Source: Balneolaceae bacterium (GTDB lineage: Bacteria; Bacteroidota; Rhodothermia; Balneolales; Balneolaceae). Taken from it: 64,000 nt of DNA. Below are positions 1 to 64,000 of the stretch, piece by piece (the first letter of the stretch is position 1; every line of letters starts with the position of its first letter). Made by a program: the position numbers and the translations under genes. The notes under the pieces were generated by a model. The model did not search any database, had not been told where the DNA came from, and was given only the letters and a program-made list of their open reading frames with translations. The stretch covers positions 2,256,976 to 2,320,975 of the forward strand of contig CP051242.1 in assembly GCA_017795005.1 (NCBI GenBank), written 5' to 3'.

Positions 1-438
1 AATTTCTTTAATTACCTCTTTCATTCTTTTGTTGGTAGAATCCTCAATTAGAAGGTTTAGAATTTCATCAAAGGTTAGTTGTTGCCGTAATAAATCAGCA
101 CACATTCTAATAAATGAAACGACTTCATCCATGGGGACTCCACCTTTAAAATCGAACCATTTTTTGTTGATACTAACAACCTGATATCCAAGCTTTACAA
201 GTGCTCTTTCTAACTCTTCTTTATTGTAAGCCTCTTGCTCTCCATTAACCGGTTTTTTTCCTGCTCTTTTAACTTTATATAAATAAACAGATTTCTGGTC
301 TATAGATTGAACTTTTAAACCATTACTTTTTGATAGTCTGTCTACTTTATTCTGAGCTTCTTTTTTATTATCAGCTTCAAATTCGGTTTGAACTGTTTTT
401 CCAGCTTTAGATACTGCTTTTAATCGAAACTGAGCCAT
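1..438 (-). CDS. Type II secretion/type IV pilus inner-membrane platform protein, GspF/PilC family (3' end beyond window)
   Basis: The first 146 residues are visible; the gene runs off the left edge. It starts MAQFRLKAVSKAGKTVQ, the usual opening of PilC/GspF proteins, and from about residue 100 enters the first T2SSF helical domain (VVSFIRMCADLLRQQLTF). The family forms the cytoplasmic-membrane platform that couples the assembly ATPase to pilin polymerisation. The N-terminal module (KA-x-G-x-x-V-x-x-E-x-EA) appears twice in tandem, at about residues 3-46 and 50-92; most GspF proteins have one copy. ATG at 436-438. It lies 27 bp downstream of a pilin-like gene on the same strand, which supports a shared assembly locus. 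The transmembrane helices are outside the window. Confidence 0.8.
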   Translation of the reverse strand, partial: MAQFRLKAVSKAGKTVQTEFEADNKKEAQNKVDRLSKSNGLKVQSIDQKSVYLYKVKRAGKKPVNGEQEAYNKEELERALVKLGYQVVSINKKWFDFKGGVPMDEVVSFIRMCADLLRQQLTFDEILNLLIEDSTNKRMKEVIKEI

Positions 439-465
439 TTTTAAATATTTGGGTTATAAGCTTAT

Positions 466-831
466 TTATTCCCATTCAACTCGATTACTATAAACAACTA
501 ATACGAGATCGTCAAGATCACTTTTGGGGCTGGCAGTGATCTTAAAATATTCAACAGCTCGTTCAGAAATTTCGAATGTACTAACAACAGAAGCAGTATC
601 AAGTTGAATATCAACCATTGAAATTGAAGCAAAAGATTTTCCTCCGCCACCCAAGGCAGTAGGCTTTCCATAATAAAGTTGACCAAATGAAGCTGCTTCT
701 AAAACTTCTTGTCGAATAATGTCTTTGTATGACTCATCTCTGAAATTTTCAAAGAGAACAAGCCCAACAATGGATGAAATACCAACAATTATCGACACTA
801 ACACAATAAGAAGTAGTTGTTGTTGTCCCAT
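466..831 (-). CDS. Pilin-like protein with Met-Gly leader (minor/pseudopilin candidate)
   Basis: A 121-residue protein starting MGQQQLLLIVLVSIIVGI: a two-residue Met-Gly leader, a short polar Gln patch, then one long hydrophobic helix (about residues 6-28) and a soluble C-terminal domain. This resembles a type IV pilin whose prepilin leader has shrunk to MG, with Gly at the -1 position. It shares its N-terminus and a GGGGKSFA loop (about residues 57-64) with the neighbouring 148-residue protein, so the two are paralogues. It sits between that gene and the GspF-type gene, which fits a minor pilin. Processing by a prepilin peptidase is inferred. No known pilin family is recognised in the C-terminal half. 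Confidence 0.65.
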   Translation of the reverse strand: MGQQQLLLIVLVSIIVGISSIVGLVLFENFRDESYKDIIRQEVLEAASFGQLYYGKPTALGGGGKSFASISMVDIQLDTASVVSTFEISERAVEYFKITASPKSDLDDLVLVVYSNRVEWE

Positions 832-847
832 CTTGAAATAATTTTAA

Positions 848-882
848 ATAAAAAAAAAGCTTCCCATTAAACTGGGAAGCTT
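848..882 (-). terminator. Intrinsic terminator after the major pilin-like gene
   Basis: Perfect 10-bp stem AAGCTTCCCA / TGGGAAGCTT with a 6-nt loop (857-882), followed on the minus strand by an unbroken T tract (848-858). It lies between the two pilin-like genes, so partial read-through would give more major than minor pilin and GspF transcript. The stoichiometric effect is inferred. Confidence 0.85.
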
Positions 883-902
883 AAGTTTCTTAGATAATAA
901 GA

Positions 903-1349
903 TTAGTTATTATCTGTGAAAGAAGTACTACCTGGGGTAATATCAGCAGCAATCGTAGTTGCACCTAAAGTAGCAGTAGAAGTAAGAGATACGTCTCCTA
1001 CAATACGGCTAGCTGGGTGAGCAGTAACTGTAAATTGTCCTGCAGCCTGACCACTAATTACATAACGTCCGTTTGCATTAAATGCGTTTGTACCAGCAGC
1101 ATCAATAGTATCAGCTGCGAAAGCAATATTATTGAAAGTAATTGCTGCAAAGCTATTACCACCACCACCTAACATAGAAGGCTTGATGTAGTACCCTTGT
1201 GCAGATGCAGCAATAGAAGCGATATCGTTTCTTACTGCGTCCAAGTTAGCAGAGTCTGCAGAACTTGAAAAAGTATTGATAGCAACTACAGTTGCAATAC
1301 CAACGATGATTGTTACTAGAATTACGAGAAGTAATTGTTGTTGACCCAT
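903..1349 (-). CDS. Pilin-like protein with Met-Gly leader (major pilin candidate)
   Basis: 148 residues starting MGQQQLLLVILVTIIVGIATV. It has the same MG leader, QQQ patch and long hydrophobic helix as its neighbour, then a Gly/Ala/Thr/Asn-rich domain with a GGGGNSFA loop at about residues 62-69. A strong Shine-Dalgarno sequence (AGGAG) lies 6 nt before the ATG, and a dedicated intrinsic terminator follows; both suggest high expression, as for a major pilin. The protein ends FTDNN with few charged residues, typical of a surface polymer subunit. It could instead be the major pseudopilin of a type II secretion system. The pilus assignment rests on the N-terminus and the adjacent GspF-type gene. 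Confidence 0.65.
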   Translation of the reverse strand: MGQQQLLLVILVTIIVGIATVVAINTFSSSADSANLDAVRNDIASIAASAQGYYIKPSMLGGGGNSFAAITFNNIAFAADTIDAAGTNAFNANGRYVISGQAAGQFTVTAHPASRIVGDVSLTSTATLGATTIAADITPGSTSFTDNN

Positions 1350-1580
1350 GATGATCTCCTAGGTTTTGTTTTTTGTTTTGATTTGTACAAAGTTCTTAAA
1401 TCGTAGTTAGAAAGAAAATTAGAATCTTCTTAGCCGATATTTTAATATTAAGAGTCTTTAATGTAAATGATGTTACAATCTAACAAATATGTAAAAAAAA
1501 ATGTCAATTAATTATTTGTAGTAATTAAATAATACTATACTCTAATTCAAAATATCAGAAAAGACTAAAAATACTGATAG

Positions 1581-2810
1581 ATGGCTCCTTCGGGAAAGGT
1601 AAATCCTTACTATATAATTTTTTCTTTATGGCTTCTGGTTTTCGCTGCTAGTAGCCAGGTAATGATCATCTCCCCCATCCTCCCTAAAATCGGCGCTGAA
1701 TTAAACACTTCCGAAAGTTTGTTAGGTTATTTAGTTACCGTTTATGCAACTATGATTGGGGTTTTTGCAATCATTATGGGACCACTTTCCGATAAAATTG
1801 GGAGAAGAAAGATTTTGCTAATTGGAAGTTCGGGTATGACAATAGCCTTATTACTGCATAGTATGGCAAATAGTTTTACCTCATTATTGATCCTTAGAGC
1901 ATTCGCCGGAATGGCTGGTGGTGTTTTAAGTGGATCTGCAGTTTCCTACGTTGGCGATTACTTTCCATATGAAAAAAGAGGTTGGGCGAATGGATGGATT
2001 ATGAGCGGAATAGCTATGGGACAAATTTTAGGTATCCCATTGGGGACATTCTTAGCAGAAATCTATGGCTTTAAATTTCCATTCATAGTTTTTGGTGGAA
2101 TAATGGCATTTACTTCTGTTTTAATTTTTTTCAAGCTACCCCAGCCTGATGTTGAATTTCAAGTATCAAAAATCACTCTAAAAAATACATTTATAAAATA
2201 CGGCGATTTACTCAAACAGACAGATATAAGGGCTGTAGCTTTTTCTTATTTACTCATGTTCCTGAGCCTTTCTATTTTTTTAATTTACCTTCCTGCATGG
2301 CTGACTAAGCAATTTGGAGTAAGCCTCTCTGAAATTGGTTGGTTATTCTTTGCAGGAGGAATAGTTAATGCAATAACCGGCCCTAATGCAGGAAAGTTAT
2401 CTGATCGAATAGGTAGAAAAAATATGATCATTTTTTCATGTATCGGATTAGCTTTACTTATGGCTTTAACAACATATGTAATTAGTTCTTTCTGGGTAGC
2501 ATTTGTGGTATTCCCGGTTGCCATGTTGTTAATTGCAATGCGTATCAGTCCATTTCAAGCACTTTCCTCCGAGTTAGTAAAATCAAATAATCGAGGAACC
2601 TTAATGAGTCTTTTAGTTGCAATAGGTAATGTTGGGGCTGGGCTTGCTGGGTCTATCTCTGGACCTTTATTTGAGCAGTATGGCTACATCAGCAATACCT
2701 TATTTGGAACATTTACCATTGTTCTTACTGCTTATATCGTCTGGAAATTTGTTCCAGAACCAGAATTGAATACATCTAAAATAGAAGATTCTTTGGAAGT
2801 AGCTGAATAA
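1581..2810 (+). CDS. Major facilitator superfamily transporter
   Basis: 409-residue membrane protein with about 12 hydrophobic segments. MFS motif A is clear in the loop after TM2 (GPLSDKIGRRK, residues 67-77) and recurs after TM8 (GKLSDRIGRK, about residue 277), marking the two six-helix halves. A proline/glycine-rich motif C-like stretch follows TM4. The family moves small solutes or drugs across the inner membrane with proton exchange; the substrate cannot be told from sequence. It is divergent from the pilin-like genes across a 230-bp AT-rich gap. ATG start with no strong Shine-Dalgarno sequence. Confidence 0.85.
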   Translation: MAPSGKVNPYYIIFSLWLLVFAASSQVMIISPILPKIGAELNTSESLLGYLVTVYATMIGVFAIIMGPLSDKIGRRKILLIGSSGMTIALLLHSMANSFTSLLILRAFAGMAGGVLSGSAVSYVGDYFPYEKRGWANGWIMSGIAMGQILGIPLGTFLAEIYGFKFPFIVFGGIMAFTSVLIFFKLPQPDVEFQVSKITLKNTFIKYGDLLKQTDIRAVAFSYLLMFLSLSIFLIYLPAWLTKQFGVSLSEIGWLFFAGGIVNAITGPNAGKLSDRIGRKNMIIFSCIGLALLMALTTYVISSFWVAFVVFPVAMLLIAMRISPFQALSSELVKSNNRGTLMSLLVAIGNVGAGLAGSISGPLFEQYGYISNTLFGTFTIVLTAYIVWKFVPEPELNTSKIEDSLEVAE

Positions 2811-2890
2811 AAAGTCTATTTTCCTGTAAATATCATCTCTTATTACATTGTAACGTTATGAGTTCATTACCCTCTCTTAAAGGAAAAAAA

Positions 2891-4324
2891 ATGAAACGAG
2901 TACATTTATTCTTTCTCTCCTCAATTTTTTTAATCATTGCATGTCAACCCAGTGACGATGACTTTGTAACAATTCAAGGACAAGTTACCGACGATCGTTC
3001 TGGAGTTGGACTTTCTGGGGCAGCTCTAATAATTACCTCGCCAGATGAACTTTCGGGTAATTTTGCAAGTGCAGATTCATCAGGTAACTACTCTTTTGGA
3101 AGTATTGATATTACTGAAGCTACAGATGTTAGTATTAGAGCCACACAAACTGGATATGATTCCGATACTCGTACTATTACTGTAGTCCCTGGTCAGTCTT
3201 TTACACTAAATTTTGAACTTTCTGAAGAAGGCTCCGGAGAAGAAGGTGGTGATGATGGAGGCGGTCAGGTAGTTGAAGGAGAACCCGGTATACCTGCTGC
3301 AATTGTACTAACAGAAGTAAGTGAAACCGCAATAAATATTCGACAAACCGGAGGGACTGTAAATACTACGTTCAGTTTTATTGTTCAGGATTCCTCAGGA
3401 CGAAATATGAATGAAGATACTCCAACTGAAGTAAATTTCGAGATTATTAAGGGACCAAATGGCGGAGAAGCGGTTGTTCCTGAACGGGTGGAAACAAATG
3501 AAGATGGAGAAGTTGTATCTAATTTATTTAGTGGAGATTCAGCAGGAGTTGTTCGTTTAGAAGCTTATATCATTCGCGATGATGGTGTAAGAATAGCTTC
3601 CTCTCCTATCCTTATCGCAATTAACGGTGGATTTCCTGCGGCAGACAGATTCTTTGTTGCACCAATCAATTTTAATGTTGAAGGTTTTGGACTGATCGAT
3701 CCAAGTATTCAATATGCGATTACTGCCAGTGTTGGGGATAGATATGGGAACCCTGTGAAAGTAGGGACAGCAGTTGATTTCAGAACAGAAGCCGGAAGAA
3801 TAGATGGTTCATCTATTACCAATGATAGAGGTTTTGCAGCTGTACAACTTAGTCCGGATGGGAGTAGACCAGGGTTAGGAACTGCTGAAGTTGGATTCTT
3901 TACAGTTACTGCTAAAACTGTAGATGAAGACAATGAGTTTATTGAAAGAGATATAACTATGTTATTCACGACAAGGACAGCAAATATTACATTCACTTCA
4001 GGTAATTTTGATATACCAGCTGATGGCGCAGATAATGTTACATTTACAGTAACGGATCAAAACGGTTACCCAATGGCGGCTGGTACAACAATATCCGTTA
4101 CCTCTCAAGGTGATATAGGGGTTACTGGAGATGCAGATATAGAACTTGGTGATTTTTTTACTGGAGGTGCTGGAATCACAAATTTCACAGTAACGGTACA
4201 AGATCTTGATGATATTAACAGTACTTCTCAAAGCGCTTCAGTTACTGTTACTGTAACAACGCCTGCTGGTAACGTCACTAGTGCCACTCTTACTGGTACT
4301 CGACAGAAAGTAATCGGAAATTAA
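2891..4324 (+). CDS. Surface lipoprotein with carboxypeptidase-regulatory-like and bacterial Ig-like repeats
   Basis: 477 residues from the ATG at 2891, preferred because an AAAGGA sequence precedes it and it gives a clean SpII signal (MKRVHLFFLSSIFLIIAC, Cys18). An upstream in-frame ATG at 2858 would bury the signal. About residues 25-105 resemble a carboxypeptidase regulatory-like beta domain (GQVTDDRSGVGLSGA). After an acidic Glu/Gly/Asp linker come three or so invasin/Big_1-like beta-sandwich repeats (about 140-245, 255-365 and 370-475) with DRYGNPV and DQNGYPM motifs. Such proteins usually sit on the outer membrane or are exported for adhesion. A terminator follows at once, so it is probably the last gene of its unit. 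Confidence 0.75.
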   Translation: MKRVHLFFLSSIFLIIACQPSDDDFVTIQGQVTDDRSGVGLSGAALIITSPDELSGNFASADSSGNYSFGSIDITEATDVSIRATQTGYDSDTRTITVVPGQSFTLNFELSEEGSGEEGGDDGGGQVVEGEPGIPAAIVLTEVSETAINIRQTGGTVNTTFSFIVQDSSGRNMNEDTPTEVNFEIIKGPNGGEAVVPERVETNEDGEVVSNLFSGDSAGVVRLEAYIIRDDGVRIASSPILIAINGGFPAADRFFVAPINFNVEGFGLIDPSIQYAITASVGDRYGNPVKVGTAVDFRTEAGRIDGSSITNDRGFAAVQLSPDGSRPGLGTAEVGFFTVTAKTVDEDNEFIERDITMLFTTRTANITFTSGNFDIPADGADNVTFTVTDQNGYPMAAGTTISVTSQGDIGVTGDADIELGDFFTGGAGITNFTVTVQDLDDINSTSQSASVTVTVTTPAGNVTSATLTGTRQKVIGN

Positions 4325-4328
4325 ATTC

Positions 4329-4353
4329 AAAGCCGCTTAAACGCGGCTTTTTT
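4329..4353 (+). terminator. Intrinsic terminator after the Ig-like lipoprotein gene
   Basis: 8-bp stem AAAGCCGC / GCGGCTTT with loop TTAAAC, running into TTTTTTG, 4 bp after the stop codon. Confidence 0.85.
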
Positions 4354-4425
4354 GTTTACCAAAAGATCACCTATTCCTTGAGAAAAATCTCCTTATAATT
4401 GGGGTTCTGAATTTTATTACATCAT

Positions 4426-5829
4426 ATGCAGGCGGAAAAAAAAACTCCATCACTATTGAGTGATATAAAATCATCTATCACAGGTACAGAACAGGACTTC
4501 ACAGAAGGTAAATTAGGAAGAGCAATACTCCTCCTCTCTATTCCTATGGTTTTAGAAATGTCTTTGGAATCTATATTTGCTGTTGCAGATATATTCTTTG
4601 TATCCAAATTAGGTCCTCAAGCAGTGGCTACTGTCGGTATTACAGAGTCTTTAATTACGATAGTATATGCTATAGCCATTGGTCTTGCTATGGCAACTAC
4701 TGCCGTTGTATCAAGAAGAATCGGTGAAAAAGATCATGAAGGTGCTGCAAAAGCTTCCGTTCAGGCAATCATTGTAGCTTTTATTGCTTCTCTGCCGATT
4801 GCTCTGATTGGAATTTTCTTCTCATCTGAACTTCTAGGCTTTATGGGGGCTGAGGAAGTGATCATTTCTGAGTATTCAAATTATACAAGTATAATGATTG
4901 GCTTCAATGTGGTGATTATGCTACTCTTTGTAATTAACGCCATCTTTAGGGGAGCAGGAGACGCCTCAATCTCAATGAGAGTATTATGGTTGGCAAATGG
5001 ATTAAATATCGTTCTAGACCCGATACTAATTTTTGGATGGTGGATTTTTCCTGAATTGGGAATCAAAGGTGCTGCGTTAGCAACTGTGATCGGCAGAGGA
5101 ACTGGAGTACTTTTCCAACTCTACATTCTGATTGGTGATTCATCACGTATTAAAATTTTAAAATCTCATTTGGTAATTCAGTGGGATATAATCAAAAATC
5201 TTATAAGAGTATCAATAGGAGGAATTTTTCAATGGATCATCGCTACATCGAGCTGGGTGATACTGGTTAAAATTCTAAGCTCATATGGAAGTATTGTTGT
5301 AGCAGGCTATACTATTGCAATCAGGATTTTCATTTTCTCTATTTTACCTTCTTGGGGAATGAGTAATGCTGCAGCCACTCTGGTGGGTCAAAATTTAGGA
5401 GCAAATAAACCTTCAAGAGCTGAAAAATCTGTGTGGACAGTTTCTGGTATCAATATGGTTTTCCTGGGAATAGTTGGGATATTATTTTACACTTTTGCCG
5501 ACTTTTTAATGCAGCTTTTTACAGGTGATCAACAAGTAATTGAGGTCGGTGCAAAATGCCTTCAGATTATTAGTTATGGATATCTGGCCTACGCATTTGG
5601 TATGGTAGTGATACAAGCCTTTAATGGTGCAGGAGATACAAAAACACCAACAATTATTAATTTCATATGCTTTTGGTTGGTTGAAATTCCACTAGCATAT
5701 TTTCTAGCTAAAGAGTTAGGTTGGGCTCAGGAAGGTGTTTTTTATTCTATTGTAATAGCTGAAACACTTTTAGGAATTATAGGTTTAATTTTATTTAAAC
5801 AAGGTAAATGGAAAGAAACGAAAGTATAG
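4426..5829 (+). CDS. MATE family efflux transporter
   Basis: 467 residues, about 12 hydrophobic helices. The MATE opening is clear (TEGKLGRAILLLSIPMVLEM, then ADIFFVSKLG), and it recurs in the second half around GGIFQWIIA and NAAATLVGQNLGA. GAGDASISMR and NGAGDTKTPT are the paired MATE signature loops at the ends of the halves. The family exports cationic drugs and metabolites by Na+ or H+ antiport. The gene ends 1 bp before the SUI1-family gene, so the two are probably cotranscribed; no functional link is known to me. Confidence 0.9.
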   Translation: MQAEKKTPSLLSDIKSSITGTEQDFTEGKLGRAILLLSIPMVLEMSLESIFAVADIFFVSKLGPQAVATVGITESLITIVYAIAIGLAMATTAVVSRRIGEKDHEGAAKASVQAIIVAFIASLPIALIGIFFSSELLGFMGAEEVIISEYSNYTSIMIGFNVVIMLLFVINAIFRGAGDASISMRVLWLANGLNIVLDPILIFGWWIFPELGIKGAALATVIGRGTGVLFQLYILIGDSSRIKILKSHLVIQWDIIKNLIRVSIGGIFQWIIATSSWVILVKILSSYGSIVVAGYTIAIRIFIFSILPSWGMSNAAATLVGQNLGANKPSRAEKSVWTVSGINMVFLGIVGILFYTFADFLMQLFTGDQQVIEVGAKCLQIISYGYLAYAFGMVVIQAFNGAGDTKTPTIINFICFWLVEIPLAYFLAKELGWAQEGVFYSIVIAETLLGIIGLILFKQGKWKETKV

Positions 5830-5830
5830 T

Positions 5831-6055
5831 ATGAAAGTAACTGTTACACTCGAGACCGGAGGAAGACGAGGAAAACAAGTTTCTGTAATTAAAGGAATCA
5901 CACATAACCCTCAGGTAATTGAGAAACTTGAAAAAAAATTAAAATCTCAACTAGGTACAGGCGGCACAACTAAGGGGAAAGTGATTGAAATACAAGGCAA
6001 TCATATTCCTAAGATCAAAAAAATACTTACTGATGAAGGTTACGAAGTTAAGTAA
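5831..6055 (+). CDS. Translation initiation factor eIF1/SUI1-family protein (YciH-like)
   Basis: 74 residues with the SUI1 fold signature: MKVTVTLETGGRRGKQVSVIKG, then an acidic/basic helix (VIEKLEKKLKSQLGTGGT), KGKVIEIQGNH and a C-terminal KKILTDEGYEV. Bacterial members (YciH) are eIF1-like and can affect start-codon fidelity in vitro, but their cellular role is poorly defined. It is a little shorter than E. coli YciH, lacking the N-terminal extension. It follows the MATE gene by 1 bp and meets the metallopeptidase-like gene tail to tail with 1 bp between stop codons. Confidence 0.8.
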   Translation: MKVTVTLETGGRRGKQVSVIKGITHNPQVIEKLEKKLKSQLGTGGTTKGKVIEIQGNHIPKIKKILTDEGYEVK

Positions 6056-6056
6056 A

Positions 6057-6548
6057 CTACAGCGAGACCTTGCTCTCCTGCTTCGGGTCTAAATCGTACA
6101 ATGACGAAGCCGTTGCCTGAATGGTTTTATACCACTCATTCCCAAACTTATCGTTAATGGAATAGAAGTCAGCAAAATCAGGCTTTCTTAAATTCATCTT
6201 CCATTCCTGAGTTTTTGATTTGAAAGTTGGATCAACATGTAAGAGCTCATGATAAATCATCATCTCTTTCGTTTTTGAATCCAGCATATCCCAAAGTTCG
6301 CCTGAAACTTCGATCAGGTAATCATTTCCAGAGTAATATTTAACCTCTCTGGTGGCTTTCATACACTTCGCAGCTTTCTGTTTTGAAATGTGTGGATATA
6401 CTAAGAAGTATCCAATCTCAGCAGGACCAAATTCGAGTTTGTAGTCTTTTATAACTTTTTTTGCTATCGCCTCAATTTCGGGCGATTCCATAAGTTGTTT
6501 GTCTGTTGATGTAACTTCTGTAGGACTTAGAAAATCGTTTTCCTGCAT
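6057..6548 (-). CDS. Putative metallopeptidase, HELLH zinc motif
   Basis: 163 residues. A zincin-type HExxH motif is visible as YHELLHVD (about residues 99-106), preceded by a conserved-looking KEMMI helix and the beta segment YLIEVSGELWDML. The layout resembles the short family of putative phage-type metallopeptidases that degrade or modify proteins in the cytoplasm. No signal peptide. It is the downstream member of a pair with the DUF4920 gene (18-bp gap), but nothing shows a shared function. No phage genes surround it, so a phage origin is not supported here. Enzymatic activity is inferred from the motif alone. Confidence 0.6.
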   Translation of the reverse strand: MQENDFLSPTEVTSTDKQLMESPEIEAIAKKVIKDYKLEFGPAEIGYFLVYPHISKQKAAKCMKATREVKYYSGNDYLIEVSGELWDMLDSKTKEMMIYHELLHVDPTFKSKTQEWKMNLRKPDFADFYSINDKFGNEWYKTIQATASSLYDLDPKQESKVSL

Positions 6549-6566
6549 GAACTATATAAACTGATA

Positions 6567-7061
6567 TTATTTTGTTTTTGGGACAACCACACTGGTTGCT
6601 ATAATTGAGTATTCTTTCTGCTCACCTGTAATGGTATCTGGATCTTTACCTGCATCTTCCGCATAGTGTTTAGCTTTCTCTTCACTCAAAGTAGCTACAC
6701 TAAAATCACCTATAAGAAGTACTTCTTTCCCCTGAGAATCCGTTGGGATAAAAAAGCCATAATCTTTAAAAGTAATTCTAGCTGTATAATCTCCATCCTG
6801 AGCAATAAAGAAGCATCCTTTTTTAGCGCATACTTCTGCAACCGATGTTTTTAGTACAACATGATTTGATTCACCTTCACTTTCAATAATACTTGAAAGG
6901 CTGACGGGAGTTAAAGAACGAACATCAACATCTTCTCCAAAAACTTCAAACATTGCTGTTTCCTGAACTGGTTCTGAGAGTCTGATTACTTCTGTGGTTG
7001 TCTGAGCAGAAACTAAAGTTGAAACTAAAAAAAGTGCGAGTGTTAAGAATAAATTTTTCAT
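6567..7061 (-). CDS. DUF4920 domain protein, exported
   Basis: 164 residues from the ATG at 7059-7061, chosen because it begins a clean Sec signal (MKNLFLTLALFLVSTLVSAQ). An upstream GTG (7094) would place 11 residues before it. The mature part matches the DUF4920 pattern seen in Bacteroidota: a VxEVCAKKGCFFI segment with two cysteines (about residues 78-83), then ITFKDYGFFIPTDSQGKEVLL. The paired cysteines and the buried FKDYGFF strand suggest an OB-like periplasmic fold. Function unknown. No obvious Shine-Dalgarno sequence. Confidence 0.75.
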   Translation of the reverse strand: MKNLFLTLALFLVSTLVSAQTTTEVIRLSEPVQETAMFEVFGEDVDVRSLTPVSLSSIIESEGESNHVVLKTSVAEVCAKKGCFFIAQDGDYTARITFKDYGFFIPTDSQGKEVLLIGDFSVATLSEEKAKHYAEDAGKDPDTITGEQKEYSIIATSVVVPKTK

Positions 7062-7165
7062 AGTATGAATTTTGTTAAACCCTAAGGTATGCACTTCCTG
7101 AACTTTATTCAGCTTGATATTTAAATTTCTTTTGTCCTGAGTAGTTTTTGTTCATAAACTTAGTC

Positions 7166-7555
7166 ATGAAAAGTATTTTAACTGTTTTAGGATCATTCCT
7201 TTTTAGTGTTTTTGTAGAAGGTTTTATTCGAGTAATAATCATCTTTTATCATAAAGAAGAATTTTCATTATTTGGAATTACGAATTTACCTGGTCTTTCC
7301 TGGGTCATAATTATCTTATTTACTATGTTGATTATAAGTTGGTTAGCAGGAATGCTCACTATTACTATTTCGGAATTTTCTCCAGTTAAACACTTAGTCT
7401 CACTAACCTTTTTGTTTATAGTTTGGAGACTATTTGAAGTTCTTCAAACTTATGAAACTGAACCTGTTTTGTATCATATTTCTATTGTTCTTATTTCTTT
7501 AACGGGAATCTATTTAGCCTTTTTAACGCATAAAAAAACCAATGCAACGAATTAA
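7166..7555 (+). CDS. Small integral membrane protein, unknown function
   Basis: 129 residues from the ATG at 7166; an upstream TTG at 7148 is also in frame but less likely. Four hydrophobic segments are visible (about residues 1-26, 43-65, 75-95 and 103-122) separated by short charged loops. No family recognised. Its last 14 bp overlap the start of the sialidase-like gene, suggesting translational coupling and a shared transcript. Confidence 0.6.
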   Translation: MKSILTVLGSFLFSVFVEGFIRVIIIFYHKEEFSLFGITNLPGLSWVIIILFTMLIISWLAGMLTITISEFSPVKHLVSLTFLFIVWRLFEVLQTYETEPVLYHISIVLISLTGIYLAFLTHKKTNATN

Positions 7556-8732
7556 TAAACTCATTCTACTGCTTCTTGTATTCTCTTATTGTGAGAAGGC
7601 TAAAGAACTTCAACAAATTGAAAACCCGACATCTAAAAACAGTTCTCTTTCTCGATTGTTTACGGATAATACTGGTACTGTTTTTATGAGTTGGGTTGAG
7701 GAATCAAATGAAAACACTACTCTTTACTATGCAACTTTTGATGGAGAAAAATGGTCAGATGCTGAGATTATAGCTCAATCGAATGAATGGTTTGTAAATT
7801 GGGCAGACTACCCTTCTATAATAGGGAGTAACGGAGTTCCAATAGCCACGCACTGGCTAAAGAAAATTCCTGGAAACACCTACTCTTACAATGTTGAAGT
7901 AGCTACTTATTCAGGTGAAGATTTTAATAATACTATAGTTCCTCACACAGATAACACTCCAACAGAACATGGTTTTGTAAGTATGATACCTTATGCTGAT
8001 TCATCTTTTTATGCAATATGGCTGGATGGAAGAAATACTGCCGGAGGTCACGGAGAACATGGAGATTTAAGCACTGCAATGACCCTAAGAGGAGCTGAAA
8101 TTTCAACATCAGGATCAATTCTATCTGAATCCGAAATTGATAATGCGATTTGCGACTGTTGCAACACTTCTATCGCCAAAACTCCAAATGGATTACTAGC
8201 TGTTTATCGTGACAGAACGGAAAATGAAATCAGAGATATTTATATCTCAAGAATGGTTGATGGGAAATGGATTGATTCAAAAGCAGTATTTGACGATAAC
8301 TGGGAAATAGCAGCTTGCCCAGTCAATGGTCCTGCTATCGATAGTTATAATTCCTCTGTAGCAGTAGCCTGGTTTACTGGTGCTAATAGCATTCCAAAAG
8401 TAAAACTTGCCTTTTCGAAAGATGAAGGAGCATCATTTAAGTCTCCTTTTGAAATTGATACGGAAGCTTCTATGGGTAGAGTTGATGTTCTTATGAACAA
8501 CGATGAATCGGCATGGGTAAGTTGGATGAACAGATCAGAAGAAAATGCTCACCTCAATTTACAATTGGTATCTAATCAAGGAGAAATATTAGAATCCCAT
8601 ATTGTATCTGAAATGAATCCTTCCAGAGGAAGTGGATTCCCTCAAATTTCAAAAATCAAAAAAGGAATTCTAATTTCCTGGACCGACTACACCGAATCTG
8701 GCAAGCAGATTAAAACGGCTATTCTTCATTAA
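7542..8732 (+). CDS. Sialidase/neuraminidase-like beta-propeller protein, exported
   Basis: 396 residues. A hydrophobic N-terminus ends in Cys17 (LILLLLVFSYC); the -1 Tyr makes this a weak lipobox, so it may be exported rather than lipidated. The body shows sialidase-type beta-propeller blades: repeated strands with D-x-x-G/T turns (LFTDNTGTVFMSW, AFSKDEGASFKSP, a typical Asp-box-like SxDxGxxF). An unusual CDCC motif lies at residues 204-207 followed by NTS. The catalytic residues of true sialidases are not evident, so substrate hydrolysis is uncertain. The 3' end overlaps the convergent alkaline phosphatase gene by 14 bp. Confidence 0.65.
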   Translation: MQRINKLILLLLVFSYCEKAKELQQIENPTSKNSSLSRLFTDNTGTVFMSWVEESNENTTLYYATFDGEKWSDAEIIAQSNEWFVNWADYPSIIGSNGVPIATHWLKKIPGNTYSYNVEVATYSGEDFNNTIVPHTDNTPTEHGFVSMIPYADSSFYAIWLDGRNTAGGHGEHGDLSTAMTLRGAEISTSGSILSESEIDNAICDCCNTSIAKTPNGLLAVYRDRTENEIRDIYISRMVDGKWIDSKAVFDDNWEIAACPVNGPAIDSYNSSVAVAWFTGANSIPKVKLAFSKDEGASFKSPFEIDTEASMGRVDVLMNNDESAWVSWMNRSEENAHLNLQLVSNQGEILESHIVSEMNPSRGSGFPQISKIKKGILISWTDYTESGKQIKTAILH

Positions 8733-9897
8733 TCTGAGGTAAAGTTCCTACCCCAAATAATTGCGCTACTTTCTGGCCCACTTCAATATTCTCTAACCAT
8801 CCGGTAAATTCTATTGCATGTGGACCGTAAGCCATCAAAGGAACAGGAACTCCTGTATGACCAGTAGTAGTCCATGCTATTTCTACTTCATCTCTTCTAT
8901 CGTAATGCGCATTAATTGCCATTCCACCAGTTTCATGATCAGCAGTTAAAATTACTAAGGTTTCACCATCCTGAACTGCAAAATCTAATGCCACTTTTAC
9001 TGCTGCATCTAAACCCTTGACTTCATGAACTACATACTCGGAATTATTATCATGCCCGCCCCAATCGATTTGTGAAGCCTCTATCATCAAAAAGAAACCA
9101 GCATCATTTTGGCTCAATTTACTAATTGCCTTTTCTGACATTTCAGCTAATGTTGGAGTTCTATCAAGAACTGGCATGCCTGCCAAGGAAAATAATCCTA
9201 GAATTTTATCGGAATCAGTTGACTCAAGTTCTTCAGCAGATTCAACATAATCATAACCTAAATTTTTAAAATCATCTATTACATTTAAATCATCTTCTCT
9301 TCTACTTCCCTCTTCAGATGATGGAATGAAGAATTCCTTCCCCCCTCCTAATATTATTTCTAAACCAGAATCAAGATAATCGACAGCAATTTCAGGTTGC
9401 ATTGCTCTGGATTTAACATGTGAAGCATAACTTGCTGGGGTTGCATGTGTAATTGTTGATGTTGCTATAATCCCTGTACTTAATCCTTTTTCCTCAGCAA
9501 GCTCGAGAATAGTTTTACAATGCCTTTCGTCAGGTAATTGAGCTATTTTACCATTATCCGTTTTAATACCGCAAGAATAAGCGGTAGCCCCAGCTGCAGA
9601 ATCTGTAATTAATCCATTAGCTGCGTATGTTTTAACAATACCGGTTACCGGCATAGTTTGAAGATGAAGTAAACCCTCTGCACCAACTAATTGATATTGC
9701 CCTGAGGTAAGTTGTACAAGTCCAGTACCATCACCAATTATAAATATTACATTCTTTATCGGACCATCTTCTACTAAGGGCAGTTTCTCGTTAATTACTG
9801 AGGGAGCAGGAGCTATTTCGATAATATTCGATTCCTGAGCCGTACAATTAATTATGATAGTTGAGATAACTAAGGTTGTAAATAACGATTTCTTCAT
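8719..9897 (-). CDS. Alkaline phosphatase (PhoA/DedA-metal type)
   Basis: 392 residues with a hydrophobic export signal (residues 1-20). Catalytic features are plain: the first zinc/magnesium Asp in FIIGDGTGL (D56), nucleophile Ser100 in TDSAAGATA, ATSTITHATPASYASH, a metal-binding SQIDWGGHDN block, TADHETGG, and the final His in TTGHTGVPVPLMAYGP. This is the classic order for periplasmic alkaline phosphatases that release inorganic phosphate from monoesters. No Pho box recognised upstream. Slightly shorter than E. coli PhoA. Ends inside the 3' end of the sialidase-like gene on the other strand. Confidence 0.92.
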   Translation of the reverse strand: MKKSLFTTLVISTIIINCTAQESNIIEIAPAPSVINEKLPLVEDGPIKNVIFIIGDGTGLVQLTSGQYQLVGAEGLLHLQTMPVTGIVKTYAANGLITDSAAGATAYSCGIKTDNGKIAQLPDERHCKTILELAEEKGLSTGIIATSTITHATPASYASHVKSRAMQPEIAVDYLDSGLEIILGGGKEFFIPSSEEGSRREDDLNVIDDFKNLGYDYVESAEELESTDSDKILGLFSLAGMPVLDRTPTLAEMSEKAISKLSQNDAGFFLMIEASQIDWGGHDNNSEYVVHEVKGLDAAVKVALDFAVQDGETLVILTADHETGGMAINAHYDRRDEVEIAWTTTGHTGVPVPLMAYGPHAIEFTGWLENIEVGQKVAQLFGVGTLPQINEE

Positions 9898-9965
9898 AAA
9901 GCTAATTCTAAAATCAATTTATTTCTAGTATATCAATTGAATATAAACCTGTATTAAAACAGAAA

Positions 9966-11501
9966 TTACCTAGGAAAAAAACTTTTTATTAGTCCCCAAA
10001 GTCCTTTAGAAGGTTTTCTTGAGTTTTTATTTCGCTCTGAAGCTTTATCCAATGTTTTTATTTCTACTTTAGGTCTTCTAGGTTCTTTTTTCTTTTTTTG
10101 ATTCTCTTTCTTTTTAACCGGTTTAGGCTTGCTAGATTGATTCTTTTTGGTATTCACAGAAACTTTCTTCTTTTCTTCTTTCTTGGAATTTTCTGATTTC
10201 TGAGGATCGGGTTTATTCTTCAATTCTATCTTTACTTTTCCATCATCAGTTTTAGTAAAGATGACATTTTTTGCTTTTGAGAAATCCGGAGTAATCTCTT
10301 TTGCAGGTTGCCTAGAATTTTTCTTGTCAGCTTTAGGCTGTGTTGTTTTACCGGGTTTGTTAGAAGCTTTTTTGTCAGAATCTCCTTTTAAAGAGTCTGA
10401 TCCTTTAAATATCTGAAGATCTTTTCCAGCTTTGTTCTTTATTGCATTAAAGAATTTAGTATCCTGCTTACTTACCAGCGTAATAGCTACACCTGTTTTG
10501 TCGTACCTACCAGTCCTTCCAATTCTGTGAATATAGTCTTCTACAGCTCTTGGAACATCATAATTAATAATCAAAGAAACATCTGCAATGTCAATACCGC
10601 GAGCAAGTACATCAGTGGCGACAATAATAGGTACTCTTCCATTTTTAAAATCATTTAGTGCTTTTGTACGCTCATCCTGACTTCGGTCGCCATGTATACT
10701 AGCGGCATTAATGCCTTTTTTTGAAAGTAACCGCTCTAATTGATCTGTTCCTTTTTTGGTAGCCGTAAATATAATGCAGGAACTCCATTCCATTTGATCA
10801 AGCAAAGCCTGAGAAAGCTTAAGTTTTTCCCTACCATCAATTAAGTATGCTCGTTGTTCCACACTTTCAGATGGCTTAGAAAGCTCAATTTCAATCAACT
10901 CAGGATCAACCATAATATTTTTTGCCAACTTTTGGATTTCTTTTGGCATAGTTGCTGAAAACAATAAGGTCTGTCTTTCCTTTGGAAGCTTATCAATGAT
11001 CTGAGTAACATCTGGCATAAATCCCATATCCAACATCCGGTCTGCTTCGTCTAGCACAAGAAATTTGATATGATCGAAATCAACATCCAGTACTTTTGTC
11101 TGATCAATCAATCTACCGGGAGTAGCAACAATTATATCGACACCTGCTCGAATAGCGTTAGCCTGTCGTGCGAAATCTTCTCCACCAATAATTGTAGCGG
11201 AGGAAATACCACAATGATATCCCAACGCAAAAATTTGTTCATCAATTTGTTGAGCAAGTTCTCTGGTAGGAGAAAGTATCAATGCTTTTGTGCCTTCCGA
11301 AGGATTTTCCAAAATCTGTTGGATCACAGGAATAACAAAAGCTCCGGTTTTTCCTGTACCAGTCTGTGCCGCACCTAATACATCTTTCTTTTTTAAAATA
11401 ATCGGAATACTTAATTCCTGGATCGGGGTGGGCTCTGTATAGCCAATGTCTCCAAGTCCCATTTGCAGGCTCTCATGAAGATCTAATTCTTTAAATTTCA
11501 A
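9966..11501 (-). CDS. DEAD-box RNA helicase, RhlE-like, with long basic tail
   Basis: 511 residues with every DEAD-box motif in order: Q motif (TPIQELSIP, 25-33), Walker A AQTGTGKT (45-52), PTRELAQQ (78-85), TPGR (127-130), DEAD (151-154), SAT (182-184), ATDVLARGID and HRIGRTGR (about 328-335). The RhlE-type core ends near residue 370 and is followed by about 140 residues very rich in Lys, Pro and Ser, which probably bind RNA non-specifically. The protein remodels RNA duplexes in ribosome assembly or decay. ATG at 11501; a -7 promoter element TATATTTG lies 33 bp upstream. Confidence 0.92.
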   Translation of the reverse strand: MKFKELDLHESLQMGLGDIGYTEPTPIQELSIPIILKKKDVLGAAQTGTGKTGAFVIPVIQQILENPSEGTKALILSPTRELAQQIDEQIFALGYHCGISSATIIGGEDFARQANAIRAGVDIIVATPGRLIDQTKVLDVDFDHIKFLVLDEADRMLDMGFMPDVTQIIDKLPKERQTLLFSATMPKEIQKLAKNIMVDPELIEIELSKPSESVEQRAYLIDGREKLKLSQALLDQMEWSSCIIFTATKKGTDQLERLLSKKGINAASIHGDRSQDERTKALNDFKNGRVPIIVATDVLARGIDIADVSLIINYDVPRAVEDYIHRIGRTGRYDKTGVAITLVSKQDTKFFNAIKNKAGKDLQIFKGSDSLKGDSDKKASNKPGKTTQPKADKKNSRQPAKEITPDFSKAKNVIFTKTDDGKVKIELKNKPDPQKSENSKKEEKKKVSVNTKKNQSSKPKPVKKKENQKKKKEPRRPKVEIKTLDKASERNKNSRKPSKGLWGLIKSFFPR

Positions 11502-11533
11502 AGTTTGTCTTTATTATCAGTTTAATATCTGTT

Positions 11534-11541
11534 CAAATATA
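11534..11541 (-). promoter_or_regulatory. Candidate Bacteroidota-type -7 element for the DEAD-box helicase
   Basis: TATATTTG on the minus strand matches the TAnnTTTG consensus, 33 bp before the helicase ATG. A good -33 TTTG is not found at 19-21 bp, so this is a partial match. Confidence 0.4.
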
Positions 11542-11627
11542 CGCAGAAGCCGTGTAAAGTGTTTTAAAAGCCTTTTTTCTCTATCTTTAATTCTGCAAAA
11601 ATTACAAAAGTAAATATCATATAAATA

Positions 11628-12323
11628 ATGAAATTTAAAGAACTATTCATCATTCCAATAATCGCATCTCTCCTCATTTTATCCTGTACTTCAAATGAAC
11701 CTAATTATGCCCCTCCTTCCAGTTTAAATTCTATGCCAGATAGTGTAAGCTATGTTGTAGGATTTCAAAATGGTAGCCAGCTTGCTAATCAGGGCTTTGC
11801 TGATATAGATATTGAGAATTTTTTATCTGGCTTCAATGCGGGACTTAATAACGAAGATTCTGAGCTTGAGAACGCTGATCTACAGGATCTGTTTCAAAGA
11901 TTCGGGAACTATCTTACCGATAAAATCAAAATGGAGAATTCTGAAGAAGCAAAAACCTTCTTTGCTGAAAACAGATTAAAAGGCGGAGTCACAGAAACTG
12001 CCTCTGGACTCCAATATATCATTAATGAGGAAGGTTCCGGTATTCAACCAACGACATCAGATACTGTTGTTGTTCATTTTGAAGGAACTTTGTTGGATGG
12101 GACTGTTTTTGCATCTACGTACGATTCAGATGCTCCAGCGGAATACCTCTTAGGCGGCATGATCCCTGGTTGGATTGAAGGAGTTCCTCTTATGAAAGAA
12201 GGGTCTACTTTTACTTTTTATATCCCTTCTGAACTCGCTTATGGTGAAAATCCGAGACCCGGAAGTCCTATTCAGCCCAATGATGCTCTTATTTTTAAGA
12301 TCGAGTTAATTGAAGTGAAATAA
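11628..12323 (+). CDS. FKBP-type peptidyl-prolyl cis-trans isomerase, lipoprotein
   Basis: 231 residues. SpII signal MKFKELFIIPIIASLLILSC (Cys20). Residues about 38-120 resemble the FkpA/Mip N-terminal dimerisation helices (DSVSYVVGFQNGSQL, then a Lys/Glu helix). Residues about 134-229 are the FKBP domain: VVVHFEGTLLDGTVFAST, GWIEGVPLMKEGSTFTFYIPSELAYG and LIFKIELIEV. It should act as a periplasmic proline isomerase and chaperone tethered to a membrane. The first six residues (MKFKEL) equal those of the divergent helicase, which I take as coincidence. A strong terminator follows. Confidence 0.9.
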   Translation: MKFKELFIIPIIASLLILSCTSNEPNYAPPSSLNSMPDSVSYVVGFQNGSQLANQGFADIDIENFLSGFNAGLNNEDSELENADLQDLFQRFGNYLTDKIKMENSEEAKTFFAENRLKGGVTETASGLQYIINEEGSGIQPTTSDTVVVHFEGTLLDGTVFASTYDSDAPAEYLLGGMIPGWIEGVPLMKEGSTFTFYIPSELAYGENPRPGSPIQPNDALIFKIELIEVK

Positions 12324-12334
12324 TTTTTTACGCA

Positions 12335-12378
12335 AAAAGAAAAACCCCACATGAAGCATGTGGGGTTTAATTTTTTTG
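12335..12378. terminator. Bidirectional intrinsic terminator between convergent genes
   Basis: 12-bp perfect stem AAACCCCACATG / CATGTGGGGTTT with loop AAG (12342-12368). T-rich runs follow on the plus strand (12371-12377) and, through an A-rich run before the stem, on the minus strand. It serves both the FKBP gene and the convergent lipoprotein gene. Confidence 0.9.
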
Positions 12379-12388
12379 TAAATAATGC

Positions 12389-13672
12389 TTATGAAGCAGT
12401 ATTAATTAGAATCATTAACTCAGTAACGGCTTTAAGCTTTGCATCTGAACCTGAGAAATTAGATTCTACAGAAGATTCAATTGAGCTAAAGAAGCTGCTA
12501 TACACATCCATTACAAGCTCTGCACTTACAGTAGATGCAATCGAACTATTAAATGTTGATTTTGGTCCTGCAGTAGAGTTAATCTCGCTATCTACTGTAA
12601 TTACAGCAGTTGCAGAAAAATTAGAATCGTTTTCCATTGCGGTTTTAACTTCTTCATTATAAGCTTCAAAAGCTGCTCTGATTTCGCTCATTGTTCCTGC
12701 AGCGGCATTAATTTCCGACTTTAGAGTAACACCAGCTTGAACTGCAGCATCAACAGAAGATTGTGAAGCACCAGCAGCTTCCATTTCTACTTGTACAGCA
12801 GCATCAATAACAGTAGCTGTTAGTAGAGAAACCTGTGTATTAGCTTCGCTTTTAATAGTTGCAGAAGCATTTGAAGTACTGTTTACAAATACTCTACCCC
12901 ACATTTCAATAATTTTCGCAGCAGCAGAAGCTTCCATTTCCGCATTTAAATAAGCATTAGTGAAAGATGTTCTGAAAGTAGCATATGCTTGCTGACGTGC
13001 TTCAACAGAAGTTGCAGTATTTAATTGAGCTTCAAGTCTTGTTTGAGCATCCACCATTGCATTAACAACAGTTTCCATCTTAGCATCTGCTTCACTTCCA
13101 AATTCGCTTTCAAAATATTCAGCTCTAACTCGTGCAGAATTGCTTAATGCAGTTGCAATTCTTGCAGATTCTGAAGAACTCGAATTAACTGCGGCAGCTG
13201 AAGTTGATGTTACTACAGCTTCAATTTCTGCTTTGTTTACCATATCAGCATTTCCTGAAGCCACAAGCTCAGAATACACTTTTGTTTCAGCAGTTGATTC
13301 AAAATTTATTGGCTTAATAGTATAAGAACTTCCGTTCTCAACTCGGGTGCCAACATATCCCATAGTAGTTTCTGTTTCAGATTTAGCCTGTACTACAATA
13401 TTTTGATAAGCTTCTGCATCTACTGCTATATCGAATCTACCTGACGCCTCTGCATCAACTTCTGTACCACTAATAGTTTGTACAGAGCCGTTTGAGGTAA
13501 TTTGTGCGGCAGAAACAACTGTTCCATCGGCTACAACTGATTTTTGATTTCCATCATCAACCTGACCAGAAATTGCAGCTGAACCAGAATTATTCGAATC
13601 TGAACAACTAAAGCCTAGAAAAGCTAATCCAAGTACTAAGGTTGTCGTTTTAAATTTGCGTGTGATATTCAT
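12389..13672 (-). CDS. Ala/Ser/Glu-rich helical lipoprotein, unknown function
   Basis: 427 residues. SpII signal MNITRKFKTTTLVLGLAFLGFSC (Cys23), followed by a Ser/Asn/Gly linker. About residues 32-125 look like a small beta domain (SAAISGQVDDGNQKSV, then VGTRVENGSSYTIKPINF) similar to carboxypeptidase-regulatory-like modules. The rest is about 300 residues of Ala, Ser, Glu and Thr with very few aromatic residues and no further Cys, predicted to be long helices. No family recognised. An internal hydrophobic repeat is not evident. It could be a surface or periplasmic spacer protein. Confidence 0.6.
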   Translation of the reverse strand: MNITRKFKTTTLVLGLAFLGFSCSDSNNSGSAAISGQVDDGNQKSVVADGTVVSAAQITSNGSVQTISGTEVDAEASGRFDIAVDAEAYQNIVVQAKSETETTMGYVGTRVENGSSYTIKPINFESTAETKVYSELVASGNADMVNKAEIEAVVTSTSAAAVNSSSSESARIATALSNSARVRAEYFESEFGSEADAKMETVVNAMVDAQTRLEAQLNTATSVEARQQAYATFRTSFTNAYLNAEMEASAAAKIIEMWGRVFVNSTSNASATIKSEANTQVSLLTATVIDAAVQVEMEAAGASQSSVDAAVQAGVTLKSEINAAAGTMSEIRAAFEAYNEEVKTAMENDSNFSATAVITVDSEINSTAGPKSTFNSSIASTVSAELVMDVYSSFFSSIESSVESNFSGSDAKLKAVTELMILINTAS

Positions 13673-13789
13673 AATTAATCGTTTTGTTATGATTTACATT
13701 CACACCTTTTTAGAGTGATGTTTCCGAGATGTTCCAAATTTTAAGAAAAGGGGCTGTTAAGAATCTCTAACACCGATTAATAAGTTTTA

Positions 13790-13952
13790 AGCCTAACTAA
13801 TTTTTAAATGCCTCATATTGTGGAAGAGAATGTTAGTTGGTATGGTATCAAAATAGAGAAGGACGGCTATCAACCGTCCTTCTATGAATACGTTGGCTTT
13901 TTTCGGGGTACAGATATAGGCTGTAATGTTAACGCATTACAGCTTTTTTTTT
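13790..13952 (+). ncRNA. Candidate small structured RNA with intrinsic terminator
   Basis: No coding frame, yet three stems occur in order on the plus strand: CCTAACTAA (13792-13800) with TTAGTTGG (13833-13840, one bulged U); a perfect 9-bp stem GAAGGACGG / CCGTCCTTC (13858-13882); and a 9-bp stem GCTGTAATG / CATTACAGC (13920-13943) followed by nine Ts. The terminator points along the plus strand, where no gene lies upstream, so it appears to end its own transcript. The 5' end and promoter are not identified. The rest of this 305-bp gap (13673-13977) holds nothing else I recognise. Confidence 0.45.
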
Positions 13953-13977
13953 GAAAATCCATGAAGATAAACTGGAA

Positions 13978-15714
13978 TTATAGTTTCCAGATTTTGTCCC
14001 TCAAGCCACTTCTTCTTACCACACTATGCTGTACCGCAGAAGAAATAACAGATGTACTTCCTATTACAAGAACACTTTTTCGTGCTCTTGTTACAGCTGT
14101 ATATAAAAGTTGTCTTGAAAATATGCGATTCTTTGTATTTGATAAGATTATCGCGACATGATCATATTCCGAGCCCTGGCTTTTGTGTATTGTTATTGCG
14201 AAAGCAGGTTGATAATGCTGAACCCTCGAAACATCAACTAATTGATTCCTACCCTCAAATTGTAATTTTGGCCCATATTCAGTTTCAACACAAATACCAG
14301 TTTCTCCATTGTTGACTTTTAAAACCCTATTGTTTTTTGTCATTAATACAGCTCTACCATGGTACCACAGTTTTGAATCTGGAATTGAGTAGGCTCTTTT
14401 TATTTCTTTTTCGGACCCTGAGGTAAGAATATCCACCCCGAAAGGTCCTCTTCTTAACGCACAAAGAATTTGATACTCATTGAAGAAAGAGATTTTATCT
14501 TCTGATGATGAATAATTTTTAAATGGTTCTACTGCAAAAGTATTTAAGAGATTCTCCACTATTTCATTTGAAGGTTTACTCATTGATAATTCAGGATAGT
14601 CTTCTGAAGTTAATAATGTCAGTACTTGATCTGAATCCCCCCGGTTTATTGCCTCCGATAACAATTGGATTCCACTTGTTTCATCAAAGCGGTAATTCTT
14701 TTCCAATAAAACTATTGAATCGTTAATGGAAGAATTTTTTTCCTCGATTGAACCAGCTTCATCAACCTGATTGATAATAGATCTTGAGAAATTGTTTGTT
14801 GCATGAAAACAGATATCGCCAAGAATTGAACCAGCTTCAACAGACGCTAATTGGTTTTTATCTCCTAACAATATCAGTCTGGTTTGTTTTGATATTGACC
14901 GGATTAACCCGATCCACAAAGTGATATCCAGCATCGAAGCTTCATCAATAATAACCGTATCAAATGGAAGTGGATTTTTTTCTCCGTAAAGAAACTGTCC
15001 GCTCTCTCCTTTTGCTCCAAGTAGCTTATGAATGGTAACGGGGTCTTCTGTATACTCGTGTTTTTCGAGCTCGAGACTTTCTGAGAGTCTCTGTGCTGCT
15101 TTACCTGTAGGAGCTGCAAGAGCTATTGAATACCCTTCTGGATTTGAATAGGTAAGCGCATCAATAATTTTTTGAATGGTAAAAGTTTTACCGGTTCCGG
15201 GACCTCCGGAAATAATTACCAAATCTTTAATTAAGGATAAATAAACGGCTATTTTTTGCCAATCAAGACTATCCTCATCATTTAAAAAAAGATTCCCAAC
15301 ATGATTTTTTACTTCCTTTGTAAGGGGGTATGTCTCTTTTGATTTAGAAATAAGCCACTCTGCAAGTTCCTGTTCATATTTCCAGAATTTATGGAGGTAA
15401 ATCCTGTCTTCTTCCATCACTAAAGGAGTAAGTTCTGTTCCATTCCCAATCAACTTTGAACTTAACAAAGAATCAAAAACAGCTTCTTTTGTTATGTCTT
15501 TTAATAAAGCTCCATAAATTTTATGTGAGTAACAGTATTCGATATCCACACAAATATGCCCATTCAAATGTGCTGAAAGACATGAAGCACCAACTACAAC
15601 CGGTATAATATCACTTCCATCGAGTTCGTAAAGAAAGCGGGCAAATTCTATTTCCTGAATAGAAATTTCGTCCTTCTCTCTAAGTTTATTAAGTCGAGAG
15701 ATAATATCACTCAT
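13978..15714 (-). CDS. recD: Exodeoxyribonuclease V subunit alpha (RecD helicase)
   Basis: 578 residues of the SF1B RecD/TraA helicase type. Walker A is GGPGTGKT (170-177), Walker B DEASMLD (about 267), then LGDKNQLASVEAGS (motif III), and near the C-terminus AITIHKSQGSEYDHV and LLYTAVTRARKSV (motifs V/VI). RecD is the fast 5'-to-3' motor of RecBCD, which processes double-strand DNA ends for RecA recombination and degrades foreign linear DNA. It overlaps the end of recB by 8 bp. It is the last gene of the recC-recB-recD run; no minus-strand terminator is seen after it. Confidence 0.93.
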   Translation of the reverse strand: MSDIISRLNKLREKDEISIQEIEFARFLYELDGSDIIPVVVGASCLSAHLNGHICVDIEYCYSHKIYGALLKDITKEAVFDSLLSSKLIGNGTELTPLVMEEDRIYLHKFWKYEQELAEWLISKSKETYPLTKEVKNHVGNLFLNDEDSLDWQKIAVYLSLIKDLVIISGGPGTGKTFTIQKIIDALTYSNPEGYSIALAAPTGKAAQRLSESLELEKHEYTEDPVTIHKLLGAKGESGQFLYGEKNPLPFDTVIIDEASMLDITLWIGLIRSISKQTRLILLGDKNQLASVEAGSILGDICFHATNNFSRSIINQVDEAGSIEEKNSSINDSIVLLEKNYRFDETSGIQLLSEAINRGDSDQVLTLLTSEDYPELSMSKPSNEIVENLLNTFAVEPFKNYSSSEDKISFFNEYQILCALRRGPFGVDILTSGSEKEIKRAYSIPDSKLWYHGRAVLMTKNNRVLKVNNGETGICVETEYGPKLQFEGRNQLVDVSRVQHYQPAFAITIHKSQGSEYDHVAIILSNTKNRIFSRQLLYTAVTRARKSVLVIGSTSVISSAVQHSVVRRSGLRDKIWKL

Positions 15715-18700
15715 TTGAACTCCTCATCAATCGATCCACCTGTTTAATTACATCAAAATTTGGCTTTTCAAAGAAAACTCCACTTCCTTTCTGATTTCTT
15801 TCTATTCCCCGAAGAAATAAATAAATCACTCCTCCAAAATGGGTTTCATAGTTATAATCATTCGCTTGCTGAGTGAGAAACCGATGTAGTGCTACCGTAT
15901 AGATATGGTACTGCAAATCATAATTTGAATGATATATTTCTTCTTTTAGCCTTGTATAACTGTAGTCCTCCTGATTATCTCCCAGGAAATTAGATTTATA
16001 ATCCAGGATGAAGTATTTGCCTTCGTATTTAAAAATCAGGTCAATAAAACCTTTCATATATCCATCAATGGATTCGTAATAATCTGTCATTTCTTGACCA
16101 CGAATGATGGATAAAAGCTTATGAGCAGAAATTGCATCTACCGGAAAATGAAATTCCATTTCCACCAAATAATTCCCCTTCTTTAAACAAGCTAGCTGGA
16201 AGTCAGAAAAAAGCACATGTGATATTGAATCTTCGATAAGTGCTTCTACCGTTTGCTTCCATTGATCTTCAAAGCCTAATCGATGTAGTTCAGATTCAAC
16301 TACAACTGGTACAGTCGAGAGATCTGCAAAATCGACCTCTTCAAAAACAGTATGTAGTAATGTTCCAGTTTTAGCACCTTTTGGAAGGCTAAACCTTGAA
16401 TTAATTCCATTGGTCAAAAGCTCCGTATCAGACTGATTGATTTCATCATAATCAAAAGCATAATCATCCAGAGTTGAACGCTCATCCGTCAACATACCTG
16501 ATAGCGCTGAAAAACTTGTAATACTCCGGATTTTATCAAGACCTTTTCTATTGAAGGTCTTTGCAGCTGGGATTAAGGGCTTTTCATTTTGTAAAAAGGA
16601 AACATTGTTAGTTTCCAATGCAGCTTCTCTCACTTCTATTACCGACTCTTTTTCTAAAGATTGAATCCCCTCAAGCACTTTAAAACTTTCCTTGGGATGT
16701 AATCTTTTATACTTATTAGAATCATTGAACAGTTTATCCTCTATTCTCTTCTCTACAATTTCAACACCCTCAGAAAGTACCGCCAGTGAAGAAAGTTCAC
16801 TACCTGATTCTTCAAGCACATACACAAAACATGCAGACTTTGCCCTTGTAAGTGCCACATAGTTTAAGCGTATTTCCTCAGCAAGATCTTCTTTAACTTT
16901 CTTAAGCCTGTTTTCCTTTCTTTGAGGATCAATTGTACCCAGATCCAGATAGGTTTCTCCTGAATCATAAAAAGAAAAAGGGTTTTCATCTTTTATTTCG
17001 ATGCCTTTCCAAAGATAAGGACAAAATACTACAGGATATTCTAATCCCTTACTTGAATGTACCGTAACAATTTGAACCAAATCGTCATCACTCTCTAATC
17101 GTACCAACTCTTCGTCGTTGCCGTTAGATGAATCAGATTGTTTATTGAGGAGATATCTTAACAGTCCGGAAGGTGTATATTGGTGCTCAGTATCAGCTTT
17201 TTTAAGTAATTCTATGATATGCTGAACATTAGTAATTCTCCGTTCAGAATTTTCAAAGGTTGATAATTTCTGTTCTACATTAAATGCTTGAATCAGTTCT
17301 TCTATCATGACAGAAAAACTTTTGGTGCGCCAGGTTTTATTTAGCTTCAAAAATTGATCGTATGCCTTCGACCAGCCAGTTTCATCTTCAAGTAAGGATG
17401 AAATATCAGAAGCGGTAAACCCAATTGTTTGTGTTGATAGAGCGGCCCGGATTTGATCCTCAAAAGTTACATCCGCTACTGCACTAAGTATTAGATAAAG
17501 TTCTTCTGATTCCGGTGTTTTAAAAACAGAGCTTCTTGTTCTTAGAATACTTTTAACACCTACATTCGTTAAACTGGCCTGCATTTCTGAGGCTTGTAAA
17601 TGTTTACTGACCAGAATGGCTATGTCTCCCGGTTTTACTTTCTTTCCTTCAATTTGGTAATTATCAGATAGTAACCGTACTACTTCGGATGCCACTGAAT
17701 CAGAAATAGCCTTACGCATATCTCCTGCACGGTTTGAGTCGGGTGATAATTTCAACAATTGAAGCGGTGTTATCCTTTTTGAGTCTAACTCAAGAAATGA
17801 AACTTCAGGATCGCGTGAATCAGGAAAACTAACGGGGTTAAAATCTACTTCATCCATCAGGAAGATGTTTTCCTGATTTGAAAAAAGTGTGTTAACTGCA
17901 TCAATTATTACCGGATTTGAACGATAATTGTCTTCCAACAGATACACCTGTTCTGGATGGGCATCCTTCTTTGCTTCGATATAAGTATGAATATCAGCAC
18001 CCCGGAAACTATAAATGGCCTGCTTTGGATCGCCAATCATAAACAAAGCGGTGGATTCTGAATCAGTATAAACCGGTTTGAAAATTGAATACTGAATCGG
18101 ATCGGTATCCTGAAACTCATCTATTAAGGCAACCGGATATTTTGATCTTAGAATTTTGATAAAATCAGACTCTTTATCCTGAATTTGAGTAGCTACCATA
18201 GACAACAAATCATCGTAATTAAGCACTTCTAAACGTGTTTTTTCTGAATCAAATTCATTTATAATTGTTGAAATGGCATTCTTAATTAAAGAACTACTCA
18301 GGTGTTTAAATGGCTCCAAAGAATCCAAATAGGCGTTTACATGGCTTACAAATTCAAAGTGTGGTGGAGTATTATTCTGCTTCACCCAGTCTTCAGTATC
18401 CCCGCTGAATAATTTAATTTTATGAAATGGTAAAAGTGGCACTATATCTGATGAAAGCCACTTAGAAAACTCTTCGATATATCGATAAAAATAAGACTTC
18501 TTATATTGTTGGCCATTCATCACTCCACTTTCAAATAATGAAATCAGTGATTGTTTTTCTTTCTCAAACACCTCTTTGATACTGTTAAAAGCCTTTTTAG
18601 CCTTCTCAAACTTATCTTCTAGTTTGGATATTTCCTTGGTTTCCGGAATTAGTACTGAATAGTTCTTTTTAATTTTTGCTTCACAATAACTTCTGAGTTT

Positions 18701-19246
18701 ATCGGGGTTCAAACCAGATTCTACTACAAAATACTGAAGGGATTGTACGTACTCAGAATCATTTGTCTTGAAGAAATTTCTCCAATAATTATCTATTACT
18801 TCCTGAAGTAGTGCCGTATCATCTGTCAATACTTCGAAGTCAGGTGAGATATTAAAAGTAAGTGCATTTTCACGGATTAACTGCTGACAAAAACCATGAA
18901 TGGTTGAAATTTCTGCCTCATCAAATTCATATAGGGCTTTTTTCAATAATGGTATCGCAGATTTATCGTATTGTTTAGAAAGTCCTGAAAGGAATTCATC
19001 ATTACTACTTCCTTTCTCAAGTACTTCAATGGAGTCTTTTATCCTATTTCTTAATCTGGTTTTTAATTCTGCTGTAGCTGCATTAGTAAAGGTCAATACC
19101 AAAATATTGCCGGGCATCAGCTTCTTCTCAAGAATTGTCCGAATGTAAAGTGAAGCAATATTATAGGTTTTTCCTGTACCTGCCCCTGCTTCTACAAGAC
19201 TTACTCCTTTTATTGGCGCTTCAAAAATGTTGAGTTTTTTAGCCAC
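15707..19246 (-). CDS. recB: Exodeoxyribonuclease V subunit beta (RecB helicase-nuclease)
   Basis: 1179 residues. UvrD-type SF1A helicase motifs are clear: EAGAGTGKTYNIA (residues 17-29), LTFTNAATAEL, VALIDEFQDTDP, GDPKQAIYSFRGAD, VTVHSSKGLEYPVV and VALTRAK. The C-terminal RecB nuclease domain follows, with MEFHFPVD and the metal-binding MKGFIDLIFKYEGKYFILDYKSN region (Asp ... Asp-Tyr-Lys). It is the 3'-to-5' motor and only nuclease of RecBCD. Start is GTG, sharing one base with the recC stop (TAGTG), so the two are translationally coupled. Confidence 0.95.
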   Translation of the reverse strand: MAKKLNIFEAPIKGVSLVEAGAGTGKTYNIASLYIRTILEKKLMPGNILVLTFTNAATAELKTRLRNRIKDSIEVLEKGSSNDEFLSGLSKQYDKSAIPLLKKALYEFDEAEISTIHGFCQQLIRENALTFNISPDFEVLTDDTALLQEVIDNYWRNFFKTNDSEYVQSLQYFVVESGLNPDKLRSYCEAKIKKNYSVLIPETKEISKLEDKFEKAKKAFNSIKEVFEKEKQSLISLFESGVMNGQQYKKSYFYRYIEEFSKWLSSDIVPLLPFHKIKLFSGDTEDWVKQNNTPPHFEFVSHVNAYLDSLEPFKHLSSSLIKNAISTIINEFDSEKTRLEVLNYDDLLSMVATQIQDKESDFIKILRSKYPVALIDEFQDTDPIQYSIFKPVYTDSESTALFMIGDPKQAIYSFRGADIHTYIEAKKDAHPEQVYLLEDNYRSNPVIIDAVNTLFSNQENIFLMDEVDFNPVSFPDSRDPEVSFLELDSKRITPLQLLKLSPDSNRAGDMRKAISDSVASEVVRLLSDNYQIEGKKVKPGDIAILVSKHLQASEMQASLTNVGVKSILRTRSSVFKTPESEELYLILSAVADVTFEDQIRAALSTQTIGFTASDISSLLEDETGWSKAYDQFLKLNKTWRTKSFSVMIEELIQAFNVEQKLSTFENSERRITNVQHIIELLKKADTEHQYTPSGLLRYLLNKQSDSSNGNDEELVRLESDDDLVQIVTVHSSKGLEYPVVFCPYLWKGIEIKDENPFSFYDSGETYLDLGTIDPQRKENRLKKVKEDLAEEIRLNYVALTRAKSACFVYVLEESGSELSSLAVLSEGVEIVEKRIEDKLFNDSNKYKRLHPKESFKVLEGIQSLEKESVIEVREAALETNNVSFLQNEKPLIPAAKTFNRKGLDKIRSITSFSALSGMLTDERSTLDDYAFDYDEINQSDTELLTNGINSRFSLPKGAKTGTLLHTVFEEVDFADLSTVPVVVESELHRLGFEDQWKQTVEALIEDSISHVLFSDFQLACLKKGNYLVEMEFHFPVDAISAHKLLSIIRGQEMTDYYESIDGYMKGFIDLIFKYEGKYFILDYKSNFLGDNQEDYSYTRLKEEIYHSNYDLQYHIYTVALHRFLTQQANDYNYETHFGGVIYLFLRGIERNQKGSGVFFEKPNFDVIKQVDRLMRSSNE

Positions 19247-22200
19247 TATTTAACACTCACTTTAGATTTAAATACCGGCTCCCAGAATTCTAAGGCTCTT
19301 TTTTTAAATGCATCAGACTCAATCGAATTTTTACTGTTCCAGATCAAATTTATATAAAAATCACCTTCCTCTCCACTCACCCTTTCGTCACTAATCCATT
19401 CTTTATAAGCTGATTTTGTAGCTTCATCTTCGCCTTTGCCGGCATTTATTTTTTGAGCATAAGCAAAAGAAGTTTTCACAAAAAAAGTGAGCGACTCTTC
19501 ACTTCTATCTGCTTCTATAAACCAATTAATCAAGGCACTTAATATCGAAAAAGAAGCTTCTGGAGGTTTTAAAAATTGCTTATGAACTTTCCCATCATCA
19601 CTTGTTATAAACAAGGTTCCTTTGTAATCAATATTTTCGCATGAAAGAATGAGATGTTCAATCCAAAGTTGAGCAAGATCTTTCGGACGACTTTTCCCCA
19701 TCCTCCAAATTACTCTTTGATCCCCTTGTACTCCTCCAATATTACCATATAATTCTACATCATCTATTTTCAATGAGCATTGAATTATGTCGCTCTCATT
19801 GTCTTTGAACTCTTGTATTTCACTTAGAAGTTCTTTCACTTCATGTGATTTCTGTGAAAATATTACTGAGCCGGGAACCCCTTTAGGAATCATTCCTGCT
19901 TTATCAATAAAATCTAACGCCTTTACTTCGTTTAAACCCTTTTGGTAGGCTTCTAAAAGTGTATTATTAAGTTTCCATTTGGAAAGTCCACCAATTGTAA
20001 ATAACTCCCGGTCTGAAAGTTCATCTTCTCTGTATCCTCCCGAGATTGATAAAAAATGCTGCAATACATATTTGTTTGGATGAGAACAGAAATCAATTAA
20101 TTCTGATACATGAATTCTTTCCGGTTTTTCCTTTCTCTTTAAATCTCCGGATTTCAGAAACTCCTGTTCTAACATACCCGAATTGATTAGCCGGGCTATC
20201 TCCTGTCTTTGAATAGAATAACTTTCAGCATTAATAAAGTAATCGGGATTAAAGCCATGAAGTTTCTCCTTTTGAATAAGGATTTCAGATCCAGTTTCTG
20301 AAGCTATATCCATCAATTTTTGAAGTAAAACCGAAGGAAGTTTTTCGTTTTCTGAATATAAATCCTGACCAACAAAACTAATGTATAAATGGTCTGAAGT
20401 TGAATGTAGCACCTCAAGAAATAAAAGAGCATCATCCTCTTTTGTTATTCTGTCTCCAGGTTTAGAATCGTTTTGAATCAAATCAAAAGTGGGACGATCC
20501 GGGTTTCTTGGAAACACAGATTCATTCATTCCTAAAATTGCTACATATTTAAAAGGGATCCCCCTATATGGGATGTAAGAACTAATAACTACTCCATGAC
20601 CAAACCCGCTTGAAGTCGCCTGAATATCTCCCAATTGACTTAATATCCAGTTATAAATGATAGCAAAATCTACTTCCTTCGTTACTTCACTTAGTGATAG
20701 AGCTTCTTTTAACCGATCCAATGTCGAGAAAAGAGATGTGTTATTTGAACTAATCAGACTAAAAGCAGCCCTTGTAAATACATCCATCCATAATTCAGGA
20801 CTTCTTGCCTTTCTAAACTCAGCTCTTAATTCAATAAGCTGATGTATTAAAGATGATAGCTTTGAGGCAAGTTCCAGTTGATCGGTTGTTGAAACGGAAT
20901 CAAATGGTATGAATTCACCAAAAGAATCAAAAGCTTCAGGTTCAGTGATATAGCCACTAATTAGAGCATTTGAAAGCTTTTTCAGAGAGAACTCAGAATC
21001 ATCGTCGTCTAATCCCCAAAAGATATTATTCTGGCTAATCCAACTCTTTATAACTGAAAGTTCTTCTTCATCAAGACTAAACTTCTCCCGAATTCCTTCA
21101 AGCTCGATAAAGTCAATGAAATCATTTGCTTTAACTTTACTCTTACTCAGTTCCAGAAACTTTTTGAATGCAATGATATCTGAAGCAGAAAATAAACCTG
21201 GCACATAAGCTGGAATGGTTGGTCCGTCATTATTAGAATTGAATACACTTTGTATAAGCGGAGCATATTCTTTTATCTCCGGAACCATTACCAGGATATC
21301 TTCAGGATAAATAGAGTTGTCCGATTCCAGCATACTAAGAAGCTGATCTTTCAAAGTTTCAACTTCCCTTTTGGGACTGTGACAGGAATGAATTTCAATA
21401 AGGGTATTCGTGTTAACTTGCTTTAAAATTTTTGAAAAAATACTTCTATCACTATTACTCTCTAAGTCAATAATTTCAATCTCATCGGGTCTCAGAAACT
21501 CTGAAATCAAATTCTCTGAATTCAATTTTGGCCTACTCCATTCTTCATTCACAGAACTCCAACCTTCACTAAAAAGGTTATTGAAATCTGTATCTAAAGT
21601 GACGCTATAATAGTTTATATCAATCTGTTGAGATAAAAGAGAAAGTAGCTCCGCAAACGGTTTTGAAAACTGAGACAAACCAAAACAGGTTATTTCGGGA
21701 ATTAAGAACTCTTCAGCAATATTCTCTTCTTTTATTCTTTGAAAAAGTTGCCTATAAACAAATCCACGATCCGGCACTTCACTTATTATAGAAATGCGGT
21801 CTTGTATTTCTCTCCAAATCCATAGTTGCCAGAACTCCTGAGTATTTTTTGTACTTAACGTACCTTGTTTCCATCCTTCTGTCATTTCAGGCCGGTATAC
21901 CTGATAAAGATCAAACACATCCGCAAGCTGAACAGAAAAACGATAGGCTTGCATTTCATTTTTAACCTCAGGGAAGCCTTGTATTCTCCTGAAAACTTGA
22001 GGATCTGTATCCGTCAAAAAATCAAGAATTATCCATTGTAAGGGAAGCCGGTCACCGGGCAGGATTTTAGGAGTATCAGGATAGAAATTTCTAAACAACT
22101 TCCATATTAATTCTGAAGGAAGGATAAACTCAAAATTTGCTGCTATCCCCGAGTTTGCAGCTACCTGTAAGGTAAGCCATTGTTGAGCTTCCTTGTTTTG

Positions 22201-22311
22201 AATAACCACCCAATTTTTTTGAAATGGATGGTTTAGTTTATTTTCAGAAACATGCCTTGAAAAGGTTTCTGCAAGTTTAAATAAAGAATCAGATTTATAC
22301 TGAAAAAACAT
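19246..22311 (-). CDS. recC: Exodeoxyribonuclease V subunit gamma (RecC)
   Basis: 1021 residues. RecC hallmarks are present: the N-terminal FQKNWVVIQNKEAQQWLTL, AANFEFILPSELIWKLF, IHSCHSPKREVETL, ILVMVPEIKEYAPLI, and later GVVISSYIPYRGIPFKYVAILGMNE and FPRNPDRPTFDLI. RecC is a catalytically dead helicase that splits the DNA strands and reads Chi. The presence of RecBCD rather than AddAB is notable for this phylogenetic area. ATG at 22311, 64 bp after the small RHH-like gene on the same strand. Confidence 0.93.
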   Translation of the reverse strand: MFFQYKSDSLFKLAETFSRHVSENKLNHPFQKNWVVIQNKEAQQWLTLQVAANSGIAANFEFILPSELIWKLFRNFYPDTPKILPGDRLPLQWIILDFLTDTDPQVFRRIQGFPEVKNEMQAYRFSVQLADVFDLYQVYRPEMTEGWKQGTLSTKNTQEFWQLWIWREIQDRISIISEVPDRGFVYRQLFQRIKEENIAEEFLIPEITCFGLSQFSKPFAELLSLLSQQIDINYYSVTLDTDFNNLFSEGWSSVNEEWSRPKLNSENLISEFLRPDEIEIIDLESNSDRSIFSKILKQVNTNTLIEIHSCHSPKREVETLKDQLLSMLESDNSIYPEDILVMVPEIKEYAPLIQSVFNSNNDGPTIPAYVPGLFSASDIIAFKKFLELSKSKVKANDFIDFIELEGIREKFSLDEEELSVIKSWISQNNIFWGLDDDDSEFSLKKLSNALISGYITEPEAFDSFGEFIPFDSVSTTDQLELASKLSSLIHQLIELRAEFRKARSPELWMDVFTRAAFSLISSNNTSLFSTLDRLKEALSLSEVTKEVDFAIIYNWILSQLGDIQATSSGFGHGVVISSYIPYRGIPFKYVAILGMNESVFPRNPDRPTFDLIQNDSKPGDRITKEDDALLFLEVLHSTSDHLYISFVGQDLYSENEKLPSVLLQKLMDIASETGSEILIQKEKLHGFNPDYFINAESYSIQRQEIARLINSGMLEQEFLKSGDLKRKEKPERIHVSELIDFCSHPNKYVLQHFLSISGGYREDELSDRELFTIGGLSKWKLNNTLLEAYQKGLNEVKALDFIDKAGMIPKGVPGSVIFSQKSHEVKELLSEIQEFKDNESDIIQCSLKIDDVELYGNIGGVQGDQRVIWRMGKSRPKDLAQLWIEHLILSCENIDYKGTLFITSDDGKVHKQFLKPPEASFSILSALINWFIEADRSEESLTFFVKTSFAYAQKINAGKGEDEATKSAYKEWISDERVSGEEGDFYINLIWNSKNSIESDAFKKRALEFWEPVFKSKVSVK

Positions 22312-22375
22312 TCGGGTTCCGGCATTAGAAATTGGAAGAGTATACTAAAAATGCCGTCTTGAAAACTGAATAATA

Positions 22376-22627
22376 TTACTTTATCGCTTTTTTGAGCAAC
22401 TCATTAGCCGTGTGAGAATATGAGTCTTCTTTTTCTTTAGCTATTCTTTTTATCTGCTCGATTACTTCTGTTTCCAGATAATAGCTAACTGTTTTCTTCC
22501 TGGAGAAGTTGGAAATCACACCATCCTCACCCGACCCTGATTCGGTTTGTGGTATAAAATCGAATTTTGCATCCGCTAGCGGGCGGTACCCTAATGGATT
22601 ATGCCCCATCGCCGGCTTTTTATTCAT
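22376..22627 (-). CDS. Small ribbon-helix-helix-like protein, ParA partner candidate
   Basis: 83 residues. The N-terminal half is Gly/Pro-rich and probably disordered. The C-terminal 40 residues (KKTVSYYLETEVIEQIKRIAKEK, then SYSHTANELLKKAIK) follow the ribbon-helix-helix pattern: a beta strand, helix, tight turn and helix. It starts 4 bp after the parA stop, the usual place for a ParB-like centromere-binding partner. By analogy with small RHH ParB proteins (ParG, CopG-like) it may bind DNA and stimulate ParA ATPase; its partner site is unknown. Confidence 0.6.
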   Translation of the reverse strand: MNKKPAMGHNPLGYRPLADAKFDFIPQTESGSGEDGVISNFSRKKTVSYYLETEVIEQIKRIAKEKEDSYSHTANELLKKAIK

Positions 22628-22631
22628 TTAC

Positions 22632-23387
22632 TTAATGGCCGTTTTTTATTTCTTTTGCCAACGCTAAATAATCCTGGGCACCATTGCTGTTCCCATCGTA
22701 TTCAAAAATAGTTTTGTGGTGACTTGGGGCCTCTGCTAAAGCAACATTATCTCTGATAATAGTGTTAAACACCTTTTTCCCGAAATAATCCTTGATATGA
22801 CCAACAACTTCTTTATTCAGGTTTTTACGGCTGTCATACAGAGTACAAATTATACCACCAACTTCAAGCTTGGAATTTAATCGTTGCTGTACCACTTTAA
22901 TCAAATCAAGCAACTTCGATAATCCATGTAATGCTAAATACTCTGACTGTAGTACAATAAAAATATCCTCTACCGCGGTAAAAGCATTAAGGGTGAGTAA
23001 CCCCAAATTTGGTGGACAATCGATAAGAACATAGTCGTAGTCGCTGCTTTCTAATTGAGTTAAAAAATTTTTCAAAAGGCTTTCACGGGCAGGCTCATTT
23101 GCCAGTTCAAGTTCTGCACCAGACAATTCCAAAGATGAAGCTATATAATCAAATCCATTATGCTTAATAACTACATCTTCAAGTTTAGTTGAACCCTTAA
23201 GCGCTTGATAAATAGTCTTATCTAACCTTTGAGAGTGCATTCTAAGAGAATAAGTAAGATTAGCCTGGGGATCTAAATCAATAAGAAGAACTTTCTTACC
23301 CAGTTTTGCTAGTCCTGCTCCAACATTAATTGTAGAAGTAGTTTTACCTACCCCACCTTTCTGATTTGTAAAAGCAATTGTCCTCAT
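22632..23387 (-). CDS. ParA-family ATPase (Soj-like)
   Basis: 251 residues with the deviant Walker A KGGVGKTTSTIN (10-21), switch region DLDPQANLT, and DYVLIDCPPNLGLL (motif B). It lacks an N-terminal helix-turn-helix, so it is a type Ib/chromosomal Soj-type enzyme. ParA proteins position DNA or protein cargo by ATP-dependent nucleoid binding. Its downstream neighbour is a small RHH-like protein rather than a classical ParB, and recC follows 64 bp later, so a role in segregation of the whole chromosome is not certain. Confidence 0.88.
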   Translation of the reverse strand: MRTIAFTNQKGGVGKTTSTINVGAGLAKLGKKVLLIDLDPQANLTYSLRMHSQRLDKTIYQALKGSTKLEDVVIKHNGFDYIASSLELSGAELELANEPARESLLKNFLTQLESSDYDYVLIDCPPNLGLLTLNAFTAVEDIFIVLQSEYLALHGLSKLLDLIKVVQQRLNSKLEVGGIICTLYDSRKNLNKEVVGHIKDYFGKKVFNTIIRDNVALAEAPSHHKTIFEYDGNSNGAQDYLALAKEIKNGH

Positions 23388-23688
23388 TATTCCAACTTAG
23401 TAAATGACGTATTTATTTTTTTTAGTAAGAGTTTATTCACCCGATTTGTTACACAATACAATATAATTTTTTCACTAGAAAAGAATATTTAATTAAACTT
23501 TTTTTATATAAGCAATATCTATTTTTATAGTAATTGAGAAGGTTTTATAGTTAATTTTAAAATCATTTTAACGTTACCAATCTTTTTTAGAGAATTTTAT
23601 CAATTTATTTATAACTGAATTCCAATCTTTTTAGATAGCTAACTTCATTATATTTGATGTTTAAAATTCTATTACTATTACGTATTAA
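23388..23688. other. Divergent AT-rich intergenic region with a direct repeat
   Basis: About 300 bp between divergent parA and thioesterase genes. It contains no open frame of note. CCAATCTTTTTAG recurs (about 23577-23590 and 23622-23634), and the AT-rich stretch 23521-23560 has two near-copies of TATAGTTAATT-like sequence. These could be binding sites for the RHH-like protein (a parS-type site), but there are too few copies to be sure. Confidence 0.3.
23649..23656 (+). promoter_or_regulatory. Candidate Bacteroidota-type -7 element for the thioesterase gene
   Basis: TATATTTG fits TAnnTTTG exactly and lies 33 bp before the ATG at 23689. No good -33 TTTG is found at 19-21 bp. Confidence 0.4.
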
Positions 23689-24060
23689 ATGAGATTTTTT
23701 AGCCGAAAACTGATTAAGCCACAAGATTTAAATGCTCACGGCACTTTATTTGGAGGTACTGTACTCAGCTGGATTGATGAAGAAGCTGCCATTTTTGTTC
23801 TTTGTCAACTTGGCAAAGGAAATATTGTGACCAAGTATATGTCTGAGATTAATTTTGTGAATTCGGCTCAATTAGGAGAAGTAATTGAGATTGGTATGGA
23901 AACTGTTAAATTTGGAAGAACTTCTATCACTGTTAAGTGTGAAGTACGTACTAAGTTTGAAAAAAATACTATTATCACAATTGACGAAATAGTATTTGTA
24001 CATTTAGATGAATTTGGGCGACCTAAGCCTCACAATATTACAGAACCAGCTAACGAATAA
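23689..24060 (+). CDS. Acyl-CoA thioesterase, hotdog fold (YciA-like)
   Basis: 123 residues. The N-terminal pattern LIKPQDLNAHGTLFGGTVLSWIDEEAA is the YciA/acyl-CoA hydrolase hotdog signature, with the catalytic-region Asn-x-His-Gly and the long central helix, followed by MSEINFVNSAQLGEVIEIG and GRTSITVKCEV strands. The family cleaves acyl-CoA thioesters to free acid and CoA in the cytoplasm. It is the first gene of a possible unit with the Hpt protein 8 bp downstream. Confidence 0.85.
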   Translation: MRFFSRKLIKPQDLNAHGTLFGGTVLSWIDEEAAIFVLCQLGKGNIVTKYMSEINFVNSAQLGEVIEIGMETVKFGRTSITVKCEVRTKFEKNTIITIDEIVFVHLDEFGRPKPHNITEPANE

Positions 24061-24068
24061 GTTTCATT

Positions 24069-24419
24069 TTGAGTAGTAAAGATAAATTGGTTGATTTTAC
24101 CACCCTCAATGAGATGCTGTATGGAGAAACAGCATATATAAAAGAATTTGCAGAGGCGGCACTGACTTCTTTTGAAGAATTCCGGGAAAATTACTCCTCA
24201 TATCTATTAGATAAAGATGAAGTAAATTTTAGAAAAGCTGGCCATAAAATTAAACCCGTTGCGCAAATGCTTGGTCTTGGATTAATAATTGATGAATATG
24301 AAAAGGCGAAATCATTGATCTGGGATGATAAAAACGAAGATGAATTAAAAGCTTCGTGTGATAAAATGAACTCCATTTGTAATCAAGTACTTGATGAATT
24401 GAAAGAGTTAGCAGAATAG
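24069..24419 (+). CDS. Histidine-phosphotransfer (Hpt) domain protein
   Basis: 116 residues, all helical. The Hpt signature is visible as FRKAGHKIKPVAQMLGL with His59 as the phospho-acceptor; in canonical Hpt proteins this reads AHxLKGxxxxLG. Start appears to be TTG at 24069, 8 bp after the thioesterase stop; the first ATG (residue 15) would remove the first helix. A response regulator and a kinase follow 68 bp downstream. The kinase is a simple, non-hybrid type, so the Hpt protein's true partner is unclear. Confidence 0.65.
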   Translation: MSSKDKLVDFTTLNEMLYGETAYIKEFAEAALTSFEEFRENYSSYLLDKDEVNFRKAGHKIKPVAQMLGLGLIIDEYEKAKSLIWDDKNEDELKASCDKMNSICNQVLDELKELAE

Positions 24420-24487
24420 CTTAAATGTTACTTTTCTGTGATACTTTATACTAATGGAGTAATTAGTTTTTTATTAAAACTAACGTA

Positions 24488-25207
24488 ATGAAAGCTCCCG
24501 TTCACCCTATTCTTATTGTTGAAGATGACGAAGATTTATCAGAACTCATCAAAATTCAATTAACTGATCTCAATTTTTCTGTAGAACAAAGTTTTAACGG
24601 AATACAAGCTTTAGAAAAAGCCCAATCTTCCTCCTATTCGCTCATTATTTTGGATGTAATGCTACCCGGCATGGATGGCTTCGAAATCTGTAAAAAGGTT
24701 AGAGAAGACGATCCCCAAACACCTATTCTAATGCTTACTGCAAAAGCTGAAGAAGTAGATAAAATTATGGGACTTGAATTTGGTGCAGACGACTACCTCA
24801 CTAAACCATTCAGTATCAGGGAATTAACAGCAAGAGTTAAAGCTTTACTGAGAAGGTCTCTTGCAAGCGATCAGTTAAATGATTCCGTTAATGATCATAT
24901 TGAATTTGGTGAGCTTTCGATTTATCCAAATAAAAGAAATATAGTTTTGGGACAAGAACAGCTTGAGTTGACTTCCAAAGAGTTTGATTTACTCCTTCTA
25001 TTTGCAAGCAATCCCGGGCGGGCTTACAGTCGTCAGGATTTGTTAGATATTGTTTGGGGCTATCAATACAGTGGATACAGTCATACTGTAAATTCTCACA
25101 TTAACCGACTAAGAAGTAAAATTGAAAAAGACCCCGCAAATCCAACATTTATAAAAACCGTTTGGGGTGTGGGTTACCGTTTCACTGAAGAACATGAGTT
25201 AGTATGA
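24488..25207 (+). CDS. OmpR/PhoB-family response regulator
   Basis: 239 residues. The receiver domain has the acidic pair ED-D (residues 12-15), phospho-acceptor Asp56 in LIILDVMLPGMDG, a switch Thr in MLTAKAEE and Lys in YLTKPFS. The winged-helix effector follows (about 138-235) with ELTSKEFDLLLLFASNPGRAYSR, SHINRLRSKIE and TVWGVGYRF. It regulates transcription on phosphorylation by the kinase whose ATG overlaps its stop (ATGA), so they form one two-component system. The regulon is unknown. Confidence 0.93.
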   Translation: MKAPVHPILIVEDDEDLSELIKIQLTDLNFSVEQSFNGIQALEKAQSSSYSLIILDVMLPGMDGFEICKKVREDDPQTPILMLTAKAEEVDKIMGLEFGADDYLTKPFSIRELTARVKALLRRSLASDQLNDSVNDHIEFGELSIYPNKRNIVLGQEQLELTSKEFDLLLLFASNPGRAYSRQDLLDIVWGYQYSGYSHTVNSHINRLRSKIEKDPANPTFIKTVWGVGYRFTEEHELV

Positions 25208-26679
25208 ATATGATAACACATAGTTTTTACGGTAAACTTTCTCTCGTATTCCTGATACTTATTTTATTTTTAGGAGGGTCACTTGCCTATATAAGTATGA
25301 AGTCCTCCCTTATGTTTGTAGAGGAAACTCAGCAAAAGGTAAATAAAGATCTTGCCTTTGAAATGGCTATGGAAATTCAGCCCTTTCTAATTGACAAGAT
25401 TGATGTGGAGAATATTCAAAAACAAATAGCATACCTGCAGGGAATTAACCCGCAAGTTGATATTTATCTTGTTTCCGGTGGTGGGATGATAAAAGGAGTA
25501 TTCCTGGGAGAAGAAGAAAATGCGAGCCTTGAATTCAATTATATTGATACTGAACCATTGGATTTATTTCTTTCAGGAGGAGAACTTCCAATTCTTGGTC
25601 AGGACCCCCTTCAGGGAGAATCTCTAAAACCCTTCTCTGTAGCTAATGTTTCTATAATGGGTGAAACAGGATGTTATTTATATGTAATTCTTGGTGGAAA
25701 ATTATACGACGAAACAGCCGGAATGCTTGCTGAAAGTTATATCATAAAAAATTCTATGATTGGTTTGGGTATGATTCTAATAGCTACGTTGCTAATCGGG
25801 CTTCTGATTTTTCGTTGGCTTACACACCGGCTTCGATCTATGACTACCACTGTGCAGGCTTTTGAACATGGACAACTTGAAGAACGTGTTTTAGTTCAAT
25901 CAAATGATGAAATTGGTCTGCTAGGGAATTCTTTCAATCAGATGGCGGATACGCTTGTTTCGAACATGGAAGAAATTAAGCAGGTTGATAAACTTCGCAG
26001 AGAACTCATTGCCAATGTTTCTCATGACCTTAGAAGTCCGCTTGCTTCTATTCAGGGATATCTGGAAACAATTCAGCAAAAGGGTAAATCTCTATCCGAA
26101 GCCGACCGCACTAAATATTATGATATTGTACTAAGAAACACCCGAAAACTTGGGAATCTGATTGCCGAACTTTTTGAACTTTCTAAACTGGATGCCAAAA
26201 ATGTACAGCCTGATCTTGAACCCGTATCTATGGCTGAATTAGTTCAGGATGTGGTTGCACAATTTCAGCCCCAGGCACAGGCAAAGAGTATTTCTTTAAA
26301 AGCAGTATTACCTGATGAACCCTTAAATATGGTAAATGCTGATATCGCTTTAATGGAGCGTGCAATTTCAAATTTGATTGATAATGCTATAAAAAATACC
26401 AAGCAAAATGGAGAGGTTAAGATCATCCCTTCCAATGAAGGTAATCGGGTAAACATTAAAGTTTCAGATACGGGCGTTGGTATTCCCGAAGATCAGATTG
26501 CACGAATTTTCGATCGATTTTATCAAACAGATCCTAGTCGGACCGGTAATTCTGGTGTTGGATTGGGATTATCTATCGCTCAAAAAATCCTTGAGCTCCA
26601 CGGAGCCAAACTTTCTGTTCAAAGTGTATTGAATCAGGGAACGACTTTTAGTTTTAGTCTATTACCATACAGAGACTAA
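25204..26679 (+). CDS. Membrane sensor histidine kinase
   Basis: 491 residues. TM1 (about 11-31), an extracytoplasmic domain of about 150 residues, TM2 (about 185-205), HAMP (about 205-258), HisKA with His274 (LIANVSHDLRSPLASIQG), and an HATPase_c domain with N box (NLIDNAIKNT), G1 (DTGVGIPEDQI), F (FYQTDPSRT) and G2 (GVGLGLSIAQKILELHG). The sensor domain has no recognisable ligand fold. It is coupled to the preceding response regulator by a 4-bp overlap. Confidence 0.92.
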   Translation: MNMITHSFYGKLSLVFLILILFLGGSLAYISMKSSLMFVEETQQKVNKDLAFEMAMEIQPFLIDKIDVENIQKQIAYLQGINPQVDIYLVSGGGMIKGVFLGEEENASLEFNYIDTEPLDLFLSGGELPILGQDPLQGESLKPFSVANVSIMGETGCYLYVILGGKLYDETAGMLAESYIIKNSMIGLGMILIATLLIGLLIFRWLTHRLRSMTTTVQAFEHGQLEERVLVQSNDEIGLLGNSFNQMADTLVSNMEEIKQVDKLRRELIANVSHDLRSPLASIQGYLETIQQKGKSLSEADRTKYYDIVLRNTRKLGNLIAELFELSKLDAKNVQPDLEPVSMAELVQDVVAQFQPQAQAKSISLKAVLPDEPLNMVNADIALMERAISNLIDNAIKNTKQNGEVKIIPSNEGNRVNIKVSDTGVGIPEDQIARIFDRFYQTDPSRTGNSGVGLGLSIAQKILELHGAKLSVQSVLNQGTTFSFSLLPYRD

Positions 26680-26691
26680 TAACTATGATTC

Positions 26692-27219
26692 ATGATTTTA
26701 AAAGAAAGTGAAATTGGTGATCCTGATATCATCAAACCTGTATTAGGTAATCCATATAAAGAACCGGGGAAATTTTTAGCTGTAACAGGCTCTTCATATT
26801 TCTTTATAAAAGAGATTACTGATGCGGAAGGTAATCCTTTACCTCTCAAAAGAGATAATATGAAGGGAATTTTTCAACGTTATGAAAAAGGGTTGTTATT
26901 ACTTCTGAATGGGAGTAATTACCAAAATGCCATACTTATCCCAGAAGAAAAAATAATATCTATAACAATTTCTAAAGTTGTTATAGAAAGGCAATATTTT
27001 AATTCGATAGTTTTAAAAACAGTTATGCTATTAGTAAGAATTCCAATCATTAAATTCTTGATAATGGCATTCAGATACACAAAAAGAGAAACTCAATTAT
27101 CCTTTAAAACAGATTCAATTAAAGCTGAGATGTACACCAGCTTCAGTTCATTTAAAAGTCTTAGAAAGTACTTTGCTTTTTTAACACCTTCAGGAAAATT
27201 GGATATAGTTGAGAAGTGA
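26692..27219 (+). CDS. Conserved-looking protein with one hydrophobic segment, unknown function
   Basis: 175 residues. The N-terminal half is beta-rich (FLAVTGSSYFFIKEI, then a GLLLLLNGSNYQNAILI strand pair), and about residues 105-128 are hydrophobic (IVLKTVMLLVRIPIIKFLIMAF), possibly one TM segment or a buried helix. No known domain recognised. It follows the kinase by 12 bp on the same strand, so it may be the last gene of the two-component unit, perhaps an accessory factor; that is only positional. Confidence 0.5.
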   Translation: MILKESEIGDPDIIKPVLGNPYKEPGKFLAVTGSSYFFIKEITDAEGNPLPLKRDNMKGIFQRYEKGLLLLLNGSNYQNAILIPEEKIISITISKVVIERQYFNSIVLKTVMLLVRIPIIKFLIMAFRYTKRETQLSFKTDSIKAEMYTSFSSFKSLRKYFAFLTPSGKLDIVEK

Positions 27220-27254
27220 TACTTTTATGATGAGTTTGTGACTTTTATGTGATA

Positions 27255-27287
27255 TTTGTTCGGTTTTCAGAACCTACTTTATGTTTG
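27255..27287 (+). promoter_or_regulatory. Bacteroidota-type promoter for the EGW-repeat lipoprotein
   Basis: TTTG (27255-27258) and TATGTTTG (27280-27287) separated by 21 bp fit the TTTG-N19-21-TAnnTTTG primary sigma consensus of Bacteroidota. The ATG follows 26 bp later. TATGTTTG and CAAACATA (27303-27310) also form an inverted repeat over the start region, a possible operator. Confidence 0.75.
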
Positions 27288-27312
27288 TAATTATTAAACA
27301 AACAAACATAAA

Positions 27313-28206
27313 ATGAACACAAAATTAGTATTAACTCTAGCCCTTCTATCAGGTTTATTTCTGGCTTGTGATACCTCTTCAAATTCAGATGAAGATTCCC
27401 TTACTCTTGAATTAACCGGTGTAGAACCTCTTCAAAATGGCTTTCATTTTGAAGGCTGGGTAATCGTAGATGGAAGCCCGGTAACAACCGGCAAGTTTAA
27501 CGTTGATGATAATGGAAACTTAGTAACATTGTCTGGTTCAGTAATCCCAAATGGTAGCTTCGAAGTCGATGCCGATTTATCTGCAGCAACCGCTTTTATT
27601 TTAACGATCGAACCTTCAGGTGATACCGATGAAATTCCCGCTGACACACATCATTTGGCTGGGGATATTTCAAATGGAAGCTCTACCCTTTCGTTTGCTC
27701 ATTCAGGATCATTAGGAAATGACTTCTCAAGTGCGACCGGGTCTTATATTCTGGCTACTCCAAGCGATGACGATGGAAACAATGAAAACAGTGGAATTTG
27801 GTTCCTTGATCCTTCAGGACCAAGTGCAACGTTGAATCTTCCAACTTTACCAGCTGGCTGGAGATATGAAGGTTGGGCTGTACACAATGGAAGCCCTATT
27901 AGCACAGGAACATTTACTTCGGTAAGTGGAGCAGATGATTTAGCACCATACAGCGGAATCAATTCTACTCCCCCATTTCCAGGCGAAGATTTTCTTGTAA
28001 ATGCACCAGCAGGACTTTCTTTCCCAATTGATCTTGCAGGTGGAACAGCTGTTATTTCTGTTGAACCATACCCAGATGATAGTCCAGCTCCATTTACTTT
28101 GAAGCCTTTAGTTGGACAAATCCCATTAGATGCTACCGATCGCGTGCTATACTCAACAACTAATAATTCCGGTGCTTTCTCAAGTGGTACTGTGACAATT
28201 AACTAA
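27313..28206 (+). CDS. Lipoprotein with duplicated anti-sigma-K-like domain
   Basis: 297 residues. SpII signal MNTKLVLTLALLSGLFLAC (Cys19). The mature part is an internal duplication: FEGWVIVDGSPVTTGKF (about residues 46-62) and YEGWAVHNGSPISTGTF (about 188-204), each followed by a beta domain ending near a FILTIEPSGD- or AVISVEPYPDD-like strand. The EGW...V.G.P..TG.F pattern resembles the beta domain of anti-sigma-K factors of Bacteroidota, here detached from any cytoplasmic anti-sigma region or TM helix. It has its own promoter and terminator. Function unknown; likely envelope-anchored and beta-rich. Confidence 0.65.
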   Translation: MNTKLVLTLALLSGLFLACDTSSNSDEDSLTLELTGVEPLQNGFHFEGWVIVDGSPVTTGKFNVDDNGNLVTLSGSVIPNGSFEVDADLSAATAFILTIEPSGDTDEIPADTHHLAGDISNGSSTLSFAHSGSLGNDFSSATGSYILATPSDDDGNNENSGIWFLDPSGPSATLNLPTLPAGWRYEGWAVHNGSPISTGTFTSVSGADDLAPYSGINSTPPFPGEDFLVNAPAGLSFPIDLAGGTAVISVEPYPDDSPAPFTLKPLVGQIPLDATDRVLYSTTNNSGAFSSGTVTIN

Positions 28207-28235
28207 TTCCAAGACTACTGGCATAGTCTGAACTA

Positions 28236-28271
28236 AAAGCTTCTTTGACGAAAGTTAAAGAGGCTTTTTTT
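28236..28271 (+). terminator. Intrinsic terminator after the EGW-repeat lipoprotein
   Basis: 14-bp stem from AAAGCTTCTTTGAC to GTTAAAGAGGCTTT with two G-U pairs and a GAAA loop, followed by Ts to 28271. Confidence 0.85.
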
Positions 28272-28319
28272 ATGTTTATGTTTTAGTTTAGGGCTAATTC
28301 ATAATCAAATAAAAAATAA

Positions 28320-29333
28320 ATGGCTGTACTTGTAACCGGGGGCGCAGGATATATCGGGAGTCACACTGTTCTTGAGTTGTTAAATGCCGGAGAACAGGTT
28401 GTAGTAGTAGATAATCTATCAAACAGTAGTGAAGAATCACTGATAAGGGTTCAACAGATTACGGGAAGAAAACCTCATTTTTACAACTTGGATTTAATCA
28501 ATAAACCGGGATTGGAAGAAGTTTTTAAGGCTCATGAAATCGACTCAGTAATTCACTTTGCTGGGTTTAAAGCTGTTGGGGAGTCTGTTTCCAAGCCGAT
28601 TATGTATTATCAGAATAATATTAATAGCACACTTGTACTCTGTGAAGTAATGAGAGAATTCGATGTAAAAAAGTTAGTATTCAGTTCCTCTGCTACGGTA
28701 TATGGTGATCCTGCTTCTGTTCCTATTACAGAAGATTTCCCACTTTCAGCTACGAATCCATACGGAAGTACTAAACTATTTATCGAATACATTTTAAAGG
28801 ACCTATGGATTTCTGATAATAGCTGGAATATTACGCTACTCCGTTACTTTAATCCGGTTGGTGCACATAAATCAGGTTTAATAGGAGAAGATCCAAATGG
28901 TATTCCGAATAATTTAATGCCTTATGTTTCGCAAGTAGCTGTAGGAAAACTGGAACAGCTTTCTGTTTTTGGGGATGACTACCCTACTAGTGATGGTACC
29001 GGCGTTCGGGATTATATACATGTTGTTGATTTAGCTTTAGGTCACCTGAAAGCTCTTGAACATCTTGAAGGTGCAAACGGAGGAGTTAATGTATTTAACC
29101 TTGGTACAGGAAATGGTTCAAGTGTTTTGGAAATGATTAAAGCATTTGAGGAAGCATCAGGCAATAAAGTGGCCTACAAAATCGGTCCCCGTAGACCCGG
29201 AGATATTGCAGAATGTTATGCTGATCCAAAACTTGCCAAAGAAGAACTTGGATGGGTTGCCGAAAGAGGAATTAAAGAAATGTGTGAAGATGGTTGGCGC
29301 TGGCAAAGCAATAATCCGAATGGGTACAAATAG
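28320..29333 (+). CDS. galE: UDP-glucose 4-epimerase
   Basis: 337 residues of the extended SDR family. NAD-binding [17 protein letters not shown] (5-21), [21 protein letters not shown], catalytic Ser in [11 protein letters not shown] and the Tyr-x-x-x-Lys pair in NPYGSTK, then [10 protein letters not shown] and the [10 protein letters not shown] block. It interconverts UDP-glucose and UDP-galactose for sugar metabolism and envelope polysaccharide. It stands alone between a terminator and a repeat. Confidence 0.95.
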
Positions 29334-29336
29334 AAA

Positions 29337-29458
29337 TTAAATTCCAAATCACAAATTCCAAAATTCAAACAAAAGTTAAATTCCAAGCTCTAAATTCCAG
29401 GATTAAAAATTGAGAATTGGAGCTTGTTTGGATTTTGAAGTTTGGAATTTGAGTTTTT
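29337..29458. repeat. AT-rich palindromic intergenic repeat (AATTCCAAA type)
   Basis: A long imperfect hairpin: AAATTCCAAAATTC-like arms on the left and GAAGTTTGGAATTT on the right, with an inner CAAGCTC / GAGCTTG pair and a core CAGGATTAAAAATTGAG. The core resembles the palindrome inside the bio operon (52935-53008), so this is a dispersed family. Confidence 0.65.
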
Positions 29459-29516
29459 TTGGATTTCCTCCTTGGAGTTTAGTCCTCACTACTCTTATCT
29501 TTGATGCCTTACAAAA

Positions 29517-29532
29517 GCCAAAGTGGTGGAAC
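29517..29532 (+). pseudogene. Partial copy of the 5' end of tRNA-Leu
   Basis: GCCAAAGTGGTGGAAC matches the first 16 bases of the tRNA-Leu 70 bp downstream with one mismatch (T for C). The remainder is not tRNA-like and runs into a small palindrome (CCTACC ... GGTAGG). It may be a duplication scar. Confidence 0.5.
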
Positions 29533-29586
29533 CTACCTTCGCAAATGCTCCGGTAGGCAGGTTGGATATACTTTATTTATTGATTA

Positions 29587-29668
29587 GCCAAAGTGGCGGA
29601 ACTGGTAGACGCGCACGACTCAAAATCGTGTTCCTTCGGGAGTGTGGGTTCGATTCCCACCTTTGGTA
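29587..29668 (+). tRNA. tRNA-Leu (anticodon CAA)
   Basis: 82 nt. Acceptor arms GCCAAAG / CTTTGGT (first pair G-U), D arm with GGTAGAC, anticodon stem CACGA / TCGTG with loop CTCAAAA (anticodon CAA, codon UUG), long variable arm (TTCCTTCGGGA), T arm GTGGG TTCGATT CCCAC, discriminator A. The CCA end is not encoded. A strong terminator follows. Confidence 0.95.
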
Positions 29669-29669
29669 C

Positions 29670-29703
29670 AAAGCCTCTAAACATGTGTTTAGAGGCTTTT
29701 TTT
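29670..29703 (+). terminator. Intrinsic terminator after tRNA-Leu
   Basis: 14-bp perfect stem AAAGCCTCTAAACA / TGTTTAGAGGCTTT and a run of Ts, immediately after the tRNA 3' end. Confidence 0.9.
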
Positions 29704-29860
29704 ATAGGTTTTTGAATGATTGAATTAGCTTATAAAATCTCATAAATAGTGTTCTTCCAAGGTAATTTTATCCCATTTAATGCTATGTACTTACCACTTT
29801 TGAACTTCTATGTCATATATTCACCTATTCGTACTAATGTTTGTCTAAGCAAATGATATT

Positions 29861-31108
29861 ATGAGCTTTTTTGAAAAAAAAATTAGTAACCTTGTTTTAG
29901 AAGATATCGAATGGTTAATAAAAAACGAGATAACTGAAAGCGAGAAACTGGAGTTTAAAAGCAACCCGAATAAGGAAAATGCTGAACCATTTTGGAATGG
30001 AAAACGACTAAGTAATCATGGGAAAGAAAAAATCCTTAAAGAGGTCGTTTCTTTTGTTAATTCAATAGGTGGTCGTTTAATATTGGGATTAGATGAGATT
30101 GAAAATGAAGAAGGAAAAGTTATACCAACAGCTATTACACCAATTCAAAACGCAGCTAAACTTGTTAGTTCATTAAATAATGTACTACATCAATCAATTG
30201 AACCAACAATTACTTTTGAAGAACCAATAATTATTGATCTACCTGAAGAAAACTCATCAATAGTTGTTTATGAATTTATGCAATCCCCTTTTTCACCGCA
30301 TAGAAGTAGTAAAGACAATCGGTTTTATACTAGAAGATTAGACAAGTCTGAATCAATGACAGTTAATGAGATTCGAAACAATCTACTTAAGTCTTTAGAT
30401 AACGAAAAAAGGATTGAAGAAAATTTCTCTAAAGCCAAATTAACCTTTATAGAAGATTTTGGAGAAAAGTATCATTACTTCTATGCTCATCCACATTATG
30501 AGAATTATAAAACACTTGGTTGTAACCTTACATTAGTACCTATTCACGAAATGTATTATCCAAAGTTGTTTAATGAACTCAATAACGGTGATATAAAAGG
30601 TAAATGGATTTCTAAATTTGGTGATGATGAAAGGGTATTCTCTTCAAGTTTGTATAAAGATAAAAAGCCAATACTTCGTGGTGTAAGATTTACTATCCCT
30701 AATGAGAATTTATACAGTTCTATTATTGACTTATTCGAAAACGGGACTATATCAATATCTAGATTTCAAACTTCAGATTTTAGTACTTCTGGAGTTGGAT
30801 TTTATGAAATCATGAAGAGTTTTGCAGAAGCATTTAGCTTGATCAAAAAACTAAATAAAATTGATACAGTTGATTATGCAATTCAAGTGATGTTCTATTC
30901 AAAAGATAGCTTAATCCTTTCGTTACTGAATCAATCCTATAGATTAAGTTCAGATTTTATCCCAAAGAGTGAACTTATCCTACCTAATTATCTTTTTTTA
31001 TCTAGCAATGATAATTCTGATTTATTTAAAGCGATTAATCAAGACATCTATAATATTTGCGGGAAATACTTCAGTCATCCAGATTTTACGGCATATTTAA
31101 AATTATAA
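29861..31108 (+). CDS. AlbA_2 (Schlafen-type) domain protein
   Basis: 415 residues. Residues about 22-160 match the AlbA_2/Schlafen core: ESEKLEFKSNP (the conserved Glu-x-x-x-Phe-Lys), KEVVSFVNSIGGRLILGLDE, and FMQSPFSPHRSSKDNRFYTRRLD. The remaining 250 residues match nothing I recognise. AlbA_2 proteins include putative nucleic-acid-binding regulators and candidate defence or toxin effectors. It is the only gene between tRNA-Leu and the thr leader, its codon use is noticeably AT-rich, and it has no obvious operon partner, all consistent with a recently acquired cargo gene. Function is not established. Confidence 0.75.
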   Translation: MSFFEKKISNLVLEDIEWLIKNEITESEKLEFKSNPNKENAEPFWNGKRLSNHGKEKILKEVVSFVNSIGGRLILGLDEIENEEGKVIPTAITPIQNAAKLVSSLNNVLHQSIEPTITFEEPIIIDLPEENSSIVVYEFMQSPFSPHRSSKDNRFYTRRLDKSESMTVNEIRNNLLKSLDNEKRIEENFSKAKLTFIEDFGEKYHYFYAHPHYENYKTLGCNLTLVPIHEMYYPKLFNELNNGDIKGKWISKFGDDERVFSSSLYKDKKPILRGVRFTIPNENLYSSIIDLFENGTISISRFQTSDFSTSGVGFYEIMKSFAEAFSLIKKLNKIDTVDYAIQVMFYSKDSLILSLLNQSYRLSSDFIPKSELILPNYLFLSSNDNSDLFKAINQDIYNICGKYFSHPDFTAYLKL

Positions 31109-31211
31109 TTATTACATAAAAATTGGGGTTTACTTTAATTCTGAAAAGGGATAGACTCCAACTGTAATGAATTTACACAAAATTAATATCACCTCTTCAA
31201 ATTCTATCGTG

Positions 31212-31250
31212 ATGACCACCATTACGATGATTACTATTATTACCCCTTAG
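31212..31250 (+). CDS. thrL: Thr/Ile-rich leader peptide of the thr operon
   Basis: A 12-codon frame 84 bp before thrA encodes MTTITMITIITP: five Thr and four Ile codons. The Thr end products and Ile precursor match what thrA-thrB-thrC make, as for the E. coli thr leader. Its last codons lie in a hairpin TACCCC-TTAG-GGGGTA (31241-31256), and ACGATGA inside the frame (31224-31230) is complementary to TCATCGT (31295-31301) downstream, giving alternative pairings. No T-run terminator is seen before thrA, so the mechanism may not be classical termination. Confidence 0.65.
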   Translation: MTTITMITIITP

Positions 31251-31333
31251 GGGGTACATATTTACATATCACATCTTAGGATATATTCCTACCTTCATCG
31301 TCTCACAACTCACAACGTTCATCGAAAGTCGTA

Positions 31334-33784
31334 ATGCTAGTTTTAAAATTCGGGGGTACTTCTGTAGGAAGTGCTGAAAGCCTCACCCTTGTCAGGGAAA
31401 TTGTTACTAAAAAATCTAAGTCTGATTCACTTACCGTAGTAGTTTCAGCTCTTGGCGGTATAACCAACAACCTGGTTAATTGTGCAAACCTTGCTGCTTC
31501 AGGTAATGAATCGTACGAAAACATTCTTCAGGATGTCGAAAACCGTCATATTTCTCTTTGTAATGTTCTCATCCCTGTTTCTCTTCGTAGTCAAACCATT
31601 ACCAAAGTAAAGTTTCTGCTCAATGATCTTGAAGATATATGTCGTGGAGTATTCCTTATTCAGGAGCTCTCCCCTCGTTCTAGTGATCATATTCTAAGTT
31701 TCGGGGAACGACTCTCATCCACAATCACCAATGATTATTTTAAAGCAGGTGATTTGGATGTGAATTTGCTTGATCCCAGAAAAATCATCAAAACGGATGG
31801 ACAATTCGGGAATGCAGTGGTGGATCTGGAACTCAGCTATTCAAACATTCAAAAAGAATATGAAACTCATGCACAAGTAAGTATTTGTCCGGGTTTCCTT
31901 GCTTCTTCCAACATTGATAATCTTACCACAACCTTAGGTCGTGGCGGGTCTGATTACACTGCCGCCCTTCTAGCAGCTGCTCTTGAAGCACAATGCCTTG
32001 AGATTTGGACGGATGTGAGTGGTATGATGACTGCTAACCCCAAACTGGTTCCTTTGGCACATCCAATCAAAGAACTTTCTTATGAAGAAGCAATGGAGCT
32101 TTCTCATTTTGGAGCTAAAGTAATTTATCCACCTACCATTCAACCGGTTCTGGATAAAGAAATTCCTGTGTTAATTAAAAATACGTTCTCTGTAAATGAT
32201 GAAGGTACCTTAATCTCAAAAGATGGAATGATCAATGGTCATTGGATCAAAGGTATATCGTCGATTGATGATGTAGCCATGTGCACCCTTTCCGGTTCAG
32301 GTATGGTTGCTGTTCCTAACTTTTCGTACCGACTCTTTTCAGCGTTAAGTCGCGAAGAAGTAAATGTGATTATGATAACACAAGCTTCAAGCGAGCACAC
32401 TATTACCGTTGGAATTGATCGCAAGGATGCTGAAAGAGCCCGGAAAAGCATTGAATCCGAATTTGAGCATGAACTAAGACAAAGAAAAGTTAACCCGCTT
32501 GATGTGGAAACTGAGCTCTCCATCGTAGCACTTGTTGGCACAAAAATGAGGCAACAAGTTGGTGTTAGTGCCACCCTTTTTGAAACACTAAGCCATAATG
32601 GTATTAATGTTAAAGCAATAGCCCAGGGATCTACCGAATTAAATATCTCCGTAGTTGTTGACAAGAAGAATCTGAGTAAATCCCTTAATTCATTACATGA
32701 AAGCTTCTTCTTGTCAGATTTGAGGAAATTCAACCTCTTTATGATTGGAGTTGGTAATGTTGGAAAAAGCTTCCTTTCTCAGATTCAAAAACAGCAGGAA
32801 TTTCTTGCTAATGCATTCCAGGTAAACCTTAATATCTCAGGCTTAGCTAATTCCAGAAAGATGTACTTTAGTGATGATTCCATTGATTTAGATAATTGGG
32901 AACAGTTATTAGAGTCAGATGGTAAAGCAATGACTTTAGATTCATTTACCGATACAATGGCGGGAATGAACCTCAGAAACAGCATATTCATTGATTGTAC
33001 AGCCAGTGAAGAAATCCCGAAGCTATATGAAAAAATTCTTTCAAACAGCATTTCGGTCGTAACACCAAATAAAATCGCCTGCTCTTCAGACTTCAATACC
33101 TATTTAGGTTTAAAGAAAACCGCTACTAAATACCGGGCACGCTTTCTCTTTGAAACTAATGTGGGAGCCGGACTTCCGGTTGTTTCTACCGTAAGTGATT
33201 TGCTAAAAAGCGGCGACCGGATTCACAAAATTCAGGCGGTACTTTCCGGAACGTTAAATTTTCTTTTTAACACTTACGATGCCACTCAAAAATTCAGTGA
33301 TGTAGTTAAAGAAGCCAAAGCAGCAGGATACACTGAACCCGATCCAAGGCTGGATTTAAGTGGTAAAGATGTAATGCGTAAAATCCTGATTCTGGCCCGC
33401 GAAAGTGGATATAAATTAGAACTGGATGATATTCAGAATAATCCATTTGTTCCCGAGGAATGTATGAATACCGATTCTATTGAGTCTTTTTATGAAAAGT
33501 TGGATGAATACGATGAGGTGTTTCAAAATATCTATAAAAAAGCTTCAGAAGAAGGAAAAAGGATAAAGTATGTAGCTACATTTGAACAAGGAGAAGCTAA
33601 AACCGGACTTGAAAGTTTTGGTCCCGAACATCCTTTTTATGAGCTTCATGGAAAGGATAATATTGTACTGTTTCAAACCAGTAGATATCCGGAACAACCA
33701 TTGGTAGTGAAAGGTGCCGGAGCCGGAGCTGAAGTAACTGCTTCGGGAATCTTTGCTGATATCATGAGAATTACATCAATCTGA
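31334..33784 (+). CDS. thrA: Bifunctional aspartokinase / homoserine dehydrogenase
   Basis: 816 residues. The N-terminal aspartokinase has KFGGTSVGSAESL (5-17), SFGERLSSTI, TLGRGGSDYTAALLAAAL and ACT regulatory regions (VNVIMITQASSEHTITVG; GINVKAIAQGSTELNISVVV). The C-terminal homoserine dehydrogenase starts near residue 463 with FMIGVGNVGKSFL, then FIDCTAS, VVTPNKIACSSD and GAGLPVVSTVSDLLKSGD. It catalyses the first and third steps of threonine/methionine synthesis. First gene of the operon, preceded by a Thr-rich leader. Confidence 0.95.
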   Translation: MLVLKFGGTSVGSAESLTLVREIVTKKSKSDSLTVVVSALGGITNNLVNCANLAASGNESYENILQDVENRHISLCNVLIPVSLRSQTITKVKFLLNDLEDICRGVFLIQELSPRSSDHILSFGERLSSTITNDYFKAGDLDVNLLDPRKIIKTDGQFGNAVVDLELSYSNIQKEYETHAQVSICPGFLASSNIDNLTTTLGRGGSDYTAALLAAALEAQCLEIWTDVSGMMTANPKLVPLAHPIKELSYEEAMELSHFGAKVIYPPTIQPVLDKEIPVLIKNTFSVNDEGTLISKDGMINGHWIKGISSIDDVAMCTLSGSGMVAVPNFSYRLFSALSREEVNVIMITQASSEHTITVGIDRKDAERARKSIESEFEHELRQRKVNPLDVETELSIVALVGTKMRQQVGVSATLFETLSHNGINVKAIAQGSTELNISVVVDKKNLSKSLNSLHESFFLSDLRKFNLFMIGVGNVGKSFLSQIQKQQEFLANAFQVNLNISGLANSRKMYFSDDSIDLDNWEQLLESDGKAMTLDSFTDTMAGMNLRNSIFIDCTASEEIPKLYEKILSNSISVVTPNKIACSSDFNTYLGLKKTATKYRARFLFETNVGAGLPVVSTVSDLLKSGDRIHKIQAVLSGTLNFLFNTYDATQKFSDVVKEAKAAGYTEPDPRLDLSGKDVMRKILILARESGYKLELDDIQNNPFVPEECMNTDSIESFYEKLDEYDEVFQNIYKKASEEGKRIKYVATFEQGEAKTGLESFGPEHPFYELHGKDNIVLFQTSRYPEQPLVVKGAGAGAEVTASGIFADIMRITSI

Positions 33785-33786
33785 TT

Positions 33787-34719
33787 ATGGATCAAATTAA
33801 CGTTTTTGCCCCGGCAACGGTAGCCAATGTAGGTTGTGGATTTGATGTGATGGGATTCGCCATTGAATCGATTGGAGATGAGATTAGCATCAAAAAAACG
33901 GGAAAACCCGGACTTAAAATTACTGAAATAACCGGTTGTGAAGGTCTTCCCACAGACCCAGAGAAGAATGTAGCTACTATTGCTATTCAGGCTCTGTTAG
34001 ATTCTTTGAATAACAAAATTGACTATGGTTTTGAACTTAAACTAAGTAAGAATGTAATGGCCGGAAGTGGTTTAGGTTCAAGTGCTTCCAGTTCAGCAGC
34101 AGCCGTACTTGGAGTAAATGAGTTAATAGGAAAACCTTATTCAAAAAAAGAGTTGGTTCAATTTGCCATGGAAGGAGAAAGAGCAGCTTCAGGACTTCCT
34201 CATGCTGATAACGTTGCCCCTTCCCTTCTTGGGGGTTTTACCCTTGTGCGAAGCTACAATCCGTTAGATATCATTGAGTTGGACTACCCGAAAGAACTAT
34301 ACGTTTCTATTGTTCATCCTCAAATAGAAGTGAAAACTTCTGATTCAAAAAAAATCCTGAAAAGAGAAATAACTCTGAAAGATGCAATTACTCAATGGGG
34401 AAATGTAGGAGGTTTAGTTTCCGGGCTTGCGAAAGGAGATTATGGATTAATTGGCCGATCATTGGAAGATGTAATTGCAGAACCGGTCCGCTCAATGTTG
34501 ATTCCCCTTTTTCATGAAGCCAAAGAATCTGCATTGAATGAAGGCGCTTTAGGATGCAGTATATCCGGTTCCGGACCCTCCATTTTCGCTTTATCAAAGT
34601 ATAAAAATACGGCTAAAAACATTGGTGAGGCCTTTAAAAATGTATACCACTCCAATGAAATTGAAGCGAATGTATATGTGTCTAATATAAACCCAATTGG
34701 TGCGGAGATCATCAAATGA
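33787..34719 (+). CDS. thrB: Homoserine kinase
   Basis: 310 residues of the GHMP kinase family. FAPATVANVGCGFDVMGFAIE at the N-terminus, the ATP loop VMAGSGLGSSASSSAAAVLG (about residues 91-110), SGLPHADNVAPSLLGGF, and GCSISGSGPSIFAL in the C-terminal domain. It phosphorylates homoserine for threonine synthase. Two bases separate it from thrA and it overlaps thrC by 4 bp (ATGA). Confidence 0.95.
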   Translation: MDQINVFAPATVANVGCGFDVMGFAIESIGDEISIKKTGKPGLKITEITGCEGLPTDPEKNVATIAIQALLDSLNNKIDYGFELKLSKNVMAGSGLGSSASSSAAAVLGVNELIGKPYSKKELVQFAMEGERAASGLPHADNVAPSLLGGFTLVRSYNPLDIIELDYPKELYVSIVHPQIEVKTSDSKKILKREITLKDAITQWGNVGGLVSGLAKGDYGLIGRSLEDVIAEPVRSMLIPLFHEAKESALNEGALGCSISGSGPSIFALSKYKNTAKNIGEAFKNVYHSNEIEANVYVSNINPIGAEIIK

Positions 34720-36011
34720 AATATTACAGTACCAATGGAAAAGTAGAACCTGTTTCGTTCAAAGAAGCAATTTTTAAAGGATTACCGGATGATAATGGTT
34801 TATTTATGCCGGAAATGATCCCAACACTTCCTCCCTCCTTTTTTGAAGAGATTTCTACCCTAAGCTTACCCGAAATTGGTTTCGAAGTTATTAAACCATT
34901 TGTAAATGGAGAGATTCCTGATTCAGAACTAAAAGAACTTATTGAAGATGTTCTGAGCTTTGATATTCCTTTGGTAAAAGTAAAAAATGGAGTGTATTCT
35001 TTAGAGCTATTTCATGGACCAACTCTTGCTTTTAAAGATGTTGGAGCACGTTTTCTTGCACGTTCATTAAGTTACTTTACCAGGAAAGAAGAAAAGAAAC
35101 TTACCGTATTGGTTGCCACTTCAGGTGATACAGGAAGTGCTGTTGCTAATGGCTTTTATAACGTCCCGAATATTGATGTCATCATCCTTTATCCAACTGG
35201 AAAGGTAAGCGCATTTCAGGAACAACAAATGACCACTCTTGGAGGAAATATTACTGCTCTGGAAGTTGATGGAACTTTTGATGACTGTCAAAAGCTGGTT
35301 AAAGAAGCATTTTTGGATGAAGAACTAAAAGCTGAACTAAATCTGACTTCAGCCAACTCAATAAATATGGCCAGACTGCTTCCGCAGAGTGTGTATTATT
35401 TTTATGCCTGGGCTCAGCTCTCGCAAGAGGATAAAAAGAAAGTTGTGTTTTCTATACCAAGTGGTAATTATGGGAACTTATCAGCCGGATTAATTGCCCA
35501 AAAGATGGGACTCCCAATCCATCACTTTCTTGCCTGCTCTAATGCCAACGATACCGTTCCTCTTTATCTTTGGAATGGCAGGTTTCAGCCTAAGCCCAGT
35601 GTAGCTACGATCTCAAATGCCATGGATGTTGGAAACCCCAGTAATTTTGTAAGAATGCTGGATATATTTGATGGAAGCCATTTAGAAATGAGTAATACCA
35701 TTTCAGGGTATGCCTATACCGACGAAAGTACCCGAAATACTATCCAAAAAGTGTATGCTTTGACGGGATATATATTAGATCCGCATGGAGCTGTAGGTTA
35801 TATGGGTTTGATAGATCATTTGGCGTCAAATGAAGGAACCGGAATTGTTTTGGAAACTGCCCATCCTGTTAAATTCAATCAAACCGTAGAACAGGAAATC
35901 GGGATGAGAGTAGCCTTACCTTCTCATGTAGAGTCCACCAATCTGGAAAAGAAAAGTGTTTCATTTTCAACTGATTTTGCTGATTTTAAATCGTTTTTAT
36001 TAGATGAATAA
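34716..36011 (+). CDS. thrC: Threonine synthase
   Basis: 431 residues. PLP lysine in ELFHGPTLAFKDVGARF (about Lys107), LVATSGDTGSAVANGF, the phosphate-binding loop IPSGNYGNLSAGLIA, and ANDTVPLYLWNGRFQPKPS. It converts O-phosphohomoserine to threonine. ATG overlaps the thrB stop. A histidine kinase gene begins only 9 bp after its stop. Confidence 0.95.
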   Translation: MKYYSTNGKVEPVSFKEAIFKGLPDDNGLFMPEMIPTLPPSFFEEISTLSLPEIGFEVIKPFVNGEIPDSELKELIEDVLSFDIPLVKVKNGVYSLELFHGPTLAFKDVGARFLARSLSYFTRKEEKKLTVLVATSGDTGSAVANGFYNVPNIDVIILYPTGKVSAFQEQQMTTLGGNITALEVDGTFDDCQKLVKEAFLDEELKAELNLTSANSINMARLLPQSVYYFYAWAQLSQEDKKKVVFSIPSGNYGNLSAGLIAQKMGLPIHHFLACSNANDTVPLYLWNGRFQPKPSVATISNAMDVGNPSNFVRMLDIFDGSHLEMSNTISGYAYTDESTRNTIQKVYALTGYILDPHGAVGYMGLIDHLASNEGTGIVLETAHPVKFNQTVEQEIGMRVALPSHVESTNLEKKSVSFSTDFADFKSFLLDE

Positions 36012-36020
36012 CTCCTTTTT

Positions 36021-36938
36021 ATGAGATTAGTTGGGATTCTGGATTTTAAAACCCCATTGGTAGTAGCGGTTGTTTCTATTGTTATTTCAGAAATGCTATA
36101 CCTTTCAATTGCTTTTTTTATCCTGAATAATGTAGATATCTCTGGTGTTATTTTTTCCTTTGTGATTCCCGCAGTTATTTCCTATCCCATTGCAAATACT
36201 AAGCAAAAACAAATAAGAAAAATAAACGAGCAGAAAGAAGAACTCGAACATCTGAATAGAATTAATAAGCGTTTATTTTCAACTATTGCACATGATATTC
36301 GTAGTCCAATTTCAAGTGCTTCCATGTTAATTGACCTGTGTCTAAGTGGCTCTTTTTCTCCGAAAGAAAGTAAAGAACAACTTGAAGAGCTTTCATCAAA
36401 CATCACAGTATTGCTCGTTTTTTTAGACGACCTATTAATCTGGAGCAAGAAACAAATTGAAAGAGAGCCCCTTAAACCTGAGTTATTTTCTACAGAAGAT
36501 CTACTTTTACAGCATATTGAACTTTATCGAAAAATTGTTTCACAGAAGGGAATCAATTTGAAAGTTGGAAACATAGACTCTTCCCTTTTTATTGATAAAG
36601 GTAGTTACTCTTTTGTAATCAGGAACCTACTGCACAATGCTATAAAATATACTCCTGAAAATGGTTTGATTGAGATATCTATAGATGAAGAAGATCAGTT
36701 TATACGAACTGTGATAAAAGACACCGGGGTAGGCATTCCTGATGAAAAAGTGAAAAGCATTCTTAATAAAAAAGATTATACCTCTTCAACGGGTACCAAA
36801 GATGAGAAAGGCACAGGATTTGGATTAAAAACAGCTATAGAATATTTGGAAGAACAAAACGCAAGAATTGAGATAGATTCTGTTCTGAATGAAGGGACTA
36901 AAATTTCAGTGTTAGTCCCAAACCATTCCAAAAATTGA
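36021..36938 (+). CDS. Membrane histidine kinase, minimal sensor
   Basis: 305 residues. Two hydrophobic helices at the N-terminus (about 11-33 and 42-58), a short coiled coil, HisKA with His91 (RLFSTIAHDIRSPISSASM), and HATPase_c with NLLHNAIKYTPENG, DTGVGIPDEKV and KGTGFGLKTAIEYL. There is almost no extracytoplasmic domain, so it senses through the membrane helices or via partners. It is 9 bp after thrC and overlaps a methyltransferase gene; no response regulator is adjacent. Confidence 0.88.
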   Translation: MRLVGILDFKTPLVVAVVSIVISEMLYLSIAFFILNNVDISGVIFSFVIPAVISYPIANTKQKQIRKINEQKEELEHLNRINKRLFSTIAHDIRSPISSASMLIDLCLSGSFSPKESKEQLEELSSNITVLLVFLDDLLIWSKKQIEREPLKPELFSTEDLLLQHIELYRKIVSQKGINLKVGNIDSSLFIDKGSYSFVIRNLLHNAIKYTPENGLIEISIDEEDQFIRTVIKDTGVGIPDEKVKSILNKKDYTSSTGTKDEKGTGFGLKTAIEYLEEQNARIEIDSVLNEGTKISVLVPNHSKN

Positions 36939-37543
36939 AAATTAATACAAATACCTGGAACCGAGTACGATATACATTCTATCGTCCCTTTTACGATCTA
37001 ATTGCCATCTACTTCCGATCATTCAGAAAACAATCCATAGAAAGTTTAACCCTTAAACCAGAGGATAAAATACTTATTCTTGGTGCTGGAACCGGACTGG
37101 ATCTGGAATTCTTAACAAATCAAAAGCACATATATGCCATTGATATTACTCCTGCAATGGTTGATGAATTAAAAAGAAGAGCAGATGATTTCAGTATCGA
37201 TGTAGTCGCTGAAGTTATGGATGGTAGTAACCTCGATTTTGAAAGTAATTATTTCGATGCTGTAATCCTCCACCTGATCGTTGCGGTGATACCAGATCCT
37301 GTTTCCTGTCTTCAGGAAACAGAACGTGTGTTAAAGCCTGGTGGGGTATTTACCATTATGGATAAATTTGTTCCTTCAGGACAAAAACCGGGTATTCTTA
37401 GAAAGCTAGTGAATCCGTTGGCCAATCTTCTGGCTACGAACCTGAACAGAGATATAGATGGGTTACTCTCTCATACTAACCTAATCAAGAAGTCTGATAA
37501 AAAACTCAGATCTATTTTCCGACTTATTAACGGGATTAAATAG
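36935..37543 (+). CDS. Class I SAM-dependent methyltransferase
   Basis: 202 residues. Motif I ILILGAGTGLDLEFL (about residues 47-61), an acidic end of beta2 in HIYAIDITPAMVDEL, then AEVMDGSNLDFESNYFDAVILHLIVAVIPDP and TERVLKPGGVFTIMD (motifs II-III). Substrate unknown; the YrrT/UbiE-like layout suits small molecules or lipids. Start is TTG overlapping the kinase stop (TTGA), so translation is coupled. Its link to threonine synthesis is only positional. Confidence 0.8.
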   Translation: MKINTNTWNRVRYTFYRPFYDLIAIYFRSFRKQSIESLTLKPEDKILILGAGTGLDLEFLTNQKHIYAIDITPAMVDELKRRADDFSIDVVAEVMDGSNLDFESNYFDAVILHLIVAVIPDPVSCLQETERVLKPGGVFTIMDKFVPSGQKPGILRKLVNPLANLLATNLNRDIDGLLSHTNLIKKSDKKLRSIFRLINGIK

Positions 37544-37626
37544 AATAAAACTTCTAAAGCAAATTGTTAATACTTCCCTATAAGAACTATATTGACACCA
37601 ATAAGGCTTTAGAACGGAGACTATAA

Positions 37627-38850
37627 ATGAGTGACAAACTTGATTTCCCGGATATTCAATCCTGGGAACCTATTCTTGTTATTAAAGAACGTGTTTTAGA
37701 CCGGTCTCTATTATTTGCTGCAATACTTGCCTCTTTGGCATTTATAATCGCTTCATTCATTTCTCCTACTTATGGATTTTCCCCCGGCTTTTATACCGAT
37801 ATTGTATGTCTAATCGGATTGTATGTTGTTTATTATTTCCGTGAGAAGGCTCCTTTGCGCTTTAAATTATCAGCCATTATCGTATTTGTCTTCGTATTAT
37901 TTATTTCAAGTCTGGTTCAGTATGGTACGGTTTCCACTCAATTAACACTTTCCATTCTTATTCCTTTTCTTACCATTCTTGCATACAATTTAAGAGTAAC
38001 ACTTATAGTGATGGCAGGAGTAATCCTATCATTTGGGATTATTGCTTTTCTATACATAAATGGTACAATTGAATCGAGAATAGAAAATCCTCTGAATGAT
38101 TTAATAACTCTTTGGACAACGACTGGAATAGTAATCTTAGTTTCAAGTTCTATAATCGTACTAATGATGAATCGGTACAATGAAGAAATGATTGGGATTG
38201 TTGGTAAACTCAAAAAAAGAGATAAAGAGCTTGTCGGACATCTTGAAGAAAAGACAGTAATGATTCAGGAAATTCATCATCGCGTTAAAAATAATCTGGC
38301 TGTTGTATCAGGGTTATTAGAACTACAGGTACTGAATATTGATGACCCCGACCTCCAAAAAACAATGCAGAAGAGTGTAAACCGTATTCTTTCGATAGCA
38401 AAAGTTCATGAGAAACTATACCAGTCAGAAGACTTTAATAAAATCCCGTTTAAAGAGTATGTGGATGATCTGTCGAATGTAATTTTGGCCTCGATGAATT
38501 CCGAGCGCTTAGATATTACATTTGAAAGCGAAATTGAAACCGAGTTCTTAAGCATCAACAAAGGCGTTCCTATTGGAATCATTTTCAATGAGTTGATAAC
38601 AAACTCAATTAAATATGGTTTTAAGCCGGATAAAGATAATAGAATACTAATCTCTATCTCAGAACATGAAGATATGATCCATGCTACTTATTCAGATAAC
38701 GGTGTTGGTATAGAAAATTTTGAAGAGGCAGCTTCCTCCAGTCTTGGTTTCTCAATCATAGGATCCCTTCTATCACAAATTAAAGCAGACTATAGCTATG
38801 AAACTCAAAACGGATTTAAGTTGAGTTTTTCATTCCCTTCAGAGATTTAG
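37627..38850 (+). CDS. Membrane histidine kinase of the HisKA_2 type
   Basis: 407 residues. Six hydrophobic helices in the first 182 residues, a short coiled coil, then the HisKA_2 signature EIHHRVKNNLAVVSGLLELQ with His217/218, and an HATPase_c domain with NELITNSIKYGFKPDKDN and DNGVGIENF. HisKA_2 kinases usually act with PhyR-type or other non-OmpR regulators; none is nearby. It stands alone on its strand. The six-TM region resembles no named sensor. Confidence 0.87.
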   Translation: MSDKLDFPDIQSWEPILVIKERVLDRSLLFAAILASLAFIIASFISPTYGFSPGFYTDIVCLIGLYVVYYFREKAPLRFKLSAIIVFVFVLFISSLVQYGTVSTQLTLSILIPFLTILAYNLRVTLIVMAGVILSFGIIAFLYINGTIESRIENPLNDLITLWTTTGIVILVSSSIIVLMMNRYNEEMIGIVGKLKKRDKELVGHLEEKTVMIQEIHHRVKNNLAVVSGLLELQVLNIDDPDLQKTMQKSVNRILSIAKVHEKLYQSEDFNKIPFKEYVDDLSNVILASMNSERLDITFESEIETEFLSINKGVPIGIIFNELITNSIKYGFKPDKDNRILISISEHEDMIHATYSDNGVGIENFEEAASSSLGFSIIGSLLSQIKADYSYETQNGFKLSFSFPSEI

Positions 38851-38985
38851 TTGATCATATATTTAGTTCTTTAAATCTCATAAGAACTATTTAATACTCT
38901 TATAAATGCTATCAATATTAATAAACGAATCATTTTTCATTGTTGTCCATTTATATAATTGAATATCAATTAAACAATATTGTAA

Positions 38986-39513
38986 ATGGATACACTTACT
39001 TTAAAAACTGACGAACTAACAATTGAAAAAGATCAGATTAATAAGATCGGGTTGGACAATGAGAAAAGTCGTGAACTGGCAAATCATCTTAATAATCTAT
39101 TAGCCAATTATTCGGTGTTCTATCAAAACGTAAGAGGATATCACTGGAATGTGCAGGGCGATCATTTCTTTACCCTTCATGAAAAATTTGAAGAACTATA
39201 TGATGACTTGTTTGAAAAAATTGATGAAATCGCAGAGCGTGTATTAACACTTGGATTTCATCCAGATCATAACTTTACTAAATACCTTGGGATATCCGAG
39301 ATTCCTGAAAGTCATGAAGTTAAAAATGGTTCGAAAGCCGTAGAAGAAATTTTGAGTGCTTTTAAGGCAATTTTGCAAAAACAACGGACTATTTTAAATC
39401 TCTCTGATCTTGCAGATGATGAAGGTACCAATGCGCTGATGAGTGATTATATCACCGAACAGGAAAAATTGGTTTGGATGTATACTTCCTTCCTGAAAGA
39501 GCCTGAAATCTGA
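38986..39513 (+). CDS. dps: Dps-family ferritin-like DNA-protection protein
   Basis: 175 residues. Four-helix ferritin-like bundle with the Dps ferroxidase residues in NVRGYHWNVQGDHFFTLHEKFEELYDD (His ... His ... Asp/Glu) and the long C-terminal helix ALMSDYITEQEKLVWM. Dps forms a 12-mer that oxidises and stores iron and limits peroxide damage. A strong terminator follows. ATG start in an AT-rich leader. Confidence 0.92.
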   Translation: MDTLTLKTDELTIEKDQINKIGLDNEKSRELANHLNNLLANYSVFYQNVRGYHWNVQGDHFFTLHEKFEELYDDLFEKIDEIAERVLTLGFHPDHNFTKYLGISEIPESHEVKNGSKAVEEILSAFKAILQKQRTILNLSDLADDEGTNALMSDYITEQEKLVWMYTSFLKEPEI

Positions 39514-39538
39514 TTAAATCTTTTTACCCAAAGCTGAT

Positions 39539-39571
39539 ATCCTGCCTTAGAAATAAGGTGGGATTTTTTTT
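39539..39571 (+). terminator. Intrinsic terminator after dps
   Basis: 11-bp stem ATCCTGCCTTA / TAAGGTGGGAT (two G-U pairs) with a GAAA loop, followed by eight Ts. Confidence 0.88.
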
Positions 39572-39581
39572 ATTCTGTATT

Positions 39582-39929
39582 ATGCTTTCTGATCCGGAAC
39601 ATTTCTATACCTCTAAAACTGAACCTGTCCAAAGTTGCCTGTACACATTAAGGGAAATAATTTTGGATTTCGATTCTGAGATATCAGAAACTATAAAATA
39701 CGGCATGCCCTGCTTCGTATATAAAAAGAAACATTTTTGTTATTTATGGACAGATAAAAAAACAGGACATCCGTATATTTTGATTGTGGAAGGAAATAAA
39801 ATAAATCATCAATCATTAAGAAAAGGCAATCGTAAACGCATGAAGGAATTCCCCATCGATCCCGGTAAAGACATTCCGATACAATCCATTCAGGAAGTTT
39901 TTAATCAAGCTTTAACCTTCTATATGTGA
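39582..39929 (+). CDS. DUF1801 family protein
   Basis: 115 residues from the ATG at 39582; eight codons upstream would enter the dps terminator. DUF1801/YdhG-type features: SCLYTLREIILDFDSEISETIKYGMPCFVYKKKHFCYLW, then a basic MKEFPID tail. Function unknown; the fold is a small alpha-beta domain. It overlaps the next gene by 4 bp (GTGA). Another DUF1801 gene lies 2.4 kb downstream (42028-42432). Confidence 0.72.
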   Translation: MLSDPEHFYTSKTEPVQSCLYTLREIILDFDSEISETIKYGMPCFVYKKKHFCYLWTDKKTGHPYILIVEGNKINHQSLRKGNRKRMKEFPIDPGKDIPIQSIQEVFNQALTFYM

Positions 39930-41119
39930 TTCGAGATTTGATACGACACTACCTTTCATTTTTAGTTATATGTGTAGTTGCAGGATTACAGTTTTCCTGT
40001 ACCGAGATTCAATCCAAAACCCCTTCCCCTTCTACAGAAGTTAAAGAATCTGTTGTCGATGATTCTTTAGCATTATTTCTATCGGATTTTGAACGGGATT
40101 TTATCGCCGGATTACGAAATAAGCGCATCCCTGGTGCTGGAATAGCCATTGTAAAAGACGGACAAATCATTCTTCAAAAAGGGTTCGGAATTAAAAAAAG
40201 AGGTGAACCGGATACCGTTGATGAGCATACTATTTTCAGGTTGGGAAGTGTTTCCAAAGGTTTTGCTTCTGTGTTAGCGGGCACCTTTGTTGAGGATGGG
40301 GAGTTGGAATGGGAAGGAATTGTTTCAGATTACCTGGAAGAATTTGAACTTAATGATGCTGATCAAACAAATCGCGTACAGATTAAACATATCCTTTCGC
40401 ATACTTCCGGACTTCCACGTCATGCCTACACGAATCTTATTGAAGACGGTCTTTCAATAAACAGAATTATTTCCCGACTAGACCGCGTGCCCTTGATTGC
40501 AAAGGAAGGCGAGCAATTAGCTTATCAAAACGCCGCGTATTCAGTAATTGAGAAAGTACTGGAAGCACAAACAGACATCGATTTTAACACGTTACTTCAG
40601 GAAGAATTGTTCGAACCTTTGAAAATGACTAACTCTTCTTCTACCTATGAGATAATGTCTTTTTCTAAGAATAAGGCGATGCCCCATGTATATCATTCCA
40701 GACAACGAGGTCGGGTTTCTATTCCAATTTCAAAGAAATATTACAACGCAGTTTCATCCGGTGGAATTAATGCTTCTGCTGCTGATATGGGCAAATGGTT
40801 ACTACTCCTAACCGGATACCACCCGGAAATCATAAGCGAAGAAACTCTGGATGAAATTTTTGAACCTCAGGCTACTATCAATAATAAACGATTCAGCCGA
40901 CACTGGGATGGAGTGAATGAATCACACTATGGACTAGGTTGGAGAGTACTGGATAATGATGGTCAGCGCATCGTATATCATGGTGGTTATGTAAATGGAT
41001 ACCGAAGTGAGATTGCTTTTGCTCCCGATCAGAATCTTGGAATCTGTATTATCATAAATGCTAATTCCAGCTACCCACTTGAAGTAATTCCTGATTTTTT
41101 TAATGGAATTCCTGATTAA
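39926..41119 (+). CDS. Serine hydrolase of the beta-lactamase/PBP fold, lipoprotein
   Basis: 397 residues. SpII signal with Cys25 (VVAGLQFSC). Active-site features: Ser108-x-x-Lys111 in FRLGSVSKGFAS, the Tyr-x-Asn motif in QLAYQNAAYS (about 194) and HGG in VYHGGYVNGYRS. LSHTSGLPRHAY is the usual class C/ esterase loop. Such proteins act as D-amino peptidases, esterases or, less often, beta-lactamases. Start GTG overlaps the DUF1801 stop. Confidence 0.87.
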   Translation: MIRDLIRHYLSFLVICVVAGLQFSCTEIQSKTPSPSTEVKESVVDDSLALFLSDFERDFIAGLRNKRIPGAGIAIVKDGQIILQKGFGIKKRGEPDTVDEHTIFRLGSVSKGFASVLAGTFVEDGELEWEGIVSDYLEEFELNDADQTNRVQIKHILSHTSGLPRHAYTNLIEDGLSINRIISRLDRVPLIAKEGEQLAYQNAAYSVIEKVLEAQTDIDFNTLLQEELFEPLKMTNSSSTYEIMSFSKNKAMPHVYHSRQRGRVSIPISKKYYNAVSSGGINASAADMGKWLLLLTGYHPEIISEETLDEIFEPQATINNKRFSRHWDGVNESHYGLGWRVLDNDGQRIVYHGGYVNGYRSEIAFAPDQNLGICIIINANSSYPLEVIPDFFNGIPD

Positions 41120-41988
41120 TTTTCAGGTGTGGTCCAGCCATTGTCGATCATCCAGTCTTTTAGTCGCTGAGGCCAGCTATTAATTGCGCGTTGCTCAAAA
41201 CGATCTCCCATGTTAAATCCATGTCCACCACCCGCAAGGAAATGGGCTTCTACACTTGCTCCTGCTTCCCGATATGCTTTTAGTAATTTGAAAACAGGCT
41301 CTGAGCAACAACCATCATCATTAGCGGTTAATGCAAACAATGGAGGAGCATTTTTGTCAACTTGTTCAGGAATCAAAAGTGGTCCGGGATAAATCAAAAT
41401 CTGAAAAGCCGGATTTGAATTTTCTTCATCTACTTCATCTTTAACCACCTGAAACTCGTCACCTTCTCCATAAGCCATCATTGCAACTGTTTCTCCACCC
41501 GCAGAAAATCCCATTACACCAATCCGATTTTTATCTATTCCCCATTCTTTTGCATGTGCTTTCACCAAACGAATTGCCCGGTGAGCATCCTGAGGGGTAT
41601 GAATATCCAATGAATATGGAGATCCTTCTTCTCTTGCCAGCCTGTATTTAACCACAATTCCTGTAACCCCAAACTCATTAAAAAATTTGGCTGCTTTTGT
41701 TCCTTCTTCATTAATTACCAGCTCTCTGTGTCCCCCTCCGGGGAAAATAATAACCGCCGCGCCATTTGCATTTCCATCCTCAGGCAAATACACCGTAGCT
41801 GAGGGGTTATGAATATTTTTTACCCACCAATCGGCGGCTTGCTCGGGTTCATCCTTTCTATCTTCAAACCCCGGAGCTCCATTTTCCCAAAGAGGAATAA
41901 TCAATGGACTCTTTTGTGTATATCCATTCATTGTAAATAAAAAAACAGATAACACTACTATCGATTTTAATGTAGTTTTTCTTTTCAT
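41116..41988 (-). CDS. Alpha/beta hydrolase, exported esterase
   Basis: 290 residues with a Sec signal (MKRKTTLKSIVVLSVFLFTM ... TQ). Oxyanion loop FPGGGHRELV (about residue 83), nucleophile elbow GVMGFSAGGE with Ser in G-F-S-A-G, acid near LTANDDGCC and catalytic His in AGGGHGFNM. Resembles acetyl-xylan/BD-FAE-type esterases that deacetylate polysaccharides. It is convergent with the beta-lactamase-fold gene, overlapping by 4 bp. Confidence 0.83.
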   Translation of the reverse strand: MKRKTTLKSIVVLSVFLFTMNGYTQKSPLIIPLWENGAPGFEDRKDEPEQAADWWVKNIHNPSATVYLPEDGNANGAAVIIFPGGGHRELVINEEGTKAAKFFNEFGVTGIVVKYRLAREEGSPYSLDIHTPQDAHRAIRLVKAHAKEWGIDKNRIGVMGFSAGGETVAMMAYGEGDEFQVVKDEVDEENSNPAFQILIYPGPLLIPEQVDKNAPPLFALTANDDGCCSEPVFKLLKAYREAGASVEAHFLAGGGHGFNMGDRFEQRAINSWPQRLKDWMIDNGWTTPEN

Positions 41989-42027
41989 TTTTAGATCTAT
42001 TTAACTTCGAAGTGCAACTAATATACA

Positions 42028-42432
42028 ATGAACAAATTCCAAAACATCCGCTTTTCTTCTGTTGGTGATTTTCTGGATTATATCCCAGAAGAAGAACGGA
42101 TTATAGTTGAAGAACTAAGAAATCTGGTATTCGAGTGTATACCTGATATAAAGGAAAAGCTCTCTTATAATGTCCCTTTTTACTCCAGAAAGAAAAGAAT
42201 TTGCTTCATCTGGCCTTCATCCATTCCCTGGGGTAAGGTAAAGGAGAATGGAGTTCAAATCGGTTTTACTAACGGACATTTAATTCATGATTATGCCGGT
42301 ATTCTGGAAAAGTCTGATCGGAAACATCTACATAGTTGTACTTTCTTCTCTGTTGATGAAATAGACTTCGAAGTATTACGTGATTATTTATTTGAAGCGT
42401 TGGAACTGGATAACGGGATTAAACAAAAGTAA
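42028..42432 (+). CDS. DUF1801 family protein
   Basis: 134 residues. SVGDFLDYIPEEERIIVEELRNLVFECIPDIKEKLSYNVPFYSRKKRICFIW fits the DUF1801 pattern, and the C-terminal FFSVDEIDFEVLRDYLFEALEL completes it. It is divergent from the esterase gene (39-bp gap). Paralogous in fold to the gene at 39582. Function unknown. Confidence 0.72.
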   Translation: MNKFQNIRFSSVGDFLDYIPEEERIIVEELRNLVFECIPDIKEKLSYNVPFYSRKKRICFIWPSSIPWGKVKENGVQIGFTNGHLIHDYAGILEKSDRKHLHSCTFFSVDEIDFEVLRDYLFEALELDNGIKQK

Positions 42433-42435
42433 TGT

Positions 42436-42542
42436 GTCATCCTGAACTTGTTTCAGGATCTTAAGTAATGGCTTTGATAGCGTCTTAAACCTACATTCAA
42501 TTAATAAACCTTACTAAGATTCCGGATCAAGTCCGGGATGAC
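42436..42542. repeat. GTCAT/ATGAC-ended dispersed repeat (type A)
   Basis: Starts GTCATCCTGAACTTG and ends CAAGTCCGGGATGAC: inverted termini about 28 bp long, each arm itself a hairpin. The middle is AT-rich. The same end design recurs at 43764-43880 and 44790-44879. Confidence 0.75.
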
Positions 42543-42549
42543 CTTAGTT

Positions 42550-42655
42550 GTCATTTCGAGTGAGTTTGATGAAATCAAATGATCGAGAAATCTAAAGAGT
42601 AACGAAAAATTTTCGACCCTTTAGATTTCTCCTCACTAACTTTCGTCGAAATAAC
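42550..42655. repeat. GTCATTTCGA dispersed repeat (type B)
   Basis: Starts GTCATTTCGAG and ends GTCGAAATAAC, with inner arms GAGAAATCTAAAG / CTTTAGATTTCTC. The same layout is seen at 59981-60064. It begins 7 bp after the type A repeat. Confidence 0.75.
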
Positions 42656-42663
42656 AGGGTTAT

Positions 42664-43638
42664 TTAAAACTCAAACTTCCCGACCGCAGCTTCACAGCCT
42701 TCCCAATTAATTCGGATATTTTCAGGATCAGATAAAGAATCTTCAGGGTCAAGTTTGCCTGGAAATCCAGTCCAACGTTCCGGACCATAAAAGTCACCCG
42801 TTTCTGCTTCCGGATCTGCACAACATCTTATGATACCGGTTGCTCCGTCTTCTGCAGACTGTGCGTTTTGCATTAATCCGGAATCTTTTTCCATCCCTCC
42901 TGTTTTGGCGGTGGTAACCTGAAGCTGTGTAGCTGCAAGTCCGGGATGAGCCAGTAAAACTTTGATATTCTCAATTCCATGCTCTTCCAGTTTCTCAATC
43001 AAACCATAGGTAAAAGCGCAATTTGCGAGTTTGGTTTGTCGGTACCGATACCATCTTGGTCCCTGGAAACTCATGTTTTCTTCTTCCGTGCCATCGCCTC
43101 CAAGGTCGCCGCCTCTTTGTTCGAAATACTTCATCTCCAGATCTGCCCCTAATCGAGCCATAGAAGAATGATTTACTATTCTTCCTTCTTTACTTTTTTT
43201 GAGTAATGGAAAAAGTCCGTTTGTAAGCAGAAAATGAGAAATGCAGTTGGTTTGAATTTGTACATCATAGCCGTCTTTGGTTGCCTGATCGGGCATAGCC
43301 ATTACTCCGGCGTTATTGCACAGCACGTCGAGCACATCAAACTCATTCGTTATTGTATTGATTGCAGAACGAACACTTTCAAAATCCTGCAAATCACACT
43401 CGACTTTATGAAAAATCCCTTCAGGTACTTCGTCTTTTAAAGATTCGAGTGCTGAGTCTGACCGATCACTTTTCCTGTTTAGTAACAGAACAGTAGCGCC
43501 CAGTTTTGCCATTTCTCTGGCACAGACATAGCCTGTTCCACTGGTTGTACCGGTAACAGCTACTACTTTTCCACTTATATCCTGAGTGTGATTATCAATT
43601 ACCGTTTGGAGATGTTTGGTTTCGATGGCAGCTGACAT
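42664..43638 (-). CDS. Short-chain dehydrogenase/reductase (retinol dehydrogenase-like)
   Basis: 324 residues. Rossmann motif VTGTTSGTGYVCAREMAKLGATV (about 29-51), NNAGVMA, Ser in IVNHSSMARLG and the catalytic Tyr-x-x-x-Lys in YRYRQTKLANC. It has the longer C-terminal region of RDH11/WWOX-like SDRs, ending around the PERWTGFPGKLD segment. An NADPH-dependent carbonyl reductase is likely; substrate unknown. It lies alone between repeats. Confidence 0.85.
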   Translation of the reverse strand: MSAAIETKHLQTVIDNHTQDISGKVVAVTGTTSGTGYVCAREMAKLGATVLLLNRKSDRSDSALESLKDEVPEGIFHKVECDLQDFESVRSAINTITNEFDVLDVLCNNAGVMAMPDQATKDGYDVQIQTNCISHFLLTNGLFPLLKKSKEGRIVNHSSMARLGADLEMKYFEQRGGDLGGDGTEEENMSFQGPRWYRYRQTKLANCAFTYGLIEKLEEHGIENIKVLLAHPGLAATQLQVTTAKTGGMEKDSGLMQNAQSAEDGATGIIRCCADPEAETGDFYGPERWTGFPGKLDPEDSLSDPENIRINWEGCEAAVGKFEF

Positions 43639-43763
43639 TAATTCGTATTTTGTTAATGGTTATTGGTTAACTAAAGTGAATCTTCTGAAGTTCAAAAGAA
43701 AGTGATTTTGATGAAGAGATTGTAAACTTATTCTCTTTTTTAATTAGATATAAAAATTCATAG

Positions 43764-43880
43764 GTCATCCTGAGCGAAAGCGAACCTGCCTGTGGTAGGC
43801 AGGGGATCTGCAAAACTATTTAATAGGTTAGACTTTATTTCTGCAGATTCTTCGTCCCGATAAATCGGGATTAGAATGAC
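43764..43880. repeat. GTCAT/ATGAC-ended dispersed repeat (type A) with CCTGCC palindrome
   Basis: Starts GTCATCCTGAGCG, has inner arms GGATCTGCA / TGCAGATTC and ends GGGATTAGAATGAC. It also contains the small palindrome CCTGCCTGTGGTAGGCAGG, like the fragment beside tRNA-Leu. Confidence 0.75.
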
Positions 43881-43901
43881 TTTAGAGTTTAAAACCTGGT
43901 A

Positions 43902-44603
43902 TTAATCTGTTGAAGTGAATTTACCATTCTCCAAAAAATGAATTACCTGATTGATAACCTCCTCTTTTCTGAGGATAAAAGTATGAGATACGGGAACTTC
44001 CAGATGATCCTTCATACCTTCCAGTTTTGTACTTTCAACGGATACTTTGCCATCATCCGGATTTGGAAGCATGGTAGAAAGGATTGGATTCACCGTTTTA
44101 GTTCCTGCAATAATCCCAACTTCATAAGTTACAGGTCCCAAGCTTTTGGGAACACTGGAAGAATCCGTTCCAAGTTCTTGTCCGGCTGGACCGTTGATCC
44201 ACTCATACAAGATATTGTCTTTAAGTTCGTCTGTAATTTCACTCCCATTATTTGGCGGAGCCAGCATCACCACCCTTCCCAAAGTGGATAAGGAATCCGT
44301 GCTTAAATATTGACGAACAAGAATTCCGCCAAGAGAATGAGTAACGAAATGTATGGTGGAGGAATCCGGACATTCTTTGATGGATGTTGGTATTACCTTT
44401 CTGGCCAGAGAATCGATGGCGTATTTAGTAGATGGATAAGAATTATTGACCACCACATATCCACTATCGGAAAGTACGTGCTCCATTTTAGAAAAAGAAT
44501 ACTCACTCCGTGCCAGTCCATGTACTAAAACAACACAATCTGAAGCCTTAGACTGACCAAAAGGAAATAAAAAAATCAGGCACAGAAAAAATACTCTAAA
44601 CAT
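43902..44603 (-). CDS. Exported lipase-like alpha/beta hydrolase
   Basis: 233 residues with a Sec signal (residues 1-20). VVLVHGLARSEYSFSKM (oxyanion His-Gly), nucleophile elbow FVTHSLGGILVRQYL with Ser near residue 91, acid Asp in MLPNPDDGKVSVES and His in PVSHTFIL. It matches the short triacylglycerol-lipase-like family (PGAP1/LipA type) found in the periplasm. The elbow is T-H-S-L-G rather than G-H-S-L-G. Confidence 0.8.
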   Translation of the reverse strand: MFRVFFLCLIFLFPFGQSKASDCVVLVHGLARSEYSFSKMEHVLSDSGYVVVNNSYPSTKYAIDSLARKVIPTSIKECPDSSTIHFVTHSLGGILVRQYLSTDSLSTLGRVVMLAPPNNGSEITDELKDNILYEWINGPAGQELGTDSSSVPKSLGPVTYEVGIIAGTKTVNPILSTMLPNPDDGKVSVESTKLEGMKDHLEVPVSHTFILRKEEVINQVIHFLENGKFTSTD

Positions 44604-44666
44604 GGCAAAGGGATTTCATTCGAATCCCCTACGGAAGAAAACGAGAGTTGTTTAAGCCAGTTTAAT

Positions 44667-44766
44667 CTCGTTCCAAAGGTCTCCTTCGGAATGACGAGTT
44701 GAGGCTCTGCCTCATTGGAAGCAGAGCTTCCATGAATGCGTCACGCAGCAGAGCTACGTAACGAGG
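44667..44766. repeat. 100-bp CTCGTT dispersed repeat, copy 1 (type C)
   Basis: Starts CTCGTTCC and ends GTAACGAGG (inverted ends), with inner hairpins GAGGCTCTGCCTC and GCTCTG-type arms. A second 100-bp copy, differing at roughly ten positions by eye, is at 45232-45331. The rest of this 372-bp gap (44604-44975) holds a type A repeat and AT-rich sequence. Confidence 0.85.
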
Positions 44767-44789
44767 GGAAACAAAATCAACAAGTACTA

Positions 44790-44879
44790 GTCATCCCGGA
44801 CTTGATCCGGGACTCAGAGCTTTAAAAAAAAGAATTAAACTAAAATCTAACTCCAGATTCCCACCTTCGTGGGAATGAC
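44790..44879. repeat. GTCAT/ATGAC-ended dispersed repeat (type A)
   Basis: Starts GTCATCCCGGACTTG and ends CCTTCGTGGGAATGAC, an arm pair around an AT-rich middle. Confidence 0.75.
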
Positions 44880-44975
44880 AGATTTTATAAGAAAATTTAG
44901 GAGTTTGAAATGTTGAAACTGAAGTAGAAGCTGGACTTAAAAACCTCAGAATACATTATAACCTTTGGAATAAAC

Positions 44976-45191
44976 TCAGACATCTTTTTTGGGATTGTTT
45001 ACAGAAAGCTTCTTAAAGATCAGGTTTACAACAAATAGTCCGGCAAAAATACAGAGGATCATTAACCCAACTTCAAGGATGTAATTAGACCAATAGTTCT
45101 CGAATGGATCTTCAATATCTAAAAAGGATTCATATACAATAATCCCAAGCAATGCCCCAAAGAAAGACTGAATAAACTGTTTTGTCTTCAT
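44976..45191 (-). CDS. Small two-TM protein, unknown function
   Basis: 71 residues with two hydrophobic helices (about 6-21 and 37-60) and an acidic loop. No family recognised. It lies just downstream, in the minus sense, of the truncated attC and repeat, so it might once have been a cassette gene; no attC follows it. Confidence 0.5.
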   Translation of the reverse strand: MKTKQFIQSFFGALLGIIVYESFLDIEDPFENYWSNYILEVGLMILCIFAGLFVVNLIFKKLSVNNPKKDV

Positions 45192-45231
45192 ATTTAGATT
45201 TTAAGTAAAAATTACTTATTTATTTTTTTAT

Positions 45232-45331
45232 CTCGTTCCGAAGGTCTCCTTCGGAACGACTAATTGAGGCTCTGCCTCATTGTAAGCAGAGCTTCCAGGT
45301 GTGCATCACGCAGCAGAGCTACGTGACGAGG
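45232..45331. repeat. 100-bp CTCGTT dispersed repeat, copy 2 (type C)
   Basis: Same ends and inner hairpins as 44667-44766. Its right end abuts, and replaces, one arm of an attC site. Confidence 0.85.
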
Positions 45332-45419
45332 AGAAGTAACTGATAATTTTATTGCTCACATGCTTGCCAGCAAATCCTACCTGCGTCGGACCTAAAACGC
45401 TTGTTATACCAATATTTAA
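45332..45419 (-). other. Truncated integron attC site of the two-TM cassette
   Basis: On the minus strand it begins with core GTATAAC (45413-45419) and an L-type arm AAGCGTTTTAGGTCCGACG, then an interior like that of the intact attC (GGATTTGC, GCAAGC, CAGTTACTT). The partner L and R arms are missing: sequence homology stops at 45332, where the 100-bp type C repeat starts. A site of this shape could not be folded into an attC hairpin. Confidence 0.65.
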
Positions 45420-45430
45420 TATTGAGTTTA

Positions 45431-45937
45431 TTAATTGATTCCATCTAAAACAATAGTTTCAATTTTATCTAATGCAAGCTCAAAATTATAGTTTGGTAAA
45501 TAAACCAAATACGTATCTGGTTCCCTTGAATCTCTCCTGAGGAGAATATCAAGTGTATCGTTTTTGGCTATAATGCTAACCAAATATTTGGTTTGAGGGC
45601 TCGATTTATTTGGGAAAATGAAGCCGTCGATTTCGGTTAAATCAATGAGCAGTTGTTCAGAATTAATATTCAAATCTTGTCCATTTATCAAGACTTTTGA
45701 CTCTGCTTGTAAAGCTAATTCAACAGTATCGTTAATCTTTGAACGAAGTAAATCTTTAATAGCTGCGTTGAGAAGCATTGTAAAAACAGCTGTCAAAAAG
45801 AGAAGCCCAAAACCAATAAGTACTTTGGTTATATGTTTAGATTTGAAGAATAGAAAAAAAGAAATGAACAAAACCCCAAATAAACCAAGAAATACATAAC
45901 TGATGTTTTGTCTTATGTCAATTAGAAGCTCAATCAT
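45431..45937 (-). CDS. Two-TM membrane protein encoded in an integron cassette
   Basis: 168 residues. Two hydrophobic helices at about residues 12-31 and 38-60, then a soluble domain ending NYNFELALDKIETIVLDGIN. No family recognised. The ATG lies 31 bp after cassette core GTTATAC (45968-45974), and the stop is 12 bp before the next attC core, which is the normal geometry of an integron gene cassette. Its function cannot be told from sequence; many cassette genes lack known homologues. Confidence 0.6.
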   Translation of the reverse strand: MIELLIDIRQNISYVFLGLFGVLFISFFLFFKSKHITKVLIGFGLLFLTAVFTMLLNAAIKDLLRSKINDTVELALQAESKVLINGQDLNINSEQLLIDLTEIDGFIFPNKSSPQTKYLVSIIAKNDTLDILLRRDSREPDTYLVYLPNYNFELALDKIETIVLDGIN

Positions 45938-45967
45938 GGTTAGGAGTAGAGAGACTTTGTGTCATTG

Positions 45968-46091
45968 GTATAACGACCCGGCGTTTAAGTGGTGCAGGTC
46001 CTCAATTTTTGTTAAAGTAACTGAATTAGTTCCTTGTCCACAAGCTTTCCGGCAAATCCTAACTGCGTCCGACTTGAAACGTATGTTAGGT
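45968..46091 (-). other. Integron attC recombination site (intact)
   Basis: 124 bp. Minus-strand ends are ACCTAAC and GTTATAC (RYYYAAC/GTTRRRY type cores; the second has a T at position 5). Within, CGTTTAAGT (+ strand, about 45982) pairs with ACTTGAAACG (about 46072) over 9 bp, leaving one extrahelical G, a hallmark of attC. The stop codon of the Imm63-like gene lies in the ACCTAAC core, as in many cassettes. Confidence 0.75.
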
Positions 46092-46592
46092 ACTTCTTGG
46101 ATACTTTTCATAAGCTAATTTACTTATTTCATGCTCAGGAAATCCTTGAGATCTTAATTCTGTAAAATAACTAGCTCTTATTGATGCCAAGTCATCAAAA
46201 GGTGCCTTATTTAAAATTTCTTTTTTCTCTTTTTCCAAAAGTAACCCCCAGTCTTCTTTTAATTCAGACAAAAGTTCAATTTGTTTTTTAAATAAAAGCC
46301 TTCTTGTGTCTTGACCCTCAATTCGATTTTCCAATTCAAAATACATTGCTACATGAAAAGTTAAATCTTTGCTTATCCAATAAAGTAATTCATCCTCTTT
46401 ATGAGTAGATCTTCTGCTGAACTCTCTACCTCTTTCAGATTTAACATAGTCATAGAATTTATAGCTGATTTCAATATGTGGAGTACCGTCACCTTTACTA
46501 CTTCCAATAGTAGGAAGGAATTCTAATTGCTCGAAACCAATTGCTTTAGCAATGTCTAACATAATCGTATTGAGCTGTTCCGAGTTTAGCAT
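46086..46592 (-). CDS. Imm63-like immunity protein encoded in an integron cassette
   Basis: 168 residues, cytoplasmic. The central part resembles the Imm63 immunity family: YVKSERGREFSRRSTHKEDELLYWISKDLTF, then YELENRIEGQDTRRLLFKKQIELLSEL. Imm63 proteins neutralise a contact-dependent or polymorphic toxin in the same cell. The ATG is 8 bp after cassette core GTTAGGT (46600-46606) and the TAA is in the attC, so it is the first cassette seen here. No toxin gene is beside it; orphan immunity genes are common in cassette arrays. Family recognition is from memory. Confidence 0.6.
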   Translation of the reverse strand: MLNSEQLNTIMLDIAKAIGFEQLEFLPTIGSSKGDGTPHIEISYKFYDYVKSERGREFSRRSTHKEDELLYWISKDLTFHVAMYFELENRIEGQDTRRLLFKKQIELLSELKEDWGLLLEKEKKEILNKAPFDDLASIRASYFTELRSQGFPEHEISKLAYEKYPRST

Positions 46593-46599
46593 GTGAAAT

Positions 46600-46606
46600 A
46601 CCTAAC
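46600..46606 (-). other. Cassette junction core site GTTAGGT
   Basis: The 7-bp GTTRRRY core on the minus strand, 8 bp before the Imm63-like ATG, matches the R core that ends the attC. Upstream (46607-46758) I find no attI, integrase or second attC. Confidence 0.6.
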
Positions 46607-46758
46607 ATAATATTATCCAACCAAGAATCGGGAATTAATTCTACTAACGCCAATTAAATCAAGGGTATTATAAGCGGATGTACTTTCAATAAAATCCCGA
46701 TAACCTTCCTCCTGTTTATTTCGTAGGTTCGGGTTGTTGTTAACCAAATTCTGAACTC

Positions 46759-46923
46759 ATGAGTATCATTCGAATCATTTGCGCCATTTTCCTTCCGCCC
46801 CTTGGCGTATTTCTTACCGTAGGACTAGGCGGAGCTTTCTGGCTGAATATTTTATTAACCCTTCTCGGCGGACTTCCCGGAATTATCCATGCCGTTTGGG
46901 TGATTGCCAAGCACGATAAATGA
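46759..46923 (+). CDS. PMP3/UPF0057-family small membrane protein
   Basis: 54 residues, too short for many gene finders. MSIIRIICAIFLPPLGVFLTVG, then LNILLTLLGGLPGIIHAVWVI, is the full PMP3/YqaE signature: two TM helices with FLPPLGVFL and the GxxPGxxHAxWVI motif. The family affects membrane potential or stress tolerance in yeast and plants; its bacterial role is unclear. It overlaps the aldo/keto reductase ATG by 4 bp (ATGA). Confidence 0.85.
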   Translation: MSIIRIICAIFLPPLGVFLTVGLGGAFWLNILLTLLGGLPGIIHAVWVIAKHDK

Positions 46924-47801
46924 AGTATAACCGACTCGGAACATCCGAACTGGAAGTATCTGAAGTCAGCTTCGGATGTATGTCGCTGGGAACCAATCAT
47001 TCCCAAAACGAACGTCTTCTACGATCTGCGGTAGATTCCGGAATCAATTTTTTCGACACAGCTGATTTGTACGACAAAGGCTGGAACGAGGAATCAGTCG
47101 GCAAAGCCCTTAAACCGGTGCGTGATCAGGTAGTCATAGCTACCAAAGTTGGAAACCAATGGCGAGCAGATGGTTCGGGTTGGGACTGGAATCCAACAAC
47201 AGCTTACATCCAAAAAGCCGTCGAAGAAAGCCTGAGACGGTTACAAACCGACCGAATCGATCTCTATCAATTGCACGGCGGGACCATTGAAGATCCCATA
47301 GATGAAAGCATCGAAGCCTTTGAGTTGCTGAAAGAACAGGGTAAAATCCGGGAATACGGCATCTCCTCTATTCGCCCGAATGTAATCAGGGAATGGATTC
47401 AAGGATCCAATATAGTCTCGGTAATGATGCAATATAGTTTACTCGACCGCCGACCCGAAGAACTCTGTCTGAACCTGCTTCATGAAAATAATATCTCGGT
47501 CATTACAAGGGGCAGTCTTGCCAAAGGACTATTAATTGATAAACCCCCAACGGCTTATCAGGGATATTCTGCTCAGGAGGTGAAACAACTTCAACGAGCC
47601 ATTCAAGAAACCGATAACCCTGTGTCAGCGGCGCTACAGTTTGTAACGAAACATCCTGCCGTTGCCAGTGCTGTGGTTGGAATCCGAATAGAAGAGCAAT
47701 TACAGAGTGTTCTTTCTTCGTTAGATGTCATTCTTTCTAATAAAGAACTTGCTGAACTGGCATCTGTTCTGGAACCGACGGTGTATGAAGTACATCGGTG
47801 A
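46920..47801 (+). CDS. Aldo/keto reductase
   Basis: 293 residues of the AKR barrel. YNRLGTSELEVSEVSFGCMSLG at the start, catalytic Asp-Tyr in FFDTADLYDKGWNEESVGKAL, Lys in VVIATKVGNQW, His in DLYQLHGGTIEDP, and the C-terminal NADPH clamp (VTKHPAVASAVVGIRIEEQL). Substrate unknown; resembles YajO/Tas-type bacterial AKRs. Its base composition is slightly more GC-rich than its neighbours, possibly reflecting transfer. Confidence 0.88.
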   Translation: MKYNRLGTSELEVSEVSFGCMSLGTNHSQNERLLRSAVDSGINFFDTADLYDKGWNEESVGKALKPVRDQVVIATKVGNQWRADGSGWDWNPTTAYIQKAVEESLRRLQTDRIDLYQLHGGTIEDPIDESIEAFELLKEQGKIREYGISSIRPNVIREWIQGSNIVSVMMQYSLLDRRPEELCLNLLHENNISVITRGSLAKGLLIDKPPTAYQGYSAQEVKQLQRAIQETDNPVSAALQFVTKHPAVASAVVGIRIEEQLQSVLSSLDVILSNKELAELASVLEPTVYEVHR

Positions 47802-47804
47802 TAA

Positions 47805-48047
47805 GTCTCCACTTGAGGGGAGATGAAAATCATCGTACAGATGATTTTATGAGGGTGTTTTAGTAAGCTAAGCTCACACAACACCCTCCGTCCTTAAGGT
47901 AGTTAATTGTCCCTCTTTGGAGAGGGACAGACTCAAAACCAGTTTTGAGTCAGGGAGAGGACGTCCATGGCTATTACTTTCGTAGCCACCTGTGTCCTCC
48001 CTCTGATTTAACGCAAGCGTTAAATCGGTCTCCCCCCAAGGGGAGAC
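47805..48047. repeat. GTCTCC composite dispersed repeat (type D, long copy)
   Basis: Ends GTCTCCACTTGAGGGGAGA and TCTCCCCCCAAGGGGAGAC are inverted. Between lie stacked palindromes (AAATCATC..GATGATTT; GGGTGTT..AACACCC; GACTCAAAACCAGTTTTGAGTC; GATTTAACGCAAGCGTTAAATC). The 338-bp gap 47802-48139 is otherwise featureless. Shorter copies of the same scheme are at 58214-58359 and 59815-59953. Confidence 0.75.
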
Positions 48048-48139
48048 AATACAAAACTCAATAGAATTACCATTAGTCTTTCCAAAATAGTATCATAAGG
48101 TTTATTATTTCATGTTACTTCCGCAAAATCATTCAACCC

Positions 48140-48646
48140 ATGAAATTCCTGATCTTCCTTTTACTTGTCTTTTTGATGGTTTCTCAACCTAAAGTAAACG
48201 GGCAGGAAATAATTGAAGAAGAAGTCCCTTGTAATAAACTAAAAATGAATGTTGGATGCGATAAAGGCTGGTTTACTATGGGAGTTGGGTCGGAATCAAA
48301 TGGATTACTTCATGGCTATGTCAGAGCAAGCTTCGGGCGGGATTTTCCTTATCAGTTTACCATGGCAAGTAGTTCCAGCATACTTGGAGGTAAACAACTA
48401 AATTATGTTAGTTTCAGCAAGGGTATTTCAATGGTGGATAATGTTGGGCGCTTATCCATATTCGGAGGTCCGTCAATAATTTGGGGGAATGATAATAATC
48501 CCGAACCGGGAATTTCTGCAAATGCACAAGTTAATATAGCCCCTCTTATACCTATCGGATTGGGATTGGATTTGTATGGGAATTTTAGTCCTTCCCACTT
48601 TATGTATGGCATTGGTTTCTCATTTGTGATCGAAGGACATAAGTAA
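48140..48646 (+). CDS. Exported beta-barrel-like protein, unknown
   Basis: 168 residues with a Sec signal (MKFLIFLLLVFLMVSQPKVNGQ). The mature part alternates hydrophobic and polar residues with Gly turns and ends in Phe-rich strands (HFMYGIGFSFVIEG), typical of small outer-membrane barrels. No family recognised. Only 21 bp upstream is the start of an AT-rich leader. Confidence 0.55.
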   Translation: MKFLIFLLLVFLMVSQPKVNGQEIIEEEVPCNKLKMNVGCDKGWFTMGVGSESNGLLHGYVRASFGRDFPYQFTMASSSSILGGKQLNYVSFSKGISMVDNVGRLSIFGGPSIIWGNDNNPEPGISANAQVNIAPLIPIGLGLDLYGNFSPSHFMYGIGFSFVIEGHK

Positions 48647-48693
48647 TCTGAAAATCTTTTATTATCATCCCCAAAAGATTTCAACTTTTCAGA
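48647..48693. repeat. Nested AT-rich inverted repeat before rnd
   Basis: TCTGAAAATCTTTT (left) is answered by AAAAGATT and TTTTCAGA (right). No T tract follows, so it is not a clear terminator. Confidence 0.45.
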
Positions 48694-48704
48694 TTCCTTA
48701 ATTC

Positions 48705-49862
48705 GTGTCATTTACACTCATCACTACTTCAGAACAGCTTACCTCATGCCTGTCACATCTTTCCCAACAAAAAGAAATCGCCATTGATCTGGAGTTTGAT
48801 AAAAACCGGTACCGATATGGGTTTAATCTGTGTTTGATGCAGGTTTTTACGGATGGAGAATGTTATCTGATTGATCCTTTGAGTAAAGAACTGGATATCA
48901 CATATATCTTTCCCCTACTTGAAAATCCGGATATTCAGAAAATTTCTTTTTCATTCAGTGAGGACATCCGACTGCTTCATCATATTGGTTGTACTCCAAA
49001 AGGAATTTATGATTTGAGTTTTGCACTGTCCCTGTTGGATTATCAACCCACTTCTCTTGCAAATTACCTGATGGATATTCTGAGAGTTGATGTAGGAAAA
49101 TCATCCCAGCAAAGTAATTGGTTTAACCGGCCACTTTCCGAAGATCAATTAGCGTATGCTGCCAGTGATGTGCTTCATTTGTTTGAGCTAAAAAAAGCAC
49201 TGGATATTCAATTAGAGGAAAAAGGTATTACGGAATGGGTTAATCAGGAAAACAACGCGTTTGAATCGGCCGATTATGGCGATGAAAATCATAATGAAGT
49301 TCTGAAGGAAAAATATAAGAATGGCTTTAATCAGATTGAATGGCATGTTTTTTCAGGTTTAATGCTATTCAGAGATGATCTCGCAAAAGAATTAGACCGA
49401 CCTCCTTTTCATGTCGTTGACCGAGCATTTCTTCAGGAGCTGGTAAAGGATCATTCAAGCATTCGAAGCTGGACTTCCAGATCATCCATTCATAAAAAAG
49501 TCAGAAATGAATCTGTGCGGAACAAGGTGAATGATATCCTCCATCAGAAAACAGAAGAAGCTAAAGAGTTAAACCTCTCGAAACGAAAAAAAGCCTCCCA
49601 ACGACTTTCGCAGGAAGAATATCAACAATACAAACGGATTCAACAGAATATCAGTGAAGCGAAAAATAACTTTTTCAAACCTATTCAAAAGCTTATTGAA
49701 CATGATTACGGTAAGAATGCCCGTGCATTTATCCTGAGTAACCGTTTAATCGGGGAATTGGTTGGAGGGCATTTCTCGAATTTTCTTCCTTATAAACAAG
49801 AATTGATCGAACAATACTCAAGAAAGCTTGACCTTCCCTACGACAAATATATAACCCACTAA
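48705..49862 (+). CDS. rnd: Ribonuclease D
   Basis: 385 residues. DEDD 3'-5' exonuclease motifs: IAIDLEFDKN (Asp-x-Glu), a Phe-Ser-Glu-Asp block in ISFSFSEDI, and YAASDVLHLFEL (Tyr-x-x-x-Asp). An HRDC-like helical domain follows (about 205-280). RNase D trims tRNA 3' ends. Start is GTG (48705), 12 bp after an inverted repeat. Confidence 0.9.
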   Translation: MSFTLITTSEQLTSCLSHLSQQKEIAIDLEFDKNRYRYGFNLCLMQVFTDGECYLIDPLSKELDITYIFPLLENPDIQKISFSFSEDIRLLHHIGCTPKGIYDLSFALSLLDYQPTSLANYLMDILRVDVGKSSQQSNWFNRPLSEDQLAYAASDVLHLFELKKALDIQLEEKGITEWVNQENNAFESADYGDENHNEVLKEKYKNGFNQIEWHVFSGLMLFRDDLAKELDRPPFHVVDRAFLQELVKDHSSIRSWTSRSSIHKKVRNESVRNKVNDILHQKTEEAKELNLSKRKKASQRLSQEEYQQYKRIQQNISEAKNNFFKPIQKLIEHDYGKNARAFILSNRLIGELVGGHFSNFLPYKQELIEQYSRKLDLPYDKYITH

Positions 49863-49872
49863 TCACACACTC

Positions 49873-50868
49873 ATGAAAGTTTTATTTATTGGCGGAACCG
49901 GAAATATAAGTACTGAAGTTAGTAAACTGGCTGTTTCTCAAGGTATAGACCTCTATTTACTCAATCGGGGAACCACCGGAACCTCCATTCCGGGAACCAA
50001 AACCATCACAGCTAATATTTATAATGTCGAGGAAACAAGAAAAGCTCTTGGAGATCATACCTGGGATGTTGTCGTTAACTGGATAGCATTTATTCCCGAG
50101 CATGTTCAAAATGATATCGATTTGTTTGCCGGTAAAACCAAACAGTACATCTTTATCAGTTCGGCATCCATTTATCAAAAACCGCCTACTTCGCATATTA
50201 TTACGGAATCTACTCCAATCGTAAATCCATTTTGGGGATATTCCAGAGATAAAATTGCCTGTGAAGAACTACTTCAGAAAGTCTACCAGGAACAGGGTTT
50301 TCCAATGACCATTGTACGTCCCTCCCATACCTATGATAAAACCATTCCAATATCGGTTGGAGGCTGGACCGAATACACCGCCATTGACCGGATGAAAAAA
50401 GGAAAAAAAGTAATCATTCACGGAGATGGCACTTCTTTGTGGACCTTAACACATTCAGCTGACTTTGCGAAAGGATTTAACGGACTTTTGGGCCATTCGC
50501 AGGCAATCGGACATGCTATACAAATTACTTCTGATGAAGTTTTGAACTGGAATCAGATTTATGAAATTGTAGCAGATGCCGCAGGTGCTGAGTTAAACGC
50601 TGTACATATTTCAACAGAATTTATATCGAAACTGGCTCCCGGAGAAAAAGATGGGTTATGGGGAGATAAATCTCATTGCGCCATCTTTGATAACACTAAA
50701 ATCAAATCCTTTGTACCTGAGTATAAAGCAACGATTCCATTTCGGGAAGGGATTAAACGCACCTTAGCCTGGTTTGAAGAACAACCGGAAAGAATGGTAA
50801 TAAACCCGAAAACCAACGAGATGATAGATAGGATTATCTCGAAATATGAATCCGGTTTAAATCAATAA
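49873..50868 (+). CDS. NAD-dependent epimerase/dehydratase (extended SDR)
   Basis: 331 residues. LFIGGTGNISTEVSKLAV (Rossmann motif), FISSASIYQKPP, the Tyr-x-x-x-Lys in YSRDKIACEELL, and VRPSHTYDKTIPI. It resembles the chloroplast CSP41/UDP-sugar-epimerase-like family with a shifted active site. Substrate unknown. It begins 10 bp after rnd. Confidence 0.85.
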   Translation: MKVLFIGGTGNISTEVSKLAVSQGIDLYLLNRGTTGTSIPGTKTITANIYNVEETRKALGDHTWDVVVNWIAFIPEHVQNDIDLFAGKTKQYIFISSASIYQKPPTSHIITESTPIVNPFWGYSRDKIACEELLQKVYQEQGFPMTIVRPSHTYDKTIPISVGGWTEYTAIDRMKKGKKVIIHGDGTSLWTLTHSADFAKGFNGLLGHSQAIGHAIQITSDEVLNWNQIYEIVADAAGAELNAVHISTEFISKLAPGEKDGLWGDKSHCAIFDNTKIKSFVPEYKATIPFREGIKRTLAWFEEQPERMVINPKTNEMIDRIISKYESGLNQ

Positions 50869-50883
50869 CTAAAATCCGAAGTT

Positions 50884-51261
50884 ATGGAACGCACACTTAA
50901 ACTGGAAGAACTTGCCTCTCTTGGTTTTAGCGTCTTCTTATTCAATCAGACGGATTATGCCTGGTGGGTATATTTAGCATTCTTTCTCGCCCCGGACCTT
51001 GGAATGATTGGATATGTAATAAATACTAAAGTTGGAGCCATTACCTATAATCTCTTTCATCATAAGGGAATTGCTCTTTGTATTCTGATAATCGGCTACT
51101 ACTACTCAACTGAGTGGCTGGTTTTATCAGGAATCATACTTTTTGGTCATGCTGCATTTGACCGAATGCTGGGATATGGATTAAAATATGAGGATGATTT
51201 CAAGCATACTCATTTAGGCTGGATTGGTAGGGCTAATGATTCTGAAAAGAATCGACTTTGA
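50884..51261 (+). CDS. DUF4260 family membrane protein
   Basis: 125 residues. About four TM helices and the DUF4260 pattern: FFLAPDLGMIGYVINTKVGAITYNLFHHKG, then LFGHAAFDRMLGYGLKYEDDFKHTHLGWIG. Function unknown. Starts 15 bp after the epimerase and overlaps the convergent lipoprotein by 29 bp. Confidence 0.8.
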   Translation: MERTLKLEELASLGFSVFLFNQTDYAWWVYLAFFLAPDLGMIGYVINTKVGAITYNLFHHKGIALCILIIGYYYSTEWLVLSGIILFGHAAFDRMLGYGLKYEDDFKHTHLGWIGRANDSEKNRL

Positions 51262-51628
51262 TTACGGAATCTCCTTTGAATACTGTTATTGAATTATTCT
51301 TTGAATCCAATTTATAATGATATTCTGTTTTATCTGAATCATTTTTTTCTCTCCAAACTAAACTCCCAAGCTTAGAGGATTTCGGAAGAAAAGGATTTAT
51401 CAATACAGATACGGAATCGCCTTTCATTAAATATTCTCCCTGAAACCGACTACGTCTTTTTTGCATTCCATAATAAATCTCGCCTTTGTAACGAAATTGA
51501 TACTCAACATCCTGATAATACCCTCCCCCCAAAGCTGGTACTAATTTAGTTTCAAGAACTATACCATTTGTACTTTCACTTTTACAGGCAGATAAAAATA
51601 CCAGAAATAAGATTATTAAATACCTCAC
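51233..51628 (-). CDS. Small lipoprotein at the end of the bio operon
   Basis: 131 residues from GTG at 51626-51628, chosen because it overlaps the bioA stop (GTGA) and opens a clean SpII signal MRYLIILFLVFLSAC (Cys15). A longer in-frame start (51682) would lie wholly within bioA. The mature beta-rich domain (VEYQFRYKGEIYYGMQKRR, FQGEYLMKGDSVSVLINP) matches no family known to me; its position suggests cotranscription, not function. Confidence 0.6.
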   Translation of the reverse strand: MRYLIILFLVFLSACKSESTNGIVLETKLVPALGGGYYQDVEYQFRYKGEIYYGMQKRRSRFQGEYLMKGDSVSVLINPFLPKSSKLGSLVWREKNDSDKTEYHYKLDSKNNSITVFKGDSVIKVDSFQNH

Positions 51629-52920
51629 ACCAGCTCCAAAATAGCATCGTATATCCCATCCAGTTCTTCTTCTCTCACACAATACGGTGGCATAAGATAG
51701 ATTACATTTCCAAGGGGGCGGATTAAGTATCCCTTTTCCAGAAAACGTTGATTGATATGTTTGGCTTCCGGATTCAGGTTTATGTCTTGTGTAATCGTAT
51801 TTAAATAGCCGGTTTCTTTGCCATTAATTACATCAAAAGCGGCGATAGTACCTTTTGTTCTCAACCTCTCGAGCCGTGGATGGTCGCCTAGTTTCTCCAG
51901 ATTTTTTTGATGAATCAACTCCATGGATGTAAACACTTCTTCATATTCTTCCAGTAATTTCCAGGATGCTATTCCGGCTGCACATCCAAGAGGATTCCCT
52001 GTATAACTATGACCATGCCATAAGGTTTTATTTGGATCAGATGAGTTAAAACTTTCATATATATCATCGCTGCAAATCGTTGCACCCAATGGCATAAATC
52101 CACCTGTAATTCCTTTACTAAGGCAAATAATATCCGGTTCTACCTGTGCTTTTAAACAAGCGAAATAATCGCCAGTTCGACCAAATCCTGTCATTACCTC
52201 ATCGAAAATCAGTAAGACATCAAACTGTCGGTTTACCCAGTGCAGCTTCTGCATAAATTCCTCCGAACACATTCGCATACCTCCTGCTCCCTGAACTAAA
52301 GGCTCAATGAGAATTCCCGCGTATTTATCAGGATGTTCATCCAGTAAATTTTCAAGCTGCTCGATAACCGCATCTTCTTTTGATGCCCGTTCATGATCAT
52401 CGAACCAGGTTTCCGGAAAAGGAATAACTTCCACATCAAACATCCAGTCTTTGAATACCTCGGTAAAAATAGATCGCTCTCCAACAGACATAGCACCAAG
52501 TGTGTCACCATGATATGCTCCGTCGAAACAAATAAAGGTCTTACGATCCTCTCCTTCATTTTTCCAATACTGATATGCCATTTTCATAGCCACTTCTACT
52601 GAAGTCGAGCCATTATCAGAATAGAACAATTTGTTTAAATTCTTAGGAAGCTTGTTTGTGATTAACTCGGCAAGCTGCTCAGCCGGATCATGCGTGAAGC
52701 CGGCAAAAATTACATGCTCAAGCTGCTGAGCCTGTTTATAAATAGCTTCAGCAATACCAGAATGGGAATGTCCGTGTAAATTCACCCACCAACTCGAAAT
52801 GCAATCCAGCACCTTTCGACCATCTTCCAACTCTAGATACGCACCATCCCCTTTCACTACTTTCAGTGGTTCCGGACTTCCTTTTATTATCGTAAATGGA
52901 TGCCAGAGTTTATTGCTCAT
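51625..52920 (-). CDS. bioA: Adenosylmethionine-8-amino-7-oxononanoate aminotransferase
   Basis: 431 residues of the class III aminotransferases. LWHPFTIIKG at the start, CISSWWVNLHGHSHSGIAEA, FYSDNGSTSVEVAMKMAYQYW, CFDGAYHGDTLGAMSVG, IFDEVMTGFGRTG and the PLP Lys in CLSKGITGGFMPLGA. It makes 7,8-diaminopelargonic acid for biotin. Last biotin gene of the run, after a palindromic repeat. Confidence 0.95.
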   Translation of the reverse strand: MSNKLWHPFTIIKGSPEPLKVVKGDGAYLELEDGRKVLDCISSWWVNLHGHSHSGIAEAIYKQAQQLEHVIFAGFTHDPAEQLAELITNKLPKNLNKLFYSDNGSTSVEVAMKMAYQYWKNEGEDRKTFICFDGAYHGDTLGAMSVGERSIFTEVFKDWMFDVEVIPFPETWFDDHERASKEDAVIEQLENLLDEHPDKYAGILIEPLVQGAGGMRMCSEEFMQKLHWVNRQFDVLLIFDEVMTGFGRTGDYFACLKAQVEPDIICLSKGITGGFMPLGATICSDDIYESFNSSDPNKTLWHGHSYTGNPLGCAAGIASWKLLEEYEEVFTSMELIHQKNLEKLGDHPRLERLRTKGTIAAFDVINGKETGYLNTITQDINLNPEAKHINQRFLEKGYLIRPLGNVIYLMPPYCVREEELDGIYDAILELV

Positions 52921-52934
52921 TATTTCTAATTAAG

Positions 52935-53008
52935 AATTCAAAATTCAAGATTAAAAATTAAGGTTTAGTAAAAACCAATTTTTAATCTTGAATTTATAAT
53001 TTTGAATT
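52935..53008. repeat. AT-rich palindromic repeat in the bio operon
   Basis: Left arm AATTCAAAATTCAAGATTAA..AATT is answered by AATTTTTAATCTTGAATT..AATTTTGAATT. The right end covers the last 15 bp of bioD, including its stop codon. Shares the AAGATTAAAAATT core with the repeat at 29337-29458. No T tract, so it is not a normal terminator. Confidence 0.7.
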
Positions 53009-53623
53009 AAAAGCCTTATTGAAGATCGAGAATAACAATTCTTTTGAGATTTCTTTAACCGTGCAAACCTCGAAAATTTCTACCTTACCAAAATGCTCAA
53101 GGGTCTTTTTATTGTGCTCATGACTCTCCCCATTCAAAACCACTCCAAAAACGTCGATATTTCGCCTTTTAAGAGCTTCGATAGATAATAAAGTATGATT
53201 CAGGGTTCCAAGTGAACTACGCGCAACAAGCAACACCGGAAGCTCAAATTGTTCAATCATATCTAATACGGTATGATCCCAGTTGATTGGCACAATTAAT
53301 CCTCCGGCTCCCTCTACAATTAAATGCTTAGTTTGAAATTCAGGCAACTCAAAATCATCCAAAGAAATAGATACTTCGTCAATATCCGCAGCGCCATGCG
53401 GACTCATAGGAGTGTTAAGTCTATATCGTTCCGGAATGATTCGTGAATCATCAGCTTCTGAGATTCTTTGAACGAATTCTGTATCTGTTTCCTCATCCAG
53501 CCCGGCTTGTATGGGTTTCCAATAGGTAGCATCCAAAGCAGACATCAACATGGCTGATACCAAGGTTTTTCCAATCCCGGTATCGGTTCCGGAAACAAAA
53601 AACTTCTCCGGAAATTCAATCAT
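52994..53623 (-). CDS. bioD: Dethiobiotin synthetase
   Basis: 209 residues. P-loop VSGTDTGIGKTLVSAML (about 10-26), WKPIQAG, SPHGAADIDE, LIVEGAGGLIVPINWDHTVLDM and VLLVARSSLGTLNHTLLS. ATP-dependent closure of the ureido ring of biotin. It overlaps bioC by 4 bp; its last codons lie in the AT-rich palindrome. Confidence 0.94.
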   Translation of the reverse strand: MIEFPEKFFVSGTDTGIGKTLVSAMLMSALDATYWKPIQAGLDEETDTEFVQRISEADDSRIIPERYRLNTPMSPHGAADIDEVSISLDDFELPEFQTKHLIVEGAGGLIVPINWDHTVLDMIEQFELPVLLVARSSLGTLNHTLLSIEALKRRNIDVFGVVLNGESHEHNKKTLEHFGKVEIFEVCTVKEISKELLFSIFNKAFNSKL

Positions 53624-54423
53624 ACCATATCCTTTTTAACCGCCAGATACACTACATGCCATTTAGCTTTTATCTGATTATCAGTTCTATTATCCCAGAA
53701 CTTAGTTAACAACCTCAATTGTTTCGGTGTCAGTGATTTACCGGTAGTTGAAGTAGCGGCTCCCACCTCTTTTAAATGCCTGAAAAATTCCATCGAAGAG
53801 TCAAAATCCTGAAACAAGTTATTCTCGTAGTAATCGATTTGAACCGGACTTAAGGAAAGCTTAACCACTACTTCTTCCACATCCGGCAACGGATTGGCTG
53901 TGAATGGCAAACCAAGCTCTAAACAACATTCGTACCATTCAGTAAAGCTATGATTTCCGGGAAAAGTAGTTAATAATAACCCTCCAGGTTTTAGCAGTTT
54001 AGTCAATTTTTCTAAGCCGATTGCTGTATCATCAAACCACTGAGCGGTAAAATTACTTATGATCAAAGCATATTGAGGTTCTGGATTCTTAATGGTATCA
54101 ACATCCAATACCTCAAATGAACATCTTTCCTCCTCACCTATTCTTTCCCTGGTAAACGCAAGCATATCTTCACTTACATCAGTAATAGTGAATTCCCTGT
54201 TAGGAAATTCAGCAAACATATTTTCAGTAAGAAAACCTGTTCCACATCCAACTTCCAGAATAGGTCCGGGAGGAATAATATCTTTCCATGGTCGAACGGA
54301 AGCCGTTAACCCTTCCGCTACTTTTTGCTGGATTTCAGCCTTCTCATGATAGATTTGAGCGGCTTTTGAGAATGATTGGTTTACTTTCTGCTTGTAATTC
54401 AGAGTCTGACTGGTACTATTCAT
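53620..54423 (-). CDS. bioC: Malonyl-ACP O-methyltransferase
   Basis: 267 residues. FSKAAQIYHEKAEIQQKVAEGL, motif I ILEVGCGTGFLTENMF, an acidic beta2 in FTITDVSEDMLAFTR, ISNFTAQWFDD and LKPGGLLLTTFPGNHSF. It methylates malonyl-ACP to start pimelate synthesis. Four-base overlaps with both the esterase gene upstream and bioD downstream. Confidence 0.92.
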   Translation of the reverse strand: MNSTSQTLNYKQKVNQSFSKAAQIYHEKAEIQQKVAEGLTASVRPWKDIIPPGPILEVGCGTGFLTENMFAEFPNREFTITDVSEDMLAFTRERIGEEERCSFEVLDVDTIKNPEPQYALIISNFTAQWFDDTAIGLEKLTKLLKPGGLLLTTFPGNHSFTEWYECCLELGLPFTANPLPDVEEVVVKLSLSPVQIDYYENNLFQDFDSSMEFFRHLKEVGAATSTTGKSLTPKQLRLLTKFWDNRTDNQIKAKWHVVYLAVKKDMV

Positions 54424-55100
54424 TTCGCATCAAAAATAGGCAAAGCTTTACTCAGAATCATAAGACATTCTTCCGGATTTGAAACCGGTAACGCATGAGG
54501 TTCTCCTTCCACTTTAAAGTACTTATCAGAACCAGTTAGCGCTAATAAATCAACGCCCCGGGCTCCGGGTACAATCCTGTCTTTTTCCGAATCTATAATT
54601 ATCCAATTAGCTATGGTTTTCTTATTCAGCTTCAACTTCGTTTTGTGAAGAGCTGACAAATCTTTTGCTAACAAAGATCGATTCTTCCAACTCAGGTCTG
54701 GTATTTCAAATTCAGTTTTCCCAAAACAGTTTTTATAAAAGGCTTTTAATACCTGATCAGGATCTTTTTTGAATGAGGATTCCATTCCCTTGAGGACTTT
54801 TTTTGATCGGGACTTATCAGGATTAGCTAAAGGATGGAAAGCATCAAAGCCATTAAAAATAACGATAGTGTCGGCTTGCTCCATTTTCTCTATCGGACAC
54901 CAATGGACACCAAATGAATGCAGAAACAGTACTTTCGATGCAGCTTCAGTATCGAACTCCGGGTGAAATTCTCCTCCAAAGTATCCTCTGTCCGCAGGTT
55001 TAAGGAATACATGTTTCGGAAGTTTAGATTTTAGCTTATCCCAAAAATATCCGTTAAATCCCCAGCCATGATATGCATGAACTTCTACCGTTCTTTCCAT
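54420..55100 (-). CDS. BioH-like pimeloyl-ACP methyl ester esterase
   Basis: 226 residues, alpha/beta hydrolase. Catalytic Ser62 in FLHSFGVHW (elbow H-S-F-G, without the usual first Gly), acid in IIDSEKDRIVP and His in EGEPHALPVS. The position between bioF and bioC, overlapping both, points to cleavage of pimeloyl-ACP methyl ester (BioH/BioG/BioK role). It matches none of these closely enough to name, so I leave the symbol blank. Confidence 0.72.
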   Translation of the reverse strand: MERTVEVHAYHGWGFNGYFWDKLKSKLPKHVFLKPADRGYFGGEFHPEFDTEAASKVLFLHSFGVHWCPIEKMEQADTIVIFNGFDAFHPLANPDKSRSKKVLKGMESSFKKDPDQVLKAFYKNCFGKTEFEIPDLSWKNRSLLAKDLSALHKTKLKLNKKTIANWIIIDSEKDRIVPGARGVDLLALTGSDKYFKVEGEPHALPVSNPEECLMILSKALPIFDAK

Positions 55101-56260
55101 GCCTCCAATGTATTAATCAGATGATGAATATCCTCTTCTGTATGATTTAATGTTACCGTAACTCTGATTCTGGAAGCTCCTTGTTCTACGGTTGGTGGAC
55201 GGATAGCAGAAGCCAGTATTCCGTTTTCTTCCAAATATTCAGACAATTGAAGGGTGTTTTTCTCGTCTCCAATAATAATGGGAATAATCTGACTTGTAGA
55301 ATCCCCAGTACTAAAACCAAGTTCTTTCAGTCTGCTTTTCAAATATGAAATATGTCCAAGAAGCTTATTCCTTTCAGTTTCCATTTCCGGAATCAGATCC
55401 AGAGAAGCATCCAGAGCTCCGATTACAGAAGGCGGTAACGCAGTTGTATAAATAAACCCGGAGCAAAAATTAATCAGGTAATCTTTCATTTCAGAGCTAC
55501 ATCCCACAAAAGCACCAAATGAACCAAATGCTTTTCCAAAGGTACCCAGACTAATATCGATACCTTTTTTTCCGAAGTTTAATCCAAGTCCTTTTTCTCC
55601 TAACACTCCCAACGCATGTGCATCATCAGAATAAAACAGGGCGTCATATTTTTCAGAAAGCTGAATCAATCCTTCGATATCACATTGATCTCCATCCATA
55701 CTAAATACTGTCTCAGAGACTACCCAGATTCGGTTGTACTCTTTTTTTGCCCCTTCCTGGAGAAGTTCTCCCAAATGGCCGAGGTCGTTATGATTGAATC
55801 TTTTAAACTCTGCTCTGCTTAATATTGCTCCCTGAATCAGACTATTATGACATTTCTTATCTGCCAGAATCAACGAATTTCGGTCTGCTAAAGATGATAA
55901 GACGGAAGTATTTGCCTGAAAACCGGAATTAAAAATGAGTACTGATTCAAGTCCTAATACTCTGGCGAACTTCTCTTCCAATTGCCGATGAATATCCAAT
56001 GTCCCCGAAACTAAACGGGATGCACCCGAACCTGCTCCATATTTTTGAAGAAAATCATTCGATCTTTGTATGACTTCTGAATGACTGGAAAGACCGAGAT
56101 AATCATTTGAGCAAAAGTTGATGAGCTCCTTACCATCTGATAGTACTCTCGAAGTCCCAAAAACAGGCTCTAACGACTTTAAAGCTCGAAAACGATGTTC
56201 TTCTTTGCGTTTATCCAACGCGTCTTTAATAAAGCCAGTTTTGGATTTGTTATCACTCAC
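55085..56260 (-). CDS. bioF: 8-amino-7-oxononanoate synthase
   Basis: 391 residues. INFCSNDYLGLSSH, YGAGSGASRLVSGTLDIHRQLEEKFA, ILADKKCHNSLIQGA, FYSDDAHALGVLGEKGLG and PLP Lys in LGTFGKAFGSFGAFVG (about 239). Condenses pimeloyl-ACP with alanine. First biotin gene here, 5 bp after the DUF4837 gene; overlaps the esterase by 16 bp. Confidence 0.95.
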   Translation of the reverse strand: MSDNKSKTGFIKDALDKRKEEHRFRALKSLEPVFGTSRVLSDGKELINFCSNDYLGLSSHSEVIQRSNDFLQKYGAGSGASRLVSGTLDIHRQLEEKFARVLGLESVLIFNSGFQANTSVLSSLADRNSLILADKKCHNSLIQGAILSRAEFKRFNHNDLGHLGELLQEGAKKEYNRIWVVSETVFSMDGDQCDIEGLIQLSEKYDALFYSDDAHALGVLGEKGLGLNFGKKGIDISLGTFGKAFGSFGAFVGCSSEMKDYLINFCSGFIYTTALPPSVIGALDASLDLIPEMETERNKLLGHISYLKSRLKELGFSTGDSTSQIIPIIIGDEKNTLQLSEYLEENGILASAIRPPTVEQGASRIRVTVTLNHTEEDIHHLINTLEAWKER

Positions 56261-56265
56261 CTAAA

Positions 56266-57348
56266 TTAAGATCCGGTTCCTGTCCAGCTAGAGTCGCTTT
56301 CAAACGTTCTTCCCATTGCTCGGAATTGTCGTACAAACGGAAGTTTTTGACGAACAGCCGGAGCAAACTGAGTGTATTCGATCATGAAAAGTCGGTTTGT
56401 AGCAGGGTCGTAATAGGTAAAGTTTACAAACGGGCCTCCCATCGCGCCGTTTATCATTTGCCAGGTTCCGAGTGTTTCGTACCCAAGATATCTACCCTTT
56501 TGGAATGTAGTGGTTGTCACCGGGCGACGATATTCGGTAGAAACATACATATCTTCAGTACTTCCTTTGATATATTGTTGCATCAGAGAATCCCTGGTTT
56601 GATTAATCCAGTCATTATCCAAAAAGCTGATATCGTTAACCCCATCTTTCCACCAAATCCACATCCATCGGTCATTTTCTGGCAGATAACGACGATAGGT
56701 TTGAAAATCGGTGGTATCCACACTTTTAATATAATCATGCTGAAAACGTACACTAAACCCATGATCCTGCCATAGCGAATCTGTGTATTGTGTCTGTTCT
56801 TTCTTTTCATACACGAAGTAATTCCATCGAACCAATTCTTTATTTAATGCATTGGTTAAAAGTGCGCTTTCAGAGTTTCGGATCTTCTCAGCAAGTGCCG
56901 AATCGGAAGAAGAACTTAAAATTAATGCATACTGATCTTTAAACCATTGATCTTCGATTGGAAAAGCAAAACTCTCCCCGCTTCTCACTCTTTGCTCTAC
57001 GCCATCATCCAGAAATGCCCGAACCTGGCGACCCACATTATTCTCAGCATCAATTGGAGATGCAAAAATGATATTCTTCGTTCTTCGAATTCTTTCCAAT
57101 TGATCCCTGGATCGGATAGGCATGAACGTCAGATTATAATAGGATTCAGGGTTCGGAAGAGTGAATACGCTTTTTCCAAAAGTCTCACGAATTGCGTTTG
57201 CAGTTTCACTTTCCCATTCTGTGGAATCCATTACCACTACAAATTCCCTTGTGTTTCCTTGTGCATAAGGTCTGTAATCGCCATTGCATCCCAACAGGAT
57301 TCCAATAGCTGCTAATAGAACAAAGTTGAATAGTCTGTTTGATTTCAT
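56266..57348 (-). CDS. DUF4837 lipoprotein
   Basis: 360 residues. SpII signal MKSNRLFNFVLLAAIGILLGC (Cys21). Matches DUF4837: REFVVVMDSTEWE, IRETFGKSVFTLPNPESYYNL, WMWIWWKDGVNDISFLD and YRRPVTTTTFQKGRYLGYETLGTWQM. Function unknown; the family is restricted largely to Bacteroidota-type genomes. It joins trpA (6-bp gap) to bioF (5-bp gap). Confidence 0.82.
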   Translation of the reverse strand: MKSNRLFNFVLLAAIGILLGCNGDYRPYAQGNTREFVVVMDSTEWESETANAIRETFGKSVFTLPNPESYYNLTFMPIRSRDQLERIRRTKNIIFASPIDAENNVGRQVRAFLDDGVEQRVRSGESFAFPIEDQWFKDQYALILSSSSDSALAEKIRNSESALLTNALNKELVRWNYFVYEKKEQTQYTDSLWQDHGFSVRFQHDYIKSVDTTDFQTYRRYLPENDRWMWIWWKDGVNDISFLDNDWINQTRDSLMQQYIKGSTEDMYVSTEYRRPVTTTTFQKGRYLGYETLGTWQMINGAMGGPFVNFTYYDPATNRLFMIEYTQFAPAVRQKLPFVRQFRAMGRTFESDSSWTGTGS

Positions 57349-57354
57349 ATCGGG

Positions 57355-58149
57355 TTATTTTCCAAATTTTAATGAATGTACGAAAGAAAACACGTCCTTT
57401 TTCCAGTTTTCCGATGGGTACGCTTTTCTGATGGTATCAATTAATGCACTTCCTACGATAAAACCATCGGCATTTGATGCGATGTTTTGTGCATCATCGT
57501 ACGACTTAATCCCAAAACCAACCAGCACGGGGTTTTCCGTGACATTCGTTCGAACCCGTTCGATGAAAGTTGCAACCGATTTTGAAAGCTCGCCTCCATC
57601 ACGGGCACCTGTAACACCGGTTACCGAGACACAATACACAAAGCCACCTGATTTCTGATCAGCCAGTTTCATTCTTTCGTCGGAAGTGTTGGGAGCAACC
57701 AGATAAATAATCGGCAGGTTATTCTCAGAGGCTTCGTCTTCAATCAATCCGCTTTCTTCTACAGGGATATCCGGTAGTATGAGTCCATCCACACCTACTG
57801 AAGCCGCTTTTTCGCAGAACTTTGAAACGCCATACCGAAGCACCGGATTCATATATCCCATTAAAATAATAGGTATTTGCGATGATTTACGTACCTCAGC
57901 AACCATATCAAATATTTTATCGATACTAATCCCTTTTGAAATTGCTACATCGCTGGAAAATTGAATCGTTGGACCATCAGCCAGAGGATCGCTGAAAGGC
58001 ATTCCCAGCTCAATTATATCAGCTCCATTTTTCTCGAAACCCAGAATTAAATCTACGGTAGATTCCAGATCAGGATAGCCGGCTGTTATAAAAAGACTCA
58101 TCAGTTTATCCGAGCCTTTGTCTTTAAATTTTTTAGTAATTCTGTTCAT
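57355..58149 (-). CDS. trpA: Tryptophan synthase alpha chain
   Basis: 264 residues. FITAGYPDLESTVDLI, catalytic Glu in DIIELGMPFSDPLADGP, the acidic Asp loop in DGLILPDIPVEESG, YLVAPNTSDERM and VGFGIKSYDDAQNI. Cleaves indole-3-glycerol phosphate to indole. Separated from trpB by 338 bp of repeats rather than the usual tight spacing. Confidence 0.95.
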   Translation of the reverse strand: MNRITKKFKDKGSDKLMSLFITAGYPDLESTVDLILGFEKNGADIIELGMPFSDPLADGPTIQFSSDVAISKGISIDKIFDMVAEVRKSSQIPIILMGYMNPVLRYGVSKFCEKAASVGVDGLILPDIPVEESGLIEDEASENNLPIIYLVAPNTSDERMKLADQKSGGFVYCVSVTGVTGARDGGELSKSVATFIERVRTNVTENPVLVGFGIKSYDDAQNIASNADGFIVGSALIDTIRKAYPSENWKKDVFSFVHSLKFGK

Positions 58150-58213
58150 TTATTTTTGATTCACCGAAGGGTTAAAACCCTTCGCTTGTTTACTTGTCTG
58201 TTGATCCGAAGTT

Positions 58214-58359
58214 AAGTCTCCCCTTGAGGGGAGATGAAAAGTTGAACATGTTCTTCAACTTTTCCGAGGGGTGTTTGTAACACTGAGTCTCTACTAACAC
58301 CCTCCGTCACTTCGTGACACCTCCCTGTCTGCCGACAGGCAGGCCTCAAGGGAGGACTT
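58214..58359. repeat. GTCTCC composite dispersed repeat (type D) between trpB and trpA
   Basis: Ends AAGTCTCCCCTTGAG and CTCAAGGGAGGACTT are inverted. Inside: AAAGTTGAA..TTCAACTTT, GGTGTTTG..AACACC, CCGTCACTTCGTGAC and CTGTCTGCCGACAGGCAG. Near-copy at 59815-59953. Confidence 0.85.
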
Positions 58360-58370
58360 ATTTCATCATC

Positions 58371-58481
58371 TCGACCTCCTCTGTCTCCTCATTCTCAAGG
58401 AGCAGGACTTTTTAAATTCCTCCATCTTGATCAACGAGCTCCCCTCTCCTTGACAAGGAGAGGGGTTGGGGGTGAGGTCGA
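58371..58481. repeat. TCGACCTC-ended repeat between trpB and trpA
   Basis: Ends TCGACCTC and GAGGTCGA are inverted, with an inner hairpin CCCCTCTCCTTG-A-CAAGGAGAGGGG. Together with the type D repeat it fills the 338-bp trpB-trpA gap. Confidence 0.7.
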
Positions 58482-58487
58482 AAAACA

Positions 58488-59690
58488 TTACAAATTCTCC
58501 GAAATGGTGCCCATGTCTTTGTCTCCACGACCAGATAAATTGATAAGAACAATCTCATCTTCTGAAGTCTGTGGCATCAGATTTTCCAGCCATGCAAATG
58601 CATGAGCAGTTTCGAGTGCTGGAATAATTCCTTCTTTTTGGGATAGCAATTTCACGGCTTCCATGGCTTCATCATCTGTTACTGAGTGATATTCCACCCG
58701 CTTAGAATCGTGCAAATAAGAATGCTCGGGACCAATCCCAGGGTAATCGAGTCCTGCACTAATGGAATGCGCCAGTTCAATTTGTCCGTTTTGGTCGTGC
58801 AACAGATAACTTAACGATCCATGTAAAATTCCGGGAGTTCCTTTGGTGATGGTTGCCGCAGTTTTACCTGAATCCACGCCATAACCGGCCGCTTCAATCC
58901 CGATAATTTTCACATTTTCTTCAATAAATGGATAAAAAAGTCCCATTGCATTGGAACCACCGCCCACACAGGCAAGGAGATAATCAGGAAGTCGTCCCTC
59001 CTTTTCCAGAATTTGTTTTTTTGCTTCATCACCAATAACGCGATGGAAATTACGAACCATCATCGGATACGGATGAGGTCCGACCACAGAACCAATGATA
59101 TAAAAAGTATCTTCCGGATTAGTAACCCAGTCACGAATCGCTTCGTTAGTTGCGTCTTTCAGTGTTTTAGAGCCGCTTTCCACACTTCGTACTTCTGCTC
59201 CCATCAACTGCATGCGGTCTACATTCAGTTTCTGTCGTTCCATGTCTTCAGCGCCCATATACACAATACATCGCAAACCAAACTTCGCACAGGCTGTTGC
59301 TGTGGCAACCCCATGCTGACCTGCACCTGTTTCTGCGATGATGCGGGTTTTGCCCATTCGTTTTGCCAAAAGAATTTGTCCGATCGCGTTATTGATTTTA
59401 TGAGCTCCGGTATGGCAAAGATCTTCCCGCTTCAGATAAACCTTCGCTTTTCCGTAGTGTGCGGTCAATTTATCAGCAAAAGTAAGCTTAGTAGGCCGCC
59501 CAACGTATTCATCTAACAACGAATGATACTCCTCAAGAAATTCGGGATCATCTTTAGCTTTCAGATATTCTTCTTCCAGCTGTTGTACAACAGGAATCAG
59601 GATTTCAGGAACAAATTTTCCACCATAATTCCCAAAGTATCCCCGGGCATTAGGTTGATTGTAGGTTGTTTTAATTAGTGTTTCTGTCAT
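58488..59690 (-). CDS. trpB: Tryptophan synthase beta chain
   Basis: 400 residues from the ATG at 59690, giving the conserved start [24 protein letters not shown]; an in-frame ATG at 59702 with an AGGGG sequence upstream would add four residues. PLP Lys in [17 protein letters not shown] (about Lys92), [25 protein letters not shown] and GRGDKDM. Condenses indole with serine. Confidence 0.95.
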
Positions 59691-59702
59691 GATTATCTTC
59701 AT

Positions 59703-59726
59703 TAAGTCCCCTCTTGAGAGGGGATT
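59703..59726. repeat. Short palindrome upstream of trpB
   Basis: AAGTCCCCTCTTGAGAGGGG is a near-perfect inverted repeat, immediately 5' of trpB. A similar CCCCTCTCAAGAGGGG occurs at 63213-63228. Confidence 0.6.
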
Positions 59727-59814
59727 TAGGGGTGTGTCTTTCCCCTTGTTTAATTTAAACCGCAGAGGAGGATCACCATCCGCCCTTACTAGTTATCAAT
59801 ATTTTAAATTCAAT

Positions 59815-59953
59815 AGTCTCCCCTGGAGGGGAGATGAAAAGTTGAACGTGTTCTTCAACTTTTCCGGGGGGTGTTTGAAAAGATGATACTTTACGAACAC
59901 CCTCCGTCACTTCGTGACACCTCCCTGTCTGCCGACAGGCAAGCCTCAAGGGA
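59815..59953. repeat. GTCTCC composite dispersed repeat (type D) between trpF and trpB
   Basis: Starts AGTCTCCCCTGGAG and shares most of its sequence and all its internal palindromes with 58214-58359, including CCGTCACTTCGTGAC and CTGTCTGCCGACAGGCA. The right end (CTCAAGGGA) diverges after nine bases. Confidence 0.85.
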
Positions 59954-59980
59954 TGACATCATTATTTCAATTTGTAATTT

Positions 59981-60064
59981 GTCATGTCGAACGAATTTGA
60001 GACATCTAAAGGGTTCTTTTAACCTTAAATACATCTTTAGATTTCTCCCTCTGGTCGAAATGAC
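59981..60064. repeat. GTCATGTCGA dispersed repeat (type B)
   Basis: Starts GTCATGTCGAAC and ends GGTCGAAATGAC, with inner arms ATCTAAAG / CTTTAGAT. Same design as 42550-42655. Confidence 0.72.
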
Positions 60065-60101
60065 AAGGAATTCAATATTTCAATCACTTATTTCTGGTAA
60101 C

Positions 60102-60143
60102 GATGCTCTGCGTCGTTACCATTTCGTCCCGACGCAGAGCATC
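60102..60143. repeat. GATGCTCTGCGTCG hairpin before trpF end
   Basis: 14-bp perfect inverted repeat GATGCTCTGCGTCG / CGACGCAGAGCATC with a 14-nt loop, followed by GGAGCGAGG. Similar to part of the type C repeat. The whole 463-bp gap 59703-60165 is made of such elements and has no gene. Confidence 0.7.
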
Positions 60144-60165
60144 GGAGCGAGGTTAAATATTTTAA

Positions 60166-60798
60166 TTATGCTTTGACGGTCTCCATCAAAGCTTCAATTT
60201 TTTCGAAATCTTTGAGTCCGGGTTTTTCCTCTACTCCGCTTGAAACATCTACTGAGTACGGATGAACCGTTTCAATAGCTTGTTTTACATTTTCAGGAGT
60301 CAATCCTCCGGAAAGGAAAAAAGGGGTTTCTCCAACAATCTCTTTCAGGATACCCCAGTCAAAGGTTATTCCGGTTCCTCCCCATTGATCTCCGATTTTG
60401 CTATCAAAAAGTAGAAATTTTGCTACTTCTGAATACAACAGAACTTTTGCTTTGAGTTCCTCTATGTCATAATCAGGTTCGATATGAATTACTTTTATAA
60501 TCGGCTTTTCAATTAGCTGGCAGTATTCCAACGTTTCATTGCCATGTAGCTGAACCAAATCCAATCCCGTTTCTTTAGCAATCCGGTTTACATCATCTAA
60601 ATCCTGATTTACAAACACTCCTACTTTATCAGGACCTTCAATCCAGTTAATAATCGCACCTGCTTCGCCCGGTTCAATAAACCGAGGACTTTTCTCATAG
60701 AATATAAATCCAAGGTAATCCGCCATTGCTCCGGCAGCATAACGGGCATCTCCCAGATTTGTAATTCCACAGATTTTAACTTTGGTTGAATTACCCAT
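60166..60798 (-). CDS. trpF: Phosphoribosylanthranilate isomerase
   Basis: 210 residues from the ATG at 60798 (AGGAG 10 nt upstream); the longer TTG start (60816) is within trpC. VKICGITNLGDARYA (catalytic Cys), GFIFYEKSPR, VGVFVN, VQLHGNE and FFLSGGLTPENV. Overlaps the trpC stop by 8 bp (ATGGGTAA). Its stop is followed by 463 bp of repeats before trpB. Confidence 0.94.
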   Translation of the reverse strand: MGNSTKVKICGITNLGDARYAAGAMADYLGFIFYEKSPRFIEPGEAGAIINWIEGPDKVGVFVNQDLDDVNRIAKETGLDLVQLHGNETLEYCQLIEKPIIKVIHIEPDYDIEELKAKVLLYSEVAKFLLFDSKIGDQWGGTGITFDWGILKEIVGETPFFLSGGLTPENVKQAIETVHPYSVDVSSGVEEKPGLKDFEKIEALMETVKA

Positions 60799-61606
60799 CC
60801 TGCAAACTCCTTTCAAAAACTTCTTCGCCTTGTTTCAATAACTCTGAAACGGCTTTACCCGGATCAGGCTGACGCATAAAATGTTCTCCAATCAAGGCTG
60901 AATGAATCCCTTCCTGTTTTAATAGGGCAATATCTTTCCCGGTAGAAATACCGCTTTCTGATACCAGAACCGTTTCTTCGGGTGCTTGTTTCAGGATTGA
61001 AATCCCCCGATGAACATCCACTTTGAAATATTTCAAATCGCGGTTGTTCACTCCCAGAATATCTACATTGGAAAAATCAAGCCGATCAAAATCTACCTGA
61101 TCATAGCATTCAACCAATGCAGAAAGTCCAAATTCCTTCGCTGCAGCGATTAACTCATGAAGTTGATTTCCTTCGGTTATGGCAACAATAATCAGTACTG
61201 CATCAGCACCATATGCTCTGGCTTCTTTGATTTGGAAAGGATCGATGATAAAATCTTTTCGAAGTAATGGAAGCTGTACCCTTTTTGAAATTGCCGATAA
61301 GTACTCCAGATCACCTTTAAAAAAGGGTTTGTCTGTTAGTACAGATATCGCTGAAGCTCCTCCGTCCTCATAAAGGAGTGCAATATCAACCGGATTAAAG
61401 TCTTCCCGGATAATTCCTTTGGATGGAGAAGCTTTCTTAACCTCTGCTATGATAGATACCTGATCTCCAAGAAGTGCTTTTTTGAAGTCGATGCGTCCTT
61501 TTTCAAATCCCTCGAGCGAATGCAGATCATTAAATGAAACCTGTTTCTTTCGTTTTGAAAGATCCAGTGTAGTTTGTTCCACTATGCGTTCTAACACATT
61601 TGGCAT
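60791..61606 (-). CDS. trpC: Indole-3-glycerol phosphate synthase
   Basis: 271 residues from the ATG at 61606 (GGAG upstream); an in-frame start at 61702 would add 32 residues from inside trpD. SIIAEVKKASPSKGIIREDFNPV (catalytic Lys/Glu), ISVLTDKPFFKGDLEYL, LRKDFIIDPFQIKEARAYGAD, ILGVNNRDLKYF and VSESGI. Starts 1 bp after the trpD stop. Confidence 0.94.
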   Translation of the reverse strand: MPNVLERIVEQTTLDLSKRKKQVSFNDLHSLEGFEKGRIDFKKALLGDQVSIIAEVKKASPSKGIIREDFNPVDIALLYEDGGASAISVLTDKPFFKGDLEYLSAISKRVQLPLLRKDFIIDPFQIKEARAYGADAVLIIVAITEGNQLHELIAAAKEFGLSALVECYDQVDFDRLDFSNVDILGVNNRDLKYFKVDVHRGISILKQAPEETVLVSESGISTGKDIALLKQEGIHSALIGEHFMRQPDPGKAVSELLKQGEEVFERSLQDG

Positions 61607-61607
61607 C

Positions 61608-62636
61608 TCAGGCTCCCACGCTGTTTGTAGCTTCCACAAAATGATTGAACAGCTTTCGGGCTTTTCCGGATTCCAAACTGTCAATTGCCATCTCTTTCGC
61701 ATCAGTTAAAGAGTCCACTTTTCCGGATGCCTGAATAGCAAAAGTAGCATTCAGTAAAATAATTTCTTTCTGAGCCTGAGTGGCTTTGTTATCAAGAATA
61801 TTATTGAAGATTTCTGCATTCAATTCAGGCTCACCACCTAGTAACTTATTCATTTCAACTTTTTGAAAACCAAGGGATTGAGCATCAAAGGTAAAAGCAG
61901 TTGAAGCAACATTATCCTTTAACTCGAAGACTTCAGCCTGAGCGGTAGTGCTTAGTTCATCAAGTCCGTCGTGTGAGTTAAATGTGTAGGCAAATTGTGT
62001 ATCCAGGTTAGCCAGAATTTTAACCATTTTGAATGCCACATCTTTACTGAAAGCACCAATCACGTACCGTTTAACCCCGGCTGGATTACTCATTGGCCCG
62101 AGAATATTAAAGAACGTTCGGAAACCTAGCGCTCTTCGAGCAGGCATCACATATTTCATAGCAGGGTGAAACATAGGAGCAAACATAAACGCCATTCCCA
62201 CTTCATTATAAACCTGAGCAACGGCATTGTTATCGAGTTCAATCTTTGCACCAAGTTTTGCAAGTACATCTGCGCTTCCGCATTTGCTGGATGCACTTCT
62301 GTTCCCGTGTTTGATAACTGGAATACCCGCTCCCGCCACTACCACCGACGAAATTGTTGAAATATTAAAAGTACCTGACTTATCTCCTCCTGTTCCAACC
62401 AGGTCTACTGCCCCAGCTACATCCACTTTAACTTTTACAGCTTTATCTCTCATTACCCGAACAAAAGCCGTTAGTTCATCTATAGTTTCGCCTTTTACGC
62501 GCATTGCGGTAAGAAAGCCAGCAACCTGCTCTGAACTTACTTCCCCATTCATAATCATGTTCATGGAAGAAATTGCCTCTGATGGAGTCAAATCTTCTGA
62601 AAATGAAAGCTTCTCTAGTATTTCTTTGATATCCAT
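61608..62636 (-). CDS. trpD: Anthranilate phosphoribosyltransferase
   Basis: 342 residues from the ATG at 62636, which overlaps the trpG stop by one base (TAATG) with GAGGA just upstream; a TTG at 62651 is less likely. LVGTGGDKSGTFNISTISSVVVAGAG, KHGNRSASSKCGSADVLAKLGA, FAPMFHPAMKYVMPARRALGFRTFFNILGP. Transfers phosphoribose to anthranilate. Confidence 0.95.
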   Translation of the reverse strand: MDIKEILEKLSFSEDLTPSEAISSMNMIMNGEVSSEQVAGFLTAMRVKGETIDELTAFVRVMRDKAVKVKVDVAGAVDLVGTGGDKSGTFNISTISSVVVAGAGIPVIKHGNRSASSKCGSADVLAKLGAKIELDNNAVAQVYNEVGMAFMFAPMFHPAMKYVMPARRALGFRTFFNILGPMSNPAGVKRYVIGAFSKDVAFKMVKILANLDTQFAYTFNSHDGLDELSTTAQAEVFELKDNVASTAFTFDAQSLGFQKVEMNKLLGGEPELNAEIFNNILDNKATQAQKEIILLNATFAIQASGKVDSLTDAKEMAIDSLESGKARKLFNHFVEATNSVGA

Positions 62637-63196
62637 TATTTCCTCAACCAATTTGAAATCATTTTTGGTCCTTCGGTTGTTAAAATACTTTCAGGGTGAA
62701 ATTGAATTCCTTCAATAGGAAATTCCTTGTGTCGTACTCCCATTACTACATCTTCTGTTCGGGCTGTTACTTCTAATTCCTGCGGTATTGATTCGGGTGC
62801 TAATACCAGTGAATGATACCTTGTTGCAGTAAAATCTTCTTCAACCCCTTCGAAAATCGATTTACCATCGTGCTTAACCTGTGACACCTTTCCGTGCATT
62901 AAGGTGGGAGCGTAAACCACTTCGGCACCAAATACTTCCCCAATTGCCTGATGACCCAGACAAACTCCAAGAATTGGAATAGATTTACCTAATTCACGGA
63001 TTACTTCTTCGGTAATACCGGCATTTTCTGGCCTGCCCGGACCTGGGGAGATCAGAATCTTTGAAGGATTTAACGCTTTGATTTCCTCCAAGGTCATAGC
63101 ATCATTACGGATCACTTTATACTCATCCGTTTCTGCAGCGACAAGATGTACAAGGTTATAAGTAAAGGAATCGTAGTTATCGATTATCAGGATCAT
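62636..63196 (-). CDS. trpG: Anthranilate synthase component II (glutamine amidotransferase)
   Basis: 186 residues. IDNYDSFTYNLVHL, ISPGPGRPENAG, nucleophile Cys in PILGVCLGHQAIGEVFG (about Cys79), ARYHSLV-type region in TATRYHSLVLAPES and GIQFHPESILTTEG (His-x-Glu). Supplies ammonia to TrpE. No trpE is adjacent: the upstream neighbour is trpS. Could also serve PabB, as many PabA/TrpG proteins do. Confidence 0.92.
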   Translation of the reverse strand: MILIIDNYDSFTYNLVHLVAAETDEYKVIRNDAMTLEEIKALNPSKILISPGPGRPENAGITEEVIRELGKSIPILGVCLGHQAIGEVFGAEVVYAPTLMHGKVSQVKHDGKSIFEGVEEDFTATRYHSLVLAPESIPQELEVTARTEDVVMGVRHKEFPIEGIQFHPESILTTEGPKMISNWLRK

Positions 63197-63212
63197 CTAC
63201 ACACCCCTTGAT

Positions 63213-63228
63213 CCCCTCTCAAGAGGGG
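63213..63228. repeat. Short palindrome between trpS and trpG
   Basis: CCCCTCTCAAGAGGGG, perfect inverted repeat in the 84-bp gap, like the one before trpB. Confidence 0.6.
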
Positions 63229-63280
63229 AAGTCCCTGTGTTAAAATTTTGTGCATGTTAGTACAATTCAATTTCATTGAT

Positions 63281-64000
63281 TTAAAAATTCCTCACTAAAC
63301 CGGTTACTTCTCTGATAGGCTCCATAACGGATTCAGCCCTTTCCCTGGCTTTCTTTCCACCCTCAGTCAACACATCCATTACGTAATTAAGATCTTGCTC
63401 CAGTTCTTTACGTTTTTCGCGTGCATCGGCAAAGTATTCCTCAACGAGTTCCAGCAATTCGAGCTTAGCATGACCGTAACCATAGCCTCCAGCTCTATAT
63501 TTATCAGCAATTTCAGTTTGTTTGGATTCATCAGCAAAGAGCTTTATAAGTGCAAATACATTATCCTTTTCCGGATCTTTAGGTTCCTCAAGTGCCTTTG
63601 AATCCGTTTCAATAGACATCAATACTTTTTTAAGGGGCTTCCCTTCCTCAAACATCGGAATTGTATTCTTGTAGCTTTTGCTCATTTTTCTTCCATCCGT
63701 TCCGGGAACAACCGCCACTGACTTAACAATATATTCTTCCGGAATAATCAGAAACTCACCATCGTAAGCACGATTAAACTTTCCTGCTAAATCCCTGCAA
63801 ATTTCAATATTCTGTTTTTGATCCTCGCCAACCGGGACTACATCAGAGTGATAGATAAGAATATCAGCAGCCTGAAGGATCGGATAGGTGAATAAACCTA
63901 TATTAGGACTTAATCCTGCAGCAATTTTATCCTTGTATGAAACTCCCTTTTCCATCAGACTTACAGGAGTTAGAGTTGCTAATATCCATGCTAACTCGGT
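63281..64000 (-). CDS. trpS: Tryptophanyl-tRNA synthetase (5' end beyond window)
   Basis: The C-terminal 239 residues are present; the frame stays open to the right edge, starting TELAWILATLTPVSLMEKG. FTYPILQAADILIYHSDVVPVGEDQKQNIEICRDLA and the KMSKS loop (GRKMSKSYKNTIPMF) are diagnostic of class I TrpRS. Charges tRNA-Trp. Its place beside trp biosynthesis genes suggests shared control by tryptophan supply, though no leader is visible here. Confidence 0.93.
   Translation of the reverse strand, partial: TELAWILATLTPVSLMEKGVSYKDKIAAGLSPNIGLFTYPILQAADILIYHSDVVPVGEDQKQNIEICRDLAGKFNRAYDGEFLIIPEEYIVKSVAVVPGTDGRKMSKSYKNTIPMFEEGKPLKKVLMSIETDSKALEEPKDPEKDNVFALIKLFADESKQTEIADKYRAGGYGYGHAKLELLELVEEYFADAREKRKELEQDLNYVMDVLTEGGKKARERAESVMEPIREVTGLVRNF

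Follow-up and report, generated by a model that had tools for sequence, protein, structure and literature searches.

A gene cassette array that is headed by an attI site, recognised by homology, and that has no integrase gene of its own was identified in a Balneolaceae genome (contig CP051242.1), within the stretch of 64,000 nucleotides that we analysed (hereafter the window). We consider it very likely that this integrase-less, attI-headed array is what remains of a chromosomal integron, or of a satellite formerly supplied in trans by a chromosomal IntI. A preliminary description of the region had reported integron gene cassettes without an integrase (CALIN). The integrase-less cassettes are borne out, and the picture proved incomplete, as the attI, a third cassette, the location shared with a sister species and two more arrays in the genome had been missed.

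Array layout and attC sites

Read along the minus strand, the order is attI, cassette 1, attC 1, core GTTATAC, cassette 2, attC 2 remnant, a 110-bp repeat, cassette 3 and the repeat again, the three minus-strand cassette genes found among the window open reading frames all being in cassette orientation. The features are the following (window coordinates):

46920-47801: left flank beyond the Pmp3-like gene, aldo/keto reductase
46759-46923, plus strand: left flank, Pmp3-like small membrane protein, native chromosomal neighbour
46603-46624, minus strand: attI core of 22 bp (TTGGTTGGATAATATTATGTTA) that forms the left array end and stops at the first core
46600-46606, minus strand: recombination core GTTAGGT, junction of attI and cassette 1 (from sequence)
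46086-46592, minus strand: cassette 1, 168-aa Imm63-family protein (Pfam PF15599)
45968-46091, minus strand: attC 1, 124 nt, complete but weakened (held-out cmsearch match; poor fold)
45431-45937, minus strand: cassette 2, 168-aa predicted membrane protein of no family (open reading frame; Pfam matches below threshold only)
45336-45409, minus strand: attC 2, 5' remnant (R'', L'', centre) with the 3' half missing (identity to an intI-linked attC)
45226-45335, no strand: 110-bp dispersed repeat replacing the 3' half of attC 2 (second copy in the window)
44976-45191, minus strand: cassette 3, 71-aa predicted membrane protein (homologue in the LA399 integron)
44661-44770, no strand: second copy of the 110-bp repeat (89% identity), distal end of the recognisable array
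42664-43638, minus strand: right flank, short-chain dehydrogenase (right flank in the sister species too)

The core GTTAGGT that had been placed 8 bp before the Imm63-like ATG is present, at an actual spacing of 7 bp. attC 1 has R''=ACCTAAC and R'=GTTATAC, as seen in both sequence and model, the latter being the core noted earlier ahead of the second gene. As first described, the TAA stop of the Imm63 gene falls within R'', and the L stem (CGTTT+AAGT) is 9 bp long with one bulged base, a C on the cassette strand and the reported extrahelical G on the other.

The covariance model R1 was built from 42 attC sites of related genomes that adjoin true integron integrases; as a held-out test, the window's attC was kept out of the alignment. 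R1 called 45968-46091 on the minus strand with 65.4 bits (E=3e-13) as its sole match in the window. Genome-wide, the scores were 65, 60 and 39 bits, the next being 17, and the other confident matches were confined to two further cassette clusters rather than to a repeat lying away from genes. The held-out E-value and this score gap show attC 1 to be a genuine site, one of the attC family of Balneolaceae integrons. In the 42-site alignment, the R and L arms are paired in 96% of cells, with arm covariation at 12 pairs and 116 cells changed on both sides, versus 8 and 32 in shuffles. A simple search recovered attC-like arrays beside the integron integrases of relatives and almost none in shuffled sequence, and attCs are present in 72 of the 92 family genomes. 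A pattern search for GTTAGGT alone was uninformative, and genome-wide statements on the window's genome rest on model searches. A plasmid search using an attC as query gave no matches.

Folding of 45968-46091 as single-stranded DNA, a check put forward in the preliminary description, did not return the attC hairpin: unconstrained, it performed no better than shuffles (z about -0.4). Taken by itself this would favour the cores and arms being ordinary sequence or a dispersed repeat, of no integron origin. Single-site DNA folding was not counted as evidence, and such a coincidence is extremely improbable given that the E-value comes from a model built without the site, that the next genome matches drop as described above and that closely related attCs sit in arrays adjoining intI in relatives.

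The second attC proposed earlier does begin after the second gene, at 45409, and proved to be a 5' remnant only, cut by the 110-bp repeat. Over 75 nt it shares about 91% identity with an intI-linked attC (L039:9775-9898), and over 64 nt 77% with attC 1. The remnant gets no R1 call, one full attC being called in the window, and no attC was found there with R1 after cassette 3.

The attI boundary and the integrase search

Hereafter, G000 is the window's genome and G001 that of the sister species, the genus sample comprising three genomes. In Gracilimonas amylolytica LA399 (L038), the sequence running from intI to the first cassette ends with CCCTTGTTCGGATAATATTATGTTAGGC; the left boundary of the window array reads TTGGTTGGATAATATTATGTTAGGT and that of G001 TTGTTCGGATAATATTATGTTATGT. 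The window 22-mer has 2 mismatches against the intI-linked LA399 attI (L038:3978) and the G001 22-mer matches it exactly, related attI sites showing 0-2 mismatches among themselves. Over 832 kb of fetched sequence, matches with 0-3 mismatches were the attIs of intI loci, array heads and one attI-like site inside a G005 array, and unrelated matches had 6-7 mismatches. Although no attI had been visible in the preliminary description, the left boundary is, by homology, an attI shared with intI-bearing relatives, in which about 186 bp separate the linked copies from the start of intI (L038, L040, L138). Additional similarity upstream of the G001 C5 attI (GGGATTTTATC) was rejected because it falls in the end of a neighbouring gene. 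A second attI-like core was seen at L036:10009 (minus strand, G005), inside the array of an intI-bearing integron and about 6 kb from intI.

The reported absence of intI holds for the window and for the complete genome, a single contig of 3.75 Mb (99.5% complete) in which no protein reaches the TIGR02249 cut-off. Its best match (1.1e-22) covers profile positions 244-301 only, as expected for XerC/D; 14 control genomes also match the profile loosely, none over the cut-off, and matches over the cut-off were found in relatives. At E<=1e-40, intI was found in none of the three genomes of the genus and in 50 of the 92 family genomes. Of the components of a complete integron, the window locus would thus retain the attI, assigned by homology, and lack the intI gene.

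These observations are best accounted for by an IntI that recognised this attI and inserted cassettes between G and TTA through the folded bottom strand of attC. The intI gene would later have been lost from the genus, after which the sites would have decayed by point mutation and repeat insertion. Some points weigh against this best reading: no intI relic was found beside the window attI, only the last 22-30 bp are clearly homologous to intI-linked attI, and in relatives that carry both intI and the reductase gene on one contig (G005, G060, G077) the two are separated by at least 396 kb. It is because of this distance, and because intI-less attI arrays are frequent (see below), that a satellite origin is kept beside that of a full chromosomal integron.

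The distance of the locus from intI in relatives would also be expected if an IntI acting in trans had put cassettes into an ordinary attG site beside the Pmp3-like gene, attI never being involved. CALINs are known to arise by such insertion (Loot et al. 2024, as cited in PMC12444791), and the two other arrays of the window's genome, near pepP and near metK, have heads without this attI. It was our earlier working hypothesis, given flanks unlinked to intI in relatives, and was set aside when the boundary was found to be the LA399 attI. An attG insertion is recognised by a boundary that is neither attI nor attC, whereas here the 22 bp differ from a true attI by 2 mismatches (0 in the sister species), against at least 6 for unrelated matches in the 832 kb. 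An attG could resemble attI this closely only by coincidence or through a very strict site preference, and we regard this origin as unlikely.

Cassette contents, decay and the sister species

The cassette 1 protein matches Imm63 (PF15599) with E=3.4e-21 and 75.7 bits, the gathering cut-off being 26.7, and no partner toxin gene occurs within the array. Going by the family name, it probably protects against the toxin of a competitor. The preliminary description had suggested looking for the same cassettes in relatives; no homologue of the Imm63 cassette was found in the 91 other family genomes, nor any close relative outside the window's genome among 84,980 species genomes, and none of the tested cassette genes of this genome has a homologue in the G001 arrays. 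In the LA399 integron, the gene of the first cassette (L038:4054-4266) is homologous to cassette 3 (71 aa), with 41% identity over the full length of the latter. An intI-less G001 array (L089:8027-8547) and an intI-bearing array of another genus (G018; L040:8314-8547) have in common a near-identical 77-aa antitoxin-like cassette gene, followed in G001 by a possible ParE/RelE-type partner; this is evidence that cassettes move between genera. Beside the window array, a gene coding for a 233-aa alpha/beta-hydrolase-like protein (43902-44603, minus strand) is absent from G001 and G002, and in genus g17 (G018, G059, G061) homologues with 70-74% identity are located at roughly 5-25 kb from integron arrays. 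The window also contains a pair of matches to the whalefall-1 RNA (RF01762; 47907-47962, plus strand, 63.6 bits; 47994-48049, minus strand, 75 bits), facing each other about 31 bp apart.

The earlier description of attC 1 as an intact 124-bp site holds for its length, its R cores and the completeness of its sequence, and not for its intactness. In the R1 alignment, 3 of its 20 model pairs are non-standard, and its recombinogenic strand has only 2.5 predicted arm-to-arm pairs. The corresponding values are 0.8 and 4.3 for the two other called attCs of the genome, 9-23 for those of G001 and about 15-25 for most intI-linked sites. attC 2 is interrupted by the 110-bp repeat, whose window copies (45226-45335 and 44661-44770) are 89% identical, and an element resembling it terminates the syntenic array in G001. 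With a poor predicted fold in attC 1, a cut attC 2 and no attC after cassette 3, the array is, to judge from its sequence, decaying.

Other elements were seen at attC sites. A 19-bp palindrome (CCTGCCTACCGCAGGCAGG) has only 7 copies in the genome, with up to 2 mismatches, and none in G001 or G002; its sites include L035:8763, L035:9315 and L087:6481 in G000 and 43785-43803 (minus strand) in the window. Three copies lie in attC L' arms at the identical position CCGC^TTAAAC, two near pepP and one near metK, and the remaining ones occupy a different dispersed hairpin repeat (GATTC/GATCC^TT). The palindrome has the appearance of a very small mobile element with a preference for hairpin-forming sites. 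In G001, an attC is split at L065:4060-4660 by an insert with a gene for a 96-aa GIY-YIG endonuclease, and a near-identical gene is found in the C5 array (L092:4737-5243), adjoining another broken attC.

In G001, the same spot, from the Pmp3-like/reductase pair to the dehydrogenase (85% identical; L065:5557-6528), harbours an array that shares the attI and carries different cassettes. The core at the attI junction is GTTATGT, and the sequence diverges from that of the window from there onward. The Pmp3-like gene adjoins the reductase in other genera too, where no attC accompanies the pair. A second array, downstream of metK, occupies the same position in both genomes (L087, L088) with different contents, and the third array of the window's genome, after pepP, is absent from G001 and G002. 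Arrays at the same positions with different contents indicate that cassettes turned over, or were differentially lost, though no genome of the genus has an integrase.

An array still served by an integrase on a plasmid or another unsampled source, its cassettes still turning over, would account for the complete difference in cassettes at two orthologous loci between G000 and G001, both without intI, and for the G001 attCs that still fold well. We find this improbable, as the attCs are weakened or interrupted in the window's genome, and differential loss from longer ancestral arrays suffices without current activity.

Integrase-less arrays across the family and known systems

A scan of 84,980 species genomes with the attI core returned 23 loci, of which 19 belong to records under the names Balneolaceae, Balneola or Gracilimonas; the matches in three unrelated taxa (Maribellus, Flavobacterium and a Bacteroidetes MAG) have no attC. 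Ten attI loci (L134, L136, L140, L142, L144, L145, L147, L151, L152 and L156) have a correctly oriented attC 295-2189 bp downstream and no intI in the 1.1-6.4 kb upstream. For several, intI is elsewhere in the genome, as in LA399 (L151 versus L153) and HXMU1428-10 (L142 and L152 versus L138); UBA3186 has the intI-less attI array L145, and intI in G018. In L137, the intI next to the attI is truncated after about 40 residues, an integrase captured in the course of its decay. We tentatively propose, as a possibility that for now we would not favour, that Balneolaceae run distributed integrons, in which one integrase serves several attI-headed arrays across the chromosome and the arrays persist at fixed positions, sometimes after integrase loss; the window would then be a satellite in a genus without integrase.

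CALINs are common, and whether they arose by integrase loss or by off-site insertion is usually undecidable; the conserved attI lets these two origins be told apart here. Since the family includes genomes with intI, genomes free of it and genomes with several arrays, it becomes testable how arrays multiply, how long cassettes persist once no integrase is present, and whether several attI sites of one chromosome can be fed by a single integrase. CALINs as such are known; it is less expected that a family should have, at conserved positions, attI-headed arrays that lack an integrase of their own. Our searches of the open-access literature turned up neither an account of a genome with several attI-headed arrays nor one of integrons in Balneola, which is weak evidence of absence.

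CALINs have been defined, counted and proposed to be degraded integrons (IntegronFinder, PMC9024848). Like them, the window locus has attC and cassette genes with no integrase nearby or in the genome, and unlike them it keeps an attI at its head; its one complete attC is one below the IntegronFinder 2 default of two. In Xanthomonas, CALINs occupy a few fixed loci away from intI and were interpreted as vestiges of ancestral activity, in contrast to attG insertions, which are scattered (PMC12444791). The Balneolaceae arrays resemble these in being intI-less arrays at a few fixed chromosomal positions common to species, and differ in that several carry attI and that the whole sampled genus (three genomes) is without intI. 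The chromosomal integron of LA399 (NZ_PQBS01000010.1; G032, L038, L153) shares with the window the attI core, the attC family and a homologous 71-aa cassette, and differs from it by an intact intI 187 bp from attI.
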